Source: an uncultured Rhodospirillales bacterium (lineage in GTDB: Bacteria > Pseudomonadota > Alphaproteobacteria > Azospirillales > Azospirillaceae). From it: a DNA stretch of 33,187 bases. Location of the stretch: the NCBI GenBank assembly GCA_903920145.1, contig CAIXKV010000154.1, forward strand, positions 1 through 33,187. The letters are read 5' to 3'. The position numbers and the translations under genes were made by a program. Within the stretch, counting starts at the first letter, position 1. Every line of letters starts with the position of its first letter. Below, piece after piece: positions 1-33,187 of the stretch. The notes beneath the pieces are model-generated. The model was given only the letters and a program-made list of their open reading frames with translations, did not search any database and had not been told where the DNA came from.

Positions 1-416
1 GAGTCACCCCGCCGCGAGAGATATTGGCAAGGGTGGCTTATGCCATCGATAATCGCGCCTAACAGCTTAGGATTACTCAAGAGGCTCTCTTGGGCGGTCA
101 AAACCCAGCATCGCTTGATCTCGAACTTCGGACATCCGTCCTGTTCGAGTTTGCCAGAACTCAGGCTCGAACACTGGAACAAAGATAATGTTGCTCCCGT
201 ACCATCTTGGCATGCGGGCTGAAGCCATTCCGGCGTTTTCGCCATCGACGCCCCCCAGTCATTGGCCGGAGAAATCAGCCCTTCAGCAATCTGGACAGCC
301 ACGGTTAAAGCTAAAGACGACCGATGATAACCATCTGTATCGCAATCCCGTGGAGAAGCCATCAGCATAACAAAAAAGAATAGAAGAAACCAAAAGATAC
401 GGCCACGGCTTTTCAT
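1..416 (-). CDS. Partial hypothetical secreted protein (runs off left edge)
   Basis: An open frame without a stop runs from an ATG at 414-416 to the window edge, at least 138 codons. The product starts with two basic residues and a very hydrophobic stretch (about residues 7-20, rich in Phe and Leu, then Ala-Ser), which looks like a signal peptide or membrane anchor. The remainder is Cys-rich (residues near 25, 69, 82, 94, 102 and 132), as in exported proteins with disulfides. An AAGG ribosome-binding site lies about 8 bases upstream. It has the same direction as the phage genes upstream and may be the last gene of that remnant. I do not recognise the family and assign no function. A competing plus-strand frame (3-188) has an in-frame stop at 60-62. 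Confidence 0.5.
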   Translation of the reverse strand, partial: MKSRGRIFWFLLFFFVMLMASPRDCDTDGYHRSSLALTVAVQIAEGLISPANDWGASMAKTPEWLQPACQDGTGATLSLFQCSSLSSGKLEQDGCPKFEIKRCWVLTAQESLLSNPKLLGAIIDGISHPCQYLSRRGD

Positions 417-623
417 CTTTATGACCTTTGCTTGTTATTTTATTTTGATTGAGATCTTCAAAATTCATCATCGATGAAAAAACCGCAGTCGATTGAAGAG
501 CACCAAGCCCATCCTATTAACACCTTCATACAGATAGCGATCAAACGATTTTCCTGCTGCCTTGTCAATAACGGCAACGCCGGCGAACCTTCTGGTTCGA
601 CGGCGTCAACCGCAAGGGGATTT

Positions 624-1118
624 CTATACCCCTCTACGTCCAGACAATTGCGCCAACCGCTCTGCGATTTGAGCCGCTGTGGCTTTGGTGGCATCGAACC
701 GTTCAGCAACCCCAGCCTTCGGGGCAGTCGAAGCACTGCTGGTGCTGGCGGTTTCGAACAGACTGGGTTTACTGGCTTTCAGATCCGCCAGGGCGCTTTC
801 AATGCCGCTGACCCCATCCTTCGTGACCCGCAATTTCGAACGGTCAATCAGTTTCAGAAAATCCAAATCCATCAATCCCGCTTTGACCGCTTCGGCTTTC
901 AGTTCGCTATTGATGATTCGGGTTTTGGCGGTGTCGGACAATTCACCGTCATCGCCGGTTTTCTTGGACTCGGGCGCCGAAGCCGAGCTGTCATTGCTCG
1001 GTTGGCTGGCGTCCTGGCTCGCTTTGTCGCGTTGCCGCATCGCGGCTTCGATCAAGCCACGAACATAACCGATGGTGGCAGGAGCTGAATCATCTGGGAT
1101 GGTCGGAGTTGTCGTCAT
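624..1118 (-). CDS. Phage minor structural GP20-like / head scaffolding protein
   Basis: 164 residues. The N-terminal half is polar, low-complexity and Ser/Ala/Gln-rich. The middle (about residues 67-118) has the pattern seen in phage GP20/DUF4355-like scaffold proteins: a helix, then 'KAGLMDLDFLKLID', then a basic segment and a helix ending in 'KPSLF'. The C-terminus is Ala-rich and predicted helical. Scaffolds guide capsid assembly and lie just after the portal gene in many siphophages, which is its position here, 33 bp downstream of the portal gene. An AGAGG ribosome-binding site supports the ATG at 1118. The major capsid gene that should follow is absent from the window, which suggests a decayed or rearranged prophage. 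Family assignment is from pattern memory only. Confidence 0.55.
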   Translation of the reverse strand: MTTTPTIPDDSAPATIGYVRGLIEAAMRQRDKASQDASQPSNDSSASAPESKKTGDDGELSDTAKTRIINSELKAEAVKAGLMDLDFLKLIDRSKLRVTKDGVSGIESALADLKASKPSLFETASTSSASTAPKAGVAERFDATKATAAQIAERLAQLSGRRGV

Positions 1119-1151
1119 GACGTACCTCTGTTGGTAAAGATGTGATAGGGT

Positions 1152-2621
1152 TTAGGAATCAGCAGCATTTGCCGCCGAGGTCGCGCCGTTCGATGGAGCC
1201 TGGGACAATGGACCTGTCGCCTGGGCATCGGCGGCAATCCGGGCCAATTCGGCCGGGATATCTTCAATGTCGTAGTCGGCAGCAATGGACTTGACCGCCG
1301 TCTCACGGGACAAATGACCGGATTCACCCAATGTTTTCAGGGTGGTGGCGTCGGACTGACGATCAGAGGCCGTGGGCGCGTACCAGTGCGGCCATTTCAG
1401 GCTCAGGGGAGCCGTGATGGATAACGGCCCGACCGGATGGCCGGCTCGATCATTCAAGGGGTGTTGTCGCGAGATGGCAACAATCATCCGCAGTAAATCA
1501 AGCAAAGCACCTTCGCCATACGAGATTCGTAGCTTGTCTGCCAGCCAGATCAACGACTGGTTCATCAGCTCCATGGCTCGCCCCGATTGTGCCGCGCTGA
1601 TCTTGTCGGCACTGGTGCGATTTCCACCCACTGTTTCTAAGGCTAACTCGCGCAACGCCCGACAGTAATCAACCACCGCCGAAGCCGCACTGCCGCCGAT
1701 TTCCAGCATCCGGGCGTCGCCATCCTTGTCGACCACGATGGCATTGCCACCGCCTTTGACCAAAGCACCGCCGCCCATCGCCGGTTCTTTGATTAAAAGG
1801 GTTGGGTCCGAGCTGTATTTCAGCCCGCGCCCGGCCTGGGACAGTTGATAGTCAATCTCGATCTGGCTATCGATGGCGGCTTCAAAGGTACAGGCTCCAT
1901 CGATTTCATCACCGCCGGGCAGGTTCCGCACCCACACCATCGGCACGAACCCCAAATTATGGACCACCGTCCGAGTTTCATCCACTTTTGGGTCCGTTAT
2001 TGCCCCACGCACGGGCCAGGGCTGGTACCAAGTCTCGGCAACACTGTCCCAGTCCCGGCGAAACCAAAACACTGTGCGGGCGTCATCCTCGGAAAGGGCA
2101 TAGCCTCGCTCGATCAGGGCCTGCCCCGGAACCTTGTATTGTTCGCACACCGACAACAGGCGATCCGGGGCCTCGGGATCGAAGGTCGGGGTCAGATAGA
2201 GAGTGGGTAGAGGTTGGATGTAAACCCGGTTGCGCAACAGCCGCAACCACAGCACCACCGAGCCGACCGAGCCGATCAAGGCCGCCTCCAGCATGATCGC
2301 ATTCAGTCGACAATCTTTGATCAAGACCAGCAGCGCATCCCGTGTTGCCGCGTCGGGACAATCGACCATTGGAAAATGCCCCTCGCTGAACAGCAGGGAC
2401 ACGGAATCCGACACCACAATGCGAGACAGGTTGTAGCGGATGGCCGGGCGACGATCGCGAATCGGGATATACTCGCCGGATTCGGATTTCTCGTCGCCAA
2501 AGGCATAGCGCAAGCCGTCATAAAGCCGACCTTCGAGAACCCGTGTTAACAAGTCCAAGCGTCGTGTGCGGCATGAATAGTCAGAATCATTCGGAATAGT
2601 ATTGGAAATAGTGCAAAACAT
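1152..2621 (-). CDS. Phage portal protein, SPP1 Gp6-like
   Basis: 489 residues, a normal length for the SPP1 Gp6-like portal family. Portals form the dodecameric ring at the capsid vertex through which DNA is packaged and ejected. Family-like features are the N-terminal 'RPAIRYNLSRIVVSDSVSLLF' type segment (about residues 58-80), the central 'HNLGFVPMVWVRN' segment leading to a query-like 'ID.ACTFEAAIDSQIEIDYQLSQ' region, a Gly-rich loop, and a C-terminal helical segment with 'SAAQSGRAMELMNQSLIWLADKLR'. The reading frame is intact. Downstream is the scaffold-like gene and upstream (105 bp away) a tail/baseplate gene. Terminase and capsid genes are not in this window. The start at 2621 is preceded by a GTGAGG-like site. 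Confidence 0.8.
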   Translation of the reverse strand: MFCTISNTIPNDSDYSCRTRRLDLLTRVLEGRLYDGLRYAFGDEKSESGEYIPIRDRRPAIRYNLSRIVVSDSVSLLFSEGHFPMVDCPDAATRDALLVLIKDCRLNAIMLEAALIGSVGSVVLWLRLLRNRVYIQPLPTLYLTPTFDPEAPDRLLSVCEQYKVPGQALIERGYALSEDDARTVFWFRRDWDSVAETWYQPWPVRGAITDPKVDETRTVVHNLGFVPMVWVRNLPGGDEIDGACTFEAAIDSQIEIDYQLSQAGRGLKYSSDPTLLIKEPAMGGGALVKGGGNAIVVDKDGDARMLEIGGSAASAVVDYCRALRELALETVGGNRTSADKISAAQSGRAMELMNQSLIWLADKLRISYGEGALLDLLRMIVAISRQHPLNDRAGHPVGPLSITAPLSLKWPHWYAPTASDRQSDATTLKTLGESGHLSRETAVKSIAADYDIEDIPAELARIAADAQATGPLSQAPSNGATSAANAADS

Positions 2622-2657
2622 GAAGGCCTCACTTGGATGCAGAAAGCCATCAGCGGC

Positions 2658-2712
2658 CTAGTATTTCACTAGATTTGCCCGCCGTTACAAACAACGCTAT
2701 AATAAATAGCGT
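2658..2712. other. Two small hairpins between hub and portal genes
   Basis: CTAGT-ATTTC-ACTAG (2658-2672) and ACGCTAT-AATAA-ATAGCGT (2694-2712) are perfect inverted repeats in the 105-bp gap between two phage genes. Neither is followed by a T tract on either strand. They could be RNA-processing or operator sites; function is unknown. Confidence 0.4.
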
Positions 2713-2726
2713 CTATGATGATGACA

Positions 2727-3785
2727 TTAGGTGGAATTAGACGGTGAAGAAGACGCAGTTGCTTGGACACTCATGGTAAAACCGCCGGAAAAGCTCATTC
2801 TTCTTTGAATGCGGTCGATCACATAAAGCTGATCCCACGCTGTCCCGGTTCCTTGAAGCCGAACCTGTGTTCGGGGTGTTAGGGCTAAATTGGCGGGTTC
2901 CGTCCAACAAATCGTCCGTTCCTGCTTGCAAATTTCCAGCAGCTTCCGTTGGGCCAATTTTTGCGCCTGTTCTTGGTTCAATCCTGGTTCACGGAAGTTA
3001 TAGGTCTGGACGGCTCCGCTTTCTGAACCGTTTTTGCTCGCGTGCGCTTGGCCGGTGATGATCTGCCCCAACCGAGCATTCCACGACGTCACCTGAACCG
3101 CAACGTCCGAAGCCAAAGCAAGAGATCGCTGACACTGAAGCGTTACGACTGAGCCATAAGCCATCTTTCCGGTTTTCGATGGAACATATGTCACGACATA
3201 GGGCTGTTCATTGGAACTGTTGGGAGGCTGAAAGTAGAGCGTATTACCCACCACAAACAGATCAAATCCAGCATTTTCTGCCAAATATGTTAAAATAGAC
3301 CATTCGGTTTGCTCGCTAGTTAATTTGGCATATTCTTGCTGATCTTGTTGACCAACCCGACTCTGAATCGCCGTAACTTGTGCTTGCATGCTATGATTAT
3401 TGGCAAACTGCGTTACAATGTCACTGGCGCTGTGATCGGGGAACTTATCTGTGGTTCGCGCTTCTAAAAATAATGCGGTCTTATCCCGACCCGAAAGGCG
3501 AACTTCGCCGGTCGCGGCATCGAGAGTTGCGTGATCGGCATCACCCAAAATAAGGCTGGTGGTGGGATCGCTGTCCAAGCCCGCAAAAATTTGAACGGTA
3601 ATGGGCGCTTGATTGGCCCAAAAGTCTAATCCCAGTCCTGGCGGCAGGCTGGCTAGCGCCAGCGAGCATTCCCAAGTATCCGCCGCAAAATGATTATTGC
3701 TTTCAACCTCAAAAGAAGTCAGTGGAGCGCGGATACCATTGATGGTCGCGGCGCAAGTGGGGCGCCGAATTGAATCCTTGATCAT
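2727..3785 (-). CDS. Phage late control D-like / baseplate hub protein
   Basis: 352 residues from the ATG at 3785, chosen over an upstream in-frame start at 3947 because AAGGA lies about 8 bases before 3785 and the longer version would translate through a terminator hairpin. The protein has the layout of phage gpD/baseplate hub proteins: an N-terminal beta domain beginning 'TINGI' and 'FEVESNNHFAADTWE', a barrel with 'GDADHATLDAATGEVRLSGRD', a small helical insert ('SASDIVTQFANNH') and 'EWSILTYLAENAGFDLFVVGNTLYF'. Such proteins sit at the tail tip of contractile or long-tailed phages. Placing a tail gene directly upstream of the portal is unusual and points to a mosaic or deleted prophage. 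The frame is intact. Confidence 0.7.
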   Translation of the reverse strand: MIKDSIRRPTCAATINGIRAPLTSFEVESNNHFAADTWECSLALASLPPGLGLDFWANQAPITVQIFAGLDSDPTTSLILGDADHATLDAATGEVRLSGRDKTALFLEARTTDKFPDHSASDIVTQFANNHSMQAQVTAIQSRVGQQDQQEYAKLTSEQTEWSILTYLAENAGFDLFVVGNTLYFQPPNSSNEQPYVVTYVPSKTGKMAYGSVVTLQCQRSLALASDVAVQVTSWNARLGQIITGQAHASKNGSESGAVQTYNFREPGLNQEQAQKLAQRKLLEICKQERTICWTEPANLALTPRTQVRLQGTGTAWDQLYVIDRIQRRMSFSGGFTMSVQATASSSPSNST

Positions 3786-3911
3786 AGAGTGATTCCTTAT
3801 TACAGGATCGGATTTTGGACGCACGAGGGGGCAGCCCCATCGACGCTCGGATAGGACTGGAGAGTTATTCCTGGGAGCGAGCCAACATGGCTCAAGCCCA
3901 CCACTGAACGC

Positions 3912-3941
3912 AAAAAAAGGCGCCACAGAAATCTGGGCGCC
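3912..3941 (-). terminator. Rho-independent terminator (minus strand)
   Basis: Read on the minus strand: GGCGCC, CAG-ATTT-CTG, one unpaired T, GGCGCC, then seven T residues. The stem is about 9 bp with one bulge, a good intrinsic terminator. It lies downstream of the corA-like gene and 127 bp upstream of the phage hub gene start, so it would insulate the prophage remnant from the host gene or act as an attenuator. Confidence 0.7.
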
Positions 3942-4047
3942 ACACACTCAACATCGAAAAGAAACCGACACACCGCCGGGGAAGTCCTGCCGCCCCCAAC
4001 TCAACCTAAAACGGCCTACGTCCCCACGTCTCGCGACGGTGACGTTT

Positions 4048-4075
4048 TTTATCTCTTACTGCGCCCAACTGTCAA
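4048..4075 (-). promoter_or_regulatory. Candidate sigma70-type promoter
   Basis: On the minus strand a perfect TTGACA (4075-4070) is followed after 16 bases by GATAAA (4053-4048, four of six matches to TATAAT). Transcription would run towards the terminator at 3912-3941 and then the phage hub gene. Prediction by eye only. Confidence 0.35.
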
Positions 4076-4105
4076 GCGGGAAACTCACTCTGATCCCTCG
4101 AAAAA

Positions 4106-4141
4106 GATAACGGTGCGTCGGCATCACGGCTCGCCGGTATC
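4106..4141. repeat. Solitary hairpin of the dispersed repeat family
   Basis: GATAACGG ... CCGGTATC forms an imperfect inverted repeat. Its minus strand begins ATACCGGCGAGCC then TGATG and CGACGCA, closely matching the first hairpin of the copies at 12196 and 14417. It looks like a truncated family member. Confidence 0.55.
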
Positions 4142-4194
4142 AGACCCGCCCTGACTTCACCAAAGTTATCGCAACCCGTCTCAAAAACAAAAAA

Positions 4195-5205
4195 TCATCG
4201 GTCTCGACGATTCCGTAGCAACATATAACGTAGCAATGCCGCTGTTGCCACCCCAACGATTACAATAATGGCACTAGACGCTATCGAACCCCACCCATCA
4301 GGACTCGTCAGAGGTAAGCTCGACGTATTCATCCCAAAATATCCGGTAACAAATGTCATCGGCAACATGATCACCGTCACAATAGACAGAACAAATAGAT
4401 TATTATTAGTTTCTTCTGCAATCATTGCGGCATATTCATCTTGAAGAACTTTTGTTCTCTCCTGAGCTGAACGAATATCATTGATCAGCGATCCAACCTC
4501 GTCGGCGACCTGACGAAAGAAAGCTTGCTCATCTTCTGTTACCCAGGCCGGCAAGCGTGCTGTTAATTGCGTGATGCCGTGAAATTCGGGTACGATCCGG
4601 CGGTGCATGGCCACCGCTTCCCGACGCAACCCAGCCAGATGGGAACGCAGGCCGCTGGTATGCCCGGCTAACATCCGATCCTCGGCCTTATCGACCTCAA
4701 CTCGAAGATGCACAACGCGCTTTCGGAACGTATCGACGATCTGATCAAACAGCCGCAGAAATAAATTGATACTGGATTCTGGCGCGTAATCACCATCGAC
4801 CTTTTTAATCAGCCGATCGGTACACAGCATCGGCCATCGGCGAATGGTGATCATCTGCCCGCGATCAACCCAAATGGCCACCAAGCCAGTATTCTCGCGA
4901 GTCTTTTCGGTCTCGCCCAAAATCACGTCATTCAAAGACAGCAAAAAACCCTGCCCGGTAGACACCACATGGTAATGCGGATCGGCATCCAGCATCGCCT
5001 CAATTGCGGACTCAGGCAAACCAGAGCTGGCTTCCAACCACCGCCGAACCGGCTGCATGGCTAGATTCAGGTGCAACCAACGAAACTGTTCGCCATCCTC
5101 TCCGGTCGGCGCTTTCTGAACGTCAACCCAACTCAAACGCTGCCCGCGTTGTTCGGGCATAAAGCTATAGCCCGCGATCAGACCCGCGTTCAAATCCTCC
5201 AGCAT
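4195..5205 (-). CDS. CorA-family divalent cation transporter, ZntB-like
   Basis: 336 residues from the ATG at 5205, which has GGAAG five bases upstream. GTG 5259 and ATG 5247 are in-frame alternatives with weaker sites. CorA-family proteins form homopentameric inner-membrane channels for Mg2+, Co2+, Ni2+ or Zn2+. Near the C-terminus are the two transmembrane helices that define the family ('FVLSIVTVIMLPMTFVTG' and 'SAIIVIVGVATAALLRYML'). The signature Gly-Met-Asn follows the first as 'YFGMNTSSLPL', and the acidic cytoplasmic domain with long stalk helices ('ALRREAVAMHRRI', 'RSAQERTKVLQDEYAAMIAEE') precedes them. Length and the start 'LNAGLIAGYSF' fit the ZntB branch better than classical Mg2+ CorA. 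Substrate cannot be read from sequence. Confidence 0.85.
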   Translation of the reverse strand: MLEDLNAGLIAGYSFMPEQRGQRLSWVDVQKAPTGEDGEQFRWLHLNLAMQPVRRWLEASSGLPESAIEAMLDADPHYHVVSTGQGFLLSLNDVILGETEKTRENTGLVAIWVDRGQMITIRRWPMLCTDRLIKKVDGDYAPESSINLFLRLFDQIVDTFRKRVVHLRVEVDKAEDRMLAGHTSGLRSHLAGLRREAVAMHRRIVPEFHGITQLTARLPAWVTEDEQAFFRQVADEVGSLINDIRSAQERTKVLQDEYAAMIAEETNNNLFVLSIVTVIMLPMTFVTGYFGMNTSSLPLTSPDGWGSIASSAIIVIVGVATAALLRYMLLRNRRDR

Positions 5206-5292
5206 CGGGGCTTCCCATCTTTTTGGGTTCACATGGGCGCGGATCATGCCAAGCAACACATTGCAGTTTGATGATGGTTATTGGATGAAATT

Positions 5293-5315
5293 TTGACAAA
5301 AATTCAAGCTGTCAA
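5293..5315 (-). promoter_or_regulatory. TTGACA inverted repeat upstream of corA-like gene
   Basis: TTGACA and TGTCAA are separated by 11 bases, a perfect 6-bp inverted repeat about 90 bases upstream of the transporter start. The minus-strand TTGACA could be a -35 box, but no good -10 follows. It may instead be an operator. Confidence 0.3.
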
Positions 5316-5390
5316 CTTGCAGCACCGTGCTTCAACGTTACCATATGAATGCGCACGTCGACGGCTCTGGACGCATGCATAGAATCTCGA

Positions 5391-7577
5391 CTATTCTTTG
5401 ACAGCGTGCCCTGCGTTCACCACGGTCTGGCGGGCAATTCCGGTCATCAAGGGTAATTCGGCCAAAGGCTGTTCCTCATACAGGGCTTTTGCCGCTAAAG
5501 CGTACTCATACCAGTGCGGCAAACCAGAGGGCGAAAGAGAGATCCCGCCATCGGCATTCCCACCGGACCACAAAGCCATCCACACCAGCCGCTCGGCCCA
5601 GATTCGGCGGCGAGGCTCAATCACTACCGTCAGTACGGCATCGATGGCTTTTTTGGGTGCCCGACGATAGCGAGCGCAAATCTCGCGTGCGTCCTCATCA
5701 TCCTCAAACCATGAATCCGTCAGATTTGCGTTTGAAAACCACCGGCCTGTACCAAGCAAAGTGGCGGTTACGGCGGCAGGAGACGACAGATCCGCCGGCA
5801 AGCCTCCCAATAAACGCTCAAGTTCGGCTTCGCTATTCAGTCGCTCCGCCCGCCATTCGGCGGCCCCTAGCGCCTCCGCCACCGCGAGCAAGGCCAACGG
5901 CGCCGTGCGATCGTTCGCGACCCCGGTGAACAAAGCGTGCTGAACCACGCGATCCAAATAAGACCGTCCCACCGAGCGGCTCAAGACCTGGGAACCGACG
6001 TCGGCTAGCATGGCCTCACCGTCTCGCCGGGACAGGCCGCGCTCGGCCAAAACATCGCGGACACCGAAGCCTTGCTTGGTCAGAATTCCGGCGAAAAGAT
6101 GACGGTTCCCGTCCTTGGCCACTGATAGCAAACTTTGGCACCCGGATCCATCAATGGTGGTGGCGATCACCGAGCGAATCTGACCCGTCGGCCAAGGCGC
6201 ACAATCGACGCCCGCCAACCGCGCCCGGCGGATCGCTTGATCCACAGGCCGCCGCTCGGATTCGGGCAACCAAGAGCGCAATGTGATCAGTCGCCGCAAA
6301 CCGGCGGCTGTCAGGCGCTTTTCGCTGGCCATGCGCTCCAGGGCCGTCCCCGCCGCTCGCCGGCATGCCTCCTCTGGCGCCAGCAAAACCAACGGCAAGA
6401 CATCGCGCAGGACCGGCAATGGCGCTCCGGCGATGGCGGAAACCGCGAGATCGGCGAAATCCGGCGGCATCATGGTCATGGCATCGAACATATGAGACGC
6501 GATCCGGAACGGATCCCCGCCGCCGGTTTCGACGATCTCCTCCATGGCGCGCACGATATCGGCCACGGGCGGCGCGACCTGAACCGCCCCCGACACCAGC
6601 TCCACCGAAGCCGCGCGAATCTCTGGCCTGATCGGGATCTTGGCGCGGTCAAGCACAATCACCAGGGCCTGCCATGTCTCAATATCGACATCGGGCTGAC
6701 CAGCCATCGCCAACAAATCGTCTTGATAACGATCGATCATGCTAACGGCCCAATCATGACCGTGCTCGGCCTTAAAACGGATGCCCTCCAACTGCCGTTC
6801 CAACACAATCCGCCAGACGATCGCCGCAACAGGCTGGGACTGAGACTGGGCTTGTGATTGAGGCTGCTGCTTGGCCTGAGCCCGCTCGATGAAGCCATCT
6901 CGCAGTGCCCACAATGCGTCCGGCGTGTCTGCCAGAAAACATTCGTCTTCGACCGTCAACCCTTCTCCCAGCCGATCCGGCATTGCTGCCACCACTAACC
7001 GATTCACAATCCGCGCCACCTGCGCCACAATCGTTGGATCCTCGAGCTTGGTCGGAAGCGCTTGGCTTTCCTCAAAGGCTCGATCAAACATTTTGATAAA
7101 ATCACCAGTGACCTGAAGAGCATTGGCTCGATCACCGACAAAACTCTCAATATGAGCCCTCAACACCTCTATATTATGATAATCGTATAAGACAAAGATC
7201 TCGGCTTGGAATTTTTTTTCGTGGATGAGAACCTTGAATTCCGCTTCTTGAGACAGGGCCAAAACCCGAATGGTATAATCTTTGGATCGACGCCAGACGT
7301 TCATTTCAAGGGTTGGGGCCGGGGCCGGAGTCGCACCCTCCGCCTCGGTAGGACTGGGAGTCGGTGGCGTCCGTTTAGCCGAACGCCGCCCTCCCGACTT
7401 CCGCTTGAGACTCGCTAACCAACGGCAATAATCCTGCGTTAGAGCGTCTTGCTCAAACGTCTCACACAGCACCATGGCGGCCAGATCGATCAGCCGATAG
7501 CAGACGAAGTCGCGGCCTGGATCAAAGACCCAACCAGAGACCGGAGGACCGGAAGGAGGAAGAGACGAAGCGGTCAT
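5391..7577 (-). CDS. Large conserved-looking helical protein of unknown function
   Basis: 728 residues, soluble: no signal peptide or transmembrane helix. The N-terminal ~50 residues are a compact segment ('FDPGRDFVCYRLIDLAAMVLCETFEQ'). A Pro/Thr/Ala linker (about 68-90) follows, then an alpha/beta stretch ('DYTIRVLALSQEAEFKVLIHEKKFQAEIFVLYDYHN'-like), and a Gln/Ser-rich linker near residue 240 made of alternating Gln and Ser. The remainder is a long all-helical region of Ala/Leu/Arg-rich helical pairs resembling HEAT/ARM repeats, suggesting a protein-interaction scaffold. I do not recognise a family and see no catalytic motif. Upstream is a 528-bp gap with a divergent oxidoreductase operon. 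Coding is supported by the long clean frame; the ribosome-binding site is weak. Confidence 0.75.
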   Translation of the reverse strand: MTASSLPPSGPPVSGWVFDPGRDFVCYRLIDLAAMVLCETFEQDALTQDYCRWLASLKRKSGGRRSAKRTPPTPSPTEAEGATPAPAPTLEMNVWRRSKDYTIRVLALSQEAEFKVLIHEKKFQAEIFVLYDYHNIEVLRAHIESFVGDRANALQVTGDFIKMFDRAFEESQALPTKLEDPTIVAQVARIVNRLVVAAMPDRLGEGLTVEDECFLADTPDALWALRDGFIERAQAKQQPQSQAQSQSQPVAAIVWRIVLERQLEGIRFKAEHGHDWAVSMIDRYQDDLLAMAGQPDVDIETWQALVIVLDRAKIPIRPEIRAASVELVSGAVQVAPPVADIVRAMEEIVETGGGDPFRIASHMFDAMTMMPPDFADLAVSAIAGAPLPVLRDVLPLVLLAPEEACRRAAGTALERMASEKRLTAAGLRRLITLRSWLPESERRPVDQAIRRARLAGVDCAPWPTGQIRSVIATTIDGSGCQSLLSVAKDGNRHLFAGILTKQGFGVRDVLAERGLSRRDGEAMLADVGSQVLSRSVGRSYLDRVVQHALFTGVANDRTAPLALLAVAEALGAAEWRAERLNSEAELERLLGGLPADLSSPAAVTATLLGTGRWFSNANLTDSWFEDDEDAREICARYRRAPKKAIDAVLTVVIEPRRRIWAERLVWMALWSGGNADGGISLSPSGLPHWYEYALAAKALYEEQPLAELPLMTGIARQTVVNAGHAVKE

Positions 7578-7796
7578 GGCCTACCGACGACGAAAAAGGG
7601 GGGAGACGAGAAGACGCTGGACGCGCCGATACCATCACGGCACGCCGCACCATATGGCACGCCATCAACCATGGGCGCAAGCGACAGCAAGAAGAGCCAC
7701 AAAACCGGCGAGTGGCGATGATGCGCGGAACCAGCCATGACACGGAGGGCTTGCCGCTGTAAGGCATGGGTCGACTTGCGTGATTTGGTAACCGTA

Positions 7797-7930
7797 ACCG
7801 GCGAGTCCTGACAATGACGCAGCGCCGGCCCTCGGGCCGCGACGGCGGCCCCGCGCGCGCATGCGCGCAAAGCCCCCGTGTGATGCCGGAGAGCCGCTTT
7901 AATATATTAACATTAAAGCTCGATGGTATA
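7797..7930 (+). repeat. Diverged copy of dispersed hairpin-rich repeat
   Basis: It shares with the copy at 12196 the opening ACCGGCGAG, the hairpin GGGCCGC-GACG-GCGGCCC, and a closing hairpin ending in 'GCTCGATGGTAT' (others: 'GCTCGAGGGTAT'). The middle is replaced by the 14-base palindrome at 7855-7868 (GCGCGC-AT-GCGCGC). The closing hairpin here is AT-rich (GCTTTAAT ... ATTAAAGC, 7896-7919), with the stem preserved although its bases differ. Confidence 0.65.
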
Positions 7931-8047
7931 ACATCCCGGCCACGGGCGCCGCTCTGAACGCTCGCCGCCGCTCTTCCGCAGTCCATAGAAGGCCGAGGCG
8001 GAGAGACAGAACGGAGAGCCTGCTGAGGGTTTCGGTCTTTTCGGTCA

Positions 8048-8071
8048 GCGTAACGTTGCCCAACGTGACGC
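8048..8071 (+). promoter_or_regulatory. Inverted repeat in leader of oxidoreductase operon
   Basis: GCGTAACGTT-GCCC-AACGTGACGC pairs at nine of ten positions and lies about 35 bases before the small-subunit start. It could be a regulator-binding site or an RNA hairpin. No T tract follows. Confidence 0.4.
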
Positions 8072-8105
8072 CAGCCAACAGGGCATTACCACAGGAGAGT
8101 CGACC

Positions 8106-8627
8106 ATGGTGACCTTAACCATAAACGGTCGTCCCGTAACGACGACGGTCGCGAATGATACGCCGCTCTTGTGGTTATTGCGTGATCAGCTCGAACTGAC
8201 CGGCACCAAATTCGGCTGCGGGAGCGGCATCTGCGGCGCCTGCACCGTGCTGGTGAATGACGAGGCAATCCGGGCCTGCTCCGTGACGGTTGCGTCCCTA
8301 GCCGACGCCCAGATTGTCACCATCGAAGGATTAGCTGGCGAAGGGCGGGTTCAGCAACCTGATTCTCTGGCCGAACAGGTCATCGCCGCCTGGATTGCCG
8401 AACAGGTTCCCCAATGTGGGTATTGCGCGCCTGGATTGATCATTGCCACAGTGGCATTGCTGCGCCGAACACCGCACCCCAGCGACGACGACATTGACGC
8501 CGCCATCACCAACCTATGCCGCTGCGGCACCTACCCACGCATCCGGAAAGCCATCCATCGCGCGGCTTCGGCCTTGCCCCAGAGTTCCCATGCCCAGAGT
8601 CCCCATGGAACCCCTCCTGCGCCCTAA
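8106..8627 (+). CDS. (2Fe-2S)-binding small subunit of Ior-type molybdenum hydroxylase
   Basis: 173 residues, close to the ~155 typical for isoquinoline 1-oxidoreductase alpha-type subunits, plus a short Ser/Pro-rich tail. The protein carries two [2Fe-2S] clusters that pass electrons from the molybdenum site. The plant-type ferredoxin motif is visible as 'FGCGSGICGACTV' with a fourth Cys in 'IRACSV' (residues about 38-60). The second, helical cluster is bound by 'QCGYCAPG' and 'NLCRCGTYPRI' (residues about 99-145). It is preceded by AGGAG seven bases before ATG 8106 and followed 39 bp later by the large subunit. Family and partner are clear; the substrate (aldehyde or N-heterocycle) is not. 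Confidence 0.9.
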   Translation: MVTLTINGRPVTTTVANDTPLLWLLRDQLELTGTKFGCGSGICGACTVLVNDEAIRACSVTVASLADAQIVTIEGLAGEGRVQQPDSLAEQVIAAWIAEQVPQCGYCAPGLIIATVALLRRTPHPSDDDIDAAITNLCRCGTYPRIRKAIHRAASALPQSSHAQSPHGTPPAP

Positions 8628-8666
8628 AGAATCGCCGATGGCCCCCCGGACTCAGGACGTGCTCCC

Positions 8667-10862
8667 ATGTCGCCGCTGATCAATCTCAGCCGCCGCGCCG
8701 TTCTCAAGGGAAGCGGCGCCTTGATTCTCGGGTTTCATCTGCCGTTCCTGCCGGTACCAGCGGCGATGGCCGGATCCAGTCCGATGGCAATCAATGCCTG
8801 GCTTAAAATGTCTTCGGATACCGTGGCCGTCATTGTCGCGCGTAGTGAAATGGGACAGGGCGTGTTCACCACCCTGCCGATGCTGGTCGCGGAAGAGTTG
8901 GATGTGGATTGGCAGACCGTGCGCGCCGAAATGGCGCCGCTAGATCCGGTCTATGCCAACCCGCTGTTGGGCAGCATGAAAACCGGCAACGGAACCAGCC
9001 TGGCCAGCGGCTTTCTGCCACTCCGTCAGGCTGGTGCGGCGGCTCGGCTGATGCTGATGGCAGCCGCAGCCCGCATCTGGCGAGTGCCCCTCACCGAACT
9101 CACGGCCACCGCCGGCGTGGTCGGTCATGCGCCCAGCGATCGCCAAGCCAGTTATGGCGCTCTGGCCGGATTGGCCGGTCGGCAGCCGGTCCCCCCGGAT
9201 CCGCCATTGCGCGACCCGACGACCTGGACTCTGATTGGCCGCTCACCCCCCCGACTGGACAGCCCGGCCAAAGTGATCGGCCAAGCAACATTCGGCGTTG
9301 ACGTCCGTTTGCCCAATTTGCTGCACGCCGCCATCCGGCACTGTCCGGTTTTGGGTGGAACCCTGGGCAAGATCGACGATTCGGCGCTGAAGGCCAAAGC
9401 AAAGGACAAGGAGCGGAGTCCCACCGGCTATCGACCGGGCGTGATCGCGGTGGTTCCACTGACCAACGCGGTGGCGGTGGTGGCGGAAAGCTGGTGGCAG
9501 GCCCAAACCGCATTGGCCGACATTGCGGTATCCTGGAACGAGGGCGCCAACGCCGACTTAACCAGCGCCAGCCTGGACTCGGCTTTGACCAAAGCCCTCG
9601 ACACCACAGACTCTCACGCCATCGCCATTGCCGTCAGCCATGGCGACGCAGACCACGCGATAGCCGGCGCGGCGCGGGTGGTCGAGGCCGTTTACCACCA
9701 GCCCTTCCTGGCCCATGCGCCCCTGGAGCCCATGAGCGCCACCGCCAGCGTAACAGCCACCGGCTGCACGCTTTGGCTGCCGACCCAAGACCAAGAGCAA
9801 TACGCCAAGCTGCTTCCGCCCTTACTGGGACTGAAGCCCAGTCAGATCACGGTCAACACCACCTTTCTTGGCGGCAGTTTTGGCCGACGTTTGGAGTCTG
9901 ATTTCGGTATTCAGGCGGCCTTGCTGTCAAAGGCCGTGGGCCGTCCCGTGCGGCTGGTCTGGTCACGGGAAGAAGACATTCGCCATGATTTTTACCGCCC
10001 GGCCAGCGTCAGCCGGGTCACGGTCGGTCTTGATGCCGCTGACCGCCTGATTGGCTGGCGTCATCGGATCGTTGCTCCGTCGATTCTGGCACGGGTGGAC
10101 CCAGGCGCCCTGAAAAACGGTCTCGATAGTGCCATGATCGCCGGTCTTGACGACCAATCCTATGCTCTGCCGGCGCTTTTGATTGACTCTGTTCGTCGCG
10201 ATACCGGCGTGCCGGTGGGATTCTGGCGCTCAGGGTGGCACAGCAACAATGCGTTTTCCACCGAAAGCATGATCGATGAGGTGGCGGCGGCCATCGGTCG
10301 TGATCCTGGCCATCTGCGGCGGACCCTGTTGACCGACGTCCCTCGAACGCTGGGAGTTCTGGATCTGGTCATCGCGCGGGCCCACTGGGACCGCCCCCTG
10401 GCGCCGGTGACGGGTGGACGGCGAGGCCGAGGCTTGGCCCTACACCAAGCCTTTGGCAGTGTGGTGGCCGAAGTCGCCGAGGTGACGGTTTTCGATGACG
10501 GGCGGTTGCGGGTTGACCGGGTGGTGGCCGTCGTGGACTGCGGCTTGGTGGTCCACCCGGATGTGGTCAAAAGCCAGATCGAGGGTGCAATTTTATTTGG
10601 GCTTTCGGCGGCTCTGACCGGCGAAATCACCTTTGATAAGGGACAGGTTCTCCAGAGCAATTTTCACGATGCCAAGGCGCTGACTCTGGCCGAGGCCCCA
10701 ACCATCGAGGTCTATTTGGTGGAAAGCCGCGAAGCCCCCAGCGGGGTCAGTGATGCTGGAACGCCCCCCATCGCACCGGCCCTGACCAACGCCATCTTCG
10801 ACGCCACCGGCCAACGCCTGAGACGCTTGCCGGTGGCGGATCACGATCTCCGAGCCCAATAG
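8667..10862 (+). CDS. Molybdopterin-binding large subunit, isoquinoline 1-oxidoreductase beta-like
   Basis: 731 residues, the usual length for IorB-type xanthine dehydrogenase-family subunits. The N-terminus carries a Tat signal ('SRRAVLKGS' followed by a hydrophobic stretch to about residue 36), so the folded Mo enzyme should be exported. Molybdopterin-contacting segments typical of the family are 'RSEMGQGVFTTLPMLVAEELDVDW' (about residues 59-82), 'FLGGSFGRRLESDFGIQAA', 'PVRLVWSREEDIRHDFYRP', 'GFWRSGWHSNNAF' and 'VDCGLVVHPDVVKSQIEGA'. With the 8106 gene it forms a two-subunit hydroxylase without an FAD subunit, probably passing electrons to a c-type cytochrome, none of which is encoded here. 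The natural substrate cannot be assigned. The codon use matches its neighbours. Confidence 0.88.
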   Translation: MSPLINLSRRAVLKGSGALILGFHLPFLPVPAAMAGSSPMAINAWLKMSSDTVAVIVARSEMGQGVFTTLPMLVAEELDVDWQTVRAEMAPLDPVYANPLLGSMKTGNGTSLASGFLPLRQAGAAARLMLMAAAARIWRVPLTELTATAGVVGHAPSDRQASYGALAGLAGRQPVPPDPPLRDPTTWTLIGRSPPRLDSPAKVIGQATFGVDVRLPNLLHAAIRHCPVLGGTLGKIDDSALKAKAKDKERSPTGYRPGVIAVVPLTNAVAVVAESWWQAQTALADIAVSWNEGANADLTSASLDSALTKALDTTDSHAIAIAVSHGDADHAIAGAARVVEAVYHQPFLAHAPLEPMSATASVTATGCTLWLPTQDQEQYAKLLPPLLGLKPSQITVNTTFLGGSFGRRLESDFGIQAALLSKAVGRPVRLVWSREEDIRHDFYRPASVSRVTVGLDAADRLIGWRHRIVAPSILARVDPGALKNGLDSAMIAGLDDQSYALPALLIDSVRRDTGVPVGFWRSGWHSNNAFSTESMIDEVAAAIGRDPGHLRRTLLTDVPRTLGVLDLVIARAHWDRPLAPVTGGRRGRGLALHQAFGSVVAEVAEVTVFDDGRLRVDRVVAVVDCGLVVHPDVVKSQIEGAILFGLSAALTGEITFDKGQVLQSNFHDAKALTLAEAPTIEVYLVESREAPSGVSDAGTPPIAPALTNAIFDATGQRLRRLPVADHDLRAQ

Positions 10863-10910
10863 GCAACGCCTAAGCCAGATACGCTCTTCAAAGAAGAGAA
10901 AGATCGATCC

Positions 10911-11540
10911 GTGTACGCCGTGAAAGAAATTTTTAAGACCCTTCAAGGCGAAGGGGCACAGACGGGTCGGGTCGCGGTCTTCTGCCGTTTGAGCGGCTGC
11001 AACTTGTGGTCTGGACGAGAGGCCGATCGGGCCGAAGCCATCTGCCGGTTTTGCGACACCGACTTCGTGGGCACCGATGGCGACGGCGGCGGTCGTTTTG
11101 AAACCGCCCGCGCACTGACCGACGCGATCACTGCGGCTTGGGGCCCAGAACGGGATCGTCGGTTCGTGGTGTTTACCGGCGGAGAACCCCTGCTTCAATT
11201 GGACGCGCCCCTGATCGCCGCCTGTCACGCCGACGGTTTTAAAATCGCCGTCGAAACCAACGGAACCCGCCTGCCGCCTGACGGCATTGACTGGCTCTGT
11301 GTCAGCCCTAAGGCTGGCGCGCCGTTGTTGCTGCGTTGGGGTCACGACCTCAAACTGATCTTTCCCCAAGACGGTCTGGACCCGGCAGACTTTACGACCC
11401 TTCCCTTTGAACAGTTTTGGCTTCAACCCCAAGACGGCCCCAATCGGATCGCCAACACATCGGCTGCGGTTGCCTACTGCCGGGACCATCCTCGGTGGCG
11501 ACTGAGTCTTCAGACGCACAAGCTCATAGGAATTCCATGA
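10911..11540 (+). CDS. queE: 7-carboxy-7-deazaguanine synthase QueE
   Basis: 209 residues, a radical SAM enzyme converting 6-carboxytetrahydropterin to 7-carboxy-7-deazaguanine for preQ0 and queuosine synthesis. The N-terminus 'VKEIFKTLQGEGAQTGR' is family-typical. The cluster-binding cysteines are spaced Cys-x14-Cys-x2-Cys (from 'SGCNLWSG' to 'ICRFCDTDF'), the expanded spacing characteristic of many proteobacterial QueE, unlike the usual Cx3Cx2C. 'VFTGGEPLLQ' is the SAM-binding GGE motif and 'VETNGT' follows. GTG 10911 is the only reasonable start. The stop overlaps the start of queD by four bases (ATGA), indicating translational coupling. QueC and QueF are not in the window. Confidence 0.95.
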   Translation: MYAVKEIFKTLQGEGAQTGRVAVFCRLSGCNLWSGREADRAEAICRFCDTDFVGTDGDGGGRFETARALTDAITAAWGPERDRRFVVFTGGEPLLQLDAPLIAACHADGFKIAVETNGTRLPPDGIDWLCVSPKAGAPLLLRWGHDLKLIFPQDGLDPADFTTLPFEQFWLQPQDGPNRIANTSAAVAYCRDHPRWRLSLQTHKLIGIP

Positions 11541-12067
11541 TTTTTTCCGTGACCCGCCAGATCGCCATTGATGCCGGCCACCGCATCATGACGCACGGCT
11601 CGAAATGCCGTCACCTGCACGGGCACCGCTACACCATCGAAGCCGTCAGTGAAGCCCGCCATCTTCACGCTAGCGGCGAGCAAACTGGTATGGTGATCGA
11701 CTTTTCCTTTCTCAAGGATGAGATGATGGCCGAAATCGACCAGCCTTGCGACCACGGCTTCATTGCCAGCTACGACGACGCCGATTTCCTCTGCACGCTC
11801 GCCCCCCCGGACAGCGACCCGAACGTCTGGCTATCGGCCCTCCGCGATACCGTCCGAACCACGGGCTACGCCGCCACCACGCACTGTCGGCTTGGCACCA
11901 AGCTGTACCTGATTCCCGGCCAACCCACCGCCGAGTGTCTGGCCAAACATTGGTTCGAGCGTCTCTCTCCCCGCGTGATCGCCCGCAGCAACGGTCTTGC
12001 GGTCCTCAAAGCCCTGGTGGTCTGGGAAACCCCCAATTGCCGGGCCGAGTACCGACCGGGTGGGTAA
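11537..12067 (+). CDS. queD: 6-carboxy-5,6,7,8-tetrahydropterin synthase QueD
   Basis: 176 residues, the enzyme before QueE in 7-deazaguanine synthesis, using 7,8-dihydroneopterin triphosphate. Zinc ligands and the catalytic Cys are visible: 'DAGHRI' gives the first His, and 'KCRHLHGHRYTIEA' gives Cys plus the His-x-His pair. 'GMVIDFSFLK' and 'DHGFI' follow, and a Glu in 'VVWETPNCRAEY' near the C-terminus completes the family set. ATG 11537 is chosen because AGGA lies six bases upstream and it overlaps the queE stop as ATGA; a longer upstream frame lacks homology. It is somewhat longer than the ~120-residue E. coli enzyme but normal for alphaproteobacteria. Confidence 0.95.
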   Translation: MIFSVTRQIAIDAGHRIMTHGSKCRHLHGHRYTIEAVSEARHLHASGEQTGMVIDFSFLKDEMMAEIDQPCDHGFIASYDDADFLCTLAPPDSDPNVWLSALRDTVRTTGYAATTHCRLGTKLYLIPGQPTAECLAKHWFERLSPRVIARSNGLAVLKALVVWETPNCRAEYRPGG

Positions 12068-12069
12068 TC

Positions 12070-12193
12070 CCAACGGCCCTAGACAATGTGATCCGTGCCG
12101 TTGGTACCGGCGGCGACCGCCGCCGCGCGCCCCATGGCGCGAAGCCAAGGGCGCGGATGCGCCCGCCCGGCGTTTGAGGGCGCTGCGGACGTA
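12070..12193 (+). repeat. Dispersed hairpin-rich repeat, subtype with CCAACGGC ends
   Basis: A chain of hairpins: CCAACGGC ... GCCGTTGG (12070-12104), CGGCGG-CGA-CCGCCG, CGCGCC-CCAT-GGCGCG, the linker GAAGCCAA, GGGCGC-GGAT-GCGCCC, then GCCCGGCGTTTGAGGG. It lies directly after queD, between convergent genes, and is followed at once by a second subtype. Nearly the same modules occur at 17255-17433. Confidence 0.8.
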
Positions 12194-12195
12194 TT

Positions 12196-12343
12196 ATACC
12201 GGCGAGCCCTGATACTGACACATCGCCGGTATCGGGCCGCGACGGCGGCCCCGCGTCCTCGTGGACGCGAAGCCAAGGGCGCGGATGCGCCCGCCCGGCG
12301 TCTGAGGGCAGCCTCGATGAGTCAACATCAAGGCTCGAGGGTC
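12196..12343 (+). repeat. Dispersed hairpin-rich repeat, full-length reference copy
   Basis: Order of modules: ATACCGGCGA ... TCGCCGGTAT outer hairpin with core CTGACACA; GGGCCGC-GACG-GCGGCCC; GCGTCC-TCGT-GGACGC; GAAGCCAA linker; GGGCGC-GGAT-GCGCCC; CCCGGCGTCTGAGGG; closing hairpin CTCGATGAGTCAACATCAAGG, ending CTCGAGGGT. The region 12068-12369 contains nothing else I can identify. Confidence 0.8.
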
Positions 12344-12369
12344 TCATTGCCATGGGCCGCCGTCAGAGC

Positions 12370-14202
12370 CTAACCGCCATAAAGGCAAGCCCCCAATCGG
12401 TGCCGGGATAAGTGGTTGGGGCTGGCTTTCGCGGCTTTTTTGATGTCGGCGATAACCGAAACGATATGGTCGAGGCTGCCTTGCCGTGGGCCGGCGGGAA
12501 TCTCGACGATGGCGGCACTGCAACTGAGCAACGGGAATTGGGCGGGTTCACCGTCGCGGCCTTGGGCGATGATAAAGCCTTGGACACGAGTGGGCGCGTC
12601 GTAAAAGCTCTCGATGTTGGTGCGGAACGCTTTTAGCACCTCCAACACCAAGGCTTCGGTCTGCTCGATAGCCAGGCCACGAAGTCCAGCGAAAAAATCG
12701 TCACCGCCAATATGACCTAGAAACATTGCAGGCCGATTCAGTTTGACTCGCATGACATCAGCGAACATCAAAATTGCCCGATCCCCTTGACGAAAACCAA
12801 GAGCATCGTTAAAGGGTTTAAAATGATCGAGGTCAAAATAAATCAAGGCATAATCAGAATCCTCGTCATCCAGCACTTCAGCAAGATAATCACCAATCGG
12901 ATTGTTGCCAGGAAGTCGGGTTAACGGATTTTGGTCGCGAGCCGTCATGAGGTTTTTTTCATTAATAACCTTTAGTAACGATTCGGGCCGCAACACTCCC
13001 AGATAACGGAAATTCTCGGTGACCAGGATCGGCGCGGTTTCAGTGGTGTGAGCGTACATGGCCAAGATCATCTCGGCATCGGTATTGACGTCGCAAGCTG
13101 TTGCCGTTGAAATAAAATGGCGAAGACTACGACCACTAACTTTATTCTGAAGCAATTCCTTGCCAAATGGAGAATAAATATAGGGCTTGATGTCGCACTC
13201 CCGGACCACTCCGACCGGATAGCGACGAGCATCAAGGACCGGAAAAAACCCACAGTTGACATTGGAGCGGAAGGTTTCAAAAACCGTGGCCATGGAGTCG
13301 CTCAGGGATAAGGTCGGCAGACAAACCAACTCATCACGCATAAGCCGTTGATCTCCAGGGCGCTCCCGTCGCTCTCGCCGATTGGTTTCGGTGACAATCG
13401 GATAATATTCATCCAAAGCGGAAATATCGGTGGTTGGGCGGGCGACATAGTAGCCTTGGACCAGATCGCAGCCAATTTGTTTACAAGCCCGGAACTCGGC
13501 TTCGGTCTCGACACCTTCAGCAACCACAGTCACGCCCAGGATATGAGCCAGATTCACGATGGTACTGACAAACAAGCGTTTGCGCTCATCATCGCCGATG
13601 CCGTTAACGAAAAAACGATCAATTTTCAAAATGTCCGGGTGATGATCATACAGCAATTGTAGGCCAGAAAAGCCTGTACCAAAATCATCAAGAGCAAATA
13701 AATAGGCATGATGTCGATAAAAGCGCATAATTTCAGAGACGCGCACGGCATCAGGGACAGCATGGCGCTCGGAAATTTCCAGGCAGAGCGCCGCCGGGTC
13801 TAAACCATGATCCGCCAGAATTTCGCTGGTTCGGTGAGGTAAATAATCGGCTGATTGCAGAACTCGATTATCCAAATTAAAGAAAAGGCGCGCATGAGTC
13901 CGTTTTAGAGAATCCGCAGCGAGAGAAATCGCCTTTTCCTGTAAAATCATGTCCACCTGAGGAAGCATTCCGGCGCGATGGACGTGATCCAGCAGGGTAC
14001 CGACACTAGCGAATCCCAACCGCTCATAGCCGCGCGCCAGGGCCTCAAAGCCAAAGCATCGCCCGGATCGAATGCACACAATCGGCTGGTAGGCGTAGGT
14101 GATGTGGCGAGCAATCCCGGCGGCCAGTTCGGCCTCTTCGGTATACCGAGGGCGAGCGTCGCGATGCAACTCGGTCCCAACTCTTTGGAGCGGCACGGTC
14201 AT
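12370..14202 (-). CDS. EAL-CBS-GGDEF c-di-GMP signalling protein
   Basis: 610 residues, no transmembrane helix. Order is EAL (about 30-262), two CBS-like segments (about 290-415), then GGDEF (about 425-590), the reverse of the common GGDEF-EAL order. EAL catalytic residues appear intact: 'FEALAR' (Glu53), 'FFNLD' (Asn109), 'LEISER' (Glu142), 'LDDFGTGFS' (Asp172/173), 'ILKIDR' (Lys193) and 'VVAEGVET' (Glu229), so phosphodiesterase activity is likely. The GGDEF motif reads GGDDF (499-503), with 'NPLTRLPGN' and 'FDLDHFKPFND' preserved. The CBS pair may sense a nucleotide. Synthase activity is possible but uncertain because of the altered fourth residue. It lies beside a chemoreceptor and a hemerythrin. 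The start at 14202 has only a close GAGG. Confidence 0.9.
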   Translation of the reverse strand: MTVPLQRVGTELHRDARPRYTEEAELAAGIARHITYAYQPIVCIRSGRCFGFEALARGYERLGFASVGTLLDHVHRAGMLPQVDMILQEKAISLAADSLKRTHARLFFNLDNRVLQSADYLPHRTSEILADHGLDPAALCLEISERHAVPDAVRVSEIMRFYRHHAYLFALDDFGTGFSGLQLLYDHHPDILKIDRFFVNGIGDDERKRLFVSTIVNLAHILGVTVVAEGVETEAEFRACKQIGCDLVQGYYVARPTTDISALDEYYPIVTETNRRERRERPGDQRLMRDELVCLPTLSLSDSMATVFETFRSNVNCGFFPVLDARRYPVGVVRECDIKPYIYSPFGKELLQNKVSGRSLRHFISTATACDVNTDAEMILAMYAHTTETAPILVTENFRYLGVLRPESLLKVINEKNLMTARDQNPLTRLPGNNPIGDYLAEVLDDEDSDYALIYFDLDHFKPFNDALGFRQGDRAILMFADVMRVKLNRPAMFLGHIGGDDFFAGLRGLAIEQTEALVLEVLKAFRTNIESFYDAPTRVQGFIIAQGRDGEPAQFPLLSCSAAIVEIPAGPRQGSLDHIVSVIADIKKAAKASPNHLSRHRLGACLYGG

Positions 14203-14552
14203 ATCCTCGAGCTTTCATGTTAACGCATTATGCCCAACGCGGCTGCTCAGACGCTAGGCCGGCGCACAGGCGTGCGGAGCCATCCATGTTTGAACGAACC
14301 TGTGATGGTAGGTTCTCAAAAATGCCCGTCGACATGGTCGTATAGCAAAAAACCGTGATAATTCTGTGACAATACCAATCCCAAGACGAGGACAATGCCT
14401 AGCCGCATTGACCTTAATACCGGCGAGCCCTGATACTGACGCATCGCCGGTATCGGGCCGCGACGGCGGCCCGGCGTCTGAGGGCAGCCTTGATGAGTCA
14501 CCATCAAGGCTCGAGGGTATAAGACGTCACGGGTCCAAAGGACCAAAGGTCT
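14203..14552. other. Intergenic region with short repeat copy
   Basis: 350 bp between the c-di-GMP enzyme start and the end of the chemoreceptor gene. Besides the repeat at 14417-14521 I see no gene, clear promoter or U-tailed terminator. Confidence 0.4.
14417..14521 (+). repeat. Dispersed hairpin-rich repeat, internally deleted copy
   Basis: It begins ATACCGGCGA with core CTGACGCA, continues GGGCCGC-GACG-GCGGCCC, and then joins directly to GGCGTCTGAGGG and the closing hairpin CTTGATG ... CATCAAG, ending GAGGGTAT. Compared with 12196-12343 it lacks about 40 bases (hairpins 3 and 4). The junction falls in the GCCC shared by both flanks, consistent with slippage or recombination. Confidence 0.8.
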
Positions 14553-16511
14553 TTATGCGCGAATCGAAGTGACAAAACGACCGGCATCACCCTGGAGTTG
14601 TCTAAGCTCCTCATGCAATTGATCCGCCGAGAAAATCATCTCGATGGCCGATCGGCCTGTTTCGGCGGCATTCATCGCCATATTGGCGACGCTTTCGGAA
14701 ACCGCTGAGGAATTGGCGGTCGCGTCGTCCACGGCGCCGACGATTTCCCGAGTCTGGATCAATTGGTCCTCCACCGCTCTGGAGACTTCGGACGATAGCG
14801 TCTCGACTTCTTCAACGGTGGTTCGGATGGCGTGAATGGCCTCGACCACGGCTTCGGTGGCGGTTTGGATGGCGTTGACTTGCCCGGCGATTTCGTTGGT
14901 TGCATTGGCGGTTTGACTAGCCAAGGTCTTGACCTCTCCCGCCACCACGGCAAATCCACGACCGGCTTCCCCGGCCCGTGCCGCTTCGATGGTGGCATTC
15001 AGAGCCAACAGGTTGGTCTGGCTGGCAATCCCATTGATCAATTTGACAATTTCACCGATCCGACGAGAACTGTCGGCCAAAGCCCGCACCGTGGCATCGC
15101 TGGTTCGGGCATGTTCCACCGCCCGCCCAACCGCCGTTCCGGCGCTGCCGACTCGTTGGCCGATTTCGCCAATTGAGGTGGACAGGGCTCGGGAAACGCG
15201 GTTGACGGTGCCGACGATTTCAGCAGTTTTCTGGGATTTGCTGGCGGTGTCGGCAGCCTGCTCGGCCATTTTCTCGGCGGTATCGCGCATGATGTGCGAA
15301 CCGTCACGGATACGCTCGGCTGCTGTGCCGACAGTGGCTAGTACCCGACCGAAAGCACCATCGAAGTCGTTGGCAACTTCCAGCAGCATTTGTTTACGAG
15401 CGGCCTCTGCGCGCCGCTCACTCTGGCGACCGTCTGCTTCTAGTTGGCGGGTGTGGCTCAGATTTTCCTTGAACACCTGAACCGCCCGCGCCATTGCGCC
15501 GATTTCGTCACCGCGTCGAGTCCCTGGAACCTCGGCGGTCTGATCCCCGCCGGCTAGGCGTTCCATCGCGGTTTCGATGGCCCGCAACGGCCTAGTAATG
15601 CTGATCGCCACCAGTAGAGCGAAGAGAATAAATGCCACCACCAGCGCCGAGCCAATCAGTACTGTGGTCCGAACCACCCCATCTCGAACCTGTTGTTGTG
15701 TGGTCACGGCTGTATTCATGCCGTTACGGGCGGCTTCCAACAATCCGGTAAAGCGCGGTTCCAGCGCCTTAATTTGATCATTGAAAATAGCCAGCTCGCT
15801 CCGATAGCTTTTGGTAGTATCAACAAAAGTAGCAAAGTCAGTTTTATAACTTTTAGACAACCCATCTAATTTTTGTTGGGTCTCTGGGTCCAGCCCGACA
15901 TCGCCCAACTTGAACTTGAATTCGGCAAACGCTTTCCGGTGCGGTCCTAAAAAAGAGGGATCATTATAGATTATGAAATCTTTTTCGTTCAACCTCATCG
16001 TGACCATCGGCACGATGAGCTTGTCAAGATTGGGCCAGAGTTTTAGCTCGGATTCAACAGCGCCAGCGGATGCTTGGAGCTGGCCCCTCAGCCCGGAATT
16101 GTCGGTCAACCCCAAACGCTGGGCAATGTCAACCAGACTCGTGAACCGCCCTCCGAGGGCCGCCACCGCTGCGGACAGGGCATCAATTTCCTCGCCCATT
16201 TGCGCCGCGCCCGGAGCCTCATGCAGAGTGTGCAACACACTCTCGAGCCCCGTTACGGTGTCGTTGACGGCGGCAACGGCGGTCGCGTCCCGTTCAGAGA
16301 GAAACCGCAAAGCCTGAAACCGCATTTCTCCGGCCTGTCGTTCAGCCGTCGCGGTTTGTTCGAACACGGCACGAAACGCGTTCAAGTCGCTGGTGGCGCG
16401 ATCGATCCGCCATTCGCCGACCGCTGCCGCCGAAACCAACAACGCCAACGTCACCAGAGACGCCATCACCAGCAAGCCGATGCGGACGCCGATGGGACTC
16501 TTCGACAGCAT
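14553..16511 (-). CDS. Methyl-accepting chemotaxis protein
   Basis: 652 residues from the ATG at 16511, which has GGGAGGGG upstream; an in-frame start at 16574 adds 21 unlikely residues. It is an inner-membrane receptor: TM1 about residues 7-32, a mostly helical periplasmic sensor of ~250 residues, TM2 about 282-305, HAMP about 306-355 ('[19 protein letters not shown]'), then the cytoplasmic signalling coiled coil. The hairpin tip reads '[19 protein letters not shown]' and '[18 protein letters not shown]', the conserved CheA/CheW-contact region. It ends soon after the coiled coil with no CheR-tether pentapeptide. The ligand is unknown. It diverges from the bacteriohemerythrin at 16824. Confidence 0.92.
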
Positions 16512-16820
16512 GAAATCGCCCCTCCCAGGCCAGTCATCACAATTACGGAGGCCGACACTGTGCGGCCATGCCAAACGACGTGATGCTCTAACACATCGCC
16601 TTTATAACTGTCACCTATGCAATAAAACCATAACAAATTAGCAATACTATTGTCATTCAATCTCAGTTCTTCATAGATCGGCCATCAATCGATGGTTTGC
16701 CCGCTGATCATCGGATCGCAAGGAGGTACCCCAGGATCCGGCGGAAGTGAGGCTGGTTGACCTTAGCCAACGGGGCGATTATTCCTGCCCGGAAGCCAAA
16801 GGTGAAAAGAGGACGGCGTC
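16512..16820. other. Divergent intergenic region, chemoreceptor / bacteriohemerythrin
   Basis: About 310 bp that must hold both divergent promoters, none of which I can call with confidence. It contains a small hairpin CCATC-AATC-GATGG near 16682-16695 and a perfect AAGGAGG at 16720-16726 with no start codon at normal spacing. Confidence 0.35.
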
Positions 16821-16823
16821 GTG

Positions 16824-17243
16824 ATGGCAAGAACACTGATTTGGGACGAGCATTATCGGATGGGCATCGATCAGTTGGATCAAGAGCATCAGGCCCTGTT
16901 TGACCACTACAATTGGTTGATTGAGTCTCTCGAAAATCCCGATAGCAATCCGGCCGAAACCATCGCTATTACGGTTGCGGTTCTGGAAGAGCATGCCTCC
17001 AGTCATTTTGAACATGAAGAAACTTTAATGATTGATAGCCATTATCCACACTTCATTCCCCATAAAATCGATCACGAAGCCTTTATGATCGAATTACATC
17101 AGATGAAAAACCGACTAATAGCCGGTGATGATGTTTTGAATGATTTATGCCGGTTTGTTAAGAATTGGTTGACCACGCATATTGTCATCCGGGATATGGG
17201 AATCGTGTCCCATCTTCGTGGCCAATCTGGCTCATCGAGCTAA
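16824..17243 (+). CDS. Bacteriohemerythrin (single-domain)
   Basis: 139 residues from ATG 16824; a GTG three bases earlier is also possible, and AGAGGA lies upstream. It is a non-haem di-iron O2-binding protein used for oxygen sensing, transport or storage in microaerophiles. All iron ligands are visible: a His in 'DQEHQALFDHYN', 'HFEHEE' (His plus Glu), 'PHKIDHEAF' (two His in the HxxxH arrangement), and 'HIVIRDM' (final His and Asp). Length is normal for a stand-alone four-helix bundle. It stands alone as a transcription unit and is followed directly by repeat elements. A second family member lies at 24540 (clearly related but diverged). Confidence 0.93.
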   Translation: MARTLIWDEHYRMGIDQLDQEHQALFDHYNWLIESLENPDSNPAETIAITVAVLEEHASSHFEHEETLMIDSHYPHFIPHKIDHEAFMIELHQMKNRLIAGDDVLNDLCRFVKNWLTTHIVIRDMGIVSHLRGQSGSSS

Positions 17244-17250
17244 TGTTGTA

Positions 17251-17433
17251 ATACCAACTAGACAATGATCCGTGCCGTTGGTATCGGCGGCGACTGCCGC
17301 CGCGCGCCCCATGGCGCGAAGCCAAGGGCACGGATGCGCCCGCCCGGCGTCTGAGGGTGCCGCAGACGTATCGGCGGCGACTGCCGCCGCGCGCCCCATG
17401 GCGCGAAGCCAAGGGCGCGGACGCGCCCGAGTC
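17251..17433 (+). repeat. Dispersed hairpin-rich repeat with internal tandem duplication
   Basis: An outer stem ATACCAAC ... GTTGGTAT (17251-17284) is followed by the modules CGGCGGCGACTGCCGCCG, CGCGCC-CCAT-GGCGCG, GAAGCCAA and GGGCAC-GGAT-GCGCCC. Forty-nine bases (17281-17329) are then repeated without change at 17368-17416, a period of 87. The second GGGCGC-GGAC-GCGCCC hairpin carries compensating or neutral changes. Confidence 0.8.
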
Positions 17434-17500
17434 CCCGTCGACGCCTTCATCGGCAGCTTGCTCGATCGGCATTAAGGCCGCGCTGTCTCTTTAGCCTTTC

Positions 17501-17575
17501 GTGGGCTCCGCCCACACCCGCAAAGGGCCAGTCGGCCCTTTGAACCCTTGAGGTCAAGGAGGTTTGCGCCTCCTT
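17501..17575 (-). other. Three consecutive hairpins downstream of ornithine decarboxylase
   Basis: GTGGGC-TCC-GCCCAC (17501-17515), AAAGGGCC-AGTC-GGCCCTTT (17522-17541) and AAGGAGG-TTTGCG-CCTCCTT (17556-17575) are perfect stems. They follow the decarboxylase stop on the minus strand. No run of T follows, so these may be mRNA 3'-end stabilisers or non-classical terminators. Confidence 0.5.
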
Positions 17576-17619
17576 GCGGATGCGAGCAACGCCCAGCCTA
17601 GCGGTTCGTCCCGCCAGGA

Positions 17620-18747
17620 TCAGATATAATGCTCCTGCAACGGCGGAAAGCCGTTAAAGCCGATGGAGGCGTAAGTGGTGGTGTAGGCGCCGGTGGCCAG
17701 GATTCGAAGACGGTCACCAATTTGAAGGTCCAAAGGTAGCCGGTAATCGGCCCGTTCATACAAAACATCGGCGCTGTCGCAACTCGGACCTGCCAAAATC
17801 ACCCGTTCGGTCTGGCCGGTTCGGTCGCAGTGGATCGGATATTGGATCGCCTCATCCATGGTCTCAGCCAAGCCGCCGAACTTACCCACGTCCAGGTAAA
17901 CCCAACGGCAATCATCGTTGGCGGACTTGCGGGAGATCAGCACCACTTCGCTCTCAATCACCCCGGCATTGCCCACCATGGCGCGTCCGGGCTCGACGAT
18001 GGTTTCGGGGATACGATTGCCGAAATGGGTGCGAAGCGCCTTGAAGATGGCCGAACCATACGCCTCAGCCGAGGGCACATCCTGGCGATAGCGAGTCGGA
18101 AAGCCGCCGCCAAGGTTGACCATCTTCAGCTCGACCCCCTCGGCCTCCAGATCCCGGAAAAGCTGGGCGGTGGCGGCAAGGGCGGCGTCCCATTGAGTCG
18201 GATCGCGCTGCTGGGAGCCGACATGGAATGAAACCCCAAACGGCACCAAGCCCATCCCGGTCGCCCGCAACAGCAGATCGCGAGCCATGGCTTCGTCACA
18301 GCCGAATTTACGGGACAGCGGCCACTCGGCACCGTCGCCGCTGGTGGCAATGCGGCAGAACACCCGAGAGCCCGGAGCAACGGCGGCGATCTTTTCCAAC
18401 TCGGCGATGCTGTCGAAGGCGAACAACCGAATGCCTCGGTCGTAAGCGCGGGCAATGTCCACCTGCTTTTTGATGGTATTGCCGTAGGAAATGCGTTCGG
18501 GTGAAGCCCCCGCCGCCAAGGCCATATCGATCTCTTGTACGCTCGCCGTGTCGAACGACGAGCCGAGCCGGACCAGCAATTCCAGGATATGAGGCGCCGG
18601 ATTGGCTTTGACCGCATAATAAATGCGAGCGTCCGGCAAGGCCGTAGCCAAAGCGGTATAATTTTCTTCGACAACATCCAGGTCAAGAACAAGACAGGGA
18701 GTCGCCGGTCGTCGCTCTGCAAAGAAGCGCGCGATTTTATCGTTCAT
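17620..18747 (-). CDS. Ornithine (or lysine/ornithine) decarboxylase, fold III
   Basis: 375 residues from ATG 18747 with GGAGA upstream; a longer in-frame start at 18870 would overlap the leader. It is a cytosolic PLP enzyme that makes putrescine from ornithine, the entry to polyamine synthesis. It belongs to the alanine-racemase-fold group: Lys in 'YYAVKANPAP' binds PLP, 'SFHVGSQQ' and 'NLGGGFPTRY' contact the phosphate, 'EPGRAMVGNAG' follows, and 'GPSCDSADVLYE' carries the active-site Cys and Asp from the partner subunit. Length matches bacterial eukaryotic-type ODC. Whether lysine is also accepted cannot be read. The ~350-base leader suggests post-transcriptional control. Confidence 0.93.
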   Translation of the reverse strand: MNDKIARFFAERRPATPCLVLDLDVVEENYTALATALPDARIYYAVKANPAPHILELLVRLGSSFDTASVQEIDMALAAGASPERISYGNTIKKQVDIARAYDRGIRLFAFDSIAELEKIAAVAPGSRVFCRIATSGDGAEWPLSRKFGCDEAMARDLLLRATGMGLVPFGVSFHVGSQQRDPTQWDAALAATAQLFRDLEAEGVELKMVNLGGGFPTRYRQDVPSAEAYGSAIFKALRTHFGNRIPETIVEPGRAMVGNAGVIESEVVLISRKSANDDCRWVYLDVGKFGGLAETMDEAIQYPIHCDRTGQTERVILAGPSCDSADVLYERADYRLPLDLQIGDRLRILATGAYTTTYASIGFNGFPPLQEHYI

Positions 18748-19110
18748 CCCAGGTCTCCAGGATAAAGCGGTTATGCCAAAGGATGCGAATGCGGGGGCCG
18801 TCTTACACGAACGTGCGGTTACACGTTCGCGCCCGTACTTATCGGCTCCATAGAACCGGCGGAAACGCACTTCGCCTGGTCAAATCGAGAGGCTCGACGG
18901 AACGGCGGAAACCCACCGACAACAACATGAAACATCGTAACCTCCACGTCGGTCACCCTGTGCGGGCGGCGGGCCGGGGATACGCGTTACGTCGTTGCAT
19001 AACCACTTCTCGAGCAGCTCGAGGGGCGGGCCAGCGGCACGTGCGCTTGCGCTTGCGAGTGAGCGGTAGATACGTCGAAGCGGCGGGCTTGGAAAGAGGA
19101 AAAAGACATC
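18748..19110 (-). promoter_or_regulatory. Long structured leader of ornithine decarboxylase (candidate speF-type RNA)
   Basis: About 350 bases of minus-strand leader contain stable hairpins: CTCGAG-CTG-CTCGAG around 19011-19025 and CGAACGTG-TAACCG-CACGTTCG at 18808-18829. A short ORF with a strong ribosome-binding site (18819-18935) lies within it, and the TAA stop of that ORF falls in the loop of the second hairpin. A conserved leader RNA called speF is known upstream of ornithine decarboxylase genes in alphaproteobacteria; position and size fit. I did not align it, so the identity is inference. The upstream boundary is approximate. Confidence 0.5.
18819..18935 (-). CDS. 38-codon upstream ORF in decarboxylase leader
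   Basis: ATG 18935 is preceded by GGAGG with a five-base spacer, one of the best ribosome-binding sites in the window. The 38-residue product starts MFHVVVGGFPPFRRASR and ends with TGANV. The stop codon lies in a perfect 8-bp stem loop, 72 bases before the decarboxylase start. Such an arrangement is typical of regulatory leader peptides that sense polyamines or ornithine by ribosome stalling, but no family match is claimed. It could be a chance frame. Confidence 0.4.
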   Translation of the reverse strand: MFHVVVGGFPPFRRASRFDQAKCVSAGSMEPISTGANV

Positions 19111-19153
19111 GCGACAAAAAAATTTTCCCTTTGTTAACTTTTGGAGCCCGACA

Positions 19154-20263
19154 TCAGACAGGCTCAGAATCCCAAGACTTACCCAGCGCCTCAGCAACAG
19201 CGGAGTGAGTGATCCGACCGGCATGGACATTGAGCCCTGCGGCCAAATGCCGATCCTCTGAAAGGGCCCGACGCCATCCCTTGTCCGCGAGACTCAGCAC
19301 AAAAGGCAGCGTGGCGTTGGTCAAGGCCAAGGTCGAGGTCCGGGCCACCCCGCCTGGCATATTGGCCACGCAGTAGTGAACGATGCCGTCCACTTCGTAA
19401 GTGGGCGCAGCGTGGGTGGTCGGACGGCTGGTCTCGAAACAGCCCCCCTGATCGATGGCCACATCCACCAACACCGACCCCGGCTTCATCGTCTTCAGTT
19501 GATCCCGCCGAACCAGTTTGGGCGCGGCCGCGCCGGGCACCAGAACCGCACCAACCACCAGATCGGCATCGGTCAAATGGCGTTCGATGGCCTCAGCCGT
19601 GGCGAAAACCGTTTTAAGGCGCGGTCCGTACACGGAATCCAGCTCGACCAAACGAGCCATGGAACGATCCAACACCAGCACATCGGCGCCCAACCCCAGC
19701 CCCATCCGAGCGGCATTGGTCCCGACCACGCCACCCCCCAGGATGACCACTTTAGCCGGTTCGACTCCGGGAACGCCCCCCAGCAGCACCCCCGAACCAC
19801 CATGGGCCTTTTCCAGACTGGCTGCGCCAACCTGGATCGACATCCGACCCGCAATCTCGCTCATAGGCGCCAAGAGCGGCAAACCGTGACGCTCATCGGT
19901 AACGGTCTCGTAGGCAATCGCGGTGCAGCCGCTTGCCAACAGAGCCTCGGCCTGTGCAGGATCAGGGGCCAAATGCAGATAGGTGAATAACACCTGCCCG
20001 TCACGCAGCCGCCCGCATTCCACCGGCTGGGGCTCTTTGACCTTGACGATCAACGCCGCCCGCTCGAACAGCTCTTCGGCGGTCTGGACGATTTCCGCGC
20101 CAACCCGAAGATAGTCCTGATCGGAAAAACCGATCCCGGCCCCGGCCCCGGACTGCACCAATACCCGATGCCCATGACTGGCCACCGCTTCGCGCACCCC
20201 TGCCGGCGTCATGCCGACTCGGTATTCGTGAACTTTGATTTCTGCGGGAACACCAATCAGCAT
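19154..20263 (-). CDS. ald: Alanine dehydrogenase
   Basis: 369 residues from ATG 20263 with GAGGAG nine bases upstream. It catalyses NAD-dependent oxidative deamination of L-alanine to pyruvate and ammonia in the cytosol. Family features: 'MLIGVPAEIKVHEYRVGMTP' N-terminus, the substrate-binding Arg of 'YRVG', Lys in 'ALIVKVKEPQ', catalytic His in 'LFTYLHLAPD', the Rossmann loop 'VVILGGGVVGTNAARM', Asp in 'DLVVGAVLVPG', and the C-terminal 'MPGGVARTSTLALTNATLPF'. Length is normal. It follows cysE in the same direction, separated by 160 bp with a minisatellite. Cysteine desulfurases release L-alanine, so a role downstream of the encapsulated desulfurase is plausible but unproven. Confidence 0.95.
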   Translation of the reverse strand: MLIGVPAEIKVHEYRVGMTPAGVREAVASHGHRVLVQSGAGAGIGFSDQDYLRVGAEIVQTAEELFERAALIVKVKEPQPVECGRLRDGQVLFTYLHLAPDPAQAEALLASGCTAIAYETVTDERHGLPLLAPMSEIAGRMSIQVGAASLEKAHGGSGVLLGGVPGVEPAKVVILGGGVVGTNAARMGLGLGADVLVLDRSMARLVELDSVYGPRLKTVFATAEAIERHLTDADLVVGAVLVPGAAAPKLVRRDQLKTMKPGSVLVDVAIDQGGCFETSRPTTHAAPTYEVDGIVHYCVANMPGGVARTSTLALTNATLPFVLSLADKGWRRALSEDRHLAAGLNVHAGRITHSAVAEALGKSWDSEPV

Positions 20264-20311
20264 GGAGAGCGGCTCCTCGACTGTGCTGGGAAGGGCTGCC
20301 CCCTCACCCAA

Positions 20312-20328
20312 CCAGGGCTTTGCCCTGG
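20312..20328. other. CCAGGGC hairpin between ald and cysE
   Basis: CCAGGGC-TTT-GCCCTGG is a perfect 7-bp stem next to the minisatellite, downstream of cysE on the minus strand. No T tract follows. It may be a transcript-end or stabilising hairpin. Confidence 0.4.
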
Positions 20329-20339
20329 ATCCAACCTTT

Positions 20340-20409
20340 GGCTATGGGCCTTTGGCTATGGGCCTTTGGCTATGGGCCTTTGGCTATGGGCCTTTGGCTA
20401 TGGGCCTTT
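20340..20409. repeat. Minisatellite: five perfect copies of a 14-bp unit
   Basis: The unit GGCTATGGGCCTTT occurs five times without a single mismatch (20340-20409), preceded by a partial unit CCTTT at 20335. It sits 14 bases after the cysE stop, in the 160-bp gap before ald on the minus strand. Perfect identity implies recent or ongoing slippage; copy number is likely to vary between strains. Confidence 0.95.
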
Positions 20410-20422
20410 GGAAACCGTGACG

Positions 20423-21280
20423 TCAGATATGGTAATCGGGCTCAGGCAAGCTCTGATCCATCGACAACCCCGGCACCACCGCAGTATCGCGACACCAGCC
20501 GACAATCCGGGCCGGGATTCCCGCCACCGTGGCATAGTCCGGCACATCCTTTAACACAACGCTCCCGGCCCCCACCTTGGCCCGACGTCCGACTTTGATA
20601 TTCCCCAGCACCTTGGCGCCCACCGACAACAACACCCCATCACCAACCTTGGGATGGCGATCGCCATGCTGTTTGCCGGTTCCCCCCAGCGTTACCCCCT
20701 GAAGGATCGACACATCATCCCCGATCACCGCCGTTTCGCCGATCACCACGCCCGTTGCATGATCGATGAAAACGCCACGACCGACCGGCACCGCCGGGTG
20801 AATATCGACGGCAAACACCTCGGAAACCCGGTTCTGAAGGAAATGCGCAACCTCCCGCCGCCGACGGTTCCACAGCCAATGGCTAATCCGGTGCCACTGA
20901 AGCGCATGAAAGCCTTTATAGTACAAAAACGGCGTTAAATAGCTGTTAGCGGCGGGATCCCGAGTCAAAGCCGCCATCAAATCGGCAATGCCAGTCTTGA
21001 CCAGTTCGGGATCATCGGCGGTCGCGGTCCTAACCAAATCTTCCAGACGTTCCGACGAGATATGCGGACCCCCGAGCTTACGGGCCAACAACGAAGCCAA
21101 TGCCGAAGAAAAGTCGTCATGCGCCAACACCGCCGTGTTGATGAAGCCCCGCAACGTCCGCTCGTTGGCAACGACCCGGAACGCTTCGCCCCGAAGCGTC
21201 TCCCAAACCTCGCAGCCCATATCCCGGTTATTTTGCTCTTCGGAAAAATATTTCTGTGCCGCAAGCGCGATTGAACTCAT
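20423..21280 (-). CDS. cysE: Serine O-acetyltransferase CysE
   Basis: 285 residues from ATG 21280 with AGGAG upstream. It transfers acetyl from acetyl-CoA to L-serine, giving O-acetylserine, the committed step of cysteine synthesis. The N-terminal helical domain ends in 'FLYYKGFHALQWHRISHWLW'. The left-handed beta-helix follows with hexapeptide repeats from 'DIHPAVPVGRGVFIDHATG' to 'IGDDVSILQGVTLGGTGK'. The catalytic His is in 'FIDHATG' and another in 'GDRHPKVGDG'. The C-terminal tail resembles the feedback-sensitive segment of cysteine-inhibited CysE. It lies 156 bp downstream of the encapsulin cargo gene in the same direction, a neighbour repeatedly found with Family 2A encapsulins. Confidence 0.95.
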   Translation of the reverse strand: MSSIALAAQKYFSEEQNNRDMGCEVWETLRGEAFRVVANERTLRGFINTAVLAHDDFSSALASLLARKLGGPHISSERLEDLVRTATADDPELVKTGIADLMAALTRDPAANSYLTPFLYYKGFHALQWHRISHWLWNRRRREVAHFLQNRVSEVFAVDIHPAVPVGRGVFIDHATGVVIGETAVIGDDVSILQGVTLGGTGKQHGDRHPKVGDGVLLSVGAKVLGNIKVGRRAKVGAGSVVLKDVPDYATVAGIPARIVGWCRDTAVVPGLSMDQSLPEPDYHI

Positions 21281-21436
21281 GGCTCGGTGACTCCTGCGCA
21301 CCCGATGAAACCTGCCTTGTCACGGCTCCGGTGTCCGACCCCCGGTCAGAAACTAAGCTCCGGGCCGCCACCGACAAGAGGGGCAATACGAAGGGTCGGC
21401 ATCGGTGACGCCTTGAGCAAGCGCCACCGATTCCAA

Positions 21437-23341
21437 TCAGACTCCGCGATGGCCCCGTCCGCTTTGGATCCGCAACAGAGCTGCGATCAAAGCATCGATA
21501 TCCTCGCACGTATTATACAACGCCAAAGACGGCCGCACCGTGCTCTCCTGACCAAAGCGACGGAGGATCGGTTGGGCGCAGTGATGGCCCGAACGAACCG
21601 CAATCCCTTCCTGGTCCAAAGCCTGACCAACCTCTTCGGATCGGAACCCGTCCAGGACGAAAGACAACACCCCGGCCTTCTCTTTGGCGGTCCCAATCAA
21701 AGACAGCCCCGGCACGCTCAAAAGCCCCTGAGTAGCATACACCAGCAACTCGTGCTCGTACCGGCAAATATTGTCCATCCCGATCCGTTCGAGATAGTCA
21801 AAGGCCGCTCCCAAACCGGCGGCATCGGCGATATTGCCGGTCCCAGCTTCGAACCGGAAGGGGGCCGGATGGTAGATCGTCTTTTCAAACGTCACATCCG
21901 CGATCATATTGCCACCGCCTTGCCAAGGTGGCATGGCGTTCAGGACATCTTCCTTGCCGTAGACCACACCAATGCCCGTGGGTGCGAACACCTTGTGGCC
22001 GGAAAAAACGTAAAAGTCACAATCCAGATCCCGCACATCGACCCGCATGTGCGACACCGCCTGAGCCCCATCAACCAGCACCCGAGCCCCATGACGATGG
22101 GCCATGGCCACCATTTCACGGGCCGGCGTCACAGTTCCCAGCGCGTTGGAAACCTGGGTGAACGAAACGATCCGAGTCCGAGAATTCAGAAGCCGGTCAT
22201 ACTCTTCCAAAATCACCTGACCACTGTCATCCACCGGAGCCACCCGTAAGCGTGCCCCTTTTTCGGCTGCCAGTTGCTGCCAGGGAACGATATTGGCATG
22301 ATGCTCCAGCCAAGTGATCAGGATCTCGTCGCCTTCGCCGACATTGCGTCGACCCCAGCTTTGCGCCACCAGATTGATCCCCTCAGTGGCGCCCCGGACG
22401 AAGACGATTTCGTTGGTCGAGGCCGCCCCCAGGAAACGCCGGGTTTTCTCGCGAGCCGCCTCGTAGGCGTCGGTGGCCCGCGCTGCCAACGCATGGGCGG
22501 CCCGATGAATGTTCGAGTTTTCGTGCTGGTAAAAGGACGAAAGCCGATCAATCACCGCCCACGGCTTCTGCGTGGTGGCCGCATTATCGAGCCAAATTAA
22601 CGGCTTGCCGTGAACCTGCTCGTCCAAGATCGGGAAATCGCGACGAATCGCCCGAGGGTCGAACGGACGAGGCGCAATCCCCAGGTCCGGAATCGTCTCG
22701 GGACGATGGGCTTCCGGCAACAATCCCAGATCGAGGCCGAATCCCAAACTCCCCGGCGTTGGAAGACCCGCCGGAGAGGCCGGAAGCGCCGGAGTGGTGG
22801 GAAGCGCCCGCACACCGCCACCCGGTCCCGAACCCACCGCCCGCAGCTCATCAAGGAAGTAATAGCTCTCGCCAGGAACGGCGGGAGCTGCCGCCGCCGG
22901 GGCCGCCGTCTCGAGAGACTGCGGCACCAGGGACAACGCTCCCCCCAACGAATGCACCAGCGCCCCAAATTCGGCGTCGCCCGAGAAAGGCGACACCGGA
23001 GCTGATCGGGTCACGATCCCGACCGGAGGAGCCCCCGGAACGGCAGGAGCCGCCACCAGCGATGGCACGGCCCCAACCGAAGGAACGGCCCCCGGAAGGG
23101 CCGGCGCCGCCACCAGCGACGGCACGGCCCCAACCGAAGGCACGCTTCTGACCGACGGCACCGCCCCCACCGAAGGGGACGTCGGCAGTACGTCTCCGAC
23201 CGCTGGCAATGACACCGGCTGCCCCGGCAATGCCGAGAAGAAGGCGTTCGCCATGGCGGCGATTACAGCCGGGTCCGGCGCCGCCGCCAAAGCCGCCGCT
23301 TCTGCGGGATTACTGCTTGTCATCGAAATAGTTCCCGACAT
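21437..23341 (-). CDS. Encapsulin cargo: SufS-like cysteine desulfurase with long N-terminal targeting domain
   Basis: 634 residues from ATG 23341, chosen because GGAGG lies six bases upstream; ATG 23323 and 23371 are alternatives. The C-terminal ~405 residues are a class II cysteine desulfurase: 'LIWLDNAATTQKP', 'RGATEGINLVA', 'VDGAQAVSHM', the PLP Lys in 'FSGHKVF' (Lys450) and the catalytic Cys in 'RSGHHCAQP' (Cys588). It moves sulfur from cysteine to a persulfide, releasing alanine. Residues 1-225 are Ala/Pro/Val/Ser-rich and predicted disordered, with islands 'MANAFFSALPG' (30-40) and 'ESYYFLDEL' (158-166). This unusual extension is the hallmark of the cargo of Family 2A encapsulins, which directs loading. 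It overlaps the shell gene by 32 bp. Confidence 0.93.
   Translation of the reverse strand: MSGTISMTSSNPAEAAALAAAPDPAVIAAMANAFFSALPGQPVSLPAVGDVLPTSPSVGAVPSVRSVPSVGAVPSLVAAPALPGAVPSVGAVPSLVAAPAVPGAPPVGIVTRSAPVSPFSGDAEFGALVHSLGGALSLVPQSLETAAPAAAAPAVPGESYYFLDELRAVGSGPGGGVRALPTTPALPASPAGLPTPGSLGFGLDLGLLPEAHRPETIPDLGIAPRPFDPRAIRRDFPILDEQVHGKPLIWLDNAATTQKPWAVIDRLSSFYQHENSNIHRAAHALAARATDAYEAAREKTRRFLGAASTNEIVFVRGATEGINLVAQSWGRRNVGEGDEILITWLEHHANIVPWQQLAAEKGARLRVAPVDDSGQVILEEYDRLLNSRTRIVSFTQVSNALGTVTPAREMVAMAHRHGARVLVDGAQAVSHMRVDVRDLDCDFYVFSGHKVFAPTGIGVVYGKEDVLNAMPPWQGGGNMIADVTFEKTIYHPAPFRFEAGTGNIADAAGLGAAFDYLERIGMDNICRYEHELLVYATQGLLSVPGLSLIGTAKEKAGVLSFVLDGFRSEEVGQALDQEGIAVRSGHHCAQPILRRFGQESTVRPSLALYNTCEDIDALIAALLRIQSGRGHRGV
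23030..23143 (-). repeat. 57-bp tandem duplication in cargo targeting domain
   Basis: Nineteen residues (VPSVGAVPSLVAAPALPGA) are repeated immediately with one change (Leu to Val), corresponding to residues 67-85 and 86-104 of the cargo. A third, degenerate unit precedes it. The duplication keeps frame and lengthens the disordered linker. Confidence 0.85.
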
Positions 23342-24242
23342 CGACGTCCTCCAGCACGGCCAAAGCATCATCGGTCAGGACCGCCGCCGAGCAGTACAGC
23401 GAGATCAGGTACGAAGCGACGGCCCGCCGATCGATGCCCATGAATCGCACCGACAGACTGGGGGCGACCTCTCCGGGAATCCCCGGTTGGAACAACCCGA
23501 TCACGCCCTGCTTCTTTTCTCCGGTGCGCAGCAGCAGGATATTGGTCTTGCCTGCGGCATCCACCGCCAGCTTGTCGCACGGTACCAATGGCAGCCCGCG
23601 CCAAGTCAGGAACTGCGAACCGAACAAGGACACGGTGGGGGGCGGCACGCCGCGCTTCGTGCATTCGCGACCGAAAGCAGCCACGGCGCGGGGATGGGCC
23701 AGGAAGAACGCCGGCTCTTTCCAAACCTTGGAAATCAACTCATCAAGATCATGAGGTGTCGGCGGCCCCTTGAGCGTCTTGATCCGTTGGGACGGCGCGG
23801 CGTTATGTAAAAGACCATAGGTCGCATTGTTGATCAGCTCGTTTTCCTGACGCTCTTTAACCTTCTCAATGGTCAAGCGCAGTTGTTCACGAATCTGATC
23901 ATGAGGGCTGCTGAATAAATCAGAAACCCGCGTTTGCACATCAAGAACCGTGGTCACCGCGTTAAGCGTATATTCCCGGGGCTTGTCCTCGTAATCAACG
24001 AAGGTTTCGGGGAGATTTTCTTCACCCGCTGGGCTGCATTCCACGTCAGCGCGGCTCTTATCCTGAGCCTCTTTGACTCGGTTGACCCGATAAGTTCCGG
24101 CCTCAATCGGCGTCCAAGGCAAAAAGGTAACCAACCAACGCGGCGTGATCCCCGACCACTGCGCCTGCGTCTTGGTGGTATTTGCAAGCTGACGCGCTCC
24201 CAATTCACCTAAGGTGCGGCGAACACCCGTCTCTTCAGCCAT
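23310..24242 (-). CDS. srpI: Family 2A encapsulin nanocompartment shell protein (SrpI-like)
   Basis: 310 residues, the usual length of Family 2A shells and too short to contain the cyclic-nucleotide-binding insertion of Family 2B. The subunits have the HK97 phage capsid fold and self-assemble into a cytosolic protein shell. Family-typical segments: 'TLGELGARQLANTTKT', 'ITPRWLVTFLPWTPIEAGTYRVNR' (about residues 33-56), the E-loop region rich in acidic residues (about 60-90), 'ELINNATYGLLHNA', 'FFLAHPRAVAAFGRECTKRGVPP', and the C-terminal 'FMGIDRRAVASYLISLYCSAAVLTDDALAVLEDVD'. AAGGAG lies eight bases before ATG 24242. The next gene is the desulfurase cargo. In characterised members the shell loads the desulfurase and stores elemental sulfur. 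Confidence 0.93.
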   Translation of the reverse strand: MAEETGVRRTLGELGARQLANTTKTQAQWSGITPRWLVTFLPWTPIEAGTYRVNRVKEAQDKSRADVECSPAGEENLPETFVDYEDKPREYTLNAVTTVLDVQTRVSDLFSSPHDQIREQLRLTIEKVKERQENELINNATYGLLHNAAPSQRIKTLKGPPTPHDLDELISKVWKEPAFFLAHPRAVAAFGRECTKRGVPPPTVSLFGSQFLTWRGLPLVPCDKLAVDAAGKTNILLLRTGEKKQGVIGLFQPGIPGEVAPSLSVRFMGIDRRAVASYLISLYCSAAVLTDDALAVLEDVDVGNYFDDKQ

Positions 24243-24539
24243 CCGATCAACTCCTTAAAATTGTATGGATTTTCTAAATCGCTTCAATGCTTGACGCCAA
24301 TGGCGCCCCCCATCGAGCCTACACTGCTCTTGCTACACAAATAACAGTGTTTTTTAGGGCAACGCGGAGAATTTTATGCACTAGATCAGTAGTTTTGTAG
24401 GCCGTTATTTTTTGCATAGCTGATATGATTTTTTTTCATAAATTTTCTGCGCCGCAACAATAGCTGTGACCGTCCGCCGCATGGCATCACGCTTCCTGAT
24501 CGTTATGCTGTGCGCGCTCGCACGCGGGGAGGTCTTATC
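24243..24539. other. AT-rich divergent region between encapsulin and bacteriohemerythrin
   Basis: 297 bp, visibly more AT-rich than the surroundings, holding divergent promoters. Besides the candidate promoter at 24260-24287 there is ACACTG ... CAGTGT followed by six T on the plus strand (about 24320-24355), a weak hairpin with a long loop, and the inverted TATGA-T7-TCATA near 24424-24440. Confidence 0.35.
24260..24287 (-). promoter_or_regulatory. Candidate sigma70-type promoter of encapsulin operon
   Basis: Minus strand: TTGAAG (24287-24282), a 16-base spacer, then TACAAT (24265-24260), five of six matches to TATAAT. It ends about 17 bases before the start codon of the shell gene, giving a very short leader that just includes AAGGAG. 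Prediction by eye. Confidence 0.4.
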
Positions 24540-24953
24540 ATGAGCAATACAGTTGAGCCGCTGGTCTGGGACAAGCGGTACGCCATCGGAGTCGAACGGA
24601 TCGACCGTGAGCACGAGTCGTTGTTTGAAAATTACAATCTGTTCGTCCAGTCGACTCATAATGCCGGCGATGCGACAGCGGTCAAATTTGGCATCGATTT
24701 GCTTTCAAATTACGCCGCAAATCATTTCGCCAACGAGGAATCGGTGATGCGAGCGGCCAACTTTCCCGAACTGCGCCCCCATATTCAGGAGCATGAACGG
24801 TTTTTGGCCGAGCTTTCCAAGATGAAACAGGCATTTTCGGCCGGTGAGCCGGTCTACGAAACGATTTGCCGTTTTTATCGGACCTGGCTCATCAATCACA
24901 TCACCATTAATGACAAAAAACTCAGCACCTTTGTGTATGGACTTGGTGGCTGA
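24540..24953 (+). CDS. Bacteriohemerythrin (second copy)
   Basis: 137 residues from ATG 24540 with GGGGAGG eight bases upstream; an earlier in-frame start lacks a site. Di-iron ligands: His in 'DREHESLFENYN', His and Glu in 'NHFANEESVM', two His in 'RPHIQEHERF', and 'HITINDKK' (His, Asp). It shares the opening 'WDKRYAIGVERID' pattern with the protein at 16824 but has diverged through most of the chain, so the two are not a recent duplication. It probably binds O2 in the cytosol. It is divergent from the encapsulin operon and is followed, like the first copy, by a dispersed repeat and then a terminator. Confidence 0.93.
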   Translation: MSNTVEPLVWDKRYAIGVERIDREHESLFENYNLFVQSTHNAGDATAVKFGIDLLSNYAANHFANEESVMRAANFPELRPHIQEHERFLAELSKMKQAFSAGEPVYETICRFYRTWLINHITINDKKLSTFVYGLGG

Positions 24954-25104
24954 TACCATCGGGCCTTGATGCTGACACATCAAGGCTGCCCTCAGACGCC
25001 GGGCGGGCGCATCCGCGCCCTTGGCTTCCACGAGGACGCGGGGCCGCCGTCGCGACCCGAGGCCCCTCGGGCCTTGATGCTGACACATCAAAGCCCGAGG
25101 GTAT
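24953..25104 (-). repeat. Dispersed hairpin-rich repeat, inverted orientation
   Basis: Read on the minus strand it gives the same order as 12196-12343: ATACCCTCGGGC end, a hairpin with core CTTTGATG ... CATCAAGG, GCGACGGCGGCCC, a GCGTCC-TCGT-GGA half hairpin, GAAGCCAA, GGGCGC-GGAT-GCGCCC, CCCGGCGTCTGAGGG, and closing CTTGATG-TGTCAG-CATCAAG. Both ends carry the same CATCAAG hairpin in inverted positions, and the outermost bases are ATACC ... GGTAT. Confidence 0.8.
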
Positions 25105-25179
25105 GGTCTCTATTCCCAATGAGCCGGAACCAGCACGAAAGCCCGGTCCTGCTCACGAAACCAAGCCCTTCCTAAAACG

Positions 25180-25222
25180 GCCAACGCCCACTGACGGAGT
25201 CCCGTCAGTGGGCGTTGGCTTT
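25180..25222 (+). terminator. Terminator hairpin with perfect 18-bp stem
   Basis: GCCAACGCCCACTGACGG and its exact complement (25180-25197, 25202-25219) flank the loop AGTC, followed by TTT. It lies between the convergent hemerythrin and pckG genes. The stem is unusually long and perfect for a terminator, and it can act on both strands. Confidence 0.7.
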
Positions 25223-25258
25223 AAAAAACAGAACGAAGAGGCCAGAACGCCTCTTCGT
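25223..25258 (-). terminator. Rho-independent terminator of pckG
   Basis: On the minus strand ACGAAGAGGC-GTTCTG-GCCTCTTCGT forms a perfect 10-bp stem (25258-25233), followed by TCTGTTTTTT. It begins 16 bases beyond the pckG stop, a classical position. Confidence 0.8.
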
Positions 25259-25273
25259 CGTCGGCTTATCGAC

Positions 25274-27088
25274 TTACCCCACCGTCCACACCGGCGGAGA
25301 GGCTTCCAGGCGCTCGATCAGATCCTGGCGCTCCCGCTCCAGATCGGCAGGCAGGTGACGACCAAAACGGTCCAGCAATTCCACCTGATCCCGCGCTTCG
25401 GCCAAGGCTTCTTCGCGATCAATGTTCATGATCGCCTCGAACTGAGCCCGCGAGAACTCTAAGCCGGTCCAATCCAGATGCTCGTAACGCGGCATATAGC
25501 CGAACGGGCTCGCCACAGGCTCGGGAGCCCGATCGCGCACGCGCTCAACAATCCACTTCAGCACCCGCATATTGTCGCCAAAGCCCGGCCACGCGAACTT
25601 GCCGGCCTGATCCTTGCGGAACCAATTAACTCGGAAAATCCCCGGCAGATTTTTAACCCGCTTTTCAAAGGTCAACCAGTGGTTCCAGTAATCCCCCATG
25701 TTGTAACCGCAGAACGGCAACATCGCGAAGGGATCCCGACGGATCGCCGCCTGCCCCACCGCTGCCGCCGTGGCTTCGGAGCCCATGGTTGCAGCCCAAT
25801 AAACGCCGTTGCGCCAGCTCGAAGCTTGGAACACCAGTGGGAAGGTCTTGGACAACCGGCCACCGAAGATAAAGGCCGAGATCGGGACGCCCGCTGGGTC
25901 TTCCCACGCCGGATCGATGCTCGGGCACTGGTGGGCCGGCGCCGTGAAACGGGAATTCGCGTGGGCGGCAGGACGACCACAATCAGGCGTCCAATCCACA
26001 CCGCGCCAATCGATCAGATGAGCCGGCGGTTCACTCAGCCCTTCCCACCAAACGTCGCCGTCATCAGTCAAGGCCACATTGGTGAAAATGGCATTGGCGC
26101 TGAGGGTACGCAGGGCGTTGGGATTGGATTTCAAGCTGGTGCCAGGAGCCACCCCAAAGAATCCCGCTTCGGGATTGATGGCGCGCAGGCTGCCATCCGG
26201 CTGCGGCTTGATCCAAGCGATATCGTCGCCGATGGTCCGAATTTTCCAGCCGTCAAAGCTCTGGGGCGGAACCAGCATGGCGAAATTGGTCTTGCCGCAC
26301 GCCGACGGGAACGCCGCCGCGACATAAGTCTTCTCGCCTTTGGGATCCTCGACGCCCAAAATCAGCATATGCTCGGCCAGCCAGCCCTGCTCGCGGCCCA
26401 TCGCCGAGGCGATTCGCAACGCAAAGCACTTCTTGCCAAGCAGGGCGTTGCCGCCATACCCCGAGCCGTAGGAAACGATCGAGTGCTCTTCGGGGAAATG
26501 AACGATGTATTTATGGGTTTCGTTGCACGGCCACGGAACATCGGCTTGGTCGTCGGCCAGCGGGGCCCCTACCGAATGCAGGCACGGCACGAAATCGGCA
26601 TCGCCCAGCTCGTCCAGAACCGCCTGCCCCATGCGGGTCATGATCCGCATACTGACCGCAACATAGGGGGAGTCGCTGATCTGCACCCCGATATGGGAGA
26701 TCGGCGAGCCGAGTGGTCCCATGCTGAACGGAATCACATACATGGTCCGCCCCCGCATACAGCCCTCAAAGAGCTGGTCAAGGGTGGCTTTCATCTCGGC
26801 GGGCGCGATCCAGTTGTTGGTCGGACCGGCATCTTCCTTATTGGTCGAACAGATGAAGGTCCGATCCTCGACGCGCGCCACATCTCCGGGATCTGAACGG
26901 CACAGGAACGAATTTGGGCGTTTTTCCGGGTTCAGGCGAATAAGGGTTCCGCTCTCGATCATCAAGGCGGCAAGAGTGTCGTATTCCTCCTGAGAACCGT
27001 CGCACCAATGCACCCGCTCGGGTTTACACTTGTTGGAGATTTCCTCCACCCAAGACAGGAGTTTACCGTTCCGTGTACGTTTTGGCAT
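25274..27088 (-). CDS. pckG: Phosphoenolpyruvate carboxykinase (GTP)
   Basis: 604 residues from ATG 27088, where GGAGAGG precedes by five bases; the in-frame starts at 27136 and 27103 are poorly placed. It is a cytosolic gluconeogenic enzyme converting oxaloacetate and GTP to PEP, CO2 and GDP. The GTP-type signature is clear: '[16 protein letters not shown]' (P-loop with the mobile active-site Cys), 'GDDIAWIKP' (metal ligand Asp), '[13 protein letters not shown]', '[14 protein letters not shown]', and '[14 protein letters not shown]' near the C-terminus. It has the length of GTP-type enzymes and not the ~540 residues of ATP-type. Own terminator downstream; monocistronic. Confidence 0.96.
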
Positions 27089-27309
27089 CTTTGCCTCTCC
27101 CATAGTCCTTGCCGCAAAAAAATCGGGTGAGGGCATGCCTCAGGGTCCGGCGCCTTCGGGGCGGCCTCAAGACGGGCCGCGCTCAGGACCGAAGAGCCGG
27201 AATGGGGATGTCCCAAGTTGCTCTTGTTATAGCCAAACATTGCGGCGGCACCCTACTCCGTCCGCCGCTCCCACGGCAAGGGCCGAGGGGTTCTGGAATT
27301 TGGCCTTCG

Positions 27310-28917
27310 TCAGTACAATTTCAGCCCACAATAGCCGGAGCACCGGGCCACTTGGCTGACACGTTCGGCGACGATGGTCGCAGGCGGCTTCGGCACCCGG
27401 CTGGTTTGATGGGCCGCTTCCGGTGCACGCGCTGAAACATCTGCCGATTCCGCCTTCGGCTGCGCTTCGGCCCCGGTGTTCAAGGCTGCCCGCGTCGGCG
27501 CTTCGCCCTTGGCCAGGGTCGTTCCCCCCACCTGCCCACGATGGCCGTAAATATCCCGATACACATGAACCACGCCACCGTCATCGACGGTCGCTTGCCA
27601 ATAGACGATCCGCACCGGCAAGGGGTGGTTGAGACCGATCCCCTGGGTCCGCTCCCGACCCACCGCCGCCGTAATCCGTTCGGGACTCCACCCTTCCCGC
27701 CCCAGCAGCAGCTCGGCGAGCTTCCGGGGCTCGGCCAACCGCACACAGCCTGAACTCAACGCCCGGTTCTGGCGAGAAAACACCGAATGATCGTTGGTGT
27801 CGTGCAGATAAATGCTCTCACCGTTGGTCAGGTTGAATTTGAACCGGCCCAAGGCGTTTTGATCGCCAGGAGACTGAACCACCTTCAAACGATCGGCTGT
27901 CACCAACGACCAATCCACCAAAGCCGGATCGACCTCTTCGCCATCCAGATAAATCGTCGCCCCTTCGATGCCGGGATGGCCGGTCCTACGCAAAGACGGA
28001 AGCTTGTCCTTAGCCAGCACCGTGGTTGGCGCGGTCCAGGTGGGGTTCAGAATCACGTCGGTAATGCGGTCTTCAAGCAATGGCGTTGGCCGCGATGGCC
28101 GCCCCACCGCCACCCGCATGGACAACTCCACCTTATCGCCTGCGATCAGGTAAGCGGTCTGGGAAGGGACATTGACCAGGAAGAACTCGCGCGGAGCACT
28201 GGCCGCAAGGTGGCGCACATTGGCCATAGTCGCCGTCAACGCCGCTGCGGTGACCGCCGGAGCGCGGTCAAAAGCCTCGAGGGTCGCATCCCCCACCCGC
28301 CCGTCAGCCGTCATACCCTCGCTGACCTGAAAGTCGCGCACGCCATGCTCGACCGCATCGTCATAGACCCCCTGATAGGTTCCAGCCGCCAAAAGGCCTC
28401 GTGCGGTCAACTGCGCCGCCAACCGATCAACCCGTTCGCCGCTGGCGCCTGTCTTCAACGACGGCCCCGGCCCGATCGGAGGCGCCACAGGAGCCGCATT
28501 GGGATCAATCGCCGCCAATTTGGCCGCCATCGCCGCCTGCCAACGATCAAGAACCGGCTGACCGGACCCGCCCTCTTGAGTGGGGGAAACCGCTTGAGCG
28601 GAAGAAACCGGAGGACTGACTGTCGCTTGACCCGAAGCCGGGGAAGCCGAGGCCGCCGCAGTGACGGGAGCACTGACAGAAGCGGGAGCGGGAGCAGAGG
28701 CCGAACCGGGAGACACCGGCCCCAACCCTGCCGCTTGACCCGAGGCTACAGGTTGACTGGAAACCGTTGCCTGATTGGAAGTCGGGGATTGAGCGGGTGG
28801 TGCGGCGGCATCCTCAGCCAGCGCGGTTTCAGTCGCCAGGACTCCGGCAGCAAACAGCACAATGGCGGCAAGGCTCGAGACGACGCGGGGGCGCTTCAGA
28901 GAGATGTTCATGCTCAA
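27310..28917 (-). CDS. L,D-transpeptidase, YcbB/LdtD-like, with peptidoglycan-binding domain
   Basis: 535 residues. The N-terminal signal peptide (about 1-35: basic start, hydrophobic core 'AAIVLFAAGVLA', then 'ALAEDA') exports it to the periplasm. A Ser/Ala/Pro/Val-rich linker (about 36-125) follows, then a peptidoglycan-binding domain ('DFQVSEGMTADGRVGDATLEAF', about 195-216), and the YkuD catalytic domain. The catalytic motif reads 'IYLHDTNDHSVFSRQ' then 'SSGCVRLAEP', with His, Ser-Gly-Cys and Arg in place. It makes 3-3 crosslinks in peptidoglycan and confers tolerance of beta-lactams that block the usual transpeptidases in other bacteria. Start codon 28917 or the ATG two codons later. Confidence 0.88.
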   Translation of the reverse strand: MSMNISLKRPRVVSSLAAIVLFAAGVLATETALAEDAAAPPAQSPTSNQATVSSQPVASGQAAGLGPVSPGSASAPAPASVSAPVTAAASASPASGQATVSPPVSSAQAVSPTQEGGSGQPVLDRWQAAMAAKLAAIDPNAAPVAPPIGPGPSLKTGASGERVDRLAAQLTARGLLAAGTYQGVYDDAVEHGVRDFQVSEGMTADGRVGDATLEAFDRAPAVTAAALTATMANVRHLAASAPREFFLVNVPSQTAYLIAGDKVELSMRVAVGRPSRPTPLLEDRITDVILNPTWTAPTTVLAKDKLPSLRRTGHPGIEGATIYLDGEEVDPALVDWSLVTADRLKVVQSPGDQNALGRFKFNLTNGESIYLHDTNDHSVFSRQNRALSSGCVRLAEPRKLAELLLGREGWSPERITAAVGRERTQGIGLNHPLPVRIVYWQATVDDGGVVHVYRDIYGHRGQVGGTTLAKGEAPTRAALNTGAEAQPKAESADVSARAPEAAHQTSRVPKPPATIVAERVSQVARCSGYCGLKLY

Positions 28918-29269
28918 CGGCCTTCTGGACGGGACTCGTTCTACGGCGACAGATCAGTGGACGTCTGTGCCGGACCCACCCGATGCCTGTCAACAACGAG
29001 ACGCCTTTAAAAGCCGACCGGGGCCCGGAAAAAGCCATTTTTCTTGTCAATGCGACATCTTTACCTTGGCAGATAGACGCCACAGTTCACCTGATAACAA
29101 CGAAACCCGGTCCAATGGGTTGAAAAACAAAAAACCAGGAAGTCGCCTCTCTACCCTTGAACCTTACGAACGCCCGACCAGGGCCGCCCCTGGGCCCACA
29201 AGACCCAAGAGCGGTGATCATCCTGGACTGAAATCCCCTGGGCTTTGAAAGGCCCTGCGGAACTCACGA
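28918..29269. other. Intergenic region upstream of L,D-transpeptidase
   Basis: 352 bp. On the minus strand two TTGACA boxes occur but without a convincing -10. GC-rich inverted repeats (for example CCAGGG-GCGG-CCCTGG near 29176-29192) lie downstream of the chemoreceptor stop. I see no gene. Confidence 0.3.
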
Positions 29270-31450
29270 CTAAAATTCCTTCCATTCCTCATCAAAATCA
29301 TTTTTTGCGTGCTTCAATGCCCCGCCTTCTCGCGCTTTCAGCGAAAGGGTTGAAACGGTCTCGGAAGCCCGTCCAGCCTTGGCCGGTAAGGCCGGCTTAA
29401 CAACGGCCGAGCGGCGCCCCACCGGGTCATGAGCCGCCGTCCCCTGGGCCCGCACCGCTGACCCGGAACGTCCCGTCGCCATCACAGGTCGCGACGGTGG
29501 CGCCTTCGACGCCTTCGAGGCAGGGCCGGTGCCAGAAGCCGCAACCGCCTGTTTTTCGGACCCGAAGAAAGCCATCATGTTACGCAGATCGGCGGCTTGG
29601 TTGGACATGGCCTCTGCGGCAGCCGAGGTTTCTTCGACGAGTGCCGCATTCTTCTGGGTCATTTCATCCATAGACGACACCGCCACATTGATCTCATCCA
29701 AAGCCGTGGCCTGTTCCGTGCTGGCCGAAGCCATTTCGCCGATCAAGGTCGCCACCTGCCGAACCCCGCTGGCGATTCCCCCGAGCGACTCGCCAGCCTT
29801 TTTGACCAGCTCAACACCGTTCTGAACCTGATTGTCGCTGTTCAGGATCAGAGTCTTGATCTCTTTGGATGCTTGCGCCGAACGATGGGCCAACACCCGC
29901 ACCTCTTGCGCCACCACGGCAAAGCCCTTTCCGGCATCCCCGGCCCGTGCCGCCTCGACCGCCGCGTTCAAGGCCAACAGATTGGTCTGGAAGGCAATTT
30001 CATCAATGACGCCGATGATCTCGGTGATCTTGCGTGAGGCCTCGGCGATCAGCTTCATGGCATCAATAGCCGACCCGGCGACCACGCCGCCCTCTTCAGC
30101 GGCACGCCGGGCATCACCCACCATTTTGTTGGCGCGCTGGCCGTTTTCGGCGCTGGTGCGAACAGTGGCGCCCAATTGCTCCAAGGACGCCGCCGTCTCC
30201 TCCAGGCTTGACGCCTGTTGCTCGGTACGCTCCGACAAATCGGCACTGCCGGCGGACACTTCGCCAGCGGCAGATGAAATGGCGTCCGTTGCCATGGTGA
30301 TCTGACCAACAATTTCAGCCAATCGATCAGACGTCGTGTTGAAATCAACCGTAAGCTTTTGAAAAGCGCCCTGATAGCTTTTGGTAACGCGATTGCTCAG
30401 ATCCCCCTTGGCCACCCCCTCGGCCATTATGGTCAAATCGGCAATAACCGCCTCGACAGTGTCGGTCAGATGATTGATGCCTTCGCTCATAGTCCGATAG
30501 AAACCGTCCTTGCCAGCCAAATCGACCCGCTTGGTTAAATCGCCCTCGCCCACCGCCGCAATCAGCGCCGCAATCTCCTGGCCAACGACCCGCTCCCGCT
30601 CGCGTTGAGCCTCGATAGCGCGACGCTCCTGCTCGATACGCTGCTTTTCGGCAACATCCATGTGGACCTTTTCGATGCCGGTGTCCTTAAACACCTGCAC
30701 GGTTGCGGCCATATCGCCGATTTCATTGCGAAGCCGGGTAAACGGCACCTCCACCTGATGATCACCCTGGGCTAGGCGAACCATCACTCGGCGCAACGTC
30801 GTCACTGGACGTGTAATACTCCGAGTGATCAACAGCGCAATCACCAAAGCCATCACGATCGCCACAATCAAGATGGCACATGTGAGCTGGATCGCTTGAT
30901 CCCGCTGGACTGCCGCATTTTTATAGAATGCGTTAGCCTTGTCGGTGGCAAAGATTAATGCTTCTCGAATTTCAGTCCGGGCGGCCTCGGCCTGTTGCCC
31001 TCCCTGCCCCCGGATGATCTTGAGGGCCTCCTCCCGCTTACCTTCCCGAATCAGCGCTATGACCTCGTCACGAATCGGCTTCCAGTCCGTAAACGTCTGC
31101 AACGCCTTCTGTATCTTGGCCTTATCTCCTAAGAAACGCTCCAGCATAATCTTGAAGTCGGCGTAGGTTGCGACTTCTAATTCATCGATTTCTTTAATAG
31201 CAAGGTCGACATCATCCGGTGTTTCAGCCAGCGCCGCCGATACAACCTGCATACGAATACTCACGATGTTCCCGCGTGCATCCAGCGCCGCGTTCGTCAC
31301 CGCCATGGGGTGCTCGTGAAGATTCTCGGTCAGTTTCGCCAAAGAATTCATGGTATTGAGCGAAAGCAAACCCAAAACCACAACCAAGGTGGTCACAGCC
31401 CCGAAACCCAGACCCAAGCGAGTCGCAATATTCATGTTTTGCAATGACAT
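29270..31450 (-). CDS. Methyl-accepting chemotaxis protein with 4HB sensor and CheR-tether-like tail
   Basis: 726 residues from ATG 31450, which follows a GGGG-rich site; the in-frame start at 31510 is less likely. TM1 about residues 11-32, a four-helix-bundle periplasmic sensor of ~150 residues, TM2 about 188-210, HAMP ('SITRPVTTLRRVMVRLAQGDHQVEVPF'), then a second HAMP-like unit ('GDLTKRVDLAGKDGFYRTMSEGINHL' and 'KGDLSNRVTKSYQG', about 300-385). The signalling coiled coil has the tip '[19 protein letters not shown]'. After a Ser/Ala/Arg-rich flexible linker the protein ends 'DEEWKEF', matching the W-x-x-F form of the CheR/CheB-docking pentapeptide. Its ligand is unknown. It lies 240 bp downstream of another chemoreceptor. 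Confidence 0.93.
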   Translation of the reverse strand: MSLQNMNIATRLGLGFGAVTTLVVVLGLLSLNTMNSLAKLTENLHEHPMAVTNAALDARGNIVSIRMQVVSAALAETPDDVDLAIKEIDELEVATYADFKIMLERFLGDKAKIQKALQTFTDWKPIRDEVIALIREGKREEALKIIRGQGGQQAEAARTEIREALIFATDKANAFYKNAAVQRDQAIQLTCAILIVAIVMALVIALLITRSITRPVTTLRRVMVRLAQGDHQVEVPFTRLRNEIGDMAATVQVFKDTGIEKVHMDVAEKQRIEQERRAIEAQRERERVVGQEIAALIAAVGEGDLTKRVDLAGKDGFYRTMSEGINHLTDTVEAVIADLTIMAEGVAKGDLSNRVTKSYQGAFQKLTVDFNTTSDRLAEIVGQITMATDAISSAAGEVSAGSADLSERTEQQASSLEETAASLEQLGATVRTSAENGQRANKMVGDARRAAEEGGVVAGSAIDAMKLIAEASRKITEIIGVIDEIAFQTNLLALNAAVEAARAGDAGKGFAVVAQEVRVLAHRSAQASKEIKTLILNSDNQVQNGVELVKKAGESLGGIASGVRQVATLIGEMASASTEQATALDEINVAVSSMDEMTQKNAALVEETSAAAEAMSNQAADLRNMMAFFGSEKQAVAASGTGPASKASKAPPSRPVMATGRSGSAVRAQGTAAHDPVGRRSAVVKPALPAKAGRASETVSTLSLKAREGGALKHAKNDFDEEWKEF

Positions 31451-31692
31451 GAGAGCCCCTGCCTTTCGATTCCGACGGATATCTCGCCGATCGACTGCGC
31501 ACCCAGGCATTCAGTCCGAATCGACGAGTCGACCCACAGATCGAACCCACCTCGGACGAACATCGTGACAGGCCCTTTACTGGGACGCAACATCGTTTAG
31601 ATGTGGCCAAACGCCGCCGCCCCCCCACCAAAGCGGGAAAGACGGCGATCACATTAAATTCTTTTAAGCCTAAGGTCTTGATCACTTGGAAA

Positions 31693-33033
31693 TCAAGCCG
31701 CCCGCGCAATTGTTACATTATCTTGCACAGTTCCGGCAAATCGAGGAACGAAGGCCGCATGTTCCGGGGTTCCGACATCAAACTTGACATGGTAGCCCCC
31801 CTCTTTCGGTCCCAGAACGCATCCGGACATGCTTTCGGAAAGACCCGCGATGGTTAATAATACGCGTTGATCGCGACTGAGCCGCAGCCCCTGACCAACA
31901 AGGATAGCCCCACCTTCAGAACAGGTTACGACCTGGGCATGAGACGTTCCAATTTCGGTGGAAATCATCACCGGCAGGTCCACTCGATAGCAGGGCTTGC
32001 GGCGGCGATCCACTTCAGCAGTGGCCGTGCGGACCAGATCGATTAAAGTGGCGCGCAAACCTTGAACAGACGTTGCAACCTTACTGGCGATTCCAGAAAC
32101 TTCGTCGGCGCGCTCATTAGCCATGGTGGCATCATGAGAAACGTGACCGATCCCTTCAGAAACCTGATAAGCGGCTTCACTGATCTTCACGATACTGTCG
32201 GTAATATCACAGGTCGCCGCATTTTGTTGCTCAACGGCAACGGCGATATCCGTTGATAAGCCCGCCACATCGTGGATAGCCTTGACAATCCTCTCTACCG
32301 CCGATACGGCCTGATCGGTGACGGTCCTAATTTCGAGGATTTGCGTACTGATCTCTTCGGTAGCCTTGGCGGTTTGATTGGCCAGAGTCTTGACCTCACT
32401 GGCCACCACGGCAAATCCTTTGCCAGCCTCCCCGGCCCGCGCGGCCTCAATGGTGGCGTTCAGGGCCAGCAAGTTGGTCTGACCGGCAATTCCGTTGATT
32501 AATTTAACAAACTCGCTGATTCGCGCCACCGCCGTCGCAAGGTGGCGAATGGCCTCCTGGGCGCTCCCAGCCGTCTTCACGGCGACGGCTGCGATCTGGG
32601 ACGAACTTTCGACCTTATGGCCGATCTCGTTGATCGAAGCCGAAAGCTGGTTGGACGCCAACGCCACGCTTTGCGTGTTGTTTTGAGCCTCGGTCGCAGC
32701 CACGGCAACCCCATGCGACGTTCCACTGACAGCCCGAGCCGTATCGGCCATCGCTCCAGCGGTCCGAGCCATATGTTCGGTCACCTCGGCAACGCCGCTA
32801 AAGGCGGCACGAGTTTCCTCCTCCACCTTCTGCGCCATAGCCCGCAATGCCAGTGCTTTGCTCTGTTCGGCCCGCTTGCGCTCCTCTTCACGGGCCCGCC
32901 GGGTGCGTTCGGCTTCCACGGCATGCTCCTTGAAAACCTCCAACGCCCGCGCCATGTCGCCGACTTCGTCCCCCCGAGTCCGATAGGGAATCTCGACCTC
33001 CAGATCGCCGCCGGCCAGTCGGCCCATCGCCAC
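31693..33033 (-). CDS. Chemoreceptor with C-terminal PilZ domain, 5' end apparently cut by an insertion sequence
   Basis: At least 446 residues; recognisable homology begins about 33048, in the middle of the HAMP domain ('[33 protein letters not shown]'). The frame stays open to the window edge but no longer looks like a receptor: no transmembrane helix precedes HAMP. GTG 33033 is merely the first start in the surviving part. The signalling tip is intact ('[19 protein letters not shown]', '[18 protein letters not shown]'). Residues about 343-435 form a PilZ-like c-di-GMP-binding domain ('[16 protein letters not shown]', then '[16 protein letters not shown]'). The usual D/N-x-S-x-x-G motif starts with Thr, so binding may be weak. 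Without the sensor and membrane part the gene is probably non-functional or makes a soluble fragment. Confidence 0.85.
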
Positions 33034-33048
33034 CGTCGCACTGGTAAT

Positions 33049-33187
33049 ACGATTCCCCCGATGTTCCCAGATGTGGTAGATACGTCCTTGTCTGGCACAA
33101 CTAACTGACGGGGGCCGAGATGGGTGCGTGGTTTTTCCGGCGGGAGCATAGCGCGGCGGAGCTTCGGAAACTGGCGCGATCGGAAAC
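33049..33187 (+). mobile_element. Left end of an IS630-like insertion sequence (partial)
   Basis: The receptor homology on the minus strand stops at a TA dinucleotide (33048-33049). Beyond it is unrelated sequence starting CGATTCCCCCGATGTTCCC, with a plus-strand ORF starting 71 bp in. IS630/Tc1-type elements insert at TA and have their transposase start about this far from the end. The other end and the terminal inverted repeat lie outside the window. Confidence 0.5.
33120..33187 (+). CDS. Partial transposase start, IS630-like (candidate)
   Basis: ATG 33120 opens a frame that runs off the right edge (22 codons): [20 protein letters not shown] then Ser-Glu. The '[10 protein letters not shown]' pattern is like the N-terminal helix of IS630-family transposases in alphaproteobacteria, which leads to a helix-turn-helix. 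GGGGG-rich bases lie just upstream. The call rests on very few residues plus the truncated neighbour gene. Confidence 0.45.

Follow-up and report, generated by a model that had tools for sequence, protein, structure and literature searches.

A conserved RNA core and a frame-constrained upstream ORF before alphaproteobacterial ornithine decarboxylase genes, with possible kinship to the speF and ar45 leaders

The described systems closest to the leader reported here are the speF leader (Rfam RF00518), ar45 (RF02347) and the speFL/orf34 peptides of Escherichia and Salmonella. speF became an orphan riboswitch candidate in 2005 and is still listed as one in the cited section of PMC7266159, which credits an updated speF consensus to Greenlee 2018. 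For the A. tumefaciens speF leader, the cited part of Corbino 2005 (PMC1273637) reports no binding among six compounds and describes a construct spanning -400 to +3, with conserved sequence from near the transcription start. According to the relevant passages of PMC7717549, ar45 lies immediately before the speF leader in Bartonella and is expressed apart from it, the Bartonella speF signal continues into the gene, and S. meliloti ar45 is also expressed apart from speF and was co-precipitated with Hfq. For alphaproteobacterial leaders of the speF and ar45 kind, the portions of the literature that we draw on (PMC1273637, PMC7717549, PMC10853860, PMC5596092, PMC6386406, PMC7266159, PMC7143759, PMC7815308, PMC2245857 and PMC3766115) describe no upstream ORF (uORF), and the core reported below may be described in the updated consensus of Greenlee 2018. 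In Salmonella, as set out in the cited section of PMC6386406, translation of orf34, which carries DUF2618, prevents Rho termination before speF and helps to open the speF ribosome site.

The window, which is the whole stretch of 33,187 nucleotides analysed here, contains an ornithine decarboxylase (ODC) gene whose leader lies on the minus strand, between about 19060 and 18748. The features of gene and leader are as follows.

17620..18747, minus strand: ODC gene, ATG at 18747, 375 aa, COG0019-type decarboxylase
18748..18818, minus strand: spacer from uORF stop to ODC start, including the ODC ribosome-binding site; C-rich and G-poor in 88 of 91 leaders
18805..18832, minus strand: hairpin with the uORF stop in its loop, from genus alignment and shuffle folding
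18819..18935, minus strand: uORF of 38 codons plus TAA, ATG at 18935, TAA at 18821-18819
18832..18842, minus strand: ATA AGT ACG GG, the window form of AGU-AYN-NGN, AGT at 18839-18837, from frame and codon constraint across lineages
18941..18945, minus strand: Shine-Dalgarno (SD) GGAGG of the uORF, separated from the ATG by 5 nt and conserved across the genus alignment
18976..18989, minus strand: anti-SD stretch TAACGCGTATCCCC, with complementarity to the SD and start region of the uORF, from genus RNAalifold and duplex energies
18990..19044, minus strand: conserved RNA core, from pattern match, model R1 and covariation at one helix pair

The ODC protein matched Pfam PF02784 and PF00278, with no NCBIfam family above its cut-off, and is 62.7% identical to the ODC downstream of the speF and ar45 matches at locus L127; its assignment as an ODC is based on orthology with the genes behind speF leaders. 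A preliminary description of this leader had reported a near-ideal GGAGG, a 38-codon uORF and a stop codon in the loop of a perfect 8-bp hairpin, all of which are present on the minus strand; the features within its leader bounds stand, and its coordinate 18748 is one base off, the ODC ATG being at 18747. The hairpin, CGAACGTG-TAACCG-CACGTTCG (18829-18808), has 8 perfect pairs, or 12 in the centroid fold when G-U is counted, and its stretch folds at -19.4 kcal/mol versus -13.5 +/- 2.4 when shuffled (z -2.5; 3 of 200 shuffles equally good). Two of its pairs stay paired in the genus alignment despite changes on both sides. The stability of the whole leader is ordinary for its composition (z -1.7; 5 of 100 shuffles equally good). 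Elsewhere in the window, at 20336-20412, about five tandem copies of a 14-base unit, CTTTGGCTATGGGC, were seen by eye upstream of an alanine-dehydrogenase-like gene.

No Rfam family, speF included, reaches its gathering score in the window, and the 601 bases around the leader gave no speF match at E<=10 and three weak matches to other families. An RF00518 search of the window's own genome also found none, which is weak evidence as the controls were silent too. The leader precedes a COG0019-type ODC, as speF leaders do; it falls short of the at least 37 bits set for RF00518, scores 14.4 bits (E 1.7) against ar45 RF02347 with its cut-off of 40, and lacks the closing helix and U-run (terminator) of ar45, and the uORF peptide falls outside the speFL/orf34 (DUF2618) family. 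The earlier suggestion that this might be the speF leader RNA fails as a match to the Rfam model and survives as kinship, a 5' core (GCACGUGCC...GCAACGACG) being common to the window leader and the leaders with both ar45 and speF. Matches to speF at E<=0.001 occurred in 4 of 142 class genomes, 3 of them above the cut-off, and GCACGTGCC and GCAACGACG sit just 5' of the speF match in all four loci inspected. Among 20 loci scanned, ar45 and speF were found together in L127 and L128 (the speF match of L128, which is the same place as L048, lies just below the cut-off), and at E<=0.1 the remaining 18 gave no such combination.

In the window the core consists of GCACGTGCC (19044-19036), a variable hairpin and GCAACGACG (18998-18990), and the proposed helix joins CGUGC (19041-19037) to GC-A-ACG (18998-18993). 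Of 385 class genomes, 57 contained the exact pattern, and a backwards-read control gave 6 matches in 5 genomes. A scan of named genomes returned at least 117 stretches; among the 80 of them listed by title are many Acetobacteraceae, together with Azospirillum, Reyranella, Magnetospirillum and other Rhodospirillales. Model R1, trained on 40 rows of which none was of the ar45/speF type, was positive in 46 of 289 class genomes and recovered 11 of the 12 ar45/speF-type loci outside its training set (E 2e-7 to 1e-4), missing only the speF-positive L046 with its long insert. On the window, whose locus belongs to the training set, it matched 18976-19058 with 59.1 bits. Alphaproteobacterial-type cores with ODC were also seen in metagenome bins under the labels Nitrosovibrio (record title, L209) and Candidatus Kuenenia (L238), which are probably binning errors.

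Sequence comparison only partly supports the proposed core fold. One helix pair covaries, with 61 G-C, 4 A-U, 2 G-U and 0 A-C among 67 matches to a search open to all four combinations (control pattern 0), the CGUGC/GC-A-ACG helix being invariant within the training set. When 231 cores were reduced to 120 distinct ones, pairing within a leader exceeded pairing between leaders for the outer helix (12.32 vs 11.84 +/- 0.15; highest of 200 shuffles 12.27) and for the hairpin helix (11.39 vs 10.09 +/- 0.19; highest shuffle 10.55). A structure given by hand had 91.5% of cells paired, as high in 3 of 500 shuffles, and both partners had changed in 7 cells, as many in 1 of 500; its covariation score and its number of covarying pairs were unremarkable (reached by 76 and 104 of 500 shuffles, respectively), and RNAalifold on the core preferred other small hairpins to the proposed fold. 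We rejected the MQRRNAYPR frame over the core as a coding feature: its length of 15, 53, 12, 46 and 46 codons across the five genomes of the genus indicates that conservation of the core is at the RNA level. The compensatory A-U pair marks a subtype of the core, GCACGUACC...GUAACGACG, seen at L311 (genome G116), at L324 and L325 (G195), and at places in G215, G315 and G396.

The core is strictly associated with polyamine-synthesis genes. Among 166 pattern loci, 154 lie upstream of a polyamine-synthesis gene, 10 were too short to judge and two (L254 and L260) are chance matches, giving 154 of 156 judgeable loci; these and the leader-class counts below are of loci, not species, with some places present in two collections. 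The genes behind the core encode ODC, an ODC-like decarboxylase, a homospermidine-synthase-like protein and a 1,9-bis(guanidino)-5-aza-nonane synthase, the last assigned by NCBIfam NF002699 (591 bits, cut-off 500). The homospermidine-synthase-like protein, with domains PF16653 and PF03435, matched no NCBIfam family and is named here after homospermidine synthase. Family genus g3 is Azospirillum, with leader peptides identical to those of A. brasilense and A. agricola records (L200, L193), and one g3 genome (G016) has a core copy before ODC and a second before an ODC-like gene followed by a synthase-like gene. Of 20 further loci found by the model, 17 precede polyamine-synthesis genes and two are truncated by a contig end; at the remaining one, L311, no known polyamine gene accompanies the core within 3.8 kb, and on this account the regulon of the core may be wider than polyamine genes. 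Leaders of the ODC-like/homospermidine-synthase-like operons (L197, L207, L216, L274, L275, L277, L278) carry uORFs of their own of 15-17 codons, most of them ending IA*, as in MFAVRHVAMPCHRNIA*, possibly a second leader-peptide family behind the same core.

What follows the core, its platform, differs between lineages. RNAalifold of the genus pairs TAACGCGTATCCCC with the uORF start region, and the mean anti-SD:SD duplex is stronger within a leader than across lineages (-17.5 vs -15.0 kcal/mol; the leader's own duplex was the stronger one in 69 of 87 distinct leaders, reduced from 156). Depending on the lineage, the first start codon after the core begins either a short uORF or ODC itself: classed by best-scoring SD and start, 151 leaders (L251, unmatched by the core pattern, aside) comprise 74 that open a uORF, 70 that open ODC and 7 in which the two overlap. 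At the platform position all 12 ar45/speF-type loci (L045-L048, L127-L130, L152, L154, L238 and L280) have GCCC...GGGC plus at least 5 T, and GGGC with even four T was found at none of the 158 loci outside that type, the window copy L120 included. In these homologous leaders the same core is taken to act directly on ODC, by way of a terminator-like helix in the ar45/speF type and, in the fused type, at the codon where ODC starts. Some fused leaders give ODC an N-terminal extension, which contains TRLRN or TRLRR (L133, L135, L136, L137); a TRLRN stretch occurs also in Azospirillum uORFs (L078, L096, L119). The uORF may be a split-off ODC N-terminus, or the reverse.

Within the genus and the family the uORF is retained. 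The window peptide, MFHVVVGGFPPFRRASRFDQAKCVSAGSMEPISTGANV, matches no Pfam family at E<=0.001, and its frame is open in all five genus genomes, the window's included (38, 38, 42, 34 and 34 codons), so that the frameshifts in close relatives by which the preliminary description proposed to refute it were not found. The alignment of the five genus leaders has long invariant stretches across the core and the uORF start, with the first uORF codons conserved at every base. ODC is present in 79 of 81 family genomes; leaving out 9 of these 79, we examined 70 family leaders (30 loci and 40 fetched), allowing one mismatch per core string and two in the SD-start pattern, and found both core and uORF in all 70, the uORF at 28-56 codons.

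Strong constraint falls on the 3' end of the uORF, where the window has the I-S-T form (ATA AGT ACG) of the motif. For this comparison uORF starts were picked on their SD score or with the SD-start pattern of the family, independently of the motif. Non-family leaders were left out if the start was not ATG or lay over 90 nt past the core, or if the ODC match was below 50% or over 600 nt away, and the three duplicates L119-L121 were left out too. Identical uORF peptides were counted once, giving 92 in the longer-motif count and 91 in the spacer, codon and AGTA[TC]..G counts; the 91-leader counts and the 90-leader folding required a located ODC start. The pattern AGTA[TC]..G has 62 copies in the 91 distinct uORF leaders, one per motif-bearing leader, and all 62 lie inside the uORF and in frame, with no out-of-frame copy among the 91; the control, ODC genes, has 3 in 48,280 nt, and fused leaders have it in 3 of 70. 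The motif is lacking in 29 of the 91, including whole genera of the window's family. The longer motif TCNAGTAT[ACG] shares the frame of the uORF start in 55 of 55 cases, at 17 different start distances, AGTA alone is in frame 90 of 91 times, and a pattern accepting AGC besides AGT is in frame in 56 of 57. The middle serine codon of the motif is AGT in 63 of 66, compared with 23 of 1,072 serine codons in ODC genes, the motif lies within five residues of the stop in 63 of 66 (mostly 0-5 codons before it), and the position after the motif's serine codon is fixed as xG in 61 of 63, whether it codes for Gly, Arg, Ser, Cys or a TGA stop. The sequences thus show the end of the uORF to be preserved in frame and codon choice across many alphaproteobacteria, and this constraint, which bears on the peptide-coding potential raised in the preliminary description, reaches far beyond the genus. 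We also considered, and rejected, a shift of ribosomes at the motif from the uORF frame to that of ODC: the ODC frame is open back into the uORF in just 27 of 91 leaders, and the uORF frame relative to ODC is mixed (37, 32 and 22).

We infer that the core senses polyamine status, most likely with homospermidine or putrescine as its ligand. In the proposed mechanism, sensing would take place at the 5' end of the leader; in the closed state the uORF start would be sequestered and ODC low, and in the open state the uORF would be translated, and ribosomes pausing or terminating at its AGU motif would deny Rho (or an RNase) access to the spacer and thereby permit ODC synthesis. The spacer has a C minus G of +0.129, compared with 0.016 in the uORF, 0.041 at the ODC start and 0.002 upstream, and its best 40-nt window reaches 0.29 vs 0.10 in ODC. 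Rho sites are C-rich and G-poor, like this spacer. Translation of the uORF should be activating for ODC, because homologous cores act on ODC directly and by analogy with Salmonella orf34 as far as the cited source describes it. The ribosome-mediated control put forward in the preliminary description, taken in its simple form in which a ribosome parked at the uORF stop unmasks the ODC start, finds no backing in folding: predicted accessibility of the ODC start is unchanged, at 0.304 and 0.304 (n=90). Collectively, these findings suggest that RNA control and ribosome movement jointly tune polyamine production in these bacteria.

Several other readings of the uORF end were weighed. A SpeFL-like arrest peptide, whose nascent (S/T/I)-S-(I/M/T) end would hold up the ribosome at termination when a metabolite such as ornithine or putrescine is present, the core being secondary, would account for a frame-locked motif so close to the stop in 63 of 66, for a uORF before ODC and for a rut-like spacer, and it has a gammaproteobacterial precedent in the cited sections of PMC6386406 and PMC7815308. 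However, serine is locked to AGT and the next base to xG in 61 of 63 whatever residue is coded, and an RNA- or codon-level signal therefore fits better than a peptide; with no Pfam family matching the peptide, and with fused lineages that retain the core and not the peptide, we consider this account unlikely. If instead the bases themselves are read, AGUAYNNG could be a nuclease or RNA-binding-protein signal shielded by the terminating ribosome, its frame kept only since the stop must adjoin. Conservation of AGUAY..G irrespective of residue and a stop at most 5 codons away in 63 of 66 agree with such a signal, but there is no out-of-frame copy in 91 leaders, the distances number 17, and the idea overlaps the mechanism that we favor, as translation is still needed; as a separate explanation it seems very unlikely.

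The core raises its own alternatives. It could control ODC alone, as a plain orphan riboswitch, with the uORF a by-product of an SD hidden by the platform. The first good SD-start is that of ODC itself in 70 of the 151 classified leaders, so the core can work without a uORF, and the RNA-like conservation of the first uORF codons at every base points the same way; the locking of the uORF 3' end in frame and codon does not, nor does the motif's presence in 3 of 70 fused leaders, and we find this reading distinctly unlikely. The core might also be an ar45-like sRNA that acts independently in trans and stands before ODC by chance, given that ar45 is separate from speF in Bartonella and S. meliloti and that S. 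meliloti ar45 was found with Hfq (PMC7717549, passages cited). We give this hardly any credence in view of the strict linkage of the core to polyamine genes and of the terminator-like form, present in 12 of 12 ar45/speF-type loci and 0 of 158 others, from which it follows that the window leader is without an sRNA end; moreover, an attenuated leader would likewise resemble an independent sRNA. The terminator-like form in ar45/speF loci, together with the Bartonella expression reported in those passages, suggests as the simplest reading that the ar45 sRNA is a prematurely terminated (attenuated) ODC leader.

On balance we lean slightly towards the leader-ORF reading, taken jointly with the full mechanism proposed above: the window leader would act in cis on its polyamine gene, would be distantly related to the extended speF/ar45 leader and would carry a genuine leader ORF as well. 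A bolder version, which we offer tentatively and would not expect to hold in every part, is a two-input switch in which a homospermidine aptamer gates the leader ORF, in-frame termination at AGU-AYN-NGN decides ODC, ar45 is the terminated leader, and lineages have exchanged one platform for another among the terminator, the uORF start and the ODC start. A concrete ligand is suggested by the homospermidine-synthase-like genes behind the core: homospermidine, the product of core-linked genes, is absent from the tested compounds listed in the cited part of Corbino 2005 (PMC1273637). The link to ar45, if true, would account for an sRNA family in terms of leader attenuation, and the frame- and codon-locked uORF end allows precise mutants to be defined. 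If the mechanism is right, alphaproteobacteria too would control ODC by upstream ORFs, with an unrelated signal in the peptide or in its codons.

Compared with known systems, the window leader resembles the speF leader (RF00518) in standing before the same ODC with common 5' core strings, and differs from it in having another platform after the core and a uORF with GGAGG-ATG. With ar45 (RF02347) it has the same core, whereas GCCC...GGGC plus a U-run is absent from it. Like speFL/orf34 of Escherichia and Salmonella, it places a small uORF before the ODC gene with suggested ribosome and Rho control, but we saw no likeness between the peptides, and here an RNA core precedes the uORF. The spermidine riboswitch, a SAM-I variant (PMC10853860, in the part cited), is likewise a polyamine-related RNA control; it is a different RNA, no Rfam family reaching its cut-off in the window, and the likeness lies in the kind of control.
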